DNA of 64,000 bases from Methyloversatilis universalis EHg5 (GTDB lineage: Bacteria; Pseudomonadota; Gammaproteobacteria; Burkholderiales; Rhodocyclaceae), in contig NZ_KB900539.1 in assembly GCF_000378945.1 (NCBI RefSeq), positions 2,995,234 through 3,059,233 on the forward strand, read 5' to 3'. Shown piece by piece: positions 1 to 64,000 of this stretch. Every line of letters begins with the position of its first letter. Within the stretch, counting starts at the first letter, position 1. Position numbers and translations under genes: made by a program. Under the pieces are notes generated by a model. It ran no database searches, was not told the DNA's origin, and was given only the letters and a program-made list of their open reading frames with translations.

Positions 1-807
1 GTCGAGCATGGCCGACACCGAACCGTAGCTTTCGCGCAGGCGATCCACATCGGCCGAGACGGCAGCCGCATAGGCCGGCGAACGCACCTTGACGCGCTCG
101 ACCACGCGGTCCATCTCGACGATACGGCTGCGCACCAGCTGCATCAGCGCGCCCAGCTCCACCGACTCTTCCAGCGTGGCGCTCTTGCGGGCGCTGACGG
201 TGGCCGCGCGGCCACGCAGTTGCGCCAGATATTCGATCGTGTGCGGCGCGACATTCACCGCCGCATCGTTCAGCGTGTAGGTGTCTTCATACGGGTCGAA
301 CGTCATGCCAGCCTGGTCCGACACGACACGGAAATCGTTCAGCAGATTCTCGATCAGGGCGCTGTGCCGCTTGAAGTTGTCGCCACTGCTGCTGCCCTGC
401 ACCTGCTGCCGGAGCGTTCCCCATTCCTGCTCGATGCGGTCAAGCCCCGCCCCCTGCTGCAGCAGGGCGGCATCGGCGCTGTCCAGCGCGCGCAGCCGGG
501 CCAGGCCTTCCTTCACCTCGGCGGCCTTGGCCTCCACCTTGGGGGCCAGACTGGCGTCGCCATTGAGCATCGCGGACGACAGGCCACGGTGCTGCTGCAA
601 CGTGCCCATGACCTGCAGCAACGAGCGCAGATAGGTCGCACCGACCCGCTCGTTCTTCATCAGGGTCAGCGTTTCCACCCGGGTCAGCGTGAGCATCGTG
701 GCCAGCGCAACCGACAGCACGAGGAGGATGCCCATGACCAGGGCCATCTTGGGCGCGAAGCGCATGCGCGACATCAGCGCACGGGCGGGATACAGCAGGG
801 CATTCAT
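1..807 (-). CDS. Methyl-accepting chemotaxis protein, N-terminal part (cut by window start)
   Basis: The reading frame opens at an ATG whose complement lies at 805-807 and stays open to base 1, giving 269 residues. The N-terminus is basic (MNALLYPARALMSRMRFAPK) and is followed by one transmembrane helix (about residues 20-42). A predicted helical periplasmic region follows, with features of four-helix or nitrate-sensor type MCP input domains (LQQHRGLSSAMLNGD, then a second helical block after FDPYEDTYTLND). The HAMP and signalling domains would lie outside the window. A sigma-28-like promoter and a strong hairpin sit upstream. The assignment as an MCP is inference from the topology and the MCP-rich neighbourhood; a histidine kinase with a similar sensor is possible. 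Confidence 0.7.
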   Translation of the reverse strand, partial: MNALLYPARALMSRMRFAPKMALVMGILLVLSVALATMLTLTRVETLTLMKNERVGATYLRSLLQVMGTLQQHRGLSSAMLNGDASLAPKVEAKAAEVKEGLARLRALDSADAALLQQGAGLDRIEQEWGTLRQQVQGSSSGDNFKRHSALIENLLNDFRVVSDQAGMTFDPYEDTYTLNDAAVNVAPHTIEYLAQLRGRAATVSARKSATLEESVELGALMQLVRSRIVEMDRVVERVKVRSPAYAAAVSADVDRLRESYGSVSAMLD

Positions 808-958
808 AACAGTCTCCTGACGGACGGGCATCGTGTGCCCGCTGCACTTGCCGGGTGCATCGGATTGAATATCCGGAACGCGCAGCAGATCACCGCGTCC
901 GCACAAACGTTCGGGCGACCTGGCAATGCACCGGCCACACCATGAACATCCGATAGAA

Positions 959-985
959 ATTACGGCCGGTCGTCGAGGAAATTGA
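959..985 (-). promoter_or_regulatory. Sigma-28 (FliA)-type promoter for the truncated MCP gene
   Basis: On the minus strand the -35-like octamer TCAATTTC (978-985) and the -10-like octamer GCCGTAAT (959-966) are separated by 11 bases. This is the arrangement seen before motA and other motility genes in this window. It predicts a 5' UTR of about 145 nt. The match is weaker than at motA. Confidence 0.5.
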
Positions 986-1001
986 ATGCGGAAAGTGCTT
1001 G

Positions 1002-1039
1002 GCGCGCGGCGGATTGATCTGCATCAATCCGCCGCGCGC
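1002..1039. terminator. 17-bp perfect inverted repeat, terminator-like hairpin
   Basis: GCGCGCGGCGGATTGAT (1002-1018) and its exact complement (1023-1039) flank the 4-base loop CTGC. It begins 15 bases past the stop codon of the upstream MCP gene (minus strand). There is no T-run on either side, so Rho-independent termination is likely but not certain. It also insulates the next MCP promoter. Confidence 0.6.
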
Positions 1040-1053
1040 TGTCGGGTCAGGCC

Positions 1054-2760
1054 TCAGGCGGCGTAACCGATGCGGAAGCCGCCCCACTGCCTGCCCGACA
1101 CGAAGATCGGCGCCGAAATGTCGTGCACCACCTCGCCGGTATCGCGGCGATAGGTCTGGATCAGGAAAGGCTGGCTGTGGGCGCCGCAGCGCCGGCCGAC
1201 CGGATCGTCGAAAATGCGCTTGGTGCGGTTGCCGGCGATGTCCTTCTTCTCGTCGCCGGTCAGCGGCTGGCAGAAACGCTTGTTATGGGTCGGGAAATAG
1301 CCCTTGCGGTCGACCGCGCCGGCGTAGATGAGACCCGGATTACGATCGAGGATGCCTTCCTGCACCGCCGGGAACAGCCGGTCGGTCAGCCCGTCGAACT
1401 TGGTGTGGAACTTGGTCGGCTTGGTGCCGGGAATGGGCTGGTAGTTCTCGTCGAACAGCGCATCCAGCGTGATTTCACCGCGCTTGACCGCGGCTTCGAG
1501 GCAGGCGCCGATCTGGGCGGCGGCGCTGGCGACGATGTCGGGCATGCGGGCATGCATGGCGACCGCCTGCTCGCCGTAGCCGCCCAGACGGAACACCTGG
1601 GCGAGCTCGGCCAGATTGCTGGACAGCACATCCAGCCGTGCGGCGCCGGTCGCGGTTTCACCCGATACGTCCAGATTGGATTCAGCCATCGCGAAAATGC
1701 GCTGCACGTGCTGTTCGACCTGTTCGCCCAGCGCATGGTTGTGGCGCATCGCGTCCACCGTGCCGCCCACGCGCTCCAGGGTTGCATCGGCGCAGGCACG
1801 GATGTTTTCCAGCGTCGCCACCGCCTCGCCGGTCAGGTCAGCACCTCGACGCGCCTCGACTGCACTGGTGCGTATCGCCGAAGCCGCTTCGCCGGTTTCG
1901 CGCTGTACGGTGGAAATCATCGAGTGGATCTGCCCGGTGGAGGCCGCTGTGCGCTCGGCCAGCTTGCGCACCTCGTCAGCCACCACCGCGAAGCCGCGAC
2001 CCTGTTCGCCAGCCCGTGCCGCCTCGATGGCCGCGTTGAGCGCCAGCAGATTGGTCTGGTCCGCAATCTCCCGGATCACCTGCACGACGGAGCCGATCTC
2101 CTCCGAGCGCTGCCCCAGCAGTTCGATCTTGCGGGCGCTCTCGGACACGCTGCCGGCCACCCGTCCCATCTCTTCGGCCACCCGGGTCACCACCTGGGCG
2201 CCCTGTTGCGACAACTCGCGCGAGCGGGTGGCGTCATCCACCGTACCGGACGCGGCGCGCGTGGCTTCGGCCATGCTGTCCTTCATGTTGCCGACGTCGC
2301 CGCTGGCGGCACGCGAAGCCGCACATTGCTGCTCGGCCGATCCGGCAACGCGCTCGGCACCCTTACCGAGATCGCTGCAGGTCTGCTGCAGACGTTGCGA
2401 GGTAAACAGCATCTTGGCCATGGCCGCGCTGAATTCCTGCACCAGGCGGTTATAACCGTCGGCCAGGCGCGGCAAAGCGCCATAGCCGGCCACTTCGAGA
2501 CGGAAGGTGAGGTCGCCCGACATGCGGGCCTGTTCGACGCCGGCGACAATGCGATCCAGCGGCCGCTCCAGCAGCAGCAGCGTCAGGCCGCGTGCCAGCG
2601 CACTGGCAATCAGCGCCAGTGCGGCAGCAATGAGCGCTCCGCCGGGTGTGAAGGCCGGCGCGGTGAGCGCGTACAGGCCGAGGTGGGTGGTCAGCAGTCC
2701 TGCAGAAAGGCCCAACCAGGGGCCAAGGCTGCGCGTCTGTGCGCGCGTGCTCGTCGTCAT
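1054..2760 (-). CDS. Methyl-accepting chemotaxis protein with a C-terminal Cache-like sensor domain
   Basis: 568 aa. Two hydrophobic helices near the N-terminus (about 14-30 and 38-63) have almost no periplasmic loop. A short HAMP-like segment and the MCP signalling hairpin follow; the tip is recognisable from [20 protein letters not shown] and [16 protein letters not shown]. After the signalling domain come about 140 residues (from about 430) containing [29 protein letters not shown]-like and [20 protein letters not shown] segments. These resemble a Cache/PAS-like sensor placed after, not before, the signalling domain. No xWxxF tail is present. The ATG follows AGGAGAGAG; a sigma-28-type promoter lies at 2867-2893. 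The protein probably senses a cytoplasmic signal and feeds CheA. Confidence 0.88.
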
Positions 2761-2866
2761 CGATCTCTCTCCTGTCCGGTAAGGGCCTTCGGACAGGCGC
2801 CAGGCAAACGAACCCGACGTCCTGTCCCCAGACCCTGGGCATCGTGTGCCGATCCGTGGTACAGGC

Positions 2867-2893
2867 TTTACGACGACGTGCGTACGAACTTGA
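2867..2893 (-). promoter_or_regulatory. Sigma-28 (FliA)-type promoter for the MCP gene at 1054-2760
   Basis: Minus strand: TCAAGTTC (2886-2893), 11 bases, GTCGTAAA (2867-2874). It matches the motA promoter in the TCAAG block and the spacing, with one change in the GCCG block. The 5' UTR would be about 100 nt. Confidence 0.6.
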
Positions 2894-2912
2894 GTCGCCG
2901 CCCGTCGATCGC

Positions 2913-3218
2913 TCAGGTGATCGTGAACAACTTCTGGAAATTGGCGACGTCGAGCACCTGACGGACCGGCGCACTGCAGTGCGTCAGCACCACTTCGCAG
3001 TGGGCGGCACGCGCCTTGTCGCGCAGCATCAGCAGCATGCCGAGTGCGGAACTGTCGAGATAGGTGACCGCGCCCAGATCGATTTCCATCGTCGCAGTAC
3101 CGCGGGCAAGCAGCTGTTCGGTCACGTCCCGGAATTCGCGGTGGGACGAAAAATCGAAACGGCCGCCCAGCGCGATGCGCGTCTGGTCATTGTCGAGAGA
3201 TGAAGTACGTATTTCCAT
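2913..3218 (-). CDS. STAS-domain protein (anti-sigma factor antagonist-like)
   Basis: 101 aa from the ATG at 3216-3218, chosen because the longer frame would run into cheB; AGG lies 7 bases upstream. The fold is a single STAS domain: [20 protein letters not shown], then [19 protein letters not shown] with the conserved DSS phospho-acceptor loop, and [11 protein letters not shown] near the end. Such proteins bind switch-kinase or anti-sigma partners, with the loop serine switching between phosphorylated and free states. It lies directly downstream of cheB in the che cluster, so it may couple chemotaxis to another partner-switching circuit. The partner is not visible in the window. Confidence 0.85.
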
Positions 3219-3252
3219 GATGAACCTGTATCGATATTGAAACGTCGGGCGC

Positions 3253-4356
3253 TCAGGCCTGGGTGGCAAGACGCTTGCCGTTCTGCAACGCGGCAACAAT
3301 GCGTTCGGCAACCTGGGTCAGCGGCGCCACTTCACAGCACGCCCCGATCTGGGCGGCTTCACGCGGCATGCCATAGACCACGCAACTGTCCTGATCCTGG
3401 CCTATGGTCCATGCGCCGGCCCGGCGCATGGCCAGCATGCCCTGGGCGCCGTCCTTGCCCATCCCGGTGAGCAGCGCCGCCACCGCGCTGCCACGCGCAT
3501 GCTGGGACGCTGAATTGAACAGCACATCGACCGCCGGGCGATGGCGGTTGTACGGCGGCGTCTGCAACAGTTCGCAGACATAGCCATTGCCGGAACGGCG
3601 GATTTCCAAATGCGAATGGCCGGGTGCCAGATAGGCGTGGCCAGGCAGGATGCGCTCGCCCTGCTCCGCCTCCTTCACCTTGACCCGTGCCAGCGTGTCC
3701 AGCCGGCGCGCAAAGCTCGCGGTGAACATTTCCGGCATGTGCTGGACCATCACGATGCCCGGCACGTTTTCCGGCAGCCGGCACAGCACTTCCTTGATCG
3801 CCTCGGTACCTCCGGTGGATGCACCGATGCAGATGATGCGATCGCCCCAGCTCGATGTCGCCACCGCCGGCGTGGCCGGACGCGGGGGCGCGGTCGCCCG
3901 TGCCGCGGCAACCGGCGCCGGCGTCGTCACCGTCGCGCCGGCGCGCAGCACCTTCAGGCGCGCGCCATGGGCAGTGCGGATCTTTTCGTGTATTTCCTGC
4001 GCATAGCTGGCAGGCAGGCCGGCCAGAGAGCCGCGCGGCTTGGCAACGTAATCGACCGCACCAAGCTCCAGTGCCTGCAGCGTGGTTTCCGAACCCTGGG
4101 CGGTCTGGCTGGAAATCATGATGACCGGCATCGGACGCAGCCGCATCACCTTATCCAGAAACTCCAGCCCGTTCATGTTGGGCATCTCGACATCCAGCGT
4201 CAGCACGTCGGGCGACAGCTCTTTCACCTTCTGTCGCGCCATCGCAGCGTCCGGTGCGGAGCCGACCACTTCCATGTCGGGTGCCTGGTTGATGATCTCG
4301 GTCAGTACCGCGCGCATCACCGCGGAATCGTCGACCACGAGAACCCTGATCTTCAT
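3253..4356 (-). CDS. cheB: Chemotaxis response regulator protein-glutamate methylesterase/deamidase CheB
   Basis: 367 aa. An N-terminal receiver domain has acidic residues at the start (VVDDS), phospho-acceptor D55 (TLDVEMPNMNG) and K107 (AKPRG). An Ala/Pro-rich linker (about 140-168) precedes the methylesterase domain. The catalytic triad is visible as S180 (GASTGG), H206 (VQHMPE) and D302 (MGKDGAQGM). CheB removes methyl groups from MCPs and deamidates them when phosphorylated by CheA, giving adaptation. AAGGAGAAAG precedes the ATG. It lies downstream of cheR and cheD in the same transcription direction. Length and motifs are full, so it should be active. Confidence 0.97.
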   Translation of the reverse strand: MKIRVLVVDDSAVMRAVLTEIINQAPDMEVVGSAPDAAMARQKVKELSPDVLTLDVEMPNMNGLEFLDKVMRLRPMPVIMISSQTAQGSETTLQALELGAVDYVAKPRGSLAGLPASYAQEIHEKIRTAHGARLKVLRAGATVTTPAPVAAARATAPPRPATPAVATSSWGDRIICIGASTGGTEAIKEVLCRLPENVPGIVMVQHMPEMFTASFARRLDTLARVKVKEAEQGERILPGHAYLAPGHSHLEIRRSGNGYVCELLQTPPYNRHRPAVDVLFNSASQHARGSAVAALLTGMGKDGAQGMLAMRRAGAWTIGQDQDSCVVYGMPREAAQIGACCEVAPLTQVAERIVAALQNGKRLATQA

Positions 4357-4379
4357 GCCTTCTTTCTCCTTGCAACCGG

Positions 4380-5009
4380 TCAGGAGAACAATTCGATGTC
4401 GCCGGAAGCATCGTCGCGAGCAAGGCGTTCCTGATACTCGCGCTCGCGCCTGACCAGCGTATCGTTGTTCATGCGCGCCAGCCGCTTGAGCAGCACGCGC
4501 CCCGAATTCGGAAAGAAGTAAATCTTTCTTGCATGGCTGTCCAGCAGATCCTGAGCAAGAACAGGAATGCCTTCCTGAGCGAGATAATCGAGCACGAAAT
4601 CCGCATTGCGCTCACCGACATTGGCATTCGCCAGCGTAGCCATGACACGGCCGCCACCGAACACCTTTGCCTGCAAAGCAGAACGTCGGGCCCCGGACTT
4701 GATCAGTTCGTTCACCAGCAGCTCCATCGCATAGGCGCCGTAGCGCGCCGAGCGGCTCATGACGCCGGTGCCGGCATCCGGCAGCATGAAGTGATTCATG
4801 CCACCGATACCGCGCTCCGGATCGCGTATGCAGGCAGCCACGCAGGAACCGAGTACGGTGACCAGCAGCATGTCGCGGGTGGTCACGAAAAACTCGCCCG
4901 GCAGTATCTTGACCGCCTCACGTGAGAAATTGCGGTCGAAGTAGCGCTGCGCGGCCTGATGCTCGATCAGGCCGGGACCGTTGTCAGCGAGCGCCGTCAG
5001 CACGCGCAT
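4380..5009 (-). CDS. cheD: Chemoreceptor glutamine deamidase CheD
   Basis: 209 aa from the ATG at 5007-5009, with GGAAGAA about 8 bases upstream. The start lies inside the 3' end of cheR (26-base overlap), indicating translational coupling. The catalytic Cys is C56 (TVLGSCVAAC) and the His is H73 (GGMNHFMLPD). CheD deamidates glutamines in the MCP methylation helices and, in some bacteria, assists CheC. No cheC is present here. The C-terminus ends DIELFS, very similar to the EIELF end of the CheZ-like protein at 14647-15828. Confidence 0.95.
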   Translation of the reverse strand: MRVLTALADNGPGLIEHQAAQRYFDRNFSREAVKILPGEFFVTTRDMLLVTVLGSCVAACIRDPERGIGGMNHFMLPDAGTGVMSRSARYGAYAMELLVNELIKSGARRSALQAKVFGGGRVMATLANANVGERNADFVLDYLAQEGIPVLAQDLLDSHARKIYFFPNSGRVLLKRLARMNNDTLVRREREYQERLARDDASGDIELFS

Positions 5010-5892
5010 AGACGGTTCTTCCCATATTGCGGAACAGGTCCACCGCGTGCGAGAAGCTCTCGGAATGCCCGGCAAACAGCAGGCCGTCCGGGCGCAGCAG
5101 GGGCACATAGCGCTTGAGAATGCCGTACTGCGTCGGCTTGTCGAAATAGATCATCACGTTGCGGCAGAAGATGGCTTCAAGCGGGCCGCGCACCGGCCAG
5201 TTCGACTCGAGCAGGTTCACCCGCGTGAAACGGATGAGCTTCTGCAGCTCGGGGCGCACACGTACATCGCCGGAGCGGCTGCCGGTGCCGCGCAGGAAGT
5301 ACTTGCGCACCAGTTCGGGTGACAGTTTCTCGATGCGTTCCTCACCATAGACACCGGCCTGCCCCTGGGCCAGTACCTGGGTGTCGATGTCGGAGGCGAT
5401 GATTTCCACCGGCGGATTCATCGAGCCGTACAGCTCGCAGCAGGTGATGGCGATCGAGTAAGGCTCTTCGCCGGTCGAGGCCGCACTGCACCAGATGCGG
5501 GCATTCGGCTTGCCCAGCTTGGTCAGATGCTGTTTCAGGATGTCGAAGTGGTGCGCTTCCCGGAAGAAGGAGGTCAGATTGGTGGTCAGCGAATTGACGA
5601 AGGTTTCCCACTCGGTACGGTCATTGCGCTCCAGCCGGCGGATGTAGTCGGCAAAGGTCGCATCCCCGGTGGCGCGCAGTCTGCGTGCCAGCCGGCTGTA
5701 GACCATGTCGAACTTGATCGGCGACAGCGAGATGCCTGCGTACTGGTGGATCATCTTCGCGATGCGGTCGAAGTCTTCCCGCGTGAAGGCGAATTCGCGC
5801 GTGCTGCCGGCCAGCGTCTTCACCTCGGAAAGCTGACGGGTGACCTCTGCCGCGTTATGTGTCGCAATGCCTGCCCTGCTGCCTGTACTCAC
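4984..5892 (-). CDS. cheR: Chemotaxis protein methyltransferase CheR
   Basis: 302 aa from a GTG at 5890-5892 (VSTGSRAGI...). It is preferred over the longer open frame because upstream residues would be antisense to the MCP gene and because AGGGTCAGG precedes this GTG. The N-terminal helical domain (FTREDFDRIAKMIHQYAGIS) is followed by the SAM-binding core (CSAASTGEEPYSIAI; ASDIDTQVLAQ; FCRNVMIYFD). It methylates MCP glutamates. Two MCPs just upstream end in EWEEF, matching the xWxxF docking peptide known for CheR. The 3' end overlaps the cheD start. Confidence 0.95.
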   Translation of the reverse strand: MSTGSRAGIATHNAAEVTRQLSEVKTLAGSTREFAFTREDFDRIAKMIHQYAGISLSPIKFDMVYSRLARRLRATGDATFADYIRRLERNDRTEWETFVNSLTTNLTSFFREAHHFDILKQHLTKLGKPNARIWCSAASTGEEPYSIAITCCELYGSMNPPVEIIASDIDTQVLAQGQAGVYGEERIEKLSPELVRKYFLRGTGSRSGDVRVRPELQKLIRFTRVNLLESNWPVRGPLEAIFCRNVMIYFDKPTQYGILKRYVPLLRPDGLLFAGHSESFSHAVDLFRNMGRTVYARADGAR

Positions 5893-5920
5893 GATGCCTG
5901 ACCCTGGTTGATGCGTACTG

Positions 5921-5938
5921 CCGGTTCCGCGGAACCGG
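5921..5938. repeat. 18-bp perfect palindrome between the Aer-like MCP gene and cheR
   Basis: CCGGTTCCGCGGAACCGG reads the same on both strands. It sits 9 bases after the MCP stop codon and 28 bases before the cheR GTG. It could form a short hairpin in the mRNA that tunes cheR expression, or be a protein-binding site. There is no T-run. Confidence 0.5.
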
Positions 5939-5947
5939 ATATGCCGT

Positions 5948-8782
5948 TCAGAACTCTTCCCACTCGTCCTCGGCCGCAGCCAGCGATACCGGCGCGACAC
6001 GCTTGACCTTGCCCAGCGCGCCGCCCCGCGAACGCGGCAGCACCGGCTCGCTGTTCGCTGCCTCGCGCACCACCGCACGCTCATAGCCCGACGACATGCC
6101 GCCCGACCCGTCCAGCTTGAACTGGCCCACCGCCCTCATCAGCGACCTCGCCTGCTCTTCCAGACTTTCCGCCGCCGCCGCCGCCTGTTCCACCAGCGCC
6201 GCGTTCTGCTGCGTAACCCCGTCCATCTGGCTCACCGCCTGCGTCACCTGCGCAATGCCCGATGCCTGCTCCTGGCTCGCCGAGGCAATGTCGGTCACCA
6301 GACCGGTCACCTGACGGAAGCTGTCCACCACCCGCTCCATCGTGTCGCCCGCTTCCGCGACCAGCTTCGCGCCGTCATCCACCCGCTCCACCGACGCCGC
6401 GATCAGACCCTTGATCTCCTTCGCCGCCTGCGCGCTGCGCTGTGCAAGGTTCCTCACTTCGCTCGCAACCACCGCGAAGCCCCGGCCCTGCTCACCCGCA
6501 CGCGCCGCTTCCACCGCCGCGTTCAGCGCAAGGATGTTCGTCTGGAACGCGATCGAATCGATCACCCCGATGATGTCCGCGATCTTCTTGCTCGAGTCCT
6601 GGATGTCCGACATCGTCAGCACCACCCGCTTCACCGTCTCCGCTCCGCGCATCACCGCCTCGTTGCTCTGGTGACCCAGCTGGTTCGCCTTCTGTGCGCT
6701 GTCCGCGTTCTGCTTCACCGTCGCGTTCAGCTCTTCCATCGAACTGGCGGTCTCTTCCAGCGAACTGGCCTGTTCCTCGGTACGTGCGCTCAGATCTGCA
6801 TTGCCCGCGGCAATCTCACGTGCCGCGGTATTGATGGCTTCGGTCGATTCCTTGATCCGGCCCACCACTTCACGCAGGCGGTCCACCGTGGAATTGGTGT
6901 CGTCCTTGAGCTGGGCGAAAGTGCCCTGGTACTCGCCGTCTATCTTGCGGTTCAGGTCGCCGCTGGCCATCGCGTTGAGCACCGACGCCAGATCGCCGAG
7001 GCTGGCCGCGACCTGCTCGACCAGGCCATTCAGCCCTTCCGCCAGCTGACGGAAGAAACCCTGCTTGTTCTCGACCGACAACCGACGCGTGAAATCGCCA
7101 TTGCCGGCTGCGCGCACCAGATCGGTCACTTCCTTCTCGATGGCCACTTCGTCGGTACGGTCCAGCCACTCACCGACCGAACCCAGACGCTGGCCGGTAG
7201 CATTCACGATGGGGCTGGTGGTGAGCTGATACAGCCGGCCACCGATCACGATTTCGCTCTTGACCGTGCTGTTCAGCGCCGCAAGACGGCCACGCGCCGC
7301 TTCAGGATCGTCGTAGAACACGGTGATGTCGCTGCCGACGAAGGCGTCGGCCGAGAACTGCGCGACCTTGCGCCGGATTTCCGACTCGGTGCGGCGCAGG
7401 GTTTCGAGCAGCGTCTTGTTGGCATAGAGCACCTTGCCGCTGTTGTCGGCGATGCGCACATTGGTGGTGACCGAATCAAGCGCCTCGCGGATGCGCAGAT
7501 TTTCGTCCGCCACCCTACGCTCCTCGGCCATGTCGGCACCAAGCTTGATCTTCATCGTCTTGGTGGCATCGAGAATGGCCACCATCTCGTCGCGACGGGT
7601 GGTGTCGACCTCGACGTCAAGCCGGCCTTCCGCCATGCGACGGACGATGGCCTTCACGTCGCCGATCGGCTTAAGGATGGAACGCAGCAGCAGCCAGGCA
7701 CCGACCGCCGCCAGCAGCAGCCCGACGACAAGCAGCGCCGCCATGGTCGCGAACGCGCGGCCGGACAGTTCTCGTACATGCTCGATCTCGCCGCCGGCAA
7801 CCCGGATCTGGAGATCCACGAGCTCGCCTACCTTGCCCGAGATCGGGTCGATGACCGGATACAGATCCTGCACCGTGTATGCGGTCAGTGCCGCCATGTC
7901 CTTGGCCCGCATGATCCCGGCAAGGCGATCTATCGCCGCATCGGCCGTCTTCATCAGCGGCAGGGCCTGCTCGACCAGAGTCCGTTCTTCATCGGTCATC
8001 TGGCTCGACCGGTAACGGTCCCAGTTCTTGACGATGGATTCACGTGCCTGCGCGATGTTCTTTTCGCCCTGCGCGAAATCGATATTGCCGTTGCGTACCT
8101 TGTGCGCGGTGTCGACGATGTTGACCGCATACATGTCCGACACCACCTTGAGCTGCTGGCTCGGCACCACGCGGTCGCTGTAGGTGACCTTGAGCACGGA
8201 CTCGCTGTTCTGCAGCGCCTGCATGCCGGTAGCCGCGATCCCGATCATGGCCAGACCGACGATGCCGACGATGCCGAACATGCGTGCGCGGATGCTCAGG
8301 CTGGCAATGAAGCGGGCCAGCGAGAAGCCGGTCTTCACCACCACGCCGTCGCGGATGGCCAGTCCCTTGGCGCTGCCTTCGCGGAAGGCGCGGTAGGCGC
8401 TTTCCGCCGCCGCCACCTGTTCGCGCGACGGGCGGGTGCGCACCGACATGTAGCCGGTGACCACACCGTTTTCCAGCACCGGCGTGGCATTGGCCACGAC
8501 CCAGTAGTGGTCGCCGTTCTTGCACCGGTTCTTGACCAGACCGGTCCACGGGCGCTCCGACTTCAGGCAGCGCCACATGTCCTCGAACGCTTCGCGCGGC
8601 ATGTCCGGATGCCGCACCATATTGTGCGGCTGACCGATCAGCTCGGATTCCTCGAACCCGCTGATTTCGATGAAGTCCCGGTTCACGTAGGCGATCTGAC
8701 CTTTCAGATCGGTACGCGACACGATGTTGTGTCGATCGGTGAGTTCAACTTCCCGCCCGGTCACCGGCGAATTGATGCGCAT
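5948..8782 (-). CDS. Aer-like PAS methyl-accepting chemotaxis protein (energy/redox taxis receptor)
   Basis: 944 aa. Order: N-terminal PAS domain (about 10-130) closely resembling E. coli Aer (GQPHNMVRHPDMPREAFEDM; KNGDHYWVVANATPV), which in Aer binds FAD; TM1 (about 160-186); a four-helix periplasmic region; TM2 (about 346-370); HAMP; a second PAS-like segment (NVRIADNSGKVLYANKTLLE); a second HAMP-like part (LNAMASGDLNRKIDGEYQGT); the signalling hairpin ([20 protein letters not shown]); and a C-terminal EWEEF peptide for CheR/CheB docking. The C-terminal 730 bases are nearly identical to the neighbouring MCP gene. AGGAGAGGAAAC precedes the ATG. Probably co-transcribed from cheW. Confidence 0.93.
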   Translation of the reverse strand: MRINSPVTGREVELTDRHNIVSRTDLKGQIAYVNRDFIEISGFEESELIGQPHNMVRHPDMPREAFEDMWRCLKSERPWTGLVKNRCKNGDHYWVVANATPVLENGVVTGYMSVRTRPSREQVAAAESAYRAFREGSAKGLAIRDGVVVKTGFSLARFIASLSIRARMFGIVGIVGLAMIGIAATGMQALQNSESVLKVTYSDRVVPSQQLKVVSDMYAVNIVDTAHKVRNGNIDFAQGEKNIAQARESIVKNWDRYRSSQMTDEERTLVEQALPLMKTADAAIDRLAGIMRAKDMAALTAYTVQDLYPVIDPISGKVGELVDLQIRVAGGEIEHVRELSGRAFATMAALLVVGLLLAAVGAWLLLRSILKPIGDVKAIVRRMAEGRLDVEVDTTRRDEMVAILDATKTMKIKLGADMAEERRVADENLRIREALDSVTTNVRIADNSGKVLYANKTLLETLRRTESEIRRKVAQFSADAFVGSDITVFYDDPEAARGRLAALNSTVKSEIVIGGRLYQLTTSPIVNATGQRLGSVGEWLDRTDEVAIEKEVTDLVRAAGNGDFTRRLSVENKQGFFRQLAEGLNGLVEQVAASLGDLASVLNAMASGDLNRKIDGEYQGTFAQLKDDTNSTVDRLREVVGRIKESTEAINTAAREIAAGNADLSARTEEQASSLEETASSMEELNATVKQNADSAQKANQLGHQSNEAVMRGAETVKRVVLTMSDIQDSSKKIADIIGVIDSIAFQTNILALNAAVEAARAGEQGRGFAVVASEVRNLAQRSAQAAKEIKGLIAASVERVDDGAKLVAEAGDTMERVVDSFRQVTGLVTDIASASQEQASGIAQVTQAVSQMDGVTQQNAALVEQAAAAAESLEEQARSLMRAVGQFKLDGSGGMSSGYERAVVREAANSEPVLPRSRGGALGKVKRVAPVSLAAAEDEWEEF

Positions 8783-8836
8783 GATGTTTCCTCTCCTGCG
8801 TCCGGAACGGCGATGCCACCCCGGTCACGTTCCACT

Positions 8837-11233
8837 TCAGAACTCTTCCCACTCTTCTTCGGCCAAGGCCGCTGCTGCGCCCGGCACGACACGCTTGACC
8901 TTGCCCAGCGCGCCGCCCCGCGAACGCGGCAGCACCGGCTCGCTGTTCGCCGCCTCGCGCACCACCGCACGCTCATAGCCCGACGACATGCCGCCCGACC
9001 CGTCCAGCTTGAACTGGCCCACCGCCCTCATCAGCGACCTCGCCTGCTCTTCCAGACTTTCCGCCGCCGCCGCCGCCTGTTCCACCAGCGCCGCGTTCTG
9101 CTGCGTAACCCCGTCCATCTGGCTCACCGCCTGCGTCACCTGCGCAATGCCCGATGCCTGCTCCTGGCTCGCCGAGGCAATGTCGGTCACCAGACCGGTC
9201 ACCTGACGGAAGCTGTCCACCACCCGCTCCATCGTGTCGCCCGCTTCCGCGACCAGCTTCGCGCCGTCATCCACCCGCTCCACCGACGCCGCGATCAGAC
9301 CCTTGATCTCCTTCGCCGCCTGCGCGCTGCGCTGTGCAAGGTTCCTCACTTCGCTCGCAACCACCGCGAAGCCCCGGCCCTGCTCACCCGCACGCGCCGC
9401 TTCCACCGCCGCGTTCAGCGCAAGGATGTTCGTCTGGAACGCGATCGAATCGATCACCCCGATGATGTCCGCGATCTTCTTGCTCGAGTCCTGGATGTCC
9501 GACATCGTCAGCACCACCCGCTTCACCGTCTCCGCTCCGCGCATCACCGCCTCGTTGCTCTGGTGACCCAGCTGGTTCGCCTTCTGTGCGCTGTCCGCGT
9601 TCTGCTTCACCGTCGCATTCAGCTCTTCCATCGAACTGGCGGTTTCCTGCAGCGAACTGGCCTGCTCTTCGGTACGCGAACTGAGGTCGCTGTTGCCGGC
9701 CGAGATTTCGCGGGCCGCCACGTTGATGGCTTCGGTCGATTCCTTGATCCGGCCCACCACTTCGCGCAGGCGGTCCACCGTGGAGTTGGTGTCGTCCTTG
9801 AGCTGGGCGAAGGTGCCCTGGTACTCGCCGTCGATCTTGCGGTTCAGGTCGCCGCTGGCCATCGCGTTGAGCACCGACGCCAGATCGCCGAGGCTGCCCG
9901 ACACCTGTTCCACCAGGTCATTCAGCCCTTCCGCCAGCTGGCGGAAGAAACCCTGCTTGTTCTCGACCGACAGTCGACGCGTGAAATCACCGGCACCGGC
10001 CGCGGTGACCAGGCCGGTTACCTCCTGCTCGATGGCCACCTCGTCGGTACGGTCTTTCCATTCGCCCACTGTGCCGACACGCTCGCCGGCGTCATTCACG
10101 ATGGGGGTCAGCGACAGTTCGAACGCATGGTCGCCGATGGCCAGTTCGCTGCGCTGTATCGGGCCGTCCGACCAGCTGCGGCGCACGAACTGCGGATTGG
10201 TGCAGAGCGCATTCACATTGCTGCCGATGAAACGGTCAAGCGAGAAGTTCGGAGCGCCCGTCCGTATTTCGCCTTCCACCCGTCCCAGCGTGCGCATCAT
10301 GGCGCGGTTCGCGTACAGCACATTGCCGCTGTTGTCGGCAATACGCACATTGGTGGTGACGCAGTCGAGCGCGCTGCGGGCGCGCAGATTTTCCTCGGCC
10401 ACCACGCGATCGCGTTCCGCACGTGTCTTCAGATCGCCCCGCATCTTGTCGAGCAGTCGCATGAGCTGCCCGACCTCGTCCTGCACGCCAGCGTCGATGG
10501 CACGATCGAACATGCCGGTCGAAATGGCTTCCGCATGCTGACCGGCCAGGCGCAGGCGGCTGGCGATGCTGCGCCCCAGATTGAGGCCGATGAAGCCGAT
10601 TACGGCGGTGATCGCCAGCGCGATCATCGCCACGAAGCCGACTTCCTTCAGGATGAGTGCATTCACGTCATCCACATAGATGCCCGAACCGACCACCCAG
10701 CCCCAGGGCTCGAACTGCCTGACATAGGACACCTTGGGCACCGGTGCATCGGCACCCGGGCGCGGCCACTTGTAGTCGACAAAGCCCGCACCTTCGCTCT
10801 TGGCCACCCGCACGAACTCGACGAACAGCGCCTTGCCGTCCGGGTCCCGGGTACCGCTGAGATCTTTCCCTTCCAGTTCGGGCTTGGTCGGATGCATGAC
10901 CATGCGCGGGCCGAAATCGTTGATCCAGAAATAGTCCTGGCCGTTGTAGCGCAGCGTGCGCAGGGTTTCCATCGCCTGCCTGCGCGCCTCATCCTCGCTC
11001 AACTCTCCTGACCGGGCGCGCTTGTGAAAGGCATCCACCACGCCCCAGGCGGACTCCACTGCAAAGCGGGCGGCGCTCTTGCGGTCTTCCAGCATGTTGG
11101 AACGCATGCCGAACAGCAGGATGGTGGCCAGCAGGACGATACCGACCATCGAGGCTGCCACGATGACCAGCAGCCGCTGCTGCACGGTCAGACCGCGCGG
11201 GGACGCGATATTCGACGAAGTGATTGAAGTCAT
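8837..11233 (-). CDS. Methyl-accepting chemotaxis protein with sCache_2 ligand domain
   Basis: 798 aa. TM1 (about 19-45) is followed by a periplasmic single Cache domain (about 46-200) with the typical NGQDYFWINDFGPRMVMHP and WGWVVGSGIYVDDV segments. TM2 (about 207-230), HAMP, a PAS-like segment (NVRIADNSGNVLYANRAMMR), a second HAMP-like part, the signalling hairpin and a terminal EWEEF peptide follow. sCache_2 domains often bind small organic acids; the ligand here is unknown. The gene starts 16 bases after cheW, so it belongs to the cheW operon. Its 3' part is nearly identical to the adjacent Aer-like gene. Confidence 0.93.
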   Translation of the reverse strand: MTSITSSNIASPRGLTVQQRLLVIVAASMVGIVLLATILLFGMRSNMLEDRKSAARFAVESAWGVVDAFHKRARSGELSEDEARRQAMETLRTLRYNGQDYFWINDFGPRMVMHPTKPELEGKDLSGTRDPDGKALFVEFVRVAKSEGAGFVDYKWPRPGADAPVPKVSYVRQFEPWGWVVGSGIYVDDVNALILKEVGFVAMIALAITAVIGFIGLNLGRSIASRLRLAGQHAEAISTGMFDRAIDAGVQDEVGQLMRLLDKMRGDLKTRAERDRVVAEENLRARSALDCVTTNVRIADNSGNVLYANRAMMRTLGRVEGEIRTGAPNFSLDRFIGSNVNALCTNPQFVRRSWSDGPIQRSELAIGDHAFELSLTPIVNDAGERVGTVGEWKDRTDEVAIEQEVTGLVTAAGAGDFTRRLSVENKQGFFRQLAEGLNDLVEQVSGSLGDLASVLNAMASGDLNRKIDGEYQGTFAQLKDDTNSTVDRLREVVGRIKESTEAINVAAREISAGNSDLSSRTEEQASSLQETASSMEELNATVKQNADSAQKANQLGHQSNEAVMRGAETVKRVVLTMSDIQDSSKKIADIIGVIDSIAFQTNILALNAAVEAARAGEQGRGFAVVASEVRNLAQRSAQAAKEIKGLIAASVERVDDGAKLVAEAGDTMERVVDSFRQVTGLVTDIASASQEQASGIAQVTQAVSQMDGVTQQNAALVEQAAAAAESLEEQARSLMRAVGQFKLDGSGGMSSGYERAVVREAANSEPVLPRSRGGALGKVKRVVPGAAAALAEEEWEEF

Positions 11234-11249
11234 TCTCGGGGACTTTCAG

Positions 11250-11759
11250 TCAGTGCACCGGGTCGTCGACCAACGCCATGTCGGGCGACAGCATGAGTTT
11301 CTCGATATCGACGACGATGAGCATGCGTGCGTCAATCGAACCGAGGCCGTGGATGTAGCGGGTATCGAGCGCGGACGAAAAATCCGGTGCAGGCAGGATC
11401 TGGGCCGACCCGAGCGCCAGCACGTCGGACACCGAATCGACCACCATGCCGACCACGCGCCCGCCCACATTGAGGATGATGGTGACGGTGAAGGGCGTGT
11501 ATTCGACGACGCCCACACCGAACTTGATGCGCAGATCGACGATGGGAACGATGGTGCCGCGCAGGTTGATCACGCCCTTGATGAAGGGCGGCGCATGAGC
11601 GATGCCGGTCACCGCGTCATAGCCGCGGATTTCCTGCACCTTGAGGATATCGATCGCGTACTCCTCCTCACCCAGCGTGAAGGTGAGGTACTCCTGGGCA
11701 TAGCCGCCCTCTGCCGCCCCGTCGGGCCGGTGAGTCGCCACCTGCGCCGCATGAACCAT
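11250..11759 (-). CDS. cheW: Chemotaxis adaptor protein CheW
   Basis: 169 aa from the ATG at 11757-11759 preceded by GAGGGAG. A single CheW domain is recognisable from [34 protein letters not shown] and [15 protein letters not shown]. It bridges MCP signalling tips to CheA. It follows cheA after a 186-base gap that carries its own sigma-28-type promoter (11791-11818) and leads into the two large MCP genes. Confidence 0.95.
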
Positions 11760-11790
11760 TGTGAGCTCCCTCGCTTCCGATACCACGGAA

Positions 11791-11818
11791 GTAACGGCAG
11801 AAGGGGCACGCGCCTTGA
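11791..11818 (-). promoter_or_regulatory. Sigma-28 (FliA)-type promoter for cheW and the following MCP genes
   Basis: Minus strand: TCAAGGCG (11811-11818), 12 bases, GCCGTTAC (11791-11798). The -10 octamer is identical to that of motA; the spacer is one base longer. It lies about 32 bases upstream of the cheW ATG. Confidence 0.55.
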
Positions 11819-11945
11819 GGCTGGGAAGCCCCCATTTTTCGCGTTACCTCCGGCGGCCGGTCATGCTCCCGCCCGGAGACCCGCCTCGCGACAGCGAGCC
11901 GGGCATACCGCACATGACAGGGCAACAAAGGGGGGGAATGAGGGC

Positions 11946-14237
11946 TCAGGCCGCCGCGGCAAAAGTGCCGCGGGCCGACGCGACCAGCGCCGGCACATCG
12001 AGGATGAGGCCGACGTGACCGTCGCCCATGATGGTGGCGCCGGAAATGCCCACCACCTTGCGGTAGTTGGCCTCCAGGCTCTTGATCACGACCTGGTGCT
12101 GACCGACCAGTTCGTCAACGAACAGCGCAATCTTGTCGCCATCGGACTCCAGCACCACCAGGATGCCGCGTTCAAGATCGCAGGTACCGTCGCGCAGGCC
12201 CAGCGCATCTTTCAGCGTCAGGATGTTCAGATACTCGTTGCGCACCTGCACCAGCCGCGGCTGGCCAGCCACGCTCTTGATCATCGCTGAGGTCGGCTGC
12301 AGCGACTCGACCACGTAGTTCAGCGGCACGATATAGGTTTCCGCCCCGACCGCGACCGACATGCCGTCCAGAATGGCCAGGGTCAGCGGCAGGCGCACCG
12401 TCATGCGGGTGCCGACGCCGGTCATCGATTCGATGTCCACCCGGCCGCCCATGGCGGTGATGTTCTTTTTCACCACGTCCATGCCCACGCCGCGGCCGGA
12501 CACTTCGGTGATCTGGTCTGCGGTGGAAAAGCCGGCTTCGAAAATGAGCGCCCACACGTCGGAATCGCTCATCGCGTCGCTGACCGCCAGACCGCGCTCG
12601 CGCGCCTTCGACAGGATGCGCTCGCGATTCAGTCCGGCGCCGTCGTCGCCCACCTCGATCACGATGTTGCCGCTCTGATGCGAGGCCTTCAGCGTAATCG
12701 TGCCTTCGCGCGGCTTGCCGCGTGCCTCACGCACATCAGGCGTTTCAATGCCGTGATCAAGACTGTTGCGGACCAGATGGGTCAGCGGATCGGCGATGCG
12801 CTCGATCAGCCCCTTGTCCAGTTCGGTCGATTCACCGGTGGTCACCAGCCTGACCTGCTTGCCCAGCTTCTGCGACAGGTCGCGCACCACGCGCGGGAAG
12901 CGCGAGAACACGGTGGACATCGGCAGCATGCGGATGGACATGACCGATTCCTGCAGGTCGCGCGTATTGCGCTCCAGCTGCTGCACGCCATTCATCAGCC
13001 GCTCGAACTCGACCGGATTCAGTTTCGATGCAGCCGAGGCAAGCATGGCCTGGGTGATCACCAGTTCGCCGACCAGATTGATGATCTGGTCCACCTTGTC
13101 CACACCGACACGGATCGAGGTATCACCGCCACTGCCGGCCTTCGCGGCACGCGCCGCAACAGCCTTGGGCGCCTCGACCGGCTTTGCAGCGGCAGCGGGT
13201 GCCGGCTCCGCCGGCACCACATTGACCGGCGCCTGCACCGGCATGATCTCCGCGTGCGACACCGGCAGCGGCTCGAAGAAACCGTAGCTGCCGTCGGTCG
13301 TCGCACTGGCCTGAAGCGCCGGCGCGAGATCGGGCACACCCGGCGCATGGTCGAAGAAGCCGAAACTGTCGTCTTCCGTCGCCTGTGCGGGCGGCACCGG
13401 CGCGACCGGATCGGTGAAGAAACCGTAACTGCCATCGGCCACCGATTCTGCAGCGGCATCGGCTGCGAAAAGCCCCCAAGCTCCGTCCGCCGGCTCACCG
13501 GCCGTCGCCGGCGCAGCATCCTCAGCGAACAGACCCCAAGCAGCGTCATCCGCAGCGGCCGGTACGGCCTCATCGCCCTCGGCATAGCTGCCCGGATAGG
13601 CGATGAACTCCACGATGTCACGCACAGCCGCCGTGTCGACTGCACCACCGAGCACGCACTGCAAGCGGCCGGCCGCGTCCATCGATACATCGACCACCGT
13701 GGCGCCCAGCGTCTCCAGCTCGGCGCTCATGTTCTCGATCACGCCTGCCGCGTCGGCACAGGCCGGCGGCAGTGCAAAACTGAAACGGAAGGACTCCGGC
13801 AATGCGCGCTCAGGCAGCGGCTGCGCCTGGGCATCCGCCGCAACGGCATCGTTGCCGTACAGGCGCTGCAGCGCGGCACACACCTCGGCCACGCGCGCCA
13901 TGTCGGCGGTGCCCTCACCACGATGTGCGGCCACCAGATCGCGCAGCAGGTCACCCGCTTCCAGCGAGGCATCGACCATGGCGGTGGTCATCACCACCTC
14001 GTGCTTGCGCACGAGGTCGAGCAGGGTTTCCAGTTCGTGGGTGACCTGGGCAAGATCCTGAAAGCCGAAGGTGCCGGCACTGCCCTTGATCGAGTGGGCG
14101 GCGCGGAAGATGGCATTCATCTCCTCGTCATCGATGCTGTCCAGATCGATGTCGAGCAGCATCTGCTCCATATTGGCCAGATGTTCCGCGGCTTCCTCGA
14201 AGAACACCTGATAGAACTGGCTCATGTCCACGGTCAT
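11946..14237 (-). CDS. cheA: Chemotaxis sensor histidine kinase CheA
   Basis: 763 aa. P1 phosphotransfer domain with H48 (AIFRAAHSIKGSAGTFGF). A long acidic/Ala-rich region (about 130-370) contains five spaced aromatic motifs: WGLF (234, 254), YGFF (271, 318) and FGFF (292). P3 dimerisation, then the P4 kinase domain with N box (VRNSLDHGIETP), G1 (VGDDGAGLNRERI) and G2 (SGRGVGMDVVKKNI). A C-terminal P5 CheW-like domain follows (AETYIVPLNYVVESLQ). It autophosphorylates under MCP-CheW control and passes phosphate to CheY and CheB. GGGAGA precedes the ATG. It lies between cheY and cheW on the same strand. Confidence 0.96.
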   Translation of the reverse strand: MTVDMSQFYQVFFEEAAEHLANMEQMLLDIDLDSIDDEEMNAIFRAAHSIKGSAGTFGFQDLAQVTHELETLLDLVRKHEVVMTTAMVDASLEAGDLLRDLVAAHRGEGTADMARVAEVCAALQRLYGNDAVAADAQAQPLPERALPESFRFSFALPPACADAAGVIENMSAELETLGATVVDVSMDAAGRLQCVLGGAVDTAAVRDIVEFIAYPGSYAEGDEAVPAAADDAAWGLFAEDAAPATAGEPADGAWGLFAADAAAESVADGSYGFFTDPVAPVPPAQATEDDSFGFFDHAPGVPDLAPALQASATTDGSYGFFEPLPVSHAEIMPVQAPVNVVPAEPAPAAAAKPVEAPKAVAARAAKAGSGGDTSIRVGVDKVDQIINLVGELVITQAMLASAASKLNPVEFERLMNGVQQLERNTRDLQESVMSIRMLPMSTVFSRFPRVVRDLSQKLGKQVRLVTTGESTELDKGLIERIADPLTHLVRNSLDHGIETPDVREARGKPREGTITLKASHQSGNIVIEVGDDGAGLNRERILSKARERGLAVSDAMSDSDVWALIFEAGFSTADQITEVSGRGVGMDVVKKNITAMGGRVDIESMTGVGTRMTVRLPLTLAILDGMSVAVGAETYIVPLNYVVESLQPTSAMIKSVAGQPRLVQVRNEYLNILTLKDALGLRDGTCDLERGILVVLESDGDKIALFVDELVGQHQVVIKSLEANYRKVVGISGATIMGDGHVGLILDVPALVASARGTFAAAA

Positions 14238-14268
14238 GGACGGTCTCCCGGCGGCAGGTGTGGGGTGC

Positions 14269-14634
14269 TCAGCCGATGACCTTCTTCACCACCTCGACCA
14301 GCTTCTGCGGGTCGAAGGGTTTGACCAGCCAGCCGGTCGCGCCGGCAGCGCGGCCCTGTGCCTTCATCGCGTCGGACGACTCGGTGGTGAGCATCAGGAT
14401 GGGCGTGGTCTTGTACTGCGCCATCGCGCGCAGATTGCGGATCAGCGTGAGGCCGTCCATGCGCGGCATGTTCTGGTCGGTCAGCACCAGATTGACCGAC
14501 TTGGATTTGGCCTTGTCCAGCCCATCCTGGCCGTCCACCGCCTCGATCACCTCGTAGCCCGAGCTTTTCAGCGTGAATGCCACCATCTGACGGATCGACG
14601 CGGAATCGTCGATCGCAAGCACGGTCTTTGCCAT
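14269..14634 (-). CDS. cheY: Chemotaxis response regulator CheY
   Basis: 121 aa, a single receiver domain. The acidic pair is D9/D10, phospho-acceptor D53 (LVLTDQNMPRMDG), T83/T84 and K105 (WLVKPFDP). Phospho-CheY binds the flagellar switch. AAGGAG precedes the ATG and directly follows the stop codon of the CheZ-like gene (12-base gap), suggesting coupled translation of the regulator and its presumed phosphatase. Confidence 0.95.
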   Translation of the reverse strand: MAKTVLAIDDSASIRQMVAFTLKSSGYEVIEAVDGQDGLDKAKSKSVNLVLTDQNMPRMDGLTLIRNLRAMAQYKTTPILMLTTESSDAMKAQGRAAGATGWLVKPFDPQKLVEVVKKVIG

Positions 14635-14646
14635 GGTCCAGCTCCT

Positions 14647-15828
14647 TCAGAACAGTTCTATTTCACCTTCCTGGTAAGCCTGCTGGGCCACCGGGTTGGT
14701 GCTATCTACGACAGTCAGTTGCGCCAGCGCGTCGCCGACACGCCGGGTCAGTTCAGGCGACGCCTGCCCCTGTGCGGCCGCCTGGCTCAGCGCACGCACG
14801 GTGATCATGACGCCGTCGATCGAATCGATGCGCTTCTGTACATGACCGAGCAGCTGCGAGGTCATGTCCTGGAACTGCAGCGAGGTGACTGCATTGGCCA
14901 CCGCCACATCCACCCGCTCGACCGAGGCGCCCAGTTCGACGATGGACTGCTGGCGCCGCTGGTGCAGCATCTCCAGTCCGCGCACGACGGTCTCGACCCG
15001 CGTCTTCGATTCAAGTGCGAAAGTCATGTCCTGGCCGGCCATTTTCGCCAGCGCCTCTTCGGTATGGCGCACATTGACCTGCACGCGATCGACCAGGGTG
15101 ACGATCTGCTGGCTGAATTCATTGGTGCGCGAGGACAGGTCGCGCACCTCGTCGGCCACCACGGCAAAGCCGCGGCCGGCTTCGCCAGCGCGGGCCGCCT
15201 CGATCGCGGCATTCAGCGCAAGCAGATTGGTCTGTTTGGAAATTCCGCCGATCTCGCTCAGCAGCGCGCGCACCCGTTCGGTCTCGCGGGCAATACCTTC
15301 GGTCAGTTCGACCAGTTCCATGCCCAGCTTGCTGTTGTGGACCACGCTATCGACCACGCGCTGCATGGTGCCCGACGTTTCCTCGACGAAGGTCTCGAAA
15401 TCGAACTGCTCGCTGCCGTCGCCACCGGTGAGCGCCAGAGCGGTTTCGCGCTGACTGGTGGTTTCGCCGTGCATCTTGTGAAAACTCAGGGTCAGCCCCT
15501 CGATCGCCTCGCGCAGAAGCTGCTGAACCCGCCTCAGTTCCTCGTTCATGTGGTCGCACTGTGCATGCACCGAGTCAGAGGAACCGGCAACCAGCTGATG
15601 CGAGCCATCCGGTTCAGGTGCCTGGACATCGACCTCGCCAGCGTTGCGCTTGCCCGTCCGTACGCACAGCAGCAGCGCCGCGCTCCATACAAGGGCGCAG
15701 ACAAGACCGGCTGCCAGCAAGGGCCACAGCGCACCGGGCGCCAACCCGGCAATAACCCCGACGCTCAGGACGGACCCGGTCCAGGCGACGATCAGGGCGA
15801 GCGTTCTATCTTTCATGGCAACAGGCAT
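14647..15828 (-). CDS. Membrane MCP-like protein with CheZ-type phosphatase motif
   Basis: 393 aa (an alternative start at Met5, 15816, is possible). Two adjacent hydrophobic helices (about 9-30 and 34-56) have no periplasmic domain. A coiled-coil MCP signalling core follows ([36 protein letters not shown]), then [20 protein letters not shown] at 315-334. That segment matches the CheZ active helix (QDFQDLTGQ in E. coli) and keeps the DxxxQ pair as D321 and Q325. A linker and the end EIELF follow, where CheZ carries its CheY-binding tail. Position next to cheY is the same as cheZ in enterics. Seen: the motifs; inferred: CheY-P phosphatase activity at the receptor array. No separate cheZ is present in the window. 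Confidence 0.8.
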
Positions 15829-15860
15829 CCGAGGGAAAGGGTCCGGGCAGACTGTTCTCT

Positions 15861-15887
15861 TTTACGGCATCAGACGGCCGGACTTGA
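15861..15887 (-). promoter_or_regulatory. Sigma-28 (FliA)-type promoter for the CheZ-like gene, cheY and cheA
   Basis: Minus strand: TCAAGTCC (15880-15887), 11 bases, GCCGTAAA (15861-15868), about 33 bases upstream of the start codon and just after the motB stop. Confidence 0.65.
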
Positions 15888-15899
15888 CCGGATCAGAGG

Positions 15900-16847
15900 T
15901 CATTGCCTGGCGCTGGCGCCGACGGCAGCCGCAACATCCTCTGCATTGACCGACCGGCCATCGGACAGCATGGCCTGTTCGGTTTCCCGGTTCAGCACGA
16001 CGATGCTGATCCGGCGGTTGATCGGGTTGTACGGATCGTCCTTGTCAAAAGGCACGATGGACGCCATGCCCACCACGCGCAGCACCTTGTCCGGATCCAT
16101 GCCGCCGTAGATCAGTTCGCGACGCGAGGCATTGGCGCGGTTGGCGGACAGCTCCCAGTTCGAGAAACCGCCCAGCCCGCCAGCGAACGGTGTCGCGTCG
16201 GTATGGCCGGACAGGAAGACGCGGTTGTCCACCTGGTTCAGGATGACCCCGATCTCGCGCAGAATCTTCTGCGTATAGGGCTGCAACCGGTCGCTGGCCG
16301 AGGTGAACATCGGACGGTTCTGTTCATCGACGATCTGGATGCGCAGGCCCTCGGCGGTCACGTCCAGCATGAGCTGATTGCGGAAAGGTCGCAGATCCGG
16401 ATTGGCTTCGATGCGCGCTTCGATCTGGCTCTTCAGTTCGACCAGCTTGGCCCGCTCCTGCCGCTGCTGCTCGCGCTTGGCCTCCTCGGCCTTCTGGTCC
16501 TCGCTGCTGGCGCTCAGATTGATCGAACGCTGCTTCGTCTCGACCGAACCGTACTTGACCTGGCCGGTCTGACGGGTCAGATCGCGGCCACCACCCTGGA
16601 TCACGCTGGAGCTGTCGCCCGAACCCGAGCCGCCCTGCTGGGCCACCTTGAGCGGGTTCTCGAAGAACTCCGCGATACCCTGCAGATCGCCCTGGGCGGT
16701 CGAGCCGAGCAGCCACATCAGCAGGAAGAAGGCCATCATCGCGGTCACGAAGTCGGCGTAGGCGATCTTCCACGCACCGCCGTGCGCGCCGCCGCCGCCC
16801 TTCTTGATCTTCTTGACGATGATTGGCTGCTGGGTATCGTCGGACAT
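15900..16847 (-). CDS. motB: Flagellar motor stator protein MotB
   Basis: 315 aa. A basic N-terminus rich in Lys and Gly leads to a single TM helix with the proton-carrying D32 (AYADFVTAMMAFFLLMWLL). A Gln/Glu-rich linker and a C-terminal OmpA-like peptidoglycan-binding domain follow (VFLSGHTDATPF; NWELSANRANASRRELI; NRRISIVVL). With MotA it forms the proton-driven stator. It lies 50 bases downstream of motA in the same operon. Confidence 0.96.
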   Translation of the reverse strand: MSDDTQQPIIVKKIKKGGGGAHGGAWKIAYADFVTAMMAFFLLMWLLGSTAQGDLQGIAEFFENPLKVAQQGGSGSGDSSSVIQGGGRDLTRQTGQVKYGSVETKQRSINLSASSEDQKAEEAKREQQRQERAKLVELKSQIEARIEANPDLRPFRNQLMLDVTAEGLRIQIVDEQNRPMFTSASDRLQPYTQKILREIGVILNQVDNRVFLSGHTDATPFAGGLGGFSNWELSANRANASRRELIYGGMDPDKVLRVVGMASIVPFDKDDPYNPINRRISIVVLNRETEQAMLSDGRSVNAEDVAAAVGASARQ

Positions 16848-16897
16848 GATTCTTCAGTTGCCGGATGCCTGTGTCAGTGTCTGCGCGATGAGCGCGA

Positions 16898-17755
16898 TCA
16901 CTTGCCCTTGCGGTTCTTCACTTCCTCTTCCAGCTCCTTGAAGCTGGGGCGGTCCGGCGAGTACAGCACCTTGCGGCCGAACTCGATCGCCACCTGAGGG
17001 GCATAGCCGTTCATGCTGGCCAGCAGCACGACCTTCATGCATTCGTAGATCTTGCCGCCCTCTTCCATCTTCTGTTCGAGCTGGGAGGCGATCGGCGCCA
17101 CGAAACCATAGGACAGAAGAATACCGAGGAAAGTACCGACCAGCGCACCGCCGATCATCTTGCCGAGCACCGCCGGCGGCTGACCGACCGAGCCCATCAC
17201 GTTCACCACGCCCATCACCGCCACCACGATACCGAAGGCCGGCACGCCGTCGGCCATCTTGGACACGCAGTGCACCGCCACATGCTGTTCCGAATGGTGG
17301 GTTTCGATCTCGGCGTCCATCAGGTCGGCGATCTCGAAGGCGTTCAGGTTGCCGCCCACCATCATGCGCAGGTAATCAGTCAGGAAATCGACCGCATGAT
17401 GATCAGCGAGGAAATTCGGGTACTTGGAAAAGATCGGGCTGGCTTCCGGGTTCTCGACGTCGGCTTCAATCGACATCAGGCCTTCCTTGCGCACCTTGGC
17501 CAGAATTTCGTACAGCATGGCCAGCACATCCATGTAGAAGGCCTTGTTGTAGCCGGACCCCTTGAACACCGAAGGCAGCGCAGCCACCGTGGCCTTGATC
17601 GCCGGCATGCCGTTGCCGGCGACGAAACCGCCCAGCATCAGACCGAAGATCGCGACGTATTCGGTCGGCACCCAGAGCGCCGCCAGACTGCCGTGGATGG
17701 CATAGGTGCCCACCGAAGCAGCGAGAATGATCACGTAGCCGATGATCAGAAACAT
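16898..17755 (-). CDS. motA: Flagellar motor stator protein MotA
   Basis: 285 aa from the ATG at 17753-17755 with AGGAAAA upstream; a longer frame exists but lacks a ribosome site. Four TM helices. The cytoplasmic loop carries the charged residues needed for torque (EILAKVRKEGLMSIEADVE) and the conserved prolines (DGVPAFGIVVAVMG; GFVAPIA). It has the long-form MotA length (about 285-295 aa). A very good sigma-28 promoter lies about 130 bases upstream. Confidence 0.96.
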   Translation of the reverse strand: MFLIIGYVIILAASVGTYAIHGSLAALWVPTEYVAIFGLMLGGFVAGNGMPAIKATVAALPSVFKGSGYNKAFYMDVLAMLYEILAKVRKEGLMSIEADVENPEASPIFSKYPNFLADHHAVDFLTDYLRMMVGGNLNAFEIADLMDAEIETHHSEQHVAVHCVSKMADGVPAFGIVVAVMGVVNVMGSVGQPPAVLGKMIGGALVGTFLGILLSYGFVAPIASQLEQKMEEGGKIYECMKVVLLASMNGYAPQVAIEFGRKVLYSPDRPSFKELEEEVKNRKGK

Positions 17756-17881
17756 GGACTTTTCCTGTGTAAGACGGATGTTCCTCTGGCCGGCGGACAG
17801 CATGGTCCGCCCGGACATCAGGTGCTGCGGCCCGGTTTCATTCCGGGGACATCTGCCTGCCGGCACCGCCTGCCTGTTGGT

Positions 17882-17908
17882 GTAACGGCACCACGCAACA
17901 AAACTTGA
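17882..17908 (-). promoter_or_regulatory. Sigma-28 (FliA)-type promoter for motAB
   Basis: Minus strand: TCAAGTTT (17901-17908), 11 bases, GCCGTTAC (17882-17889). This is the best match in the window to the betaproteobacterial FliA pattern and serves here as the reference for the other sites. The 5' UTR is about 120 nt. Confidence 0.78.
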
Positions 17909-17958
17909 CCATCCTGCAACGCAGGAAATGAGCCCCCGGAACAGCTTTCCTGCCGCAC

Positions 17959-17992
17959 AAAAAAAAGCCGCCGCGGGTTGCCCCGCAGCGGC
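17959..17992 (-). terminator. Rho-independent terminator of flhDC
   Basis: On the minus strand, GCCGCTGCGGGG, a short loop, CCCGCGGCGGC (17967-17992) is followed directly by eight T residues (complement of A at 17959-17966). It lies about 45 bases after the flhC stop. A second 8-bp hairpin with a 4-base loop lies at 17996-18015. Confidence 0.85.
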
Positions 17993-18038
17993 GAGCTCCT
18001 TGCTTGCGCAAGGAGGAGGTCAGACAGGAAAACGGGGG

Positions 18039-18578
18039 TCAGGCGGCGATCAGCGCCTCTCGGGCACGCCGCGTCTTGCCAGCACGCGCAGGGATATGGC
18101 ACAGGCCGCACACATAACTGGTCTTGGGATCATAGGCATGGGCGACGAAGCGGCCGCCACAGCAGGTGCAGGCGGTGTGCTGCAGAAGCCGGGCGTCGAA
18201 GAAGCGCACCAGGGTCCAGGCGCGAGTGAGGCTCAACACCTCTTCCATGCCGTGGGTCTGCACATGTTCCTGGTACAGCTTGAACGCCTTCACGATGCAG
18301 TCGAGCTGGGTCAGCTTCGAGTTCTGCTTGAAGAAGGAAAAGAAGGCCATGAACAGCGAAGCGTGGATGTTCGGCTGCCAGGTCATGAACCAGTCGGTCG
18401 AAAAGGGCAGCATGCCCTTGGGCGGCGACACGCCCTTCACTTCCTTGTACAGCTTGAGCAGACGCTCACGCGAGAGGTTGGTTTCCGCCTCCAGCAGCTG
18501 CAGGCGGGCGCCCAGTTCGATCAGGCTGACGGCCAGTGCGATTTCGCGGCCTTCCGACACGATGCTCTTGTTTTTCAT
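18039..18578 (-). CDS. flhC: Flagellar transcriptional activator FlhC
   Basis: 179 aa. The four zinc-binding cysteines appear at C137, C140, C157 and C160 (HTACTCCGG; SYVCGLCHIP), the same positions as in E. coli FlhC. It has the typical N-terminal helical part and the TDWFMTWQPN block. With FlhD it forms the FlhD4C2 master activator of flagellar class II genes, including fliA. GGAG precedes the ATG. It lies 14 bases downstream of flhD and ends at a strong terminator. Confidence 0.95.
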   Translation of the reverse strand: MKNKSIVSEGREIALAVSLIELGARLQLLEAETNLSRERLLKLYKEVKGVSPPKGMLPFSTDWFMTWQPNIHASLFMAFFSFFKQNSKLTQLDCIVKAFKLYQEHVQTHGMEEVLSLTRAWTLVRFFDARLLQHTACTCCGGRFVAHAYDPKTSYVCGLCHIPARAGKTRRAREALIAA

Positions 18579-18592
18579 GACCAGGCTCCGGA

Positions 18593-18910
18593 TCAGGACA
18601 CGGCTTCGAGCGGCTGCGCGCAGGCCAGTATGGTCGCGTGCAGATGGGAGGTCGAAGCCTCGCGGCCATGGCTGGACAGCAGGCCGAGCAGCACGCGGTC
18701 GTCAAAGCGGAGGCGGCACAGCATCATGTTGGCGCTCGCCATCTTCAGCACCTGGGCCGGCGACAGCGACTCGATCATGTCGGCCACCTCTTCGCTGACG
18801 CCGAGGCGGAACATCGCCGCATCGCGGTCCTCGCGGATCATCTGCTGCGCGAGCATCAGATAGGCGAGATTCAGTTCGCGGATTTCGTTGAGCAAGCCAG
18901 CGGTTTTCAT
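18593..18910 (-). CDS. flhD: Flagellar transcriptional activator FlhD
   Basis: 105 aa, all helical, with the family features EIRELNLAYLMLAQQMIRED, AAMFRLGVSEEVADMI and LSPAQVLKMA. GGAGGGA precedes the ATG. It is the first gene of flhDC; a palindrome that may be a response-regulator site lies about 125 bases upstream. Confidence 0.94.
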   Translation of the reverse strand: MKTAGLLNEIRELNLAYLMLAQQMIREDRDAAMFRLGVSEEVADMIESLSPAQVLKMASANMMLCRLRFDDRVLLGLLSSHGREASTSHLHATILACAQPLEAVS

Positions 18911-19035
18911 GCTGCGATCCCTCCGTTTTTCCAGGCAGCCAGGCGCCTGTGGACGACTCGCATTCTGCCGACGAGGGCGACAGCGCCCAATCAGGGAGCG
19001 GCGAAACTTGCTGTACGAACGGACGAACGCCTGCC

Positions 19036-19054
19036 TGTAGGAAAAATTCCTACA
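19036..19054. promoter_or_regulatory. Palindrome upstream of flhD, possible LuxR/RcsB-type regulator site
   Basis: TGTAGGAA, AAA, TTCCTACA: 8-base arms around a 3-base centre, in the 233-base gap between flhD and the REC-GGDEF-EAL gene. The core TAGGAAAAATTCCTA resembles the RcsAB box known at the E. coli flhDC promoter. The identity of the binder is inference. Confidence 0.45.
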
Positions 19055-19143
19055 TCCGGCGGACGTACGGGGGGTTGAACGCGCTCGGACGAGCGCGCCT
19101 GACAGTGATTACGGCGGCAGAACAGCGGACTTGAGGACTATTT

Positions 19144-20889
19144 TCATACGTCGAAACCGCCCGCGCGAATGCGCTGTTCCAGCAGCTCGGCATCAACCGG
19201 GCGGGAGAACAGATAGCCCTGGAAGCGGTCGCACTGCTCGCGGCGCAGGAAGCCGTACTGCTCTGGCGTCTCTACCCCTTCGGCTACCGTGGTGAGCCGC
19301 AGGCTGCGCGCCAGCGCGATGATGACGCGGATGATGGCGGCGTCGTCCTCGTCCTCATTGATGTCGCGGACGAAGGACTTGTCTATCTTCACGATGTCGA
19401 TCGGGAAGCGCTTCAGGTAGGACAGCGACGAGTAGCCGGTGCCGAAGTCGTCCATCGAAATGCGCACGCCCATGTTCTTGAGCGCCTTCAGCATGCCGAT
19501 GGTGGTTTCGGCGTCTTTCATCAGCACCGATTCGGTGATTTCCAGCACCAGCTTTTCCGGCGGGAAGCCGGTGTCTTCCAGCGTGGTGCGCACGGTTTCG
19601 AGCAGACGGGGCTGGGCAAACTGAACCGCCGACACATTGACCGAAACCGTCAGATCGTCCATGCCCTGACGGTGCCAGCGCTTGCCCTGGGTGCAGGCTT
19701 CGCGCATGACCCAGGCGCCGATCTCGACGATGAGGCCGGATTCATCGGCCAGCGGAATGAAGCGGTCGGGTGACACCACGCCGCGCTGCGGGTGCTTCCA
19801 GCGCAGCAGCGCCTCGACACCGGACGGACGCCCGGTCTGGCCATTCAGGATGGGCTGGTAGTTCAGGAACAGTTCGCCGCGCTGCACCGCGTGCCGCAGA
19901 TGCGTTTCGAGCACCAGCTTCTCGGCCGAACTGGCGCTCATTTCGCGGGCGTAGAAACTGAGGCCGTTGCCGCCGGAGCGCTTGGCGCTGGCCATCGCGG
20001 CTTCGGCGTTCATGATCAGGGACTGCGCGTCATCGCCATCGTCCGGCGTCATCGCCACACCGACCGAGGCAGTCAGGAACAGTTCGAGACCGTCCTTGAT
20101 GATGGGGGTGGCGAAGGCGTCCATCAGGCGCTGGGCCAGACCGGATGCGAGCGCGCGGGTGGTGCACGCCGGTGCGAACACGCAGAAGCGGTCACCGCTC
20201 AGACGGGCGATCATGGCGCCATCGCCGGCACGCTCGATCAGTCGGCGCACCGCTTCACGCAGCACCGCATTGCCGGCTTCGTAACCGAAGCTGGTGTTGA
20301 TGCGCAGGAAGCGGTCGATATCCACCACGAGCAGCGTGGCGTGGCGCGCCTCGGCGCTGCGGCGCGCGGAGTCGAGCCAGTCGTCGATCTGCGCACGCAA
20401 CAGGGTCTGGTTCGGCAGAGCGGACAGCGTGTCGAAGAAGGCCAGCGCGTGAATGCGCGCATCGGCGGTCTGCACTGCGCGACGGGTTTCCACGCCGCGC
20501 AGTTCGCGTTCGATCACCGGCACCAGACGGGCGATATTGCCCTTCTGGACATAGTCGGCCACGCCATTGCGCATGGCCGAAAAGGCCATGTGGTCGGAAA
20601 TCTTGCCCGAGTAGATGATGAAGGGGATGTCGCGGCCACTGCGGCGCACGACCTCAAGCGCCGACGCGGAATCGAAGCCGGGCATCGCATGGTCGGAAAT
20701 GACCAGGTCCCATTCGCGCTCTTCCAGCGCACGCGCCAGGTCCTGCGCGCTGTCCACGCGCTCTGAATAGGTGTCCAGGCCGCGCGCGCTCAGCTGAGCG
20801 TTCAGCAGGAAGACATCGTCTTCATTGTCTTCGACCATCAACACCTTGATGGTTCTGAAGCCTCCCATCCTGTCCGAGTGACGATCCAT
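19144..20889 (-). CDS. Response regulator with degenerate GGDEF and intact EAL domain (c-di-GMP phosphodiesterase)
   Basis: 581 aa. Receiver domain (about 13-130) with D66 (DLVISDHAMPG). GGDEF domain (about 150-310) in which the active motif reads SGDRF (231-235), so cyclase activity is probably lost. EAL domain (about 325-580) with EAL at 358-360 (GVEALLRWKHP), EITESVLM, MDDFGTGYSSL, KIDKSFV and AEGVET all intact. It should hydrolyse c-di-GMP under phosphorylation control, favouring motility. A sigma-28 promoter (20930-20956) places it in the flagellar regulon. It lies upstream of flhDC on the same strand. Confidence 0.92.
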   Translation of the reverse strand: MDRHSDRMGGFRTIKVLMVEDNEDDVFLLNAQLSARGLDTYSERVDSAQDLARALEEREWDLVISDHAMPGFDSASALEVVRRSGRDIPFIIYSGKISDHMAFSAMRNGVADYVQKGNIARLVPVIERELRGVETRRAVQTADARIHALAFFDTLSALPNQTLLRAQIDDWLDSARRSAEARHATLLVVDIDRFLRINTSFGYEAGNAVLREAVRRLIERAGDGAMIARLSGDRFCVFAPACTTRALASGLAQRLMDAFATPIIKDGLELFLTASVGVAMTPDDGDDAQSLIMNAEAAMASAKRSGGNGLSFYAREMSASSAEKLVLETHLRHAVQRGELFLNYQPILNGQTGRPSGVEALLRWKHPQRGVVSPDRFIPLADESGLIVEIGAWVMREACTQGKRWHRQGMDDLTVSVNVSAVQFAQPRLLETVRTTLEDTGFPPEKLVLEITESVLMKDAETTIGMLKALKNMGVRISMDDFGTGYSSLSYLKRFPIDIVKIDKSFVRDINEDEDDAAIIRVIIALARSLRLTTVAEGVETPEQYGFLRREQCDRFQGYLFSRPVDAELLEQRIRAGGFDV

Positions 20890-20929
20890 TAATACGGGTT
20901 CCGCGTCGTGAGCACGATCAACGGACAGA

Positions 20930-20956
20930 TGGACGGCAATTTCTGCCGAAACTTGA
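20930..20956 (-). promoter_or_regulatory. Sigma-28 (FliA)-type promoter for the REC-GGDEF-EAL gene
   Basis: Minus strand: TCAAGTTT (20949-20956), 11 bases, GCCGTCCA (20930-20937). The -35 block and the GCCG are the same as at motA. The predicted 5' UTR is about 35 nt. Confidence 0.65.
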
Positions 20957-21014
20957 GCGGCGAAGAATGCCGCATGCGGTCAAATTTCTCGCTCGGCGCC
21001 GACCAGAAATCCGT

Positions 21015-22946
21015 TCAGCCAGCGGTGCGTACGCAGTTACGGCCCGCCTTCTTGGCCGCCAGCAAGGCCTGGTCGGCCAGCGTGAGCAATGCGTCGGCAT
21101 CCGGCATGGCGGGCAGTCTTTCGGCCACGCCGACGCTGATCGAGCTCTTCAGCCGCAGGCGCCCGGCCTGTACAGGCACCGCCGCCACGCCGGTCACCAC
21201 GCGCTGGGCACAGGCCTGAGCCTGCTGCAGATCGGTATCCGGGCAGACGATCAGGAATTCGTCGCCACCGGTGCGGCACACCACGTCCTGTGCGCGCATG
21301 CAGGCACGGATGGCCCGTGCGGTCTGTTCGAGTACCCGGTCGGCCACGTCGCGACCATAGGTTTCATTGATCTGCCGGAAGTGGTCGACGTCGATCAGCA
21401 TGCAGGACAGCGCGCGGTTGCTGCGCTGGGCAATGGCCCACTCCTGTCCGATGCGCTCCATCGCATAGCGGCGGTTCGGAAAACCGGTCAGGGCATCGGT
21501 CAGCGACACTTCCTGCAGGCGCCGGTTGCTCACGCCCAGCTCCGCCGCGTAACGACGGATCTCCTCGCGCTCGGTTTCCAGCTCACGCTGCATGCGCACC
21601 AGCCGCTGTCCGGCACGCAGCCGCGCTTCAAGCACGCGCGGCCGCAGTGGCTTGACCATGTAGTCGTCGACACCGGATTCGAAGGCCTCGACCAGCCGCG
21701 CATCCTCTTCATGACTGGTCAGCACGATGATGTAGATGTTCCGCCCCAGTCGGGTCTGGCGCAGCGTACGGGTCAGTTCCAGGCCGTTCATCTGCGGCAT
21801 CATCCAGTCCACCACCATGATGTGGGGCTGGAATTCGAGCGCGCATTCCATGCCGCGCACGCCGTCCTCAGCGGTGGCCACACGGTAGCCGCCGCGCACC
21901 AGCAGGGTCTGCAGCGTCAGCCGGGTGGCGGCGTCGTCTTCCACCACCAGCACGCGCAGGCCGTCGCCACCCGGAGCGTCGTTGGCCGCAGGGCCGATCG
22001 GGGCAGATGGCGGCTCGGGCTGTACTTCGAGCACGGGTTCGGGCGATGCAGAAAGACCCGGCAGCGTGTAGGCATCGACCGGCAGCATGGCCGACCATTC
22101 CTTCCAGTCGGCCGCGACGTCCTCGTACAGCGCGGAAACCTGTTCCGGCACCCACTCCATGCGGGCCGCCAGCGCGCGCGCGGCATCGAGCGCCGCACCG
22201 CGACTGAGGTCGTCGGTCATGCAGGCGTTTTCGAGCGCCCGTGCCAGACCGAGTGCGAGCGTGAGACTGTATTCGCGCGACACTTCGCCGGCCGGCAGCG
22301 ACAGCGCAGATTCATGGCGCAGCACGGCCGCCACGAAAAAGCGCGGCATGCCCCAGTCGGCGAGCATGGCCGCACTGAGTTCGACATGCGTCATCGCGAA
22401 CGCCTGGCGTTCGAGATCGAGCAGCGCCAGCGGGTCGCCGCGCGCCTCGTCCAGCACGCGCGAATACTGGGCAGGGAACACGCTGGCCAGCCCGAGCGCG
22501 CCGATGCCGGCCAGCAACCCGACGCTGAAGCTTTCCTCCACGCCGGCGGTGCGCAGCCGGGTCAGTATCCGCTGCATCGCGATGGCCCGGATGACCGAGC
22601 CGGTCCAGAAACGCGCGTAAGGGAAGCTGCGACACAGGCCTTCGCCGCTGCTCGATATCAGCGAAAAGCCCATCGCGAGATTGCGCACCGCCGCCATGCC
22701 CAGCACCGCGAGCGCATCGCGCAGCGCCACCACCGGGCGTGCCCCCGGCGCCAGCGTGCCGTTGGCGGCGCGCACCAGACGGCCGACCAGCGCCGGGTCG
22801 CCCTGCACCAGACGTGCAAGTTCGGCCAGCGAAGCATCGCCGCGCTGGCTCATGCGGGCGATCGACAGCGCGATGCCCTTGGGCGAAGGCAGTTCGCCTG
22901 CGGCCTTGATTTCCTCGAAGCGCTGGGTGTCGATCAGATCGTTCAT
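21015..22946 (-). CDS. HDOD - receiver - GGDEF protein (diguanylate cyclase)
   Basis: 643 aa from the ATG at 22944-22946 (a TTG three codons earlier is possible). HDOD domain in the N-terminal third (GELPSPKGIALSIARMSQRG; AVLGMAAVRNLAMGFSL). An Ala/Pro-rich linker precedes a receiver domain (LRVLVVEDDAATRLTL; phospho-acceptor in MVVDWMMPQMNG; K in DYMVKPLRP). The C-terminal GGDEF domain has an intact motif (CRTGGDEFLIV) and LTDALTGFPNRRY. It should make c-di-GMP, opposing the neighbouring EAL protein. A sigma-28-like promoter with 12-base spacing lies upstream. Confidence 0.92.
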   Translation of the reverse strand: MNDLIDTQRFEEIKAAGELPSPKGIALSIARMSQRGDASLAELARLVQGDPALVGRLVRAANGTLAPGARPVVALRDALAVLGMAAVRNLAMGFSLISSSGEGLCRSFPYARFWTGSVIRAIAMQRILTRLRTAGVEESFSVGLLAGIGALGLASVFPAQYSRVLDEARGDPLALLDLERQAFAMTHVELSAAMLADWGMPRFFVAAVLRHESALSLPAGEVSREYSLTLALGLARALENACMTDDLSRGAALDAARALAARMEWVPEQVSALYEDVAADWKEWSAMLPVDAYTLPGLSASPEPVLEVQPEPPSAPIGPAANDAPGGDGLRVLVVEDDAATRLTLQTLLVRGGYRVATAEDGVRGMECALEFQPHIMVVDWMMPQMNGLELTRTLRQTRLGRNIYIIVLTSHEEDARLVEAFESGVDDYMVKPLRPRVLEARLRAGQRLVRMQRELETEREEIRRYAAELGVSNRRLQEVSLTDALTGFPNRRYAMERIGQEWAIAQRSNRALSCMLIDVDHFRQINETYGRDVADRVLEQTARAIRACMRAQDVVCRTGGDEFLIVCPDTDLQQAQACAQRVVTGVAAVPVQAGRLRLKSSISVGVAERLPAMPDADALLTLADQALLAAKKAGRNCVRTAG

Positions 22947-22977
22947 GCGTGGCAACTGGAATCCGGCATACGGAATG

Positions 22978-23005
22978 CTTACGGCCGGGGCGACGGAGCA
23001 CTTGA
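22978..23005 (-). promoter_or_regulatory. Possible sigma-28 (FliA)-type promoter for the HDOD-REC-GGDEF gene
   Basis: Minus strand: TCAAGTGC (22998-23005), 12 bases, GCCGTAAG (22978-22985), 32 bases before the ATG. Spacing is one base longer than the best sites, as at cheW. Confidence 0.45.
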
Positions 23006-23074
23006 GGGCACGCCGTCGGTCGCGGGAGGCTAAACTCCGGGCTTGAACGAAAAAACATGCAGGAAAACAGACAG

Positions 23075-23614
23075 ATGAAGTATTGCGCCCAGTGTGGAGG
23101 CAAGGTCGAACTGAAGGTGCCGGACGGCGACAACCGGCCGCGTCACGTATGCATGGACTGTGGCCGGATCCATTACCTGAATCCGCGCCTGATCGTGGGC
23201 ACGCTGCCGGTCTGGCAGGACAAAGTGCTGCTGTGCCGGCGGGCGATCGAACCCCGGCAGGGTTACTGGACGCTGCCGGCCGGTTTCATGGAGAACGGCG
23301 AAAGCGCCGCCGACGGCGCTCAGCGCGAAACCCTCGAAGAGGCGTGCGCACGGGTCCGGGTGCTGGATCCCTATACGCTGGTCAGCGTGCCCTTCATCGA
23401 CCAGCTCCACCTGCTGTTCCGGGCCGAACTGCTGGACCTCGATTTCGCGCCGGGCCCCGAATCGCTGGAGGTGAGGCTGTTCGATGAAGCCGACATTCCG
23501 TGGAACGAACTGGCGTTCCGCAGCGTAACGCTGACGCTGCGCGCCTTTTTCGATGAGCGCCGCAGCGGTCGCTTCGGCGTGCACCACATCAGCCTGCCGC
23601 CGATCGAACGTTGA
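23075..23614 (+). CDS. Zinc-ribbon Nudix hydrolase (NudC/ADP-ribose type)
   Basis: 179 aa from the ATG at 23075, chosen because AGGAAA lies 9 bases upstream; the ATG at 23057 has no ribosome site. An N-terminal zinc ribbon (CAQC ... CMDC) is followed by a Nudix domain with the box GFMENGESAADGAQRETLEE(A) (G-x5-E-x7-REUXEE). It hydrolyses a nucleoside-diphosphate-linked compound; NADH or ADP-ribose are typical substrates of zinc-ribbon members. It is divergent from the GGDEF gene and convergent with the MASE1 kinase gene. Confidence 0.88.
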   Translation: MKYCAQCGGKVELKVPDGDNRPRHVCMDCGRIHYLNPRLIVGTLPVWQDKVLLCRRAIEPRQGYWTLPAGFMENGESAADGAQRETLEEACARVRVLDPYTLVSVPFIDQLHLLFRAELLDLDFAPGPESLEVRLFDEADIPWNELAFRSVTLTLRAFFDERRSGRFGVHHISLPPIER

Positions 23615-23638
23615 ATCCGGGCCTGAGCTGCCCGGGAC

Positions 23639-26104
23639 TCAGCCGGTCGTCACCGCATCGCTGCCCGACGCACCGAAACTGAAACTGAAGGTGGCGCCCT
23701 GCCCCGGCACGCCGTCGGCCGCCACCTGACCGCCGTGCAGGCGGATCGCGCGCTGCACGATGGCCAGGCCGATGCCGCCACCGTCGAATTCGCGGTTGTT
23801 GTGCAGGCGCTGGAAAGGCGCAAACAGCCGGCCGACATAGGTCATGTCGAAGCCTGCTCCGTTGTCGCGCACGTAGTAGCCTGTCTGTCCGCCGACCGGC
23901 GCCTGGCCCAGTTCGATGCAGGGCTGCGGCTGCAGCCGGGTGAACTTCCATGCATTGCGCAACAGGTTTTCGAGCACCACCCGCGCCAGCCCCGGATCGG
24001 CATCGACCCACAACCCCTCCGGAATCACCCACTGTATCCGTCGCTCCGGCGCCTCGGCCTCAAGTTCGCGCGCGATGTCGCGTGCGAAATCCGACAGATT
24101 GATCAGGGTGCGGCGTACCTCGGCGCGGGACACCCGCGACAGTTCCAGCAGGTCGTCGATCAGTTCGCCCATGCGCTGGCTGTTGCGGCGGATGCGCGAC
24201 AGGTATTCGCGGCCCTGTTCGTCCAGCAGATCGCCGTAATCCTCGACCAGCAGCCGCGAAAAGCCGTCCAGCGCGCGCAGCGGTGCACGCAGGTCGTGCG
24301 ACACCGAATAGCTGAACGCCTCCAGCTCCTTGATCGCCGATTCCAGTGCCACCGTGCGTTCGCCGACACGGCGTTCCAGTTCATCGTTCTGCAGGCGCAC
24401 GTTGTCCACCTTCTCCGCCTGCAGCCGGATCGCCTCGCGCAGCGCGGTCACGTCGCGCCTGACCGACACCAGTCCGGTGAATTCGCCATCGTCGTCGCTG
24501 AGCGGAATCACGCTCACCTCATAGGTGCGCGGATCGTTGCCGGCCAGGTCAAGCACCTCCTCCCCCTCGTAAGGACGACGGGTACGCGCGACTTCTTCGG
24601 CGATGGCGTGATGCCGGCGCAGTACCTCGGTCATTGAAGGGAGGTAGGCGGCCAGCTCTTCGCTGGTCGCTCCCAGCCAGGCGGTCTTCTTCAGGCAGCG
24701 GGTATCGAGCAGCGCCCGGTTGGCCAGCCGCCAGCGCAGGTGACGGTCCTTCAGCACGATCAGTTCGGGCAGCGCATCGACCAGCGCGCGCAGCCTGAAC
24801 TCCTCTTCGCGCAGGGCTTCGCGCGCCTGCATTTCCGCTGAAATGTCGCGACTGGCGCCGCGGTAGCCGGAGAAATTGCCACTGGCGCCAAACACCGGTT
24901 CGCCGGACGAAGCCAGATAGCGCCAGCGGTTGCCGTCGCGCCGGCGCGACAGGAAGTCACGGAAAGCTTCATGACGTTCCAGCGTCTGCCGCAGCATGCC
25001 CCAGGGCAAGGTGAGTGCCTCTTCACCCGGAATCTCCCAGGGGGCACAACCGTCGAGTTCGGCATCACCGAAATGCACGCCGGTCAGTTCGTCCGGCAGC
25101 CGGTGGTAGCGCAGATCGGCATCCAGTTCCCAGTGCCAGTCGGAAGACAGCAACGTGAGGGCCCGGAAGTGGGATTCGCGTTCGCGCAGCGCGCGTCGCG
25201 CCGCCTGCTTTTCCGACATCGCGGCACCGATGAACAGTGCGGTCGCGGCGGTCAACATGATCAGCCCGTGCAGCACCAGCAGCTGCACCTGCATCGAATG
25301 CGGGCTGAACGGCGAGGTACCGCTGACGGTGCCGGCCAGCGCGGTGAGCGAGGCGATCAGGAAGGCCGACCAGCCGACCCGGGGCGCAAAGCGCAGCGCC
25401 ACCCACACCACCAGCGGCAGCGCCATGTAGAGCTGCAGCATCGGATCCGGAAACAGCGTTACGCCGGAAAAGCTCACCGCCAGCAGGCCAAGCAGACCAC
25501 CGACCACCAGCAGTTGTTCGAACGCGCGCTTGCGCAGCTGGGCGAACGGGCGGCCGGACGACCAGGCCAGCAGCGGCAGCAGACTGACCAGGGTACCCAG
25601 TGCGTCGGACAGCCACAGCGCCGAGCCCTGCTCCAGCCAGCGTGCCGCCGGCAGCCCCTGCCCCAGTACGCTGCCGGCCACCGACGCGGCGGCACTGGGC
25701 ACCGCCGACAGGTAGATGAAGGCCAGCAGCTTGAGCGCCCCGTCAGTACGTTCAATCAGATCTTCGCTGCGTCCGGCGTAGCGGCGCAGCAATGCGGCAC
25801 ACAGCCAGGGCGCGAACACCTGGCCTGCGGCGTGAAACAGCGTGCCCACCACCCCGTGCCCGGCCAGCAGCGCCGACGCCGTCACGCCGGCCAGCACGCC
25901 CGGCAGATTGCGGATGCCGCCATGCAGCAGCGCGAAAGTGGCCAGCCCCATGGGCGCCCACATCGGCATCAGACCCGAAACCGGATCCCGCAGCCGCGCA
26001 CTCAGCGCGGCAAGCAGGCAATAGGCGACCGCGACCAGCAGATTGATCGCCAGCCGGTGCGCACCGCCCTGACCGCCGGCAGAAGCCTGTTCCGGCTGGT
26101 TCAT
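23639..26104 (-). CDS. MASE1-PAS hybrid membrane sensor histidine kinase
   Basis: 821 aa from the ATG at 26102-26104 with GGAG 8 bases upstream. The N-terminal half (about 20-300) is a MASE1-type membrane sensor with about eight TM helices (SGLMPMWAPMGLATFALLHG). Two PAS domains follow (ALTLLSSDWHWELDADLRYH; ELIVLKDRHLRWRLANRALL), then HisKA (SYSVSHDLRAPLRALDGFSR) with the phospho-acceptor His, and HATPase_c (VLENLLRNAWKFTRL; VRDNGAGFDMTYV). No receiver domain and no adjacent response regulator, so the partner is unknown. Convergent with the Nudix gene; divergent from the Rieske gene. Confidence 0.92.
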   Translation of the reverse strand: MNQPEQASAGGQGGAHRLAINLLVAVAYCLLAALSARLRDPVSGLMPMWAPMGLATFALLHGGIRNLPGVLAGVTASALLAGHGVVGTLFHAAGQVFAPWLCAALLRRYAGRSEDLIERTDGALKLLAFIYLSAVPSAAASVAGSVLGQGLPAARWLEQGSALWLSDALGTLVSLLPLLAWSSGRPFAQLRKRAFEQLLVVGGLLGLLAVSFSGVTLFPDPMLQLYMALPLVVWVALRFAPRVGWSAFLIASLTALAGTVSGTSPFSPHSMQVQLLVLHGLIMLTAATALFIGAAMSEKQAARRALRERESHFRALTLLSSDWHWELDADLRYHRLPDELTGVHFGDAELDGCAPWEIPGEEALTLPWGMLRQTLERHEAFRDFLSRRRDGNRWRYLASSGEPVFGASGNFSGYRGASRDISAEMQAREALREEEFRLRALVDALPELIVLKDRHLRWRLANRALLDTRCLKKTAWLGATSEELAAYLPSMTEVLRRHHAIAEEVARTRRPYEGEEVLDLAGNDPRTYEVSVIPLSDDDGEFTGLVSVRRDVTALREAIRLQAEKVDNVRLQNDELERRVGERTVALESAIKELEAFSYSVSHDLRAPLRALDGFSRLLVEDYGDLLDEQGREYLSRIRRNSQRMGELIDDLLELSRVSRAEVRRTLINLSDFARDIARELEAEAPERRIQWVIPEGLWVDADPGLARVVLENLLRNAWKFTRLQPQPCIELGQAPVGGQTGYYVRDNGAGFDMTYVGRLFAPFQRLHNNREFDGGGIGLAIVQRAIRLHGGQVAADGVPGQGATFSFSFGASGSDAVTTG

Positions 26105-26202
26105 GCGCGGCACTCCGGACGACCGATGCCGGCTTGACTAAAGGGGCGGCCCTTTCTAGTTTTCAACGACTGCCGCACGAAACATTCCTGTGGAGCGTGG
26201 TG

Positions 26203-26901
26203 ATGGAACGACGTCGATTCATCACCGCATGCGGTGCCGCATGCGGAATGGCCGGACTGCACTGGCCTGCGGAGGCTGCGGTGGCGCGGAGCTTTCCCCG
26301 CAGTGTGCTCACCGATGCGCACGACAGACCGCTGAAAGCATCGACGCTGCAGATCGGCCGCAACTACGTTTTTCCCTGGCCTTATCCAGCAACGCCCTGC
26401 TTCCTGCTGGATCTGGGCAGGAAGATAGACGGCCGCGATGACCTGCGCACGGCCGACGGGCAGCGCTACGACTGGCCGGGCGGTGTCGGTCCCCGGCAAT
26501 CTGTCGTCGCCTACTCGGCAATATGCTCGCACAAGCTGACGCATCCGACACGCGATATCAGCTTCATTGCCTATCGCGAACAGGGCACGCCGCACAGCCG
26601 GCACGCCCGGGTGATTCACTGCTGTTCCGAACACAGCCAGTTCGACCCGGCCGCGGGTGCCCGCGTGCTGGACGGGCCGGCGCCGCAGCCGCTGGCCGCC
26701 GTCGTGCTCGACTATGACGCGGAGCGCGACGAACTGAGCGCGATCGGCACGCTGGGCAATGTGCTGTTCGACCGCTTCTTTGAAACCTTCGGCTTCCGGC
26801 TCGCGCTGGAACACGGCGGCGAGCGCGCCGCACGTCCGGTGGGCCCGACCACCCGGGTGCTCGGCATGGATCAGTTCTGCCGGCAGCAAGTGCGCTGCTG
26901 A
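26203..26901 (+). CDS. Rieske [2Fe-2S] protein with Tat-like signal
   Basis: 232 aa from the ATG at 26203 with GGAG 9 bases upstream. The N-terminus MERRRFITACGAACGMAG resembles a twin-arginine signal, consistent with export of a folded Fe-S protein. Rieske ligand motifs are visible: CxH in YSAICSHKLTHP and CxxH in CCSEHSQFDP. It is not accompanied by cytochrome b/c1 or dioxygenase genes, so the electron partner is unknown. Confidence 0.8.
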   Translation: MERRRFITACGAACGMAGLHWPAEAAVARSFPRSVLTDAHDRPLKASTLQIGRNYVFPWPYPATPCFLLDLGRKIDGRDDLRTADGQRYDWPGGVGPRQSVVAYSAICSHKLTHPTRDISFIAYREQGTPHSRHARVIHCCSEHSQFDPAAGARVLDGPAPQPLAAVVLDYDAERDELSAIGTLGNVLFDRFFETFGFRLALEHGGERAARPVGPTTRVLGMDQFCRQQVRC

Positions 26902-26926
26902 GCGTACGCAGGAAGACTGAATTTCG

Positions 26927-27571
26927 TCATCCGGGCAGGTGCGGGCGGTCATGATCGGGCCGTTCGGCGTCTCCCGCCTCCAGTTCGAGTTCCACCGAGA
27001 ACCCTTCCGCCGGAAGCGCGTCCGGTATTACGGCCTTTTGCGCCGCGGTCTTGAAAGCGGATCGCAGCGCTGCCGCAAGCGCCGGCGGCCCGCCGGTGCC
27101 GGACAGCGTCACATCAACCACCCGGCGCGCGCGCAGATGCACCGCCACCGTGAAAGTCGGCGGCAAACCCGACAGATCGGGCAGAACGCCGCCGGCAAGT
27201 TCCCGCGCCAGTGCATAGCGCAGCGCACGCACCGCCCCTTCGGACGGCGCTCCGGACGGACCTGGCGCCATCGCCCCCGCGGAGCGCGGCACCGGCTGCG
27301 GTCCGGTCTCCGGGCGGCCCGCAAGGTCAGCCCGGCGCACCGATGCAGCCCTGGCGGCGTCCTTTGCCATCGCCGGTACGGCCCGCTCCGGTTCAGCGGC
27401 GATGGCGGGCGCCGGCGCCAGCCGGGCCATCACTGTCCGCGGGCGCTCCGGGCCGGCCGGCCGGCGCGCAAGGTCGGGCCACAGCAGCGCCCCATGCACA
27501 AGCAGCGAAGCCAGCATCGGCAACGCAAGCGACCGGAGCGGCGCAAGCGATTGACGCGGTTGCAAATTCAT
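26927..27571 (-). CDS. TonB-like protein (TonB family C-terminal domain)
   Basis: 214 aa. A short cytoplasmic N-terminus and one TM helix with the TonB-like pattern LALPMLASLLVHGALLW are followed by a Pro/Ala/Arg-rich stretch. The C-terminal region (FTVAVHLRARRVVDVTLSGTG; LRSAFKTAAQKA) resembles a divergent TonB C-terminal domain. No exbB/exbD are adjacent. Assignment rests on layout rather than on strong motifs. Confidence 0.55.
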   Translation of the reverse strand: MNLQPRQSLAPLRSLALPMLASLLVHGALLWPDLARRPAGPERPRTVMARLAPAPAIAAEPERAVPAMAKDAARAASVRRADLAGRPETGPQPVPRSAGAMAPGPSGAPSEGAVRALRYALARELAGGVLPDLSGLPPTFTVAVHLRARRVVDVTLSGTGGPPALAAALRSAFKTAAQKAVIPDALPAEGFSVELELEAGDAERPDHDRPHLPG

Positions 27572-27684
27572 CTTCCTTTGCTAGAGTGGTCGGGCACCTT
27601 GTACCGCTTGCCGGTACGGATGCGTGACGACACACGTTTCACTTCGCCTGACCCCATTTCAGAACGAGGATGCGTAGGACGATC

Positions 27685-28302
27685 ATGCAGGAGCCGCCTT
27701 CACCGAGCATAGTTCATGAACCGCGTCGGTCGACCCATCCGTGGATACTGACGCTGGATGCCAATGGCGTACCTCACCGCTGGGTGAGCTGGCAGCACGC
27801 GGTGTTCTATCACTCGAAGGATCTGGTGGCCTGGGTGGCCGGCAGCCATGAATTCGAAATCCGCGGCGGCATCAACCGGCTGACCGGCGAACAGTCGTGC
27901 ATCCGCACCAACAGCATCATCGCGATCAAGGGCCGCAGCCACGCGCACAAGCTGCAGACCGCGGTGCCGCCGCTGAACAACCGCGAACTGTTCCATCGCG
28001 ACCGCTCGATCTGCGGCTACTGCGGCGGCGAGTTTTCCTACCAGAAGCTCACGCGCGACCACATCGTGCCGGTGTCGCAGGGCGGACGCGACCTGTGGAT
28101 GAATGTGGTCACCTGCTGCCGCCCGTGCAACCAGCGCAAGAGCGGCCGCACGCCGGAGCAGGCGCGCATGCAGCTGCTGTACACGCCGTATGTGCCGAAC
28201 AAGGCGGAATACCTCATCCTGAGCAACCGCAACATCCTGGCCGACCAGATGGATTTCCTGGCCCAGCACGTGAATGCCAACAGCCGCTGGAAGGCGGCCT
28301 GA
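27685..28302 (+). CDS. HNH endonuclease family protein
   Basis: 205 aa from the ATG at 27685 (AGGA 5 bases upstream); an ATG at 27670 is possible. The C-terminal half holds an HNH module: ICGYCGGEFSYQKLTRDHIVP (first Cys pair and the DH), then NVVTCCRPCNQRKSGRTPEQ (Asn and second Cys pair). Such chromosomal HNH proteins are widespread in betaproteobacteria; the substrate is not known. No methylase or toxin partner is adjacent. Confidence 0.85.
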   Translation: MQEPPSPSIVHEPRRSTHPWILTLDANGVPHRWVSWQHAVFYHSKDLVAWVAGSHEFEIRGGINRLTGEQSCIRTNSIIAIKGRSHAHKLQTAVPPLNNRELFHRDRSICGYCGGEFSYQKLTRDHIVPVSQGGRDLWMNVVTCCRPCNQRKSGRTPEQARMQLLYTPYVPNKAEYLILSNRNILADQMDFLAQHVNANSRWKAA

Positions 28303-28312
28303 GCGGCCGGAA

Positions 28313-30409
28313 TCAGCCCGCGACGAGGACCGGACGGCGGGTATTGCGCGGTAGCAGCAGCTGGAACACCGTGCCCTGACCGACCGCGCTCTTGCCTGAC
28401 AGCGAACCGCCCAGCGCGCGGGTCAGCGCCAGCGCCTGCGCAAGCGACGGCCGGCCGCTGGCCGAGCCATCCGGCGCGAACAAGGCCGCTACCCGGGCCG
28501 CATCCATGCCGCGACCGAAATCGCGGATGCGGATTTCGGCGAACAGCGCGCCGTTCAGATTGATGCCTTCGGCCGTGCTGACCGCGATGCGGCCGGAGGT
28601 GCCGACATGTTCGGCACTGGTGGCCAGCAGCGTCTGCAGCAGTTCGCGCAGCAGCGCCAGCGGCAGATGCAGCGGCGGCAAAGCGCTGTCCAGATGCAGT
28701 TCGGTGGTGATCGAGCGGCTGCGGAACAGGCGTTCATCCGCTTCGGCCAGCACCTGTTCGATCAGGTGGTTCAGATCGATGCGCTGCGCCTCGGCCGACA
28801 CGTCCGGCGGACGGCCCTCGAACTGACGCAGCACGGTTTCGATGCGCTCGATCTGGTCGCCGAACACGGTCAGTTCGGAATCGACCAGCGAATCGGCGCC
28901 CATCTTGAGCCGCATGGACTTCACCTGATGGCGCAGCAGGCCCAGCGGTGTATGCAGGTCGCCGCGCAGCTGACGCGCATGCACCGCGTACTGTTCGGCC
29001 ATGCCGTCGCGCAGTTCGGTCAGCGCCTGCGCACGCTCGGCCTGACGGCGCAGCGTGGCAGCCGCGGCACCGGCGAGCGCGGTCAGTTCGCCGCCGCGCT
29101 GTGTGAGCGCATTCAGCCCGGCGGTCGGCAAGCGGTACAGCACCAGCGCCTCCACGCCACCGCCACTCACCAGCGGTTGCAGCCAGGCAGACTCGCCCGT
29201 CGACAGCCGCAGCAGACGCTGCAGGCCGACCGGCAATGCCGACGCGGCGCGCGCGTCGGCGCACGACCAGGGCAGACCGGACGCCAGCAGCGCCCAGATG
29301 GCCTCCAGCCCCGGGCGAGCGAAATCCACCGGCAGCGCCTGCGGATCACCCGGGTTGAAGCGGGTGCCCAGCGCTCCATCGACACGCAGCACGCAGGGCG
29401 GCGGCAGGTCGAGCAGCAGCGCGGACGCCAGATCAAGCGAGCGCCAAAGCGAATCTTTGTCCTCGTGATCGCATACCCGGGTCAGCAGGCCGGCGCGGGC
29501 CAGTTCGAGCACCACCGGCGGTTCGGCCGACGGGGCAAGCGGTGCATCGAAGGCCGGCTGCCAGGGTTGGCCGGTCACGGCCACCTGCTCCATCCGCGTC
29601 AATCCGAGCAGGTGACCCAGTTCGAGCAGGCGGACACGCGCCGACTGTATCGCCCCGCTCACCGCGGCTTCATCCAGCCCGGTCAGGTGCTGCGCCAGCA
29701 GTGACTGCTGGGCCGCATCCCCCCGCCCGCCACCGGCCAGCTCTTCCGCCGCTCGGGCCAGTCTCAGACTGTGCGGCGCGTCGCCGAACAGCGCCGCATC
29801 GGCGTGCGAAAAGCGCAACGCGTCGGACAGATCCAGCGCCCAGGGGGCACTGAGCAGATCTGCACCGACTTCGCCATGATGGCGGCCGGTTTCGCCCACT
29901 TCGAGCGCAACCAGATCGGCTTCGCCCAGTGCGCGGCTGAAGCGAGCGGGCGCAGTCATCGCCTGCAGCGGGAGTGCCACGTCGAGCAACAGACCGGCCA
30001 GCGCCATGTCGTCCGGATCGGCCCGGCCGCTGCGCAGCGCCAGTTCGCGCGCGATTTCGGCGGTCAGCAGCGAATGCAGCCAGAAGGACTGGTGACCGGC
30101 GCCGCCCTGGATGCCGCTGCGCGTACGCTCGTCGGCATCCAGCAGGGCCGCCTGCAGCAGCGGGCGGCCGCAGGCGTCGATCACCGCATCGAGACGGTGG
30201 CCAGGCCCATCGACCGGCAGTCCGGGCAGGCGGCTGGCCACGCGCAGCAGCCGCAGCACCAGCACCGGGTCCAGTCGCAGCAGCGCGTTGAATGAAGGCA
30301 GCCCGGCCGGCAGCGCACGCCGCCCGAGTGCCACGTCCGCAACAAGCGGAAGCGCAGGCAGGCCGGACGGCATGGAACAGTCGGTCGCACGTGCGGCGGG
30401 GGCTGTCAT
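28313..30409 (-). CDS. HDOD protein fused to a degenerate histidine kinase-like module
   Basis: 698 aa from the ATG at 30407-30409. The N-terminal part (about 1-280) is HDOD-like (SFNALLRLDPVLVLRLLRVA; SFWLHSLLTAEIARELALRS). A GAF-like middle region follows. The C-terminus resembles a histidine kinase, but the phospho-acceptor site reads LRGDLHTPLGLL, with Gly where His is expected. The N box (LRELLQTLLATSAEHVG) lacks its Asn residues, while later glycine motifs remain (RDFGRGMD; KSAVGQGTVF). It is probably a scaffold or sensor without kinase activity. Divergent from the Spy-like gene. Confidence 0.75.
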   Translation of the reverse strand: MTAPAARATDCSMPSGLPALPLVADVALGRRALPAGLPSFNALLRLDPVLVLRLLRVASRLPGLPVDGPGHRLDAVIDACGRPLLQAALLDADERTRSGIQGGAGHQSFWLHSLLTAEIARELALRSGRADPDDMALAGLLLDVALPLQAMTAPARFSRALGEADLVALEVGETGRHHGEVGADLLSAPWALDLSDALRFSHADAALFGDAPHSLRLARAAEELAGGGRGDAAQQSLLAQHLTGLDEAAVSGAIQSARVRLLELGHLLGLTRMEQVAVTGQPWQPAFDAPLAPSAEPPVVLELARAGLLTRVCDHEDKDSLWRSLDLASALLLDLPPPCVLRVDGALGTRFNPGDPQALPVDFARPGLEAIWALLASGLPWSCADARAASALPVGLQRLLRLSTGESAWLQPLVSGGGVEALVLYRLPTAGLNALTQRGGELTALAGAAAATLRRQAERAQALTELRDGMAEQYAVHARQLRGDLHTPLGLLRHQVKSMRLKMGADSLVDSELTVFGDQIERIETVLRQFEGRPPDVSAEAQRIDLNHLIEQVLAEADERLFRSRSITTELHLDSALPPLHLPLALLRELLQTLLATSAEHVGTSGRIAVSTAEGINLNGALFAEIRIRDFGRGMDAARVAALFAPDGSASGRPSLAQALALTRALGGSLSGKSAVGQGTVFQLLLPRNTRRPVLVAG

Positions 30410-30732
30410 GCGGGGTGAACGCTCTTTGTTGCAGCGGACTGGCGTCCGCTGCTGACCTCTTTGGTTTATCGGCCGTTCTGATGACGGTATCTGGTCTCGA
30501 TAATACCGCAGCAATTTGACGGAAACCCGCGCCAATACTGGGATGCGTCATGGTTCACAGGGTCGTTGCAGGTGGTCGTCGCCCATTTCGCCTGCAAGCC
30601 GAAGCCGGGCGCAGGAATTGCCGGAATTACGCCAACCATTACAAATCGTTACGCGAATTCCAATCGGGGTTTACAGCGTCCGGACATGCTGGTTTCGCCG
30701 CCGGAGCATTCCGGCAGATGGAGACAACGATC
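30410..30732. other. Divergent intergenic region between the HDOD pseudokinase and the Spy-like gene
   Basis: 323 bases without a supported gene. It holds an inverted repeat CAGCGGAC, TGGC, GTCCGCTG (30432-30451) in the presumed leader of the HDOD gene. A GCCGATAA octamer (minus strand, 30466-30473) lacks a matching upstream -35 block. No other clear site was found. Confidence 0.5.
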
Positions 30733-31335
30733 ATGAACACGCACCACACGCCCCGTTCCCGCAGCCGCTGGTTCAGCGCCCTGGCGGGCGCCGGCGCACT
30801 GTCCGCACTGCTGGCGATCAACCTTCCGGCGCAGGCCCACCCTTCCGCCGGCGACGGCGCACCGCACGCGCGGCACGGCATGTCCGGCGAACAGCGGCCA
30901 GACGGCGAGCCGGGCCGGGCCCACGGCCGTCATTTCGAGCGCCACATCGAGCGGGTATTCGCCAAGGTGGGCGCAAGCGATGAGCAGAAGGCGCGGGCAC
31001 GCGACATCCTGCGCGCCAGCGAGGAACAGATGAAGACACTGCACGCCGGCCACGCCGACGAGCGCAGCCGCACCGTGGCGCTGCTGTCGGCCGACACGAT
31101 AGACCGCAGCGCGCTCGAACAGCAGCGGGCCGCCCGGGTGGCGCACATGGACGAGGCATCGAAGCTGATGACCCGAGCGCTGGCCGATCTGGCCGAGGTG
31201 CTGACGCCGGCCCAGCGCAAGGACGCCGCCCCGATGCTGGCGGGCATGGGCGGCCACGGACCGCGACACGGCAAGGGTGGCCATCACCGTCCGCACGGCG
31301 ACGGCCCGAAGCCGGCGGAAGCGCCGCGCGGCTGA
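30733..31335 (+). CDS. Spy/CpxP-like (LTxxQ) periplasmic protein
   Basis: 200 aa from the ATG at 30733 with GGAG 9 bases upstream. A signal peptide with basic start (MNTHHTPRSRSRWF) and hydrophobic core ends at QAHP. The mature part is helical and charged, with the family motif LTPAQRKDAAPML near residue 165 and a similar region VGASDEQKARARDI. The His-rich tail (HGPRHGKGGHHRPHGD) may bind metal. The family includes periplasmic chaperones and envelope-stress or metal-response proteins. Convergent with trpC. Confidence 0.8.
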   Translation: MNTHHTPRSRSRWFSALAGAGALSALLAINLPAQAHPSAGDGAPHARHGMSGEQRPDGEPGRAHGRHFERHIERVFAKVGASDEQKARARDILRASEEQMKTLHAGHADERSRTVALLSADTIDRSALEQQRAARVAHMDEASKLMTRALADLAEVLTPAQRKDAAPMLAGMGGHGPRHGKGGHHRPHGDGPKPAEAPRG

Positions 31336-31341
31336 GGCCGG

Positions 31342-32178
31342 TCAGCGGGTGCCGAACAGCCGGGCCAGTTCGGCGCCCGGGTCGGCGGCGCGCATGAAGG
31401 CCTCTCCGACCAGGAAGGCATGCACGTCGCGCGCCCGCATGGTGGCGACGTGCTCCGGCGCCAGGATGCCGCTTTCGGTGATCACCACCCGGTCCGCCGG
31501 GATGCGGTCGAGCTGGGACAGCGTGAACTCCAGCGACACCTCGAAGGTGCGCAGGCTGCGATTGTTGATGCCCATCAGCGGCGTGGCCAGCTGCAGCGCG
31601 AGGTCGAGCTCGCCGGCGTCGTGGCTTTCCACCAGCACCGCCATGCCCAACCCGTTGGCCAGTGCTTCCAGCGCACGCATGTCGGCCACCGCCTGCGCCT
31701 GCTGCGCAGCATCGGCTTCGCCCGAGGGCGGCAGGAAGGCGGCCACGATGAGCAGGATGCAGTCCGCGCCCATCGCCCGCGCCTCGACCACCTGATACGG
31801 GTCGATGATGAAGTCCTTGCGCAGCACCGGCAGGCTGCAGGCGGCGCGCGCCTCGACCAGATAGTCCGGACTGCCCTGGAAGTACTGGCGGTCGGTCAGT
31901 ACCGACAGACAGGCCGCGCCGCCGCCTTCATAGGAACGCGCGATGTCCGCCGGCCGGAAATCGGCGCGCAGCACGCCCTTGGACGGGCTGGCCTTCTTCA
32001 CTTCGGCGATCACCGCCGGCTGTTTCGCCGCGACACGGGTTTTCAGCGCCGCGACGAAATCGCGGACCGGCGTCTGCGCCGCAGCCCGCGCATGCAGTGC
32101 GTCGATCGACTCGACCGCACGACCGGCGGCGATTTCCTCGCGCTTGGTGGCGAGGATTTTCTGCAGGATGTCGGACAT
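31342..32178 (-). CDS. trpC: Indole-3-glycerol phosphate synthase TrpC
   Basis: 278 aa (beta/alpha barrel). Family motifs: [62 protein letters not shown] and [14 protein letters not shown]. It converts carboxyphenylaminodeoxyribulose phosphate to indole-3-glycerol phosphate. Last gene of trpGDC; 83 bases separate it from trpD. Confidence 0.97.
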
Positions 32179-32261
32179 CGTTGTGCCCTTTCAAATGTGA
32201 GCTGCAGGCGCCTGCCTGGGCGGCGAAGCGGCCGCCCTGACGGTCGGGGCGCCTGCGGAAA

Positions 32262-33296
32262 TCAGACGGCGAACGAGCGCGACAGCTCGACCAGCTTGTC
32301 GAGCCGCTGCCGCGCGGCGCCGGATTCGATCGCTTCACGCGCCCGGTCCACGCCGTCGCGCAGGCTGTCGGCCACGCCGGACACATAGAGGCTGGCGCCG
32401 GCGTTGAGCAGCACCACGTCGCGCGCCGGCGGGTGGCTGCCGTCGAGTGCGGCCAGCAGCATGTCGCGCGAGGCCTGTACGTCGGCCACGCGCAGCGTGT
32501 CCAGCGCATGCACCGCCAGACCGAAGTCGGAGGGGTGCACCGTGTATTCCCGCACCTCGCCGTCGCGCAGTTCGCCGACGAAGGTGTCGCCGCTGATCGA
32601 CAGCTCGTCCAGCCCGTCGCGACCATGCACCACCATCACGTTGCGCGAACCCAGTTCCTTCAGCACGCGCGCCAGAATGCCCACCAGATCGGCGTGGAAC
32701 ACGCCCATCACCTGATTGGCGGCACCGGCCGGATTGGTCAGCGGGCCAAGGATGTTGAACATGGTGCGCACGCCCAGTTCGCGGCGCACCGGCGCCGCGT
32801 ACTTCATCGCGCTGTGGTGGTTGGGCGCGAACATGAAGCCCACGCCCACCTGTTCGATGCACTGCGAAACCTGGGCCGGCGTCAGATTCAGGGTGACGCC
32901 GAGCGCCTCGAGCACGTCGGCCGAGCCGCTCTGCGACGAGCTGGCACGCCCGCCATGCTTGGCGACGCGGGCCCCGGCGGCCGCCGCGACGAACATCGAC
33001 GCGGTGGAAATATTGAAGGTGTGGGCGCCGTCGCCGCCGGTGCCGCAGGTATCGACCAGAGTGGCGGTGCCGTCCACCGGCACCTTCATCGACAGTTCGC
33101 GCATCACCATGGCGGCTGCGGCGATCTCGCCCACGGTTTCCTTCTTGACCCGCAGGCCGATCAGGATGGCGGCGATCAGCGTCGGCGATACCTCGCCGGT
33201 CATGATCTGGCGCATCAGCGCGGTCATCTCATCGCGGAAGATTTCGCGATGCTCGATCACGCGCTCGAGCGCCTGCTTCGGGGTGAAGCTGCTCAT
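32262..33296 (-). CDS. trpD: Anthranilate phosphoribosyltransferase TrpD
   Basis: 344 aa. The PRPP-binding glycine loop is visible ([18 protein letters not shown]), as is the anthranilate-site region ([33 protein letters not shown]). It adds phosphoribose to anthranilate. GGAGGG precedes the ATG; it lies 10 bases downstream of trpG. Confidence 0.97.
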
Positions 33297-33306
33297 GGTG
33301 CCCTCC

Positions 33307-33879
33307 TTACTTGCGGAACTCGTCCAGGAAGTTCTTCAGCATCTGGTGGCCGTGCTCGGTCAGGATGGATTCCGGATGGAACTGCACCCCTTCGATGGCC
33401 AGCGTCTTGTGGCGCAGGCCCATGATTTCGCCGTCGTCGGTCCACGCGGTCACTTCCAGACAGTCCGGCAGCGTGTCGCGCGACACTGCCAGCGAGTGGT
33501 AGCGGATGGCAGTGAACGGATTCGGCAGACCACGGAACATGCCCTTGTCGGCATGGTGGATGGCCGCGGTCTTGCCGTGCATCACCACCTTGGCATGCAC
33601 CACGTCGCCGCCGAAGGCCGCGCCGATGCTCTGGTGGCCCAGGCAGACGCCGAGGATGGGGTACTTGCCGGCGAAGTTCTTGATCAGCGGCACCGACACG
33701 CCCGCCTCGTTCGGCGAACAGGGGCCGGGCGACACCACGATGTGGTCCGGCCTCAGCGCGTCGATCTGGTCCAGCGTGATTTCGTCGTTGCGGTACACCC
33801 GCACGTCCTCACCCAGCTCGCCGAAGTACTGCACGAGGTTGTAGGTGAAGGAGTCATAGTTATCGATCATCAACAGCAT
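33307..33879 (-). CDS. trpG: Anthranilate synthase component II (glutamine amidotransferase) TrpG
   Basis: 190 aa class I amidotransferase. Catalytic Cys79 ([11 protein letters not shown]), His168 and Glu170 ([13 protein letters not shown]) are intact; [20 protein letters not shown] at the N-terminus is typical. It supplies ammonia to TrpE and may also serve PabB. Start preceded by GGAAGACG. First gene of trpGDC, separated from trpE by the hscC/J-like pair. Confidence 0.97.
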
Positions 33880-34180
33880 GGTGGCGTCTTCCGATGGCCG
33901 TTTTTCGGAGCATTCTCAACCTTCCCGTGATCCCGCTGGTGGGCAGCGGGGGCTGCGGCGGGCAGCGGACGGTGAAGGCAGGGCTTGGGCGCACGCACGG
34001 GTGCGCAGGAAGGGAATTCAGGCTGCAGGCTTGCGCCAGCGCAGGCCGGAACAGAGGGCGAACAGGACGGGAATCGAGCGCATGCCACGGATTATGGCGT
34101 GAGGCGGCGCCTTGTACAAGGCGCCGCCATCTGGACCTCCGGCAACGCCACCACGGGTCCCGTGGTCGGGGCAGTCTGCC
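33880..34180. other. Intergenic region upstream of trpG
   Basis: 301 bases between the J-like membrane protein gene and trpG, without a convincing gene. It contains a strong hairpin (34103-34128) and a shorter inverted repeat (34151-34165, CCACGGG T CCCGTGG). The rest presumably holds the trpGDC promoter; no clear core promoter was recognised. Confidence 0.5.
34103..34128. terminator. 26-bp perfect palindrome, terminator-like hairpin after the J-like gene
   Basis: GGCGGCGCCTT, GTAC, AAGGCGCCGCC forms an 11-bp stem, 52 bases past the stop of the J-like membrane protein gene (minus strand) and before trpG. There is no T-run. It probably separates hscC/J-like transcripts from trpGDC. Confidence 0.45.
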
Positions 34181-35944
34181 TCACGATCCGCCGCCGAACC
34201 AGGTCATCATGCGTCCGGCAAGCGCGTCGGCAACACGTTGCAACTGGAACAGCGCGGCCATGGCAAAGGCGGCGGATGCCAGGATGCCGAAGACCGGCAT
34301 CCTATCCAGATTGAACAGCAGCGGGCTCCAGATCAGTCCGATGAGCAGCGCGCCAAGCGCGAAATCTCGAGAACGCAACTGCTCCAGCAACAGATAGTTG
34401 AAGGGCATGAGCACTACGAGCACGACGGCAATTGCTATCGACACCAGCTTCCAGAACACCAGCCCCAGCAGGATGAGCAGCCAGACCAGAACCGCCCGGG
34501 CGCCACGCGGCCACGAGAAATCGCGCGGACCGAAACAGATGCGTGCGGTTCGTTCCGGGTGATGGGCCAACAGGTAGAGCACGGCGCTTATCCATCCCAG
34601 CGCCAAAGCGACGCCGGTCCCGGCACCGGCGGTGTCATGAAGCGCGCCGCCGATGGTCACGGCCAACAGGGAAAACACGAACAGCATCATGTCATCGCCG
34701 GCCTTCCCGCAAGGCCAGACCAGCAGCAGACCGCTCCAGACGCCAACGCCGAGGATCAGCGTTTGCGCCAGATCGCGCATATCGATGCCCGCGGCCGGGT
34801 AAGGCGGTGGCGTCCACAACCACATGAGCAAGGCAAGCGAGAGCGCCAGTGCGAGGGCGAGCAACTCGCGATGCCGAGCCAGTCCTGCGAAGCGTTCAGG
34901 CATTCGCCGGGCAAACCAGTCGAACTGAGCCTGCAGCACGACACGCAGACCGCCGAATACCCGACCGAGAAGGTAAACGCCCAGGCCGGCGCCGAATACC
35001 GTTCCCAATGCGGCATCGAAGGCATCCGCCGGCTGGTCCTGAAACGCCAAGTGGCTGCCCAGAAAGAGCAGCGCCGCCACGAATGCGCAACGCACTCCGA
35101 ACGCGATCCGCAGCAGTCGTGACAGTTCAAGGCCTTCGTGAACGTCCATCTTGCCAAACAGGTAGATCATGGACTGACCATGCTGGTCCAGCGTCTGCCT
35201 CAGGCCCGGTTGCAGCAGCGAAAGCACGATGAGTGCGAACCACCGCCCGGGCGAGCGCATCAGCTCGACCACGCGCGCAAGCGGTGCCACTTCGGGCGGC
35301 GCGCCGACGGCGCGCTCATCACGCCGTGCGGCAGACAGGCGATACGCCATCCTTTCCGAACGTTCCGGACCAAGCGCGAATTCGGACCGGTAATCACGGC
35401 CCCACTCGAAATAGTCGGCGAGCTTCAGCACGAAAGCCGGTGGCATCTGTGGCGCCTGCAGCACGAACTCGGCAAACCATACATTGGCCGACGCGCGCTC
35501 GGACAACGGCAGGGCATCCAGATGGGTCCACAGCGACGGCCATGCGTCGAGCAGCGCATCGTCGCCCTTTTCCTGCCAGTGCTGATGCAGGCTGCACGCT
35601 AGCTGCTCGGCATCCAGAAACTGCATCGCCGCCTCGTCGGCGCCACCGTCCGGTCCGGACGCATCGACCGGCGAGAGCATGGGATCGACCGGTGCCGCCA
35701 CGTCGGCGACCGCTGCCACGGACATGGCGGGCTCGACAGAGGTTGGCTCCGATATGGCGGCGGACGAGTGCGCCTCGGCCTGACGCGCCCGTTCGAGCGC
35801 GTAATCGTAGGCCTCGCGCAAGCGCTGATAGGCCGCCGCATCGTCGTCAGGGCGCGTGGTCTTGAGCTTGCGCGCATAGGCGGAGCGAACGGTACGCGCA
35901 TCGGCGTCGCGCGCGACGCCCAGTATCTGCCAGGGAGAAGTCAT
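34181..35944 (-). CDS. J-domain-like multi-spanning membrane protein (partner of HscC)
   Basis: 587 aa from the ATG at 35942-35944, 8 bases after the hscC stop. The N-terminal about 55 residues look like a J domain (SPWQILGVARDADARTVRSA, then YARKLKTTRPDDDAAAYQRL), but the HPD tripeptide reads RPD. An acidic linker follows, then from about residue 270 a membrane region with about eight hydrophobic helices. E. coli HscC also works with unusual J-like proteins (DjlB, DjlC), so a membrane-bound co-chaperone role is likely. The function of the membrane part is unknown. Confidence 0.72.
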   Translation of the reverse strand: MTSPWQILGVARDADARTVRSAYARKLKTTRPDDDAAAYQRLREAYDYALERARQAEAHSSAAISEPTSVEPAMSVAAVADVAAPVDPMLSPVDASGPDGGADEAAMQFLDAEQLACSLHQHWQEKGDDALLDAWPSLWTHLDALPLSERASANVWFAEFVLQAPQMPPAFVLKLADYFEWGRDYRSEFALGPERSERMAYRLSAARRDERAVGAPPEVAPLARVVELMRSPGRWFALIVLSLLQPGLRQTLDQHGQSMIYLFGKMDVHEGLELSRLLRIAFGVRCAFVAALLFLGSHLAFQDQPADAFDAALGTVFGAGLGVYLLGRVFGGLRVVLQAQFDWFARRMPERFAGLARHRELLALALALSLALLMWLWTPPPYPAAGIDMRDLAQTLILGVGVWSGLLLVWPCGKAGDDMMLFVFSLLAVTIGGALHDTAGAGTGVALALGWISAVLYLLAHHPERTARICFGPRDFSWPRGARAVLVWLLILLGLVFWKLVSIAIAVVLVVLMPFNYLLLEQLRSRDFALGALLIGLIWSPLLFNLDRMPVFGILASAAFAMAALFQLQRVADALAGRMMTWFGGGS

Positions 35945-35952
35945 CGCTGCAG

Positions 35953-37653
35953 CTACAGAATGAAGCCGTTGCCCATCGCATCGAGCCGGCTGCGGAGCGT
36001 CGTTCTGGCGAGCTCTATCGTTCTCGGCTCCTGAGTGTCGAGCGCCAGTTCGAACTCGGCCAACCACTGCTGCAGCGCCTGACGAGTGTCGCCCAGGTGG
36101 TCCTCGTAAAGCCTCTTCAGCCGGGCGACCAGATAGACGTTTTCCTGCTCGTCGCGCGGATGCACCTTCAGGGCGTCGAGGCGAGCCAGCACCTCGGCCA
36201 TCTTCCCGTCCGAGAAGGTGTCGGCGGACTGCAGAATGACCTTGTTTGCCTTGCGCCCACCAACCTTGTCCTCGACATCGACCGCCAGCAGGCCGCTCGC
36301 GTCGTAGCTGAACCGAACATCCACCGTCACCTCCCCGGCCGGCCGCTGCGGCACGACGATCTCCAGATCGCCCAGAAACAGGTTTTCGCTGCCGACCGGG
36401 GATTCGCCCTGCCGGATGTCAAGCCTGATCGCAGCCTGCTGGTCGCGTGTCGTGCAGTAGCTGGCCACACGCGACACCGGAACAGGGCTGTTCCGCTCGA
36501 TGATGGGCGAGAAGCGGTCCGTAATCTCCCGCCCCCCCACACGCTCGCTGATCACGATGCCCAGCGAATAGGGCATCACGTCGGTCAGCACGATCTCCTC
36601 GAGCGATGCATTGCGGTCCATCAGTGCGGCCTGGATCGCGGCCCCGCGTGCGATTGCCTCGTCCGGGTTGATCGCGCGCAGCGGCAGACGCTGGAACAGT
36701 CGCGTCACCAGATGCCGGATCATCGGCATGCGCGTGGCACCACCGACAAGCACGATTTCGTCAAGTTCGCCGGGGGCAATGCGGGCATCGCCCAGCGCAC
36801 GTTCGATCGGTCGGCGCAAACGCGCAAGCAGCGGCTGGCAGGCGGCTTCGAAGGCCTGTCTCGATACGGTGACCACATGCTCGCGACCGGCAAAAACCAC
36901 CCGCATGCGGGCTTCCTCGTGTTCGGTCAGGTCGCGCTTGGCCTGCTCCGCCGCATGCCACACGGCACGGACGCGCAGCATCGTTTCGCGCTGTTGGGCT
37001 GACAGCTCGCTGCAGCCGTCAAAGAACATCTGCTGCAGTACGGCCACGAAATCCTCGCCGCCAAGCCGGGTATCTCCGGCACTGGCACGCACTTCGACGA
37101 CGCCTTCGAAGTATCCAAGCACCGACACATCGAAAGTCCCGCCACCCAGATCGAAAACCAGAAAGTGGGTGTGGTCCTTGCGCTCCTGGAGCCCGTAGGC
37201 CAGCCCGGCTGCTGTCGGTTCGTTGATCAGCCGATCCGCCCTCAGCCCGGCCAGCGCAGCCGCCCGCACGGTTGCTTCGCGCTGCATCTGGTTGAAATAG
37301 GCCGGCACGGTGATGACGGCCGAGTCGACCTCGGTACCGAGAAAGGTTTCGGCATCCACCTTCAGCGAACGCAATACCATGGCCGACAGTTCGACCGCAT
37401 CGAATTGTCGGCGTCCGAGCGACAGCACGCGTGGTGTGCCCATCCAACGCTTGAAGGCCGTCGCAGTGAGATCCTGATGCAAATCCAGGCGCTCACGCGC
37501 CGGCAGGCCGACCAGCACGCTGCCGTCATCGGCAACCCCGACCGCGGACGGCGTGAGCACATGGCCCAGCGCATTGGGGATCAGTTCGGTCCGGTTGTCG
37601 ATGAATACCGAAGCCAAGCTATTGGTGGTGCCAAGATCTATGCCGATGCGCAT
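35953..37653 (-). CDS. hscC: Hsp70-family chaperone HscC
   Basis: 566 aa, the short Hsp70 length typical of HscC rather than DnaK (about 640). ATPase motifs: [41 protein letters not shown] and [12 protein letters not shown]. The substrate-binding part is reduced ([34 protein letters not shown]). It forms a two-gene unit with the downstream J-like membrane protein gene. The pair sits between trpE and trpG, which are adjacent in many related genomes, so it is likely an insertion into the trp cluster. Confidence 0.9.
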
Positions 37654-37814
37654 TGCCGTGACGCCGGAATAAAGGGCGCCAGTATCGCCTGAAACTCATT
37701 GCCGGCGTTTTGCATGAGCGTGCAGTGCACCACGTTCGGAACGGCATCGGAAATCGTACGCCAGCCCGGCCTGATGGCGGAGCCCGCACGCCCAGCGGGA
37801 TGCCTGCCATGCGT

Positions 37815-37851
37815 CACGTCGTCCTGCCCTGAACGGCGACGGGACGACGTG
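37815..37851 (-). terminator. Inverted repeat downstream of trpE
   Basis: CACGTCGTCC (37815-37824) and GGACGACGTG (37842-37851) form a 10-bp stem with a 17-base loop, 12 bases past the trpE stop in the 209-base gap before hscC. There is no T-run; a terminator is possible. Confidence 0.35.
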
Positions 37852-37862
37852 GGCTATCTGCG

Positions 37863-39335
37863 TCAGCCAGGCTGCAGCCCCGCCTCGGCCAGTTCCGCTG
37901 CGCGCAGTACCGCACGCGCCTTGTTCAGCGTTTCCTGCCATTCGCCTTCGGGCGTCGAATCCATCACCACGCCGCCGCCGGCCTGTGCGTGCAGCAGGCC
38001 GTCCTTGATCACCGCGGTGCGCAGCGCGATCGCGACATCCATGCCGCCGTTGAAACCGAGGTAGCCGACCGCGCCGGAGTAGATGCCGCGCTTGACGGGT
38101 TCCAGCTCGTCGATGATTTCCATCGCCCTCACCTTGGGCGCACCGCTGACGGTGCCGGCCGGGAAGGTGGCGCGCAGCACGTCCATCGCGGTCAGACCCG
38201 GCTTGAGCACGCCTTCGACGTTGCTCACGATGTGCATCACGTGCGAGTACTTCTCGACCACCATGCGGTCGGTCACTTCGACCGAACCGATGGTGGCGAC
38301 CCGGCCCAGATCGTTGCGGCCCAGATCGACCAGCATGATGTGCTCGGCGCGTTCCTTCTCGTCGGACAGCAGATCTTCGGCCAGCGCGCGGTCTTCTTCG
38401 GCATTGGCACCGCGCTTGCGGGTGCCGGCGATCGGCCGCACGGTCACCTTGTCGCCTTCAAGGCGGGCCAGGATTTCCGGGCTGGCGCCGACGATGTGGA
38501 TGTCGCCCAGATTGAAGAAGTACATGTAGGGCGACGGGTTCAGCGCGCGCAGCGCGCGGTACACCGCCATCGGCGTGGTCGCCAGCGGCTTGCTCATGCG
38601 CTGCGACGGCACCACCTGCATGATGTCGCCGTCGAAAATATAGGTCTTGGCCTTCTCGACCGCGGCGCAGTAGGCGTCGTGGCCGAAACCCGATTCGGCC
38701 GGCACCGACGGGCCGCGCGGCGTGTCCGGCGCTTCGAGCGGCGCCTTCAGCTGCGCACTCAGCGCGTCCAGCCGCGCCTCGGCCGCCTGCAGCGCACCCG
38801 GCTGGGCCGGATCGGCATAGACGATGAAGGTGAGCCGGCCGGACAGGTTGTCGAACACCGCCAGTTCGTCCGACAGCAGCAGATGGATGTCGGGCACGCC
38901 CAGCGGGTCGGCCTTGTTCCAGCCCGCGGCCAGACGGCGCTCGACGTAGCGCACCACGTCGTAACCGAAATAGCCGACCAGCCCGCCGGAAAAGCGCGGC
39001 AGACCCGGCAGGTCAGGCACCCGGTAGCGGCCGAGAAAATCCTGCACGAAAGCCAGCGGATCACCGGATTCGGCGGTTTCGGTCACCGCGTCGTCGCGCA
39101 GCACCTCGATGCGCTCGCGGCGCACGACGATGCGGGTCTGCGCCGGCAGGCCGAGGATGGAGTAACGGCCCCAGCGTTCGCCGCCCTGCACCGATTCCAG
39201 CAGATAGGAATACGGCGCGTCAGCCAGCTTCAGATAGGCGGACAGCGGGGTGTCGAGATCGGCCAGTGCCTGACGCGACACCGGAATGCGGTTGTAGCCG
39301 GCGCGTGCGAGCGCCTCGAATTGATCTTGATTCAT
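37863..39335 (-). CDS. trpE: Anthranilate synthase component I TrpE
   Basis: 490 aa from the ATG at 39333-39335 ([20 protein letters not shown]). The chorismate-binding domain is clear: [24 protein letters not shown]-like region, [63 protein letters not shown] and [20 protein letters not shown]. The feedback-binding N-terminal motif [18 protein letters not shown] is present, so tryptophan inhibition is expected. It follows gph and rpe on the same strand. No leader peptide with Trp codons was found upstream. Confidence 0.97.
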
Positions 39336-39488
39336 GGACAGACCGGAGAGCGGGGATTGAACGGGCGCCGCGGATCTAACGCGCACGCCTGACCGGGAGC
39401 AGGCTCAGGCGCCGCGCCACAGGTACCCGTGCAGGGGCGCGCGGGCGCGGCTGCGGGCGGGTGTCTCCTTGGAAGTCAGGCTGTCCAT

Positions 39489-40169
39489 TCAGATGTCGGT
39501 CGGAAGTGCGACCCGTTCGAGCAGGTCGGGGAGCGACGATAGTAGCCCATCGCAATCTTTTGCGTCCAGCACGCGCCCTTCGCTATAGCCCCAGGGCACG
39601 CCGAGCACCGGCACGCCGGCATTGCGGGCGCAGTCGATGTCGTTGTACGAGTCGCCCACGTGCAGCAATGCGGATGGCTGCACGCCCAGTTCGCGCGCGG
39701 CGTGCAGCAGCGGCGCCGGGTCCGGCTTCTTCTGCGGCAGGGTGTCGCCGCTCACCACGCTGGCGAAGTGATGGCGCATGTCCATCTGTTCCAGCAGCGG
39801 CAGCGTGAAGTCGGCCGCCTTGTTGGTGACGCAGGCGAGGCGGAAGCCGGCCGCGCGCAGCGCGGACAGCGTGTCGTGCGCACCCGGATACGGGGCCGCG
39901 CGTTCGCCGTTGCGCGCGCGGTAGCAGCGCTTGAACACCGCGATCGCCTGCTGCAGCAGCGCAGCGTTCTGCGCCCGCCCGCCGAGGCAGCGCTCGACCA
40001 GATTGGGAATGCCGCGGCCGACGAATACCCGCACCTCGTCTTCGCTGCGCGGCGGCATGCCCAGTTCGGCCGCCATGTCCTGTGCGGCGGCGGCGAGGTC
40101 AGGCACGGTGTCCAGCAGCGTGCCGTCGAGGTCGAAGCTGATGGCCGCGACCGTGAAGCGCTGCACCAT
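39489..40169 (-). CDS. gph: Phosphoglycolate phosphatase (HAD family)
   Basis: 226 aa. HAD motifs: ISFDLDGTLLDTVPDL (nucleophile Asp), VTNKAADFTLPLL, QKKPDPAPLLHAA (Lys) and LLHVGDSYNDIDCARNAG. It removes phosphate from 2-phosphoglycolate. The ATG lies 2 bases after the rpe stop (TGAGCATG), and the order rpe-gph-trpE is common in proteobacteria. Confidence 0.93.
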   Translation of the reverse strand: MVQRFTVAAISFDLDGTLLDTVPDLAAAAQDMAAELGMPPRSEDEVRVFVGRGIPNLVERCLGGRAQNAALLQQAIAVFKRCYRARNGERAAPYPGAHDTLSALRAAGFRLACVTNKAADFTLPLLEQMDMRHHFASVVSGDTLPQKKPDPAPLLHAARELGVQPSALLHVGDSYNDIDCARNAGVPVLGVPWGYSEGRVLDAKDCDGLLSSLPDLLERVALPTDI

Positions 40170-40171
40170 GC

Positions 40172-40879
40172 TCAGACCGCTTCCAGCTGGGTGCGCAGCG
40201 CGGCGATCACGCTGTCGTAACGATGCGGGTCACTGTCCTTGCCAGCACCGAACACCGCCGAACCGGCGACGAAGGTGTCAGCGCCGGCGCGGGCGATTTC
40301 GGCGATGTTGTCGACCTTCACGCCGCCGTCGATTTCCAGCCGGATGTGGCGGCCGGTGCGCGCCACGTACTCGTCCAGCCGGGCGCGCACCGCGCGCAGC
40401 TTGTCCAGCGAGGACGGAATGAAGCTCTGGCCGCCGAAGCCCGGGTTCACCGACATCAGCAGCACCACGTCGAGGCGGTCCATCACGTGGTCGAGGTAGT
40501 GCAACGGCGTGGCCGGATTGAACACCAGACCGGCCTGGCAGCCGTTGTCGCGGATCAGCGACAGCGTGCGGTCGATGTGCTCCGACGCCTCCGGGTGGAA
40601 GGTGATCACGTTGGCGCCGGCCTTGGCGAAGTCCGGAATGATGCGGTCCACCGGCTTCACCATCAGATGCACGTCGATCACCGCGTCGGTGTGCGGACGC
40701 AGCGCCTGGCACACCAGCGGGCCGATGGTCAGATTGGGCACGTAATGGTTGTCCATCACGTCGAAATGGATCCAGTCGGCGCCGGAGGCGATGACGTTGC
40801 GCACCTCCTGTCCGAGCGCGGCGAAGTCGGCTGACAGGATGCTGGGGGCGATCAGGTAATCCAGATTGGTGGTGCTCAC
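40172..40879 (-). CDS. rpe: Ribulose-phosphate 3-epimerase
   Basis: 235 aa from a GTG start with GGAGCC upstream. Barrel motifs: [62 protein letters not shown] and [20 protein letters not shown]. It interconverts ribulose 5-phosphate and xylulose 5-phosphate. First gene of the rpe-gph-trpE cluster; divergent from apaG. Confidence 0.97.
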
Positions 40880-40973
40880 GGTACGGCTCCGTATTCTCGA
40901 AGCCGCGATTGTACCGGTGGCCGGACGGCGTCCGCCGCTTGCCGCGTCACCGCAGTTCGGTTAAATAGCGGTC

Positions 40974-41357
40974 ATGGCCGAATCGAAAAAATACGAAGCG
41001 ACGGTGAGCGTGCAGGCACGCTATGTCGAAGACCAGTCCGCCCCGGAGGACAGCCGTTTCGTGTTCGCCTATACGGTGACCATCGTCAATACCGGCAGCG
41101 TGCCGGCCCAGCTGATCAGCCGGCACTGGATCATCCGCGACGCGCAGAACGCCGAACAGCAGGTGCGCGGCCTCGGCGTGGTCGGCCAGCAGCCGCTGCT
41201 GAAGGCCGGCGAACGCTTCGAATACACCAGCGGCTGCGCGCTGAACACGCCGGTCGGCACCATGCGCGGCAGCTACCAGATGGTGGCCGAAGACGGCACC
41301 CCGTTCGAGGCGGACATTCCAGAATTCACGCTGGCCATGCCGCGCGTGCTGCACTGA
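40974..41357 (+). CDS. apaG: ApaG protein
   Basis: 127 aa, a single ApaG/DUF525 beta-sandwich (FVFAYTVTIVNTGSVPAQLI; RHWIIRDAQNAEQQVRGLGV; GCALNTPVGTMRGSYQMV). The family is linked to Co2+/Mg2+ resistance in some bacteria; the biochemical role is unclear. Divergent from rpe and followed 13 bases later by a methyltransferase gene. Confidence 0.95.
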   Translation: MAESKKYEATVSVQARYVEDQSAPEDSRFVFAYTVTIVNTGSVPAQLISRHWIIRDAQNAEQQVRGLGVVGQQPLLKAGERFEYTSGCALNTPVGTMRGSYQMVAEDGTPFEADIPEFTLAMPRVLH

Positions 41358-41370
41358 GCGCGCGGGCGAC

Positions 41371-41961
41371 ATGTCGCTCGCGTCCTCCTATACCCGGCTC
41401 GCCCCGCTGTACGACACGGTGGTCGCCGCCGCCTCGCGCGGCGCGCGTCGAGACAGTCTTTCCCATCTGCCACGCACGCCGGCCGACGTGCTGCTGACCG
41501 GCGTCGGCACCGGCCTCGACCTGCCCTTCCTGCCGCCGGACCACCGCTATACCGGCCTCGATTTCAACGCCGCCATGCTGGCACGCAGCCTGCCGCGCGC
41601 CTCCGGGCTGGATTACCGCGCGGTGCGCGGCGACGCGATGCGCCTGCCCTTCGCCGACGCCAGCTTCGACTGCGTGGTGCTGCACCTCATCGTCGCCGTG
41701 GTGCCGGACGGCGCCGCCTGCCTGCGCGAAGCGGCGCGGGTGCTGCGCCCGGGCGGCGCTGCGCTGGTGCTGGACAAATTCCTGTCGCGCAACCGCCCGG
41801 CCCCGCTGCGCCGGCTGCTGTCGCCGCTGGCCGGGCGCATCGCCACCCGGCTCGACGTGGTGTTCGAAGACGCGGCGGCCGGCCTGCCGTTCGCGGTGGT
41901 GAGTGACGAAACCGCGGCCTTCGGCGGCTGGTTCAGGCAGATCCGGCTTCTGCGGACCTGA
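41371..41961 (+). CDS. Class I SAM-dependent methyltransferase
   Basis: 196 aa. It resembles UbiE/phospholipid N-methyltransferase-type enzymes: SYTRLAPLYDTVVAAASRGA at the start, SAM loop VLLTGVGTGLDLPFLP (GxGTG), YTGLDFNAAMLA and GDAMRLPFADASFDCVVLHL. The substrate cannot be read from sequence. It probably shares a transcript with apaG. Confidence 0.85.
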   Translation: MSLASSYTRLAPLYDTVVAAASRGARRDSLSHLPRTPADVLLTGVGTGLDLPFLPPDHRYTGLDFNAAMLARSLPRASGLDYRAVRGDAMRLPFADASFDCVVLHLIVAVVPDGAACLREAARVLRPGGAALVLDKFLSRNRPAPLRRLLSPLAGRIATRLDVVFEDAAAGLPFAVVSDETAAFGGWFRQIRLLRT

Positions 41962-41977
41962 GCCGGCACGGGCTGCA

Positions 41978-42054
41978 ATCGCGGCGGGGCGCCGCTCCCA
42001 CAGGAACGGCAGCGCGCATGGCAGATGCCGTGGGAGCGGCGCCCCCGCCGCGAT
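41978..42054. repeat. REP-like inverted-repeat doublet (REPIN-like)
   Basis: The left arm (41978-42001, ATCGCGGCGGGGCGCCGCTC then CCAC) and the right arm (42030-42054) are complementary over about 24 bases with one extra C. They flank a 28-base core. It lies between the convergent methyltransferase and CSD-DUF1294 genes. The arms resemble bacterial REP sequences (GTGGGAGCGGCG...CGCCGCGA). Confidence 0.7.
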
Positions 42055-42122
42055 GCGGCCGCGAACCGGAACCTTCCCCCCGAACATACCCGCCCGCGGC
42101 ATCGGCAGGAGCGGACTGCCGC

Positions 42123-42755
42123 TCAGCCGACCAGCCGCGCCACCCACGGCCGGCCGACCGGGCTGGTGAGCACCAGAAAAAACACGACGTTCAGCACCAC
42201 GGTGACCCAGAACACACGGCGGAACGAGGCCTTAACCGACTTGTGACGCAGGAACTGCTGCGCCAGCAGCGCACCCGGCCAGCCACCGACCACCGCCAGC
42301 AGATGCAGCCGCGGTTCGGGCACGCGCATCGCACCGGTCTGCGCCTGCTGCTTGTCGATCGCGTACAGCGCGAAGGTGACCAGGCTCACCGTCAGATAGA
42401 GCAGGAACCAGCCGTGCGGCGCCTGCCAAAGCAGGCTCACGACCACCATCAGCAGCAGGAAGGCCGGAATCAGGAACAGCGTGGCGCCGCCCCACTGCGC
42501 TGCGGCCGGCGCCTCACGGACCTCCACGCGACGGGTTTTCAGTGCCGCACCGGCCAGCGTCACCCGCTGCGCGCACGGCCGGCCCTTGCGGTCGCGGCCC
42601 GGCTCGAAAGACACCCGCTCACCTTCGGCCGGCCGCCGGCCTTCGACGTCGAAGGCACTCACGTGAACAAACACGTCCTCACCGCCCTCATCCGGCGTAA
42701 TGAAGCCGAATCCCTTGTCGTCCTTCCACGAACGCAGCCGTCCGTCCTTGCGCAT
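42123..42755 (-). CDS. Cold-shock domain - DUF1294 membrane protein
   Basis: 210 aa with GGAGG before the ATG. N-terminal cold-shock domain ([29 protein letters not shown]) with the RNP-type aromatic residues. C-terminal DUF1294 region with about four hydrophobic helices and [20 protein letters not shown] plus a helix containing [17 protein letters not shown]. This fusion is a known arrangement; the cellular role is not known. Confidence 0.88.
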
Positions 42756-42824
42756 GCCTGTCCTCCGAGTGAACTGCCGGAACTGCTCTGCCGGTGTCGG
42801 CAGAAAATATGGCCGCGGACGATA

Positions 42825-43055
42825 TCACTGCCGGCGGCCGGCCTGTTCGACGATATGGTCCGGCCACTCGAAGGCGTCGCAGCGCGGGCAGTCGAGCAGC
42901 GCGCCGAGGTGGGCGGCGCGCCCTGCTTCGGTGGTCACCCACGGCCGGTTGATGAAAGGCGGCAGATGGCGCACGTGCTGCCGGTGGCCACAGGCCAGCC
43001 GGGCCACCCAGTGCCCCTCCTCGTCGGTCAGATAGCCGGTGATCGGCTGCTTCAA
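42825..43055 (-). CDS. DUF3565-like small Cys-containing protein
   Basis: 76 aa from a TTG at 43053-43055 that overlaps the stop codon of the upstream gene (TTGA), suggesting coupled translation; a GTG at 43107-43109 is an alternative. KQPITGYLTDEEGHWVARLA, CGHRQHVRHLPPF and LDCPRCDAF give Cys/His pairs that may bind metal. Function unknown. Confidence 0.75.
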   Translation of the reverse strand: MKQPITGYLTDEEGHWVARLACGHRQHVRHLPPFINRPWVTTEAGRAAHLGALLDCPRCDAFEWPDHIVEQAGRRQ

Positions 43056-44956
43056 GGCGCTGCCTGCGCGCGCACCGCGCCTATCCAGGGTTCGAAGCGA
43101 CGCCCCCACGCCACCTCGGCTTCGAACGACCCTTTGCCGTTTTCGAGCTTCGCGCGGTCCAGCCCGTCAAAACCGCCGCGCAGCGCATGCGGCACGGAGA
43201 TGTCGCTCACCGCCAGCGCGCTCAACGTGCCGGACATGACCGTGCGTTCCGGCAGGCGGCTGACCCAGGGCCGCACCCGGCCCTGCACGATGGCGTGGCG
43301 CTGCACATCGGGGTAGCGCTGCCTCAGCACCGCCGCATCGCGCCCGGCGTCGATCGCGAACAGCCGTGACGCGCGCTCGCGCTCGAGCGCCAGCCCCTCC
43401 TGCGCCGATTTCAGTTCGCGCGCGTCCTGTTCTCGCTGCCCGTCGCGGCTCATCACCTCGTCTACCCGCGCCTGCGCGCGTGCCACCTCACGTGCCCACG
43501 ACGGCCCGGCCAGCTCCAGCACGACGAACACCTCGCGCTCCGGGTAGAGCGCATCGGTGCCGCGCGACAGATCGAATCCCAGGCTGCGCAGCTTCGCTTC
43601 GTCCAGCCATTCGGCACCGCCGTAGAACTGTTCGGCATGGCGGCTGACCCGCCAGTTCAGCGCCAGGGTGAGGCCGCCGCGCTCGCCGTCCACTTCGAAG
43701 GCATAGGGCAGCCGCAGTTCGCGCTGGCTCAGCGTGAGCTGACTGGCGGGCTCGCCCGAGCGGTTCCACGCCACCCCCGCCAGCACGAACGCATTCACCG
43801 CTACGATGAGCGCAACACCGCCCACCGCCAGCCTGCGCTGCAGGCGGCGCGGACGCGCCGGGTCGGGCGCCGGTGCACCACGGCGATCGATCACCGGAGT
43901 CGGGATGCCGACGCCAGCCGCGCGCAGCCGCTTCAGCACGAAAATGACCAGCAGTGCGACCAGACCGAGTAGCAGGAAAAACAGGAATTTCGGCATCAGC
44001 CGCCACCACCAGTCGAACAGCTTGGTGTAGAGGAAGATGACGAAAAAAGTGACCGCGGTATTGCTCACTTCGGGCCAGCCGCGGCGGGTACCCAGCCAGG
44101 CCAGCAGGCCGCCGGCGACAAAGCCGGCGATCTGATAGACCCCTTCGACCGCGCTGGCCGACAGCGGCAGGTAGCTCGCCCGCCCCCAGTTCGCCAGCAC
44201 CAGCATCGGCAGAAAGAGCGCCAGCAGCGCCACCATGCGCCAGGTGGCGTCGAAGCCCGGATGGCGCCGGTGGTCCACGAAGAAGGGCACACAGAACATG
44301 GCCAGCGCGGCCGGCAGGAAATGCTCCGGCCGTTCGCCGAGATCCAGCCAGTAGAGGCCGCTCCAGGTGCCGACCCGCGCCGCGATGAAGGCGGCGACGC
44401 AGATGAGGCCGGCCACCAGCAGCAGGCGCAGTTCGCAGGTATAGGCCAGCAGCAGCGCGAATGCCGCCCACGGCAGCAGCGCCTTGTCCGACGGCGTGAT
44501 GTTGAAGCTGGCGCCGAGCAGGCTGAGGTTCAGCACGAAGCAGACGAAGGCGACCAGCGCGGCCAGCTTGGTGAAGTAACCGGCGCTGTCGCGGCGGTGC
44601 AGCCAGGCGGTGAGGCCCAGCGTGGCGAGCGACGAGGCGGCCAACACTGCCACCTGCAGCGCTTCAGACAGCTGCGGCCAGAACTGGCGGAACAGGAAGA
44701 ACACGCTCGCCGCCAGCGCGAGCGCGCCGAGAAAGGAGGCGATGCGCAGCCCGAGCGTCAGCTGCCGGTCGCGCTGCGTGGTATCGACGTCGGGCCGCGC
44801 CGCCAGCCGTGCCAGCAGCGCCTCGTGATGCGCAGCCACCGCCGCCGCGTCGGCCCCGCCCAGCCCTTCGGCCGCCAGCCGCATCTGCTCTCGCCGCCAG
44901 GCATGGATTTCATCGACCCGCTGCTGCGCCTCGGTGCGCGTCAGTTCCGCATTCAT
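43052..44956 (-). CDS. DUF2157-like multi-spanning membrane protein
   Basis: 634 aa from the ATG at 44954-44956 (44977 possible). The start matches DUF2157-type N-termini (LTRTEAQQRVDEIHAWRREQ). About twelve hydrophobic helices lie between residues 50 and 390, followed by a basic linker, another TM and a large C-terminal periplasmic or exposed region with a coiled-coil stretch (ARAQARVDEVMSRDGQREQD). Function unknown. Coupled to the DUF3565 gene by a 4-base overlap. Confidence 0.75.
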   Translation of the reverse strand: MNAELTRTEAQQRVDEIHAWRREQMRLAAEGLGGADAAAVAAHHEALLARLAARPDVDTTQRDRQLTLGLRIASFLGALALAASVFFLFRQFWPQLSEALQVAVLAASSLATLGLTAWLHRRDSAGYFTKLAALVAFVCFVLNLSLLGASFNITPSDKALLPWAAFALLLAYTCELRLLLVAGLICVAAFIAARVGTWSGLYWLDLGERPEHFLPAALAMFCVPFFVDHRRHPGFDATWRMVALLALFLPMLVLANWGRASYLPLSASAVEGVYQIAGFVAGGLLAWLGTRRGWPEVSNTAVTFFVIFLYTKLFDWWWRLMPKFLFFLLLGLVALLVIFVLKRLRAAGVGIPTPVIDRRGAPAPDPARPRRLQRRLAVGGVALIVAVNAFVLAGVAWNRSGEPASQLTLSQRELRLPYAFEVDGERGGLTLALNWRVSRHAEQFYGGAEWLDEAKLRSLGFDLSRGTDALYPEREVFVVLELAGPSWAREVARAQARVDEVMSRDGQREQDARELKSAQEGLALERERASRLFAIDAGRDAAVLRQRYPDVQRHAIVQGRVRPWVSRLPERTVMSGTLSALAVSDISVPHALRGGFDGLDRAKLENGKGSFEAEVAWGRRFEPWIGAVRAQAAP

Positions 44957-45040
44957 CACAGGGCTTCTGGATGTCATCGCCGCATGATGCCATGCCGGCG
45001 CGACGTGATCGGCCGGCGGCGCATCGGGCACAATCCGTTC

Positions 45041-45247
45041 ATGGATCAAGCCCCCGTACCGCTCGTGCGCGGCAGCCTGCGCGCTCTCAAGATCATCCTG
45101 CTCACCTTCACCGGCATCGGGCGTACCCGCTTGATCAACCGCACCACCGCAGGGCTGGGCCCGCAGCACTTCCTGCTCGGCGGGCTGTTCGCGGCCATCC
45201 TGGTGAATGTGGCGCTGGTCAGCCTGGTGCTGTGGGCGACCGGCTGA
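45041..45247 (+). CDS. Small membrane protein, DUF2970-like
   Basis: 68 aa from the ATG at 45041. An amphipathic N-terminal part (SLRALKIILLTFTGIGRTRL) and a C-terminal TM helix (HFLLGGLFAAILVNVALVSL) with the LxPxHxxxxG-like spacing of DUF2970. Divergent from the DUF2157-like gene. No strong ribosome site was seen, so confidence is moderate. Confidence 0.6.
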   Translation: MDQAPVPLVRGSLRALKIILLTFTGIGRTRLINRTTAGLGPQHFLLGGLFAAILVNVALVSLVLWATG

Positions 45248-45260
45248 ACGCGCGGGCGCC

Positions 45261-45557
45261 CTACTCGTCCTGGTAGCCCACCAGCACCACGTCGGCCCCG
45301 GCTTCGCGCAGCGGCACCAGCGCCTGATAGGCCGGCGAGTCGTGCCAGGCGCGGGCGCGGGCCGCATCGGCGAAGCGCAGCACCACGGTATCGGTGCGCG
45401 GCCAGTCGCCGGCCAGCACCGCATCCACCCGGCCGCGCATCACCAGTTCGCCGCCGAAGGGCGCCAGCGTGGCGCCAACGCGGGCGCGATAGTCCGCCCA
45501 GCGAGAGGCGTCCAGCACCCGGATGTGGCCGATCACGTAGTACGCGGTCTCAGCCAT
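45261..45557 (-). CDS. DUF1330 family protein
   Basis: 98 aa dimeric alpha/beta-barrel type: YYVIGHIRVLDASRWADYRA, PFGGELVMRGR, TVVLRFADAARARAWHDSPA, YQALVPLREAGADVVLVGY. Family function not established. 2 bases downstream of the ModE-like gene, so probably co-transcribed. Confidence 0.9.
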   Translation of the reverse strand: MAETAYYVIGHIRVLDASRWADYRARVGATLAPFGGELVMRGRVDAVLAGDWPRTDTVVLRFADAARARAWHDSPAYQALVPLREAGADVVLVGYQDE

Positions 45558-45559
45558 GG

Positions 45560-45913
45560 TCAGCGCACGCCGCCGATGCGTCGCGCGATCGCACTGATAT
45601 GGCGCGAGGCGGCTTCGGTCGCCGCAGCCTCCATCGCCCGGTAGGCCACCACCACCGCTTCGCCGGCCGCGGTGAGGCGGGTACCGCCACCGTCACGGCC
45701 ACCGACCGCGGTGTCGACCAGCGGCTCACGGAAACAGCGGTTCATGGTGTCGACCAGCTGCCAGGCGCGACGGTAGGACATGCCTTTCTCCTTCGCCGCG
45801 GCCGAAATCGAACCGGTGCGGGCGATGACCTCAAGCAGCGACACCTTGCCGGGCCCGAGCGCCACTTCATCGCCGGACAGGAAACGGACACGGAACTGGA
45901 CATCTGCACTCAT
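45560..45913 (-). CDS. ModE-like regulator (N-terminal DNA-binding domain only)
   Basis: 117 aa with the ModE/LysR-type winged helix-turn-helix (SLLEVIARTGSISAAAKEKG; MSYRRAWQLVDTMNRCF). The two C-terminal molybdate-binding (TOBE) domains of full ModE are absent, so it either acts without direct molybdate sensing or with a separate partner. It lies next to the PEP-CTERM gene, whose promoter has a ModE-type operator (47031-47054). Confidence 0.85.
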   Translation of the reverse strand: MSADVQFRVRFLSGDEVALGPGKVSLLEVIARTGSISAAAKEKGMSYRRAWQLVDTMNRCFREPLVDTAVGGRDGGGTRLTAAGEAVVVAYRAMEAAATEAASRHISAIARRIGGVR

Positions 45914-45992
45914 GGGGCGGGCCGGACTTTTGACTGGACGAAGCCCGCATCATCGCAGACTTGCCGCCAGCCCGGCCGGCCCGGCGCAGAGG

Positions 45993-47018
45993 TCAGTGCA
46001 GCCGGCGGCGCGCGACGCCTGCGGTCAGCAGCAGTCCGCCCAGCAGCAGTGCCCAGGTCTGCGGCTCGGGCACCGCGGCGGCGGCGTGGAACACCTCGAT
46101 GCGCGACAGGTTGGACACATAGCGACCCCGCTTCACGTCGTTCGGCACGACGATGCGGGCGAAACCGGCATCCTCCAGCAGCACGCCGTCGGCCTCGTAG
46201 GCGATGAGCACCGGCTGGTTGCCGAAGTCGGGCGACAGTTCACCCAGCGAGAACACCACCCGGTAGCCGTCGCTGCCGGTGGCCACCGCATACATGCCCA
46301 GCAGATCGTTCTTCACCACCGGATCGGTGGCCAGACCGGTCGCGCCGGTGAGCAGGTCCCAGAAGCTCACGCCGGTATAGCGCACGCCGCCAGCGGTGAC
46401 CGAAGTGGGTGTGAGCGCCTGCAGCGCCGCCAGATCGAAGGTATGGGCATTCAGCACGTCACCGCCGACGGTGAAGGTCGTGGTGCGGCCGCCGCCGGCG
46501 GTGAAGTCGTCGCCAGCGGCGCGGGCAACGGCCAGCGATTCCACCGCGGACACATAGCGACCGCCCTTCACGTCGCCCGGCATCGTGGTGCGCGCGACGC
46601 CGTCCGACGACAGCGGCCGGGTCAGCCCGGCGATCACTTCGCTGTGCGCGAGCAGCGCCTGCCGGTTGCCAAAGCCCGGATCCAGTTCGCCGAGCGAATA
46701 CACCACCTTGTAGCCGTCAGTCGCGGTGGCCACCACGTAATGCGCGAGGCTGTCGTTCTTCACCGCGACATCGAGTGCCGGCGAGGCGGACTGCAGCACC
46801 GACCACAGCGACGGCCCGGTGTAGGTGTGGGTCTGCGGCCCGCGTCCGGACTGATAGCTGACGGTCTGGGTGAGCGACGGCAGGGCCTGCAGCGCGGCCG
46901 CATCCAGTACCTGCGGCGCGTTGACCGCGCCGCCGACGCTCACGGAAAGCGAAGGTGCGGCCTGCAGCGGCAGCGCGCACAGCGCGCCGCAGAGCGCGAC
47001 CAGACGGGGAATATGCAT
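45993..47018 (-). CDS. PEP-CTERM exported protein with two molybdopterin-binding-like repeats
   Basis: 341 aa. A signal peptide (MHIPRLVALCGALCALPLQA) is followed by two similar domains of about 145 residues. The shared pattern is YTGxSxWxLL, then KND, YxVATxxDGYxVVxSLGEL, FGN, and a PxDVKxGRYVS end; the copies lie at about 25-165 and 170-312. This pattern matches small oxidoreductase molybdopterin-binding-type domains. The tail VPEPQTWALLLGGLLLTAGV then ARRRLH is a PEP-CTERM sorting signal. AAGGAAG precedes the ATG. An exported, possibly cell-surface protein under ModE-type control; whether it binds a cofactor is unknown. Confidence 0.82.
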   Translation of the reverse strand: MHIPRLVALCGALCALPLQAAPSLSVSVGGAVNAPQVLDAAALQALPSLTQTVSYQSGRGPQTHTYTGPSLWSVLQSASPALDVAVKNDSLAHYVVATATDGYKVVYSLGELDPGFGNRQALLAHSEVIAGLTRPLSSDGVARTTMPGDVKGGRYVSAVESLAVARAAGDDFTAGGGRTTTFTVGGDVLNAHTFDLAALQALTPTSVTAGGVRYTGVSFWDLLTGATGLATDPVVKNDLLGMYAVATGSDGYRVVFSLGELSPDFGNQPVLIAYEADGVLLEDAGFARIVVPNDVKRGRYVSNLSRIEVFHAAAAVPEPQTWALLLGGLLLTAGVARRRLH

Positions 47019-47030
47019 CGTTCTTCCTTA

Positions 47031-47054
47031 CGCTATGTTTTATAGGGAATAACG
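47031..47054 (-). promoter_or_regulatory. ModE-type operator overlapping the promoter of the PEP-CTERM gene
   Basis: CGCTAT, 12 bases, ATAACG: the same half-sites and total length (24 bases) as the E. coli modA operator (CGTTAT, 12, ATAACG), with one change. It lies 12 bases upstream of the ATG and covers a TATAAA-like -10 on the minus strand. Binding is inferred. Confidence 0.6.
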
Positions 47055-47165
47055 ATGCTAAGCCGATCGCGTCGGCACTCACAAGACCGGCAGCGCTTTG
47101 CATATCCGGAATGGATGAACCTGAATCACCGTCCGGACAGCGCCCGGGCGGTGATTGCCGGGGTG

Positions 47166-48296
47166 TCAGACGGCAGCCAGGCGCCAGAGCGTGGTCACTT
47201 CCTTCGAGCGCGCCGCGTACAGCGGGTCGCTGCGGTCCATCGCCTTGGGATGACGCGGACGCGCATCCAGGCGACCTGCCACGCGCAGCCCGGCGGCGGC
47301 GATCAGGCCAGCCAGTTCGTCCGGCGCACGCAGGCCGAGGTGTTCGGCGAAATCCGACAGGATGAGCCAGCCCTCGCCGCCTGGCGACAGATGCGCCGCC
47401 AGCCCGGCAAGAAAACCGCGCAGCATGCGGCTGTCCGGGTCATACACCGCGTACTCCAGCGGCGAACTCGGCCGCCCCGGCAGCCAGGGCGGGTTGCACA
47501 CCACCAGCGGCGCGCGGCCGGCCGGAAACAGATCAGCCTCGATCACCTCGACCTTCGCCGCGCTGCCCAGCCGCTCGACGTTGTCGCGCGCGCAGGCCAG
47601 CGCACGCGCGTCCTGGTCGGTCGCCACCACGCGCGCAATGCCGCGCTTCGCCAGCACCGCCGACAGCACGCCGGTGCCGGTGCCGACGTCGAAAGCGGTT
47701 GAATCGCCCTTCAGCGCGTCAGGCAGCGGCGCCTTCGCAACCAGATCGACATATTCGCCGCGTACCGGCGAGAACACGCCGTAATGCGGATGGATGCGCG
47801 CGCCCAGCGCCGGAATCTCGACGCCGTTGCGCCGCCACTCGTAGGCACCGATCAGCCCCAGCAGCTCGCGCAGCGACATGACATAGGGCTCGGTCGCCTC
47901 GCCATGGGCCTGCGTGCAGGCCGCCGTCACGTCCGGCGCGCGGCGCAGCGGAATCACGTGGCCGGCATCCACCGGAATCAGCAGCATGCCCAGCGTGCGC
48001 GCCCGCTGCGACTGCGCCAGCCGATGCTGGTTGAACGCATCGCGCGGCGTCGCCGCAGGCTTGCGCGGCTTGCGATCCACCCGCCGCGCCATCGCCTGCA
48101 GCAGCTGCCGCGCATTCTGGAAGTCACCGCGCCACAGCAGCGCCGTGCCTTCGCTGGCCAGACGGAACGCCTGGTCGGCAGTCATCGTGTCGTCGGCAAC
48201 GACCACCTTCTTCGGGGGTGCGACGCCGGCTTCGGATTGCCAGCGGGCACGTTGTTCGATCGAATTCTCATCCCATCTGAGAAAAGCATTTTCCAC
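47166..48296 (-). CDS. Class I SAM-dependent methyltransferase (HemK/RsmC-like)
   Basis: 376 aa from a GTG. An N-terminal helical part with KPRKPAATPRDAFNQHRLAQ is followed by a methyltransferase domain: VFSPVRGEYVDLVAKAPLPD, SAM loop FDVGTGTGVLSAVLAKRG, ATDQDARALACARDNVERLG and the catalytic NPPW motif (VVCNPPWLPG). NPPW/NPPY enzymes methylate an amide or exocyclic amine of protein, RNA or DNA. It is divergent from cas3, and its 5' end marks the left edge of the CRISPR locus. Confidence 0.82.
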   Translation of the reverse strand: MENAFLRWDENSIEQRARWQSEAGVAPPKKVVVADDTMTADQAFRLASEGTALLWRGDFQNARQLLQAMARRVDRKPRKPAATPRDAFNQHRLAQSQRARTLGMLLIPVDAGHVIPLRRAPDVTAACTQAHGEATEPYVMSLRELLGLIGAYEWRRNGVEIPALGARIHPHYGVFSPVRGEYVDLVAKAPLPDALKGDSTAFDVGTGTGVLSAVLAKRGIARVVATDQDARALACARDNVERLGSAAKVEVIEADLFPAGRAPLVVCNPPWLPGRPSSPLEYAVYDPDSRMLRGFLAGLAAHLSPGGEGWLILSDFAEHLGLRAPDELAGLIAAAGLRVAGRLDARPRHPKAMDRSDPLYAARSKEVTTLWRLAAV

Positions 48297-48457
48297 GAGT
48301 TTTTACCAGAATGCGGACCGGATAACCCATCGCGGCCAATCGTTAAATAATGTGGCGGAACAAACCCCGCCACCACCCATGACAAAAGGAACACTAAAGT
48401 CCACTGACATATCCCCACCATCGCGAGCGAGCGGGTATCAAGAGGAGGCCACGAAGT
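48297..48457 (+). promoter_or_regulatory. Upstream region of the cas operon
   Basis: 161 bases between divergent genes; more A/T-rich than its surroundings. It contains a 7-bp inverted repeat (GTGGCGG 48352-48358, CCGCCAC 48367-48373) and a perfect ribosome site AGGAGG (48442-48447) for cas3. The cas promoter should lie here; its exact position was not resolved. Confidence 0.5.
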
Positions 48458-50707
48458 TTGCTCTTTTTCGCGCATTCGACGTCCCGGCAAGACCAATCAG
48501 ATTGGCAGCCGCTCCCTGAACACCTGAGAAGCGTTGGTCAACTGGCCGGGCAGTTCGCCGCGCTGTTCAAGGGCGAGCGATTTGCAGAGGTCGCCGGCCT
48601 TCTCCATGACCTCGGGAAATACACCGAGGGCTTCCAGCGCCGCATCGCTGGTGAGGCTCTCCGCGTCGATCATGCAACCTGGGGCGCTATTGTCGCACTG
48701 CAAAAGTATGGCCCACTGGCACATCTTATTGCTTACGCAATCGCTGGCCACCACGCTGGCCTCGCCAACGGTATCGAGAACGGGGAGCGAACGTCGCTGA
48801 AGGAGCGCATGCGCGCGAATGCGCTGCCTCCTCTTTCTCCGGACTGGCAGCACGACATTCAACTGCCTCCCAGCCTTGGGGAACTTCCGTTCAAGGGACC
48901 GGGCACAAGTGAGCCGATCTTTCAAGCAGCATTTCTGGTCCGAATGCTCTTTTCCTGTCTCGTCGATGCCGACTATCTAGATACGGAGTCCTTCTACGAC
49001 AAAGTGGCTCTGTCCGGGGAACCCAATGACAGAAGCCAACTGCGTGCCCTGCCCCGGCCATCTCTGTCGGCATTGCGAGACAGCCTGAACGCCTATCTGT
49101 CATGCTTTTCGGTGGATACCGAAGTCAATCAAGTGCGCGCACGCATCCTTTCGCATGTACGTTCAGAGGCGGCGCTCGACCCGGGTCTGTTTTCACTGAC
49201 CGTTCCCACCGGTGGCGGGAAGACGCTCGCATCGCTCGCCTTCGCACTGGACCACGCACTCCATCACGGTCTGCGGCGCGTGATCTTCGTCATCCCGTTC
49301 ACGAGCATCGTCGAACAGAACGCTGCCGTATTCCGGCGCGCGCTGGGCGAACTGGGCGATGCCGCCGTACTCGAACACCACAGCGCCTTCGTCATGCCCG
49401 AGCCCTCGCGTGCCGATGCGGAACGCTATCAGGCGCAGGCAAAACTCAAACTGGCGATGGAGAACTGGGATGCACCCATCATCGTCACGACCGCGGTGCA
49501 ATTTTTCGAGAGCCTGTTTGCCGCGCGGCCGTCGCAATGCCGCAAGTTGCACAACATTGCGGGCAGCGTGGTCATACTCGACGAAGCCCAGACGCTGCCG
49601 CTGAAACTGCTGCGCCCCGCCGTCGCCGCGATCGACGAACTGGCACGCAACTATCGCAGCAGCGTAGTGCTGTGCACAGCGACCCAACCTGCCCTGAAAG
49701 CACCGGAATTCGTCGGTGGGCTGGAGCACGTGCGGGAACTCGCACCGGAGCCACACGACCTCTTCCGCGCACTTGAACGCGTGCGCGTCCGTCATGTGGG
49801 CGAACTTGCGGATGAGGCCCTGGCCGCCCAGATGCGTGCTCACGATCAGGTGCTGTGCATCGTGAACAACCGTCGCCATGCCCGCGCGGTGTTCAAGGAC
49901 ATGGCAGACCTGCCCGGTGCCCGCCACCTGACGACGCTGATGTGCGCCCGGCATCGCAGCCAGGTATTGGCAAATGTTCGGGAAGACCTCAGATCGGAAC
50001 GTCCCTGCCGTCTTGTGTCGACCAGTCTGATCGAGGCCGGGGTGGATGTGGATTTCCCGCTGGTATTGCGCGCCGAGGCCGGTCTCGACTCCATCGCCCA
50101 AGCAGCAGGACGATGCAACCGGGAAGGACTCCGAGATTTAGCCGCCAGCGAAGTACGGGTTTTCTCCAACACAAATGCCGACTGGGCACCACCGCCGGAA
50201 CTCAAGCAGTTCGCCCAGGCCGCGGCCACGGTGCTGCGACAACATTCCGAAGACCCGCTCTGCCCTGCAGCCATCGAAGCTTATTTTCGCGAACTTTACT
50301 GGCGAAAGGGTGAATCCGCGCTGGATGGCGGCGATCTGATGGGCCTGCTGCGACGTAGCCGGCTCGACAGCCTGCCGCTGGAAACCCTGGCAACACGTTT
50401 CCGCATGATCGATTCGGTACAGATGCCGGTGATCGTGCCGTACGACGACACCGCACGCGAAGCCCTGCGGGGCCTGCGCTTCGCGGAAAAGAGTGGAAGC
50501 ATCGCTCGCCGCTTGCAGCCCTATCTGGTGCAGCTGCCGCGCCAGGGTTTCGAGGCGCTGCTCAAATCAGGAGCGATCCAGCCCGTTTCGCCAGAGCGTT
50601 GGGGAGAGCAGTTCATGGAGCTGACGGTGATGGATCTTTACGACCCGCAGTTTGGTTTGAGCTGGGACGACCCAGCTTTTATCAAAGCGGAGAGCCTGTG
50701 CTGGTGA
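48458..50707 (+). CDS. cas3: CRISPR-associated helicase/nuclease Cas3 (type I-C)
   Basis: 749 aa, starting at a TTG 9 bases after AGGAGG; the N-terminus FAHSTSRQDQSDWQPLPEHL is typical for I-C Cas3. HD nuclease domain with H50-D51 (GLLHDLGKYTEGF) and GHH at 97-99. Helicase domain with Walker A (VPTGGGKTLASL, about 249-260), DEAQ box (VVILDEAQTLP, 375-378) and SAT-like VLCTATQPA. The C-terminal VMDLYDPQFGL is family-typical. It is recruited by Cascade to unwind and degrade target DNA. All motifs are intact. Confidence 0.96.
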   Translation: MLFFAHSTSRQDQSDWQPLPEHLRSVGQLAGQFAALFKGERFAEVAGLLHDLGKYTEGFQRRIAGEALRVDHATWGAIVALQKYGPLAHLIAYAIAGHHAGLANGIENGERTSLKERMRANALPPLSPDWQHDIQLPPSLGELPFKGPGTSEPIFQAAFLVRMLFSCLVDADYLDTESFYDKVALSGEPNDRSQLRALPRPSLSALRDSLNAYLSCFSVDTEVNQVRARILSHVRSEAALDPGLFSLTVPTGGGKTLASLAFALDHALHHGLRRVIFVIPFTSIVEQNAAVFRRALGELGDAAVLEHHSAFVMPEPSRADAERYQAQAKLKLAMENWDAPIIVTTAVQFFESLFAARPSQCRKLHNIAGSVVILDEAQTLPLKLLRPAVAAIDELARNYRSSVVLCTATQPALKAPEFVGGLEHVRELAPEPHDLFRALERVRVRHVGELADEALAAQMRAHDQVLCIVNNRRHARAVFKDMADLPGARHLTTLMCARHRSQVLANVREDLRSERPCRLVSTSLIEAGVDVDFPLVLRAEAGLDSIAQAAGRCNREGLRDLAASEVRVFSNTNADWAPPPELKQFAQAAATVLRQHSEDPLCPAAIEAYFRELYWRKGESALDGGDLMGLLRRSRLDSLPLETLATRFRMIDSVQMPVIVPYDDTAREALRGLRFAEKSGSIARRLQPYLVQLPRQGFEALLKSGAIQPVSPERWGEQFMELTVMDLYDPQFGLSWDDPAFIKAESLCW

Positions 50708-50714
50708 TGGCTGA

Positions 50715-53262
<2,548 letters not shown>

Positions 53263-53263
<1 letters not shown>

Positions 53264-54144
53264 TGACGGCCATCTCCCACCGCTACGAATTCGTCTTCCT
53301 GTTCGATGTCACCAACGGCAATCCGAATGGCGATCCGGATGCCGGCAACCTGCCGCGACTGGATCCTGAAACCAACCATGGTCTAGTCACTGACGTCGCG
53401 CTGAAACGCAAGATCCGCAACTTCGTCACCCTCGACAAGGAAGGTGGCCCGGGTTACGCGATCTACATGCAAGAAAAGGCCGTGCTAAACAACCAGCACA
53501 AACGAGCTTATGAGGCGCTAGAGATCAAACCGGAAGACAAGAAGCTGCCCAAGGACGAAGCCAAGGCGCGCGAGATCACGGCCTGGATGTGCGCCAACTT
53601 CTTCGATGTGCGTACCTTCGGCGCTGTGATGACCACCGGCATCAATGCCGGTCAGGTGCGCGGCCCAGTTCAGCTCGGCTTCGCCACCTCGGTTGAGCCG
53701 GTGCTGCCGCTGGAAATCTCCATCACGCGCATGGCGGTCACCACCGAGAAAGAAGCTGAGGCACAGAGCGGTGACAACCGCACGATGGGCCGCAAGCACA
53801 TCCTGCCCTATGGTCTTTACCGCGCACACGGCTTCGTCTCCGCCAAGCTGGCCGAACGCACCGGCTTCTCCGATGCCGATCTGCAGCTGCTCTGGCAGGC
53901 ACTCATCAACATGTTCGAGCACGACCGCTCTGCCGCCCGCGGTGAAATGGCGGCTCGCAAGCTGATCGTGTTCGAGCATGAGAGTGCAATGGGCAACGCA
54001 CCTGCGCACAAACTTTTCGAGGCCGTCGTCGTGGCCCGGGCGACGCACGATGAGGATGGTCCTGCGCGCAGCTTCGCCGACTACCGGGTCACCGTGAATG
54101 CAGAGGCCCTGCCCCAGGGCGTCACGATGCGCGAGTACCTCTGA
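53263..54144 (+). CDS. cas7: Cas7 backbone subunit of type I-C Cascade
   Basis: 293 aa from the ATG at 53263, with AGGAG 7 bases upstream and a TGATG overlap with cas8c. The N-terminus is typical Csd2/Cas7 ([35 protein letters not shown]). Further: [49 protein letters not shown]. Several copies coat the crRNA spacer. Confidence 0.96.
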
Positions 54145-54164
54145 GTACAGACAGGGGGACGAGC

Positions 54165-54794
54165 ATGGACGACGATCTCATCCCCCTGTCCGCTCTGCAG
54201 CACTATCTCTATTGCCCGCGCCAGTGTGCGCTCATTCATCTGGAGCAGCAGTGGGCAGAGAACCGCCAGACAGCAGAAGGGCGCTTGCTGCACGACAAGG
54301 CCGATACACCCGCCGTGGAGCTGCGGCACGGCGTGCGCACAGTCACCGCCATGCCCTTGTCCAGCGCGGACCTGGGTATCGGCGGGGTGGCGGACGTAGT
54401 GGAGTTCCACGTCGAACCAACCGGCGAACGGCCGTATCCGGTGGAGTACAAACGAGGGCGTCCCAAGGCTCACCGTGCGGATGAAGTTCAACTCTGTGCT
54501 CAGGGCCTGTGCCTCGAAGCAATGTTCGGGAAGACAGTGGCGGAGGGTGCCTTGTTTTACGGGCAGCCACGGAGGCGGGAGCGTGTGGTGTTTGATGAAA
54601 CGCTGCGTTCGCTGACACGAGAAACGATCGATGGCACGCGTGCCATGTTCATTTCCCGCCTTACGCCACTCGCGAGTTATGAGGCCAGACGCTGTGACAG
54701 CTGCTCCCTGCTTGATCTCTGTCAGCCGCGATTACTGGGGAAAGCCGGCCATGTGGACGCCTGGCTGAAACGCCAGTTGCAGAACGAGGACTGA
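54165..54794 (+). CDS. cas4: Cas4 exonuclease (spacer processing)
   Basis: 209 aa. RecB-like nuclease residues in GIGGVADVVEF (D77) and PVEYKRGRPK (E94, K96). Fe-S cluster cysteines C17 (or C21), C177, C180 and C186. It trims prespacers and selects PAM ends with Cas1-Cas2. Lies between cas7 and cas1, 5 bases before cas1. Confidence 0.95.
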   Translation: MDDDLIPLSALQHYLYCPRQCALIHLEQQWAENRQTAEGRLLHDKADTPAVELRHGVRTVTAMPLSSADLGIGGVADVVEFHVEPTGERPYPVEYKRGRPKAHRADEVQLCAQGLCLEAMFGKTVAEGALFYGQPRRRERVVFDETLRSLTRETIDGTRAMFISRLTPLASYEARRCDSCSLLDLCQPRLLGKAGHVDAWLKRQLQNED

Positions 54795-54799
54795 AGCGC

Positions 54800-55840
54800 A
54801 TGCGCCGCCAGCTCAACACCCTATATGTCACCACCGACGGCGCCTGGCTCAAGAAGGACGGCGCCAACATCGTGATGGAGGTCGAGGGCGAGGAACGGGC
54901 CCGATTACCCTCCCACATGCTTGAAAGCATGGTGTGCATGGGGCGGGTGATGGTTTCGCCTCCGCTTCTCGGCTATTGCGCCGAACAAGGCATTTCCGTC
55001 AGTTTTTTGTCGCCGAACGGCCGGTTTCTGGCTCGGATGGAAGGCCCTGTGTCAGGCAACGTACTGCTGCGGCGGGAGCAATACCGCCGCACCGACGATC
55101 CCTCCCGCTGTGCTCTGGTAGTTCGCAATCTGCTGATTGGCAAGGTACATAACCAACGCGCGGTGCTTGGCCGTGCGATGAGGGATCACGGCGAGGGGAT
55201 GCGAGAAGCTGATATGGCCGCTTTGACGCACGCCCGTGAGCGCCTGCGTCGTATATCCGCACGCCTGCTGCAGGAAGATGACATAGAAGTGCTCCGCGGA
55301 CTTGAAGGAGAGGCTGCACAGGCCTACTTCGGCGTATTCGACCACCTGATCCGTGCCCCAGAATCCACCCTGCGCTTCAAGGGACGGAGTCGCCGCCCGC
55401 CATTGGATGCCGTGAATGCCCTGCTCTCGTTCCTCTACACGCTGCTGACTCACGACTGCCGTTCTGCGTTAGAGAGCGTGGGGCTCGATCCAGCTGTTGG
55501 CTTCCTGCATCGAGATCGTCCTGGTCGGCCCAGCCTCGCGCTGGATCTGCTTGAAGAGTTCCGCCCCGTCATGGCGGATCGCTTGGCACTATCGCTCATC
55601 AATCGGCGTCAGCTGACAAAACGCGATTTCATCCAGCTAGATAATGGAGCAGTGTCGCTGCGGGAAGAATCTCGAAAAACAGTGCTGACGGCTTATCAGG
55701 AGCGCAAACGAGAAGAGTTGCGCCACATCTTTGTCGAGGAGAAGATCGCTGTCGGTCTCTTTCCTTTAATACAAGCTCAGCTTCTTGCCCGCCACCTTCG
55801 TGGTGACCTTGAAGCCTATCCGCCGTTCCTGTGGAAGTGA
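54800..55840 (+). CDS. cas1: Cas1 integrase (type I-C)
   Basis: 346 aa. Metal-binding residues in [10 protein letters not shown] (E169 or E171), H237 ([18 protein letters not shown]) and D249. Other I-C Cas1 marks: [20 protein letters not shown] and [17 protein letters not shown]. With Cas2 it inserts new spacers at the leader end. Confidence 0.96.
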
Positions 55841-55853
55841 GCCAAACAAGGTG

Positions 55854-56141
55854 ATGGTTCTGGTGACTTATGACGTAAGCACCCGGGAGCCCGCAGGGGA
55901 GCGGCGTTTACGCCGCGTCGCCAAGGCCTGTCAGGACTACGGGCAGCGCGTGCAATGCTCAGTCTTTGAGATTGAAGTCGATCCGGCGCAATGGACGCTG
56001 CTCAAGCACCGGTTGCTGGAAGTGATCGACCCTGCGCAAGACAGCCTGCGCTTCTACTACCTCGGCAAGAACTGGAAGACAAAGGTCGAACATGCAGGCG
56101 CGAAAGCATCGCTTGATCTGAACGGCCCACTGGTTTTCTGA
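55854..56141 (+). CDS. cas2: Cas2 (type I-C)
   Basis: 95 aa from the ATG at 55854 (GTG at 55851 possible), starting [20 protein letters not shown] with the conserved Asp 7. [17 protein letters not shown] and [18 protein letters not shown] are family-typical. It bridges two Cas1 dimers. The start lies 13 bases after the cas1 stop. Confidence 0.95.
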
Positions 56142-56323
56142 CCGCCTCCGCGAACCTCTAGCAACCGGAGTAGCCCCGGAACGTTCGCGCGCTCCTATCC
56201 GACTGATTTAGTGGGCTCTTTCTTAGCGCCACCAAGTACTCCGCTATTTCATCCCGCTCGTAAGTTCCGGTTCGCGGAATCCAGTCATATTTCCGTTCTC
56301 CTGCACGGTGTTACCGTGACGGG
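56142..56323 (+). promoter_or_regulatory. CRISPR leader
   Basis: 182 bases between cas2 and the first repeat, lacking a gene and less GC-rich than the array. The orientation (GTTGAAAC at the 3' end of each repeat; degenerate repeat at the far end) identifies this as the leader, holding the pre-crRNA promoter and integration signals. No core promoter could be fixed by eye. Confidence 0.75.
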
Positions 56324-58162
56324 GTCGCGTCCCTCGCGGACGCGTGGGTTGAAACGTCATGTGACGTTCGATCAGCGAGTGAGCGGTCGGTCGCGTCCCT
56401 CGCGGACGCGTGGGTTGAAACGACGTCACCGCGCTCAGCACCGACACCGCCTCGCAGGTCGCGTCCCTCGCGGACGCGTGGGTTGAAACTTTTTTGCCCG
56501 CGCCGCATGCATGCTGGATAGGTGTCGCGTCCCTCGCGGACGCGTGGGTTGAAACGCCCGCTTCCTGCCGTGGCTGCTGGCCGGCGCGGGTCGCGTCCCT
56601 CGCGGACGCGTGGGTTGAAACAACCTGGGCGGGGCTGGCAGCGTTGGGTGTGCTGTCGCGTCCCTCGCGGACGCGTGGGTTGAAACGCGGCCCACTTGAT
56701 GTAATCGGCCGCCGGACAGTGTCGCGTCCCTCGCGGACGCGTGGGTTGAAACGAATCCCCGGAGCGTTAGGGCGGGCGCGTTGCTGGTCGCGTCCCTCGC
56801 GGACGCGTGGGTTGAAACGTCGCGTACCTCCGGCTCAAGCGGTGACACCTGGGGTCGCGTCCCTCGCGGACGCGTGGGTTGAAACCAGCACCACGGGCAT
56901 GCGCTCGTTCGAGAGGAAGACGTCGCGTCCCTCGCGGACGCGTGGGTTGAAACGACATGTTCATTCGCGGCTTCCTTGGTTGATGGCCCCGTGTCGCGTC
57001 CCTCGCGGACGCGTGGGTTGAAACGACCCCGCCCCCCCTGTGTTCGGAGCCCGCGGTGGTCGCGTCCCTCGCGGACGCGTGGGTTGAAACAGCGCGGTCA
57101 TTCCCAGGTCAAACCAGCTCACGACGTCGCGTCCCTCGCGGACGCGTGGGTTGAAACTTGATGCCGCGCGAATACACCCAGGCCGCCGCCAGGTCGCGTC
57201 CCTCGCGGACGCGTGGGTTGAAACGTCGCCATGATTGCGAGAAAACGACCGTTCGGACGGTCGCGTCCCTCGCGGACGCGTGGGTTGAAACATATCGGTC
57301 TCGATGCGTGTCACCAGGCGCTGCAGGTCGCGTCCCTCGCGGACGCGTGGGTTGAAACGGCCAGCGCTGGCCCGCACTGGCGCGCGCCACCATTGTCGCG
57401 TCCCTCGCGGACGCGTGGGTTGAAACCTGGGTGAGCGTGTCGTCCTGATAGGTGTCGTAGAGGTCGCGTCCCTCGCGGACGCGTGGGTTGAAACGCTCCG
57501 GGCGGCTTCTACGGGGGTCAGCTGTGAAGTCGCGTCCCTCGCGGACGCGTGGGTTGAAACGCCGCGGATCACTTGACGACTCTCACCCCGGCCGCGTCGC
57601 GTCCCTCGCGGACGCGTGGGTTGAAACGTTTCCAGGTCGAGATAGCTGATGTCGTCGACGCCGTCGCGTCCCTCGCGGACGCGTGGGTTGAAACGAGACG
57701 CCCGCAATCGTTGTGCCGGAGGGGGCGGCGTCGCGTCCCTCGCGGACGCGTGGGTTGAAACCCGACGGGATGCCGGTGAGCGAAAGCGACACGCCCGTCG
57801 CGTCCCTCGCGGACGCGTGGGTTGAAACTGCTTTATGCCGACCTCAGCACCGCGCGGATGCAAGGTCGCGTCCCTCGCGGACGCGTGGGTTGAAACTCTC
57901 GCTGATGTTCAGCCGGAGCGGTGCGTGATGGTCGCGTCCCTCGCGGACGCGTGGGTTGAAACACCAGACCACCCCCTTTCATCACCACGAACCCGAGTCG
58001 CGTCCCTCGCGGACGCGTGGGTTGAAACGCGAGGAGCTGTTCGATGCCCCGACTTCCCTCTGGTCGCGTCCCTCGCGGACGCGTGGGTTGAAACCCAGGC
58101 TACCGCTGCCGCGCCGCTGATGTCGCCCGTGTCGCGTCCCTCGCGGACGCGTGGGTTGAAAC

Positions 58163-58197
58163 CGCTCCGGCGGAACCTAAGCGGCGGGGCTTTTTTG
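58163..58197 (+). terminator. Spacer 28 resembles an intrinsic terminator
   Basis: The spacer contains GCTCCGGCG (58164-58172), a loop of about 9 bases, CGGCGGGGC and then six T residues directly before the next repeat. The stem has one mismatch and one G-U pair. In the direction of pre-crRNA transcription it would act as a Rho-independent terminator. Confidence 0.45.
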
Positions 58198-61100
58198 TCG
58201 CGTCCCTCGCGGACGCGTGGGTTGAAACATCTTGTCGCGCTCAATGGCCTTGGCTGCCGGGTGTCGCGTCCCTCGCGGACGCGTGGGTTGAAACAGGGTC
58301 ACCTTCGACGACGCGGTCACCAACGGGCGTCGCGTCCCTCGCGGACGCGTGGGTTGAAACTCCAGCTCCAGGAAGGGCGTATCGACACCATCGAGGTCGC
58401 GTCCCTCGCGGACGCGTGGGTTGAAACACTGCCCGCTCAACAGTTTGGTCAAGCGCGACCCGGTCGCGTCCCTCGCGGACGCGTGGGTTGAAACGCCAAT
58501 GACGCCTTGCACGCCCTTCTTTTCCGCCGGTCGCGTCCCTCGCGGACGCGTGGGTTGAAACCGGTCAAGGCCGACCGCCCTAATCGGGCGTCGGCGTCGC
58601 GTCCCTCGCGGACGCGTGGGTTGAAACAGCACGCAGAGCGCGTACATCGAGCCGGTGCAGGGTCGCGTCCCTCGCGGACGCGTGGGTTGAAACAAGTCAG
58701 CAACGAGGACAACCCGCACGCCGGCCGTCGCGTCCCTCGCGGACGCGTGGGTTGAAACTCGGTGGGTGCTGCGGCCTGCGGCAGCGGCAGCGCGGGTCGC
58801 GTCCCTCGCGGACGCGTGGGTTGAAACAAGACGATCGGAATCGGGCTCGCCGGGTACGCCGTAGTCGCGTCCCTCGCGGACGCGTGGGTTGAAACAACGT
58901 CGGCACCGGTGCGTTCCGCCGCTCCACGCTGGTCGCGTCCCTCGCGGACGCGTGGGTTGAAACAATGCACGAGGAATGCGCGCCCAGGTAGAGAAATAGT
59001 CGCGTCCCTCGCGGACGCGTGGGTTGAAACCATGTTGATGAAGGGGTGATGGAAATGCTGTATCGGTCGCGTCCCTCGCGGACGCGTGGGTTGAAACGCG
59101 GCGAATAGCTGGCTTCGGCTGGTAGCGGAGCGTCGCGTCCCTCGCGGACGCGTGGGTTGAAACTTGCTGATGTACTTCGCGATGTAGCCGGCCGCTGAAG
59201 TCGCGTCCCTCGCGGACGCGTGGGTTGAAACTGGATGTATTGCGCACCGGGCGGCTCAACCGTCTATAGTCGCGTCCCTCGCGGACGCGTGGGTTGAAAC
59301 GCCGCCGCTGCTCTCCCGGCCGAACACCCGCTCGTCGCGTCCCTCGCGGACGCGTGGGTTGAAACGCCTTCCAGCACGCCCAGCGCCGCCACGACGCCAG
59401 TCGCGTCCCTCGCGGACGCGTGGGTTGAAACTGATTCTGTGGGGGCGTCGTGAGCTGGTTTGACCGTCGCGTCCCTCGCGGACGCGTGGGTTGAAACAGC
59501 GCCGCACCGATGGCGGCTGCCGCCGGCAGCGTCGCGTCCCTCGCGGACGCGTGGGTTGAAACTGACATGGTGACCAACATGCCCCGCCCCCTCGTCGTCG
59601 CGTCCCTCGCGGACGCGTGGGTTGAAACAACCGCCGCGACTTCGCCCTGCACCAGCACCGTGTCGCGTCCCTCGCGGACGCGTGGGTTGAAACCTGCGTG
59701 GTCACACCGATGGCGCGCGCAGCGATCGTCGCGTCCCTCGCGGACGCGTGGGTTGAAACTCCAGAATGGACTTGAGCTCATCGCCCTGCAGCAGTCGCGT
59801 CCCTCGCGGACGCGTGGGTTGAAACTTCCGGCCCGCGGCAGCCGCCAAAAAAGTCGAGTGGTCGCGTCCCTCGCGGACGCGTGGGTTGAAACAAGTTCTC
59901 GTCCGCAGACGCCGTATGGAATGCTTCGTCGCGTCCCTCGCGGACGCGTGGGTTGAAACCCTCGCTGCCGCGGGTGCGCCCCTGACGACCGAAGTCGCGT
60001 CCCTCGCGGACGCGTGGGTTGAAACCCGACACAGCCATTTCCTCCGCGTCGGGCGGAAGTCGCGTCCCTCGCGGACGCGTGGGTTGAAACACGCCCCACT
60101 GCTCATAGCTGCGCGCCGACTCGAAGTCGCGTCCCTCGCGGACGCGTGGGTTGAAACAAGGCGACGCCGAGTTGATCCGCGACACGCGCCGGTCGCGTCC
60201 CTCGCGGACGCGTGGGTTGAAACGTACCGCTGCCGGTCTTGATGGATGAATTCGCCTGCGTCGCGTCCCTCGCGGACGCGTGGGTTGAAACGATGTACAT
60301 GCCGCCCAGTGCCACCGCAATAGCGGTCGCGTCCCTCGCGGACGCGTGGGTTGAAACACTATCTACCGCTACAGCATGCGCCCGATGCGCACGTCGCGTC
60401 CCTCGCGGACGCGTGGGTTGAAACTGGCGCTGCGCGAAGAACGTCGAGAGCAATGCCGAGTCGCGTCCCTCGCGGACGCGTGGGTTGAAACCATGATCTT
60501 CTTGCGACTCAGGGCGATGCGAACCGGTCGCGTCCCTCGCGGACGCGTGGGTTGAAACGGTCAGGCAAACACTTGCGACAGGGGGGCAGATAGAGGTCGC
60601 GTCCCTCGCGGACGCGTGGGTTGAAACGAGAACGTCCCGCGCATCGCCACACGCGGCCGCCAGGTCGCGTCCCTCGCGGACGCGTGGGTTGAAACTTGGC
60701 GTCCGCCTTCAGGTCAGCGCGGCTGATCTTGTCGCGTCCCTCGCGGACGCGTGGGTTGAAACAAGCGGGCGGAATCGTTCGCGGCAGACTACGCCGCGTC
60801 GCGTCCCTCGCGGACGCGTGGGTTGAAACCACGTCAGCTTGTACAAGGTCGAGCCAACCGAGGCCGTCGCGTCCCTCGCGGACGCGTGGGTTGAAACAGG
60901 GTCTCCAGGCTGATCTGGGCCGCCATGTTCCGTCGCGTCCCTCGCGGACGCGTGGGTTGAAACCACCGACTGGGGAGCTCGACCGGCAGCTCCGCTGCGT
61001 CGCGTCCCTCGCGGACGCGTGGGTTGAAACCATGCTGTGCCACCGCCCTGAAGGGCGATGGGGTTGTCGCGTCCCTCGCGGACGCGTGGGTTGAAACCCT

Positions 61101-61665
61101 CGCTTCACGTAGCCGGTGAGGCGGGCGGCGATGTCGCGTCCCTCGCGGACGCGTGGGTTGAAACCGGTCGGTCCAGTACCATGCCGCCGCCCGCGCGCCG
61201 TCGCGTCCCTCGCGGACGCGTGGGTTGAAACGGAGGAGCTGGAAGCGATCCGCTACCGCGGCGAGTCGCGTCCCTCGCGGACGCGTGGGTTGAAACTGGA
61301 CCGCCTATGCGGTCTTCACTGCCCTGATCAGTCGCGTCCCTCGCGGACGCGTGGGTTGAAACAAGACCCCGGACCTGAAGCTGACCGACTACGAGGTGTC
61401 GCGTCCCTCGCGGACGCGTGGGTTGAAACCTCGACCAGCGCGCGCACCCAGGCCAGTTCCTCGCGTCGCGTCCCTCGCGGACGCGTGGGTTGAAACCGGC
61501 CCATCTCGACGTAGTTGTCCGCCCACGGTCGTCGCGTCCCTCGCGGACGCGTGGGTTGAAACTTCGCCTCGCGCAGGCGCCTGGCGCCCCGCGTGACCGT
61601 CGCGTCCCTCGCGGACGCGTGGGTTGAAACTTGCCTGCTTTCAGATCTCGGGAGCGATATGCGAG

Positions 61666-61697
61666 GTCGCTTCCCTCGCGGGCGCGTGGGCTAAATT
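61666..61697 (+). repeat. Degenerate terminal CRISPR repeat
   Basis: GTCGCTTCCCTCGCGGGCGC then GTGGGCTAAATT: six differences from the consensus repeat (positions 6, 17, 26, 28, 31, 32). It marks the oldest end of the array. Confidence 0.9.
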
Positions 61698-61808
61698 CGG
61701 TCGTAATGCACGCTGCGGTCAGTCTATTGCTGTTGCGTTTATTTCAAACGCATAAGTTAGAGGTTGGTCAAAAATAACAAGAACCTAAAAACCAAGAATT
61801 AGACGATC
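61698..61808. other. A/T-rich flank downstream of the CRISPR array
   Basis: 111 bases without a gene, markedly A/T-rich (GGTCAAAAATAACAAGAACC region). It marks the change from the array to the chromosomal dsrE-like/argJ genes. No terminator or target-site duplication was recognised. Confidence 0.5.
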
Positions 61809-62231
61809 TCAGGGCTTGATATACGCCGCCTTCTCGTCCAGTTGCAGCCGTGCCACTTCGGCTACGCCGGCCGGCACCACGCTGGCTTCGGTCAGTACGG
61901 CTTCGTCCGTCAGGCTGCGCGCCTTCAGCGTGTTCCGGCACACCTTGAATGCCACGCCACGGCTGGCCAGCGCCTGGACTGCAGGCGCATAGGCCTTGCC
62001 CTCCGCGTCGAGCGCGTCCCTGAGCAGAAAATCGACGCCGCGCCCGTTGCTCACGACATGAATGCGGATGTCCGGCGATGCGTTCAGGTGGTTCTGCACG
62101 TTGCCGAGCAGCCCGCGCGCAGCCGCAGCATCGTTGATGTGATAGACCACGGTTCCGCCTGCCAGCGCAAGCGACGTGAAGAAGGCGCCCGTCAGGCCGA
62201 ACAGGTGGCGCAGCAGCGAAGCAGGTGTCAT
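61809..62231 (-). CDS. DsrE-family exported protein
   Basis: 140 aa. A hydrophobic N-terminus (LLRHLFGLTGAFFTSLALAG) suggests a signal peptide. The rest matches DsrE/DsrF-like folds: VVYHINDAAAARGLLGNVQN, IRIHVVSNGRGVDFLL, and KVCRNTLKARSL with one Cys near residue 99 where DsrE-type proteins often carry it. A sulfur-carrier role is possible but unproven. Confidence 0.8.
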   Translation of the reverse strand: MTPASLLRHLFGLTGAFFTSLALAGGTVVYHINDAAAARGLLGNVQNHLNASPDIRIHVVSNGRGVDFLLRDALDAEGKAYAPAVQALASRGVAFKVCRNTLKARSLTDEAVLTEASVVPAGVAEVARLQLDEKAAYIKP

Positions 62232-62310
62232 GTGACGAATTCCGGTGAGGGTGAAACCCTCATTCTCGCCATCCGGACCACCGCCGCTTCGCAGCGTTTC
62301 TGATGTACTT

Positions 62311-62338
62311 GCCAGCGCTGCAGATAAGCAGCGCTGGC
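62311..62338. terminator. 11-bp perfect hairpin between argJ and the dsrE-like gene
   Basis: GCCAGCGCTGC, AGATAA, GCAGCGCTGGC, 23 bases past the argJ stop (minus strand). There is no T-run. Likely transcription terminator or mRNA end of argJ. Confidence 0.55.
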
Positions 62339-62361
62339 CGCCTCAACTCAATTGCGACGGA

Positions 62362-63603
62362 TCAGCTGCGATAGTCCGCGTTGATCTTCACGTAGTCGTA
62401 GCTGAAGTCGCAGGTCCAGCAGGTGGCGCGGGCTTCGCCGCGGCCCAGCGCCACGCGGATGGTGATTTCGGCCGGCGCCATCGCCGCCGCGCCCTGCTCT
62501 TCCTTGTAGTCCGGATTGCGGCCTCCGTCCTTCGACACCAGGAAGTCGCCGATCCACAGGCTCACCTTCGAGGTGTCGAGGTCCATCAGCGAGGGGTGGG
62601 TCTGGGCTGCGTTGCCGACCGCGGCCAGGATGCGGCCGAGGTTGGGGTCGGAGGCGAAGAAGGCGGTCTTCACCAGCGGCGAGTGGGCGATGGCGTAGCC
62701 GACCGCCTTGCACTCGGCCACGTCGCGGCCGCCTTCGATCTCGATGGTGATGAACTTGGTCGCGCCCTCGCCGTCGCGCACGATGGCCTGCGCCAGTTCG
62801 GCCGCCAGCGAGGTGACCGCGTCGGCCAGCGCACGGCCGTCGGCGCTGTCGAGCGAGGTGATTTCGGCGTGGCCGGCGGTGCCGGAGGCGATCAGCATGA
62901 AGGAGTCGTTGGTCGAGGTGTCGCCATCGACCGTGACGCAGTTGAACGAGCGGTCGGCGGCGTGCTTCACCAGCGCCTCCAGCGCCGCCTGCGACAGCAC
63001 CGCGTCGGTGGCGACGAAGCCCAGCATGGTGGCCATATTGGGCTTGATCATGCCGGCGCCCTTGCTGATGCCGGTGATGGTGACCTTGCGGCCGCCGATC
63101 TGCACGGTGCGCGAGCCGGCCTTGGCCACGGTGTCGGTGGTCATGATGGCGTGCGCCGCCTCGTACCAGTTGGCTTCGTCCAGATTGTCCATCGCGGCCG
63201 GAATGCCGCGCTCGATGCGATCCACCGGCAGCGGCTCCATGATGACGCCGGTCGAGAAGGGCAGCACCTGTTCCGGCGCCAGTTCCAGCGCGCGGGCGAC
63301 CGCTACGCAGGTGGCGCGGGCGGCCACCAGGCCGGGTTCGCCGGTGCCGGCGTTGGCGATGCCGGTGTTGATCACCAGCGCGCGGATGTCGCTGCGCGAC
63401 AGGTGATCGCGGCACACCTGCACCGGCGCCGCACAGAAGCGGTTCACCGTGAATACGCCCGCCACGCGCGCACCCGGCACCAGCGAAATCAGGCACAGGT
63501 CGCGGCGGTTGGCCTTGCGGATGCCGGCCTGGGCGATGCCCAGGCGCACGCCGGCGACCGGCAGCAGGGTTTCGGCGGAAGGCGTCTGGTAATTCACGGG
63601 CAT
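62362..63603 (-). CDS. argJ: Bifunctional glutamate N-acetyltransferase / amino-acid N-acetyltransferase ArgJ
   Basis: 413 aa. The autocleavage nucleophile is T192 in [28 protein letters not shown] and [18 protein letters not shown] are family-typical. The N-terminal segment has [16 protein letters not shown], and the C-terminus ends [10 protein letters not shown]. It recycles the acetyl group between acetylornithine and glutamate in arginine synthesis. The bifunctional versus monofunctional status cannot be decided from sequence alone. Confidence 0.97.
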
Positions 63604-63804
63604 GGCAGGCTCATCCAGTCAGGCAAAACGCGCAGTTTACACGCGCAGGCGTCCTGCTTTCCGCAGCGCAGCGAATGCGTCAGCCATGGTCCGAACGGAC
63701 CACCCGGTCTTCATGGCAGTGAAAAGCCGCCCTCCTACCGTGCCGGCTTAACGCTTTTTTGCATTCGCGAAGAAGCGGAGCCGACCACTGCACAGGAGCT
63801 GACC

Positions 63805-64000
63805 ATGCACGCACCCGCCCGCCTCACCCTCGCGCTGGCCATCGCCGGCGCCCTCGGCAGCCCGTTCGCCAGCACCGCGCACGCCGCCCAGAACACGCTG
63901 ACCGGCTGGGCGATGCTGCCGGCCGCCACCTTTTCCGACGGCCCGACCTCCGGCCAGTTCGCCTTCACCAACGGTGCCAGCCCGGAAAACAATCCGCCCT
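63805..64000 (+). CDS. Exported phytase/esterase-like protein, N-terminal part (cut by window end)
   Basis: AGGAG lies 6 bases before the ATG at 63805. The 65 visible residues hold a signal peptide (MHAPARLTLALAIAGALGSP, ending near THAAQ) and then LTGWAMLPAATFSDGPTSGQ and FAFTNGASPENNPP. This resembles the start of exported 'esterase-like activity of phytase family' proteins. Too short for a firm call. Divergent from argJ across a 201-base gap. Confidence 0.5.
   Translation, partial: MHAPARLTLALAIAGALGSPFASTAHAAQNTLTGWAMLPAATFSDGPTSGQFAFTNGASPENNPP

Follow-up and report, generated by a model that had tools for sequence, protein, structure and literature searches.

A CheZ-like site in the receptor-like protein McpZ of Methyloversatilis universalis, most likely that of a dedicated phosphatase for an F7-type CheY

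The window analysed here is a stretch of 64,000 nucleotides from the genome of Methyloversatilis universalis EHg5, and it contains a chemotaxis cluster in which flhD, flhC, motA, motB, the gene under study, cheY1, cheA, cheW, MCP genes, cheR, cheD and cheB follow one another on the same strand. The cluster was assigned to the F7 class from its gene order, as in PMC7184735, and not from a class model. The gene between motB and cheY1 encodes an McpA/CttP-like protein, for which the working label McpZ is used. The features referred to below are:

15900..16847, minus strand: motB
14647..15828, minus strand: McpA/CttP-like gene, McpZ, 393 aa
15655..15822, minus strand: paired hydrophobic N-terminal helices of McpZ, residues 3-58 (model, hydropathy and reading)
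15439..15576, minus strand: N-terminal helix of the proposed phosphatase hairpin, about residues 85-130 (alignment, model and hub-less counterpart)
14908..15321, minus strand: MCP signalling hub, residues 170-307 (PF00015, 92.3 bits)
14851..14880, minus strand: LQFxDxxxQ-type motif, residues 317-326 (alignments and profile work; exposure by a rough heptad estimate)
14866-14868, minus strand: D321
14854-14856, minus strand: Q325
14650..14667, minus strand: C-terminal peptide GEIELF, residues 388-393, a tail type common to CheD
14269..14634, minus strand: cheY1, F7-type CheY, the proposed substrate
11946..14237, minus strand: cheA of the F7 cluster
11250..11786, minus strand: cheW, named from ORF reading alone
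4380..5108, minus strand: cheD, ending in SGDIELFS, the same tail type as McpZ

The original prediction had described an open reading frame at 14647-15828 beside a cheY gene, coding for an MCP core without a ligand domain and carrying D321 and Q325. ORF reading and Pfam agree with this description. The MCPsignal hub was the only family above the cut-off in McpZ, no ligand-binding domain was found by Pfam, and cheY1 lies directly downstream after a gap of 12 nt, with motB upstream. The predicted model of McpZ (mean pLDDT 78, pTM 0.42) has helices at residues 3-28 and 34-58 followed by long helices, and its last segment is of low confidence. The membrane nature of the two N-terminal helices is taken from hydropathy and reading. 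On the helix of residues 85-130, A108, L112, F116 and Q126 are invariant in a 29-row alignment, and a counterpart of this helix, with the pattern ..LLxxAxxxLxxxF.., is found in the hub-less homologues described below. Elsewhere in the cluster, two tandem MCP genes (5948-8782 and 8837-11233, minus strand) encode proteins that both end in WEEF and have near-identical signalling halves; an ungapped comparison found them to agree at 373 of about 395 positions.

The cluster continues, mostly beyond the window, with MCP genes, two cheV-like genes, cheY2, cheZ and a second cheA. The additional feature is:

L002:5303-6127 (about -4697 to -3873 in window numbering), minus strand: canonical cheZ ORF, 274 aa

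This gene was found by a search of the genome for cheZ, a check that the original prediction had proposed, as a PF04344 match of 261 bits (G000:C1:2990539-2991132), and it is the sole match to that family above the cut-off in the genome. It lies about 18.5 kb downstream of the McpZ gene in the same cluster, just past the window edge, adjoins cheY2, and its product carries AQDFQDLTGQ and the tail VDDLLESLGF. The claim that no separate cheZ exists was therefore not borne out; the impression had arisen because the edge of the window cuts the cluster before cheZ. The related claim, that the McpZ gene occupies the cheZ position, is inexact: the gene precedes cheY1 whereas cheZ follows cheY2. A canonical cheZ elsewhere in the genome, together with a lack of phosphatase activity or CheY binding, had been named as grounds against the prediction, and the first half of this is what the genome contains. 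We thus rejected McpZ as a substitute for a missing cheZ in this genome. To the left of the window, the two CheV-like genes precede cheY2, and the second cheA (L002 3287-5233, minus strand), which resembles a retained F6-type CheA, comes directly after cheZ.

Of 102 hub proteins lacking the tail pattern, 67 had a D...Q pair after the hub, and by itself such a pair says nothing. The longer pattern F.D...Q was found in 59 of 59 hub proteins with a GDIELF-type tail and in 10 of the 102 without, all from fetched loci, a non-random sample. Eight of these ten end in V/IELF, just outside the tail pattern, which leaves 2 of 94. In 30 orthologous loci from the same taxonomic family, D321 was kept in all and Q325 in 29, the last six residues read G-[DEG]-[IV]-[ED]-L-F in 29 (the gap is in L006), and a cheY-type ORF followed the McpZ orthologue within 85 nt in 28 (exceptions L006 and L030). 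Only Q318, F319, D321, Q325 and F393 are invariant across a 42-row alignment of beta- and gammaproteobacterial sequences, from which L006 was left out. The hub arginine and the Asp are 108 residues apart in 74 of 75 proteins, with a distance of 110 in the remaining one. Searched as an exact DNA pattern, QFQDxxxQ has a single occurrence in the genome, at McpZ. By a rough heptad estimate, Q318, D321, M322, Q325 and H329 would lie on the exposed side of the helix, which is indicative only, since the hydrophobic direction drifts along the helix. Judged from these alignments, the DxxxQ segment of McpZ is a genuine conserved feature, and the motif originally noticed at D321/Q325 stands as a specific LQFxDxxxQ patch.

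In a sample of 150 genomes of the same family, 54 had a match to McpZ of at least 180 bits, and 48 of these also had a strong CheZ. The other six are all drafts, three with a weak PF04344 match only (G077, G126 and G138) and three with none (G006, G065 and G090). G126 was set aside as an example lacking cheZ, since its contig is not readable beyond the first part of the cluster. Frames of about 200-240 aa that match only the motif part of the CheZ model (positions 106-140, E about 1e-6) were seen in G129, G083, G138, G101 and G008; they possibly belong to another CheZ-like family (compare CtCNB_4786, below).

By eye, the local sequence FQDMTSQLL of McpZ resembles FQDLTGQVI of CheZ, in which D143 and Q147 are the catalytic pair. 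When profiles were compared with CheZ, the McpA-like end scored 43% and the hub-less set alone 11%, both with the Asp and Gln in register, and ordinary MCP ends scored 2.4%, away from the motif. The match of the McpA-like end is weak, suggestive rather than proof. The C-terminal profile picked up three genuine CheZ genes (E 1e-4 to 1e-3), and PF04344 picked up four McpA-like places (E 2e-5 to 7e-4). Each of these E-values refers to a single genome, and with 299 genomes searched a match around 1e-3 comes close to what chance would give. PF04344 gave no match to McpZ at E≤1 in Pfam, and CheZ was not among the top 50 Foldseek matches of either of two monomer models. In a PDB profile search, which designed coiled coils led, CheZ (1kmi) appeared at E 5.8 with one profile and was not among the matches listed with the hub-less profile. 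The likeness of McpZ to CheZ may reflect homology or convergence.

The same C-terminal profile was searched across the phylum and matched 110 of 299 genomes at E≤1e-3, 76 of them at E≤1e-13. PF04344 had no match over the cut-off in 52 of these 76. Both counts came from comparing tables by reading; many of the genomes are drafts, some may have stretches withheld, and PF04344 may overlook distant CheZ proteins. In 34 proteins of 322-370 aa from those lineages, the MCP tip is lost or degenerate while LQFEDxxxQ and the tail are kept, and a strong hydrophobic segment is lacking (top 19-residue mean 1.73, compared with 2.49 in McpZ). The phylum-level proteins were chosen with the motif as a pattern, which passed 27 of 29 loci (L149-L177) and 20 of 20 (L247-L266); it missed no true case, since the two that did not pass (L153 and L169) are the hub-less genes L273 and L274. 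In L201, L203 and L211, a soluble McpA-like gene is followed by a small STAS (anti-anti-sigma)-looking gene. Next comes a gene whose 564-570 aa product has a receiver-like match, and after it cheB and a CheR-like gene.

Shorter homologues were found within the order. In eight other genomes, the gene directly before the CheY1 homologue encodes just 148-191 aa in all eight loci fetched, consisting of one helix, then a helix with [LM]QFxD[ML]x[ST]Q, and then the tail. The next gene after cheY1 is cheA in seven of the eight, and motA-motB precede the hub-less gene in L274. Five of these hub-less homologues had no Pfam family above the cut-off. A search of the order gave matches in 119 of 250 genomes. 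The motif and an LF-terminated tail are present in each of the best 30 loci, of which 23 are hub-less (seven of them genes already in the eight-genome set) and 7 carry a hub; a CheY1 homologue flanks the gene in 29. Their ORFs were likewise located by the motif, with none of the 30 failing, and in L282 and L287 the ORF as read extends too far in the 5' direction. Hub-less homologues are mostly 148-237 aa long, and by a simple hydropathy window nearly all are without a hydrophobic segment. The hub-less profile matched the McpA-like end at 99.3% (E 7e-21), and by this comparison the two are homologous. The 112-residue end is too short for a tree to give the number of hub losses. Since the hub is dispensable and the hub-less homologues keep motif and tail, the conserved function would sit in the hairpin and tail and not in the receptor part.

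The original prediction had also taken the end peptide for the CheY-binding tail of CheZ. This did not hold up, because the 25 CheZ tails compared read VDDLLxxLGF whereas McpZ ends in GEIELF, and we rejected a CheZ-type CheY-binding peptide in favor of a CheD-like tail. The tail pattern was looked for in 1426 ORFs (100 aa or longer) of selected loci, of which the window and L002 overlap, and it fell in McpA-like or CheD-like proteins and in one unrelated frame (L200). Many CheD proteins (window 4380-5108; L212-L241) end in [DEN][IV]ELF or nearly so, and where the genome has no McpZ orthologue, 5 of the 11 CheD loci examined still encode an IELF tail on CheD. The same tail type on McpA-like and CheD proteins implies a shared docking partner.

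With regard to the substrate, the adjacent F7-type CheY1 is the likely partner of McpZ and not CheY2, because CheY2 has its own CheZ beside it and CheY1 is the usual neighbor of McpZ. In the first sample, a CheY1 of at least 80% identity was present in 11 of 11 genomes with an McpZ orthologue and in 0 of 15 without. Among 74 of the 96 other sample genomes, which have no orthologue above 180 bits, 15 CheY1-like loci were found. In 11 of them the gene immediately ahead of cheY1 is motB, in 3 it is a family member that is divergent or hub-less, and 1 could not be assigned. In 5 of the 11 motB-preceded loci CheY1 is 81-88% identical to that of the window. CheY1 thus does not need the McpZ gene, and strict co-occurrence of the two is weakened by the 11 of 15 loci that keep cheY1 after motB. 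A change of CheY1 N59 to His as a mark of McpZ loss was first seen in two genomes, and was dropped when it held in just 3 of the 11 loci.

In one congener (G070), the McpZ orthologue keeps the hub and the Asp but lacks Q325, the QFQ residues and the tail; cheY1, cheA and cheW are missing from the 20 kb around the gene. The best CheY1-like protein of this genome, at 51% identity, is part of a second McpA-like pair. G070 has therefore lost the motif (save the Asp), the tail and the CheY1 orthologue together. A second McpA-like/cheY pair is also seen in two congeners (L208 5118-6695, minus strand; L209 5045-6643, plus strand), where the tails end in VFF and the pair has its own cheA.

We consider McpZ to be a CheZ-type phosphatase, or a phosphatase-like CheY partner, for the F7-type CheY1, anchored by its hub and without a working receptor function, with a probability of about 0.6. 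For McpZ in this species we infer the following arrangement. The MCP hub would hold the protein at the membrane and probably also anchor it in the receptor array. On dimerization, the helices around residues 85-130 and 300-350, which lie where the MCP hairpin is closest to the membrane, would pack into a small four-helix bundle. The outer face of this bundle would carry D321 and Q325, which would reach into the active site of CheY1 and speed the hydrolysis of its phosphoryl-aspartate, as D143 and Q147 of CheZ do, and the GEIELF peptide would dock to the partner shared with CheD. The proposal of a phosphatase built into the receptor array is thus plausible, given the conserved DxxxQ and the attached MCP hub, although not as a stand-in for a missing cheZ. 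Compared with that proposal, the new points are that CheY1 rather than CheY2 is the likely substrate and that the motif unit also occurs free of the hub.

An unlikely alternative is that the conserved unit tethers or scaffolds CheY1-P, or CheY1 as a phosphate sink, at the array without catalysis, with the Asp and Gln serving for binding. The usual neighborhood of CheY1 would suit such a role. Residue 92 of CheY1 is Asp in 58 of 66 sequences, unlike the Lys of CheY2, the CheZ partner, where K92 is the contact of CheZ D143. The Comamonas cheY1, whose locus number adjoins that of cheA, also bears on this, as passages of PMC6391922 describe its product as losing its phosphate quickly by itself and as a possible phosphate sink. 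Residue 92 and this fast turnover also count against the phosphatase reading. However, the invariant pair is the acid/amide pair of CheZ in a CheZ-like local sequence, and a mere scaffold would not need an Asp and a Gln conserved above nearly all other positions.

It is more doubtful still that McpZ is a true chemoreceptor (as CttP is for chloroethylenes) with a regulatory C-terminus, its tail being a divergent CheR/CheB tether. The published names and assignments favor this, as given in parts of PMC9864684, and the hub tip is strongly conserved. Sections of a V. cholerae review (PMC11940527) put Mlp44 in System III, within the section on CheR methylation, and propose an E-W/V-E-X-F end as a possible CheR3 site. 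In Shewanella, according to passages of PMC9855816, McpA clusters with the chemotaxis protein CheA3, and its overproduction, like that of three other MCPs, raises swimming; that deletion of mcpA left swimming unaffected, and the review's placing of Mlp44, count against the phosphatase reading. Against a receptor, there is no ligand domain, and the strict methylation consensus was found in only 3 of 67 family hub proteins compared with 47 of 94 ordinary hub MCPs, so that its absence is also common among the latter; McpZ has no strict site and one relaxed site at 146. The motif and tail are kept in hub-less homologues, and the McpZ tail has no aromatic second residue. According to the parts of Ortega 2020 consulted, the tail valine keeps all four CheRs of P. 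aeruginosa from interacting. That DxxxQ arose by chance or is a purely structural trait of the MCP helix is very improbable, despite the frequency of a bare D...Q, since LQFxDxxxQ is near-invariant in a fixed register across beta- and gammaproteobacteria and persists without the hub.

Beyond this genome, we would give even odds to the broader reading that the McpA/CttP-like "chemoreceptors" of Proteobacteria are CheZ-type phosphatases dedicated to F7 CheYs and brought to the array by the MCP hub onto which they are grafted, that several lineages lack the hub and membrane anchor, so that the operon slot is filled by a small CheZ-like protein, and that such proteins account for CheY-P turnover in many genomes without a recognised CheZ. 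If they are phosphatases, some annotated chemoreceptors are signal terminators. In the open-licence papers searched, largely passages, no McpA-like protein was found to be called a phosphatase.

McpZ can be compared with several known systems. The McpA/CttP-like receptors of F7 systems, PA0180 of P. aeruginosa, VCA1088/Mlp44 of V. cholerae and SO_2117 of S. oneidensis, share with McpZ a membrane part and MCP hub, the lack of a ligand domain, an F7 cheY-cheA cluster and a conserved C-terminus without the aromatic residue of the CheR pentapeptide. This assignment was made through same-position Pseudomonas and Vibrio loci (L042, L043, L048 and L054) and not through PA0180 and the other named proteins, and the relatives in Pseudomonas, Vibrio, Alteromonas and Stenotrophomonas, selected by motif and tail after 30 of 80 loci had been read, correspond to McpA/CttP-like proteins. 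The consulted parts of Ortega 2020 have the mcpA-like gene lost at stage 3 and call the role of its C-terminus unclear, whereas McpZ persists, flanked by motB and the F7 cheY, in a beta cluster that is stage-4-like. CheZ (PF04344), like McpZ, has FQDxxxQ on a helix with the Asp and Gln in register by profile comparison, but McpZ differs in having no PF04344 match, another tail, an attached MCP hub and a different cheY partner, and a true CheZ coexists in its genome. CtCNB_4786 of Comamonas appears in passages of PMC6600141 as an extra protein with low CheZ identity and a part in signal quenching, cited there from unpublished data; it is probably another gene, because its locus number is far from that of cheY1 (CtCNB1_0474). 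The CheT protein of Sinorhizobium and Agrobacterium, as described in parts of PMC12654446, is also a DxxxQ protein that acts on one of two CheYs and is without significant homology to known chemotaxis proteins; by that description it is set apart from McpZ, being complexed with CheR and presented there with no mention of an MCP hub.
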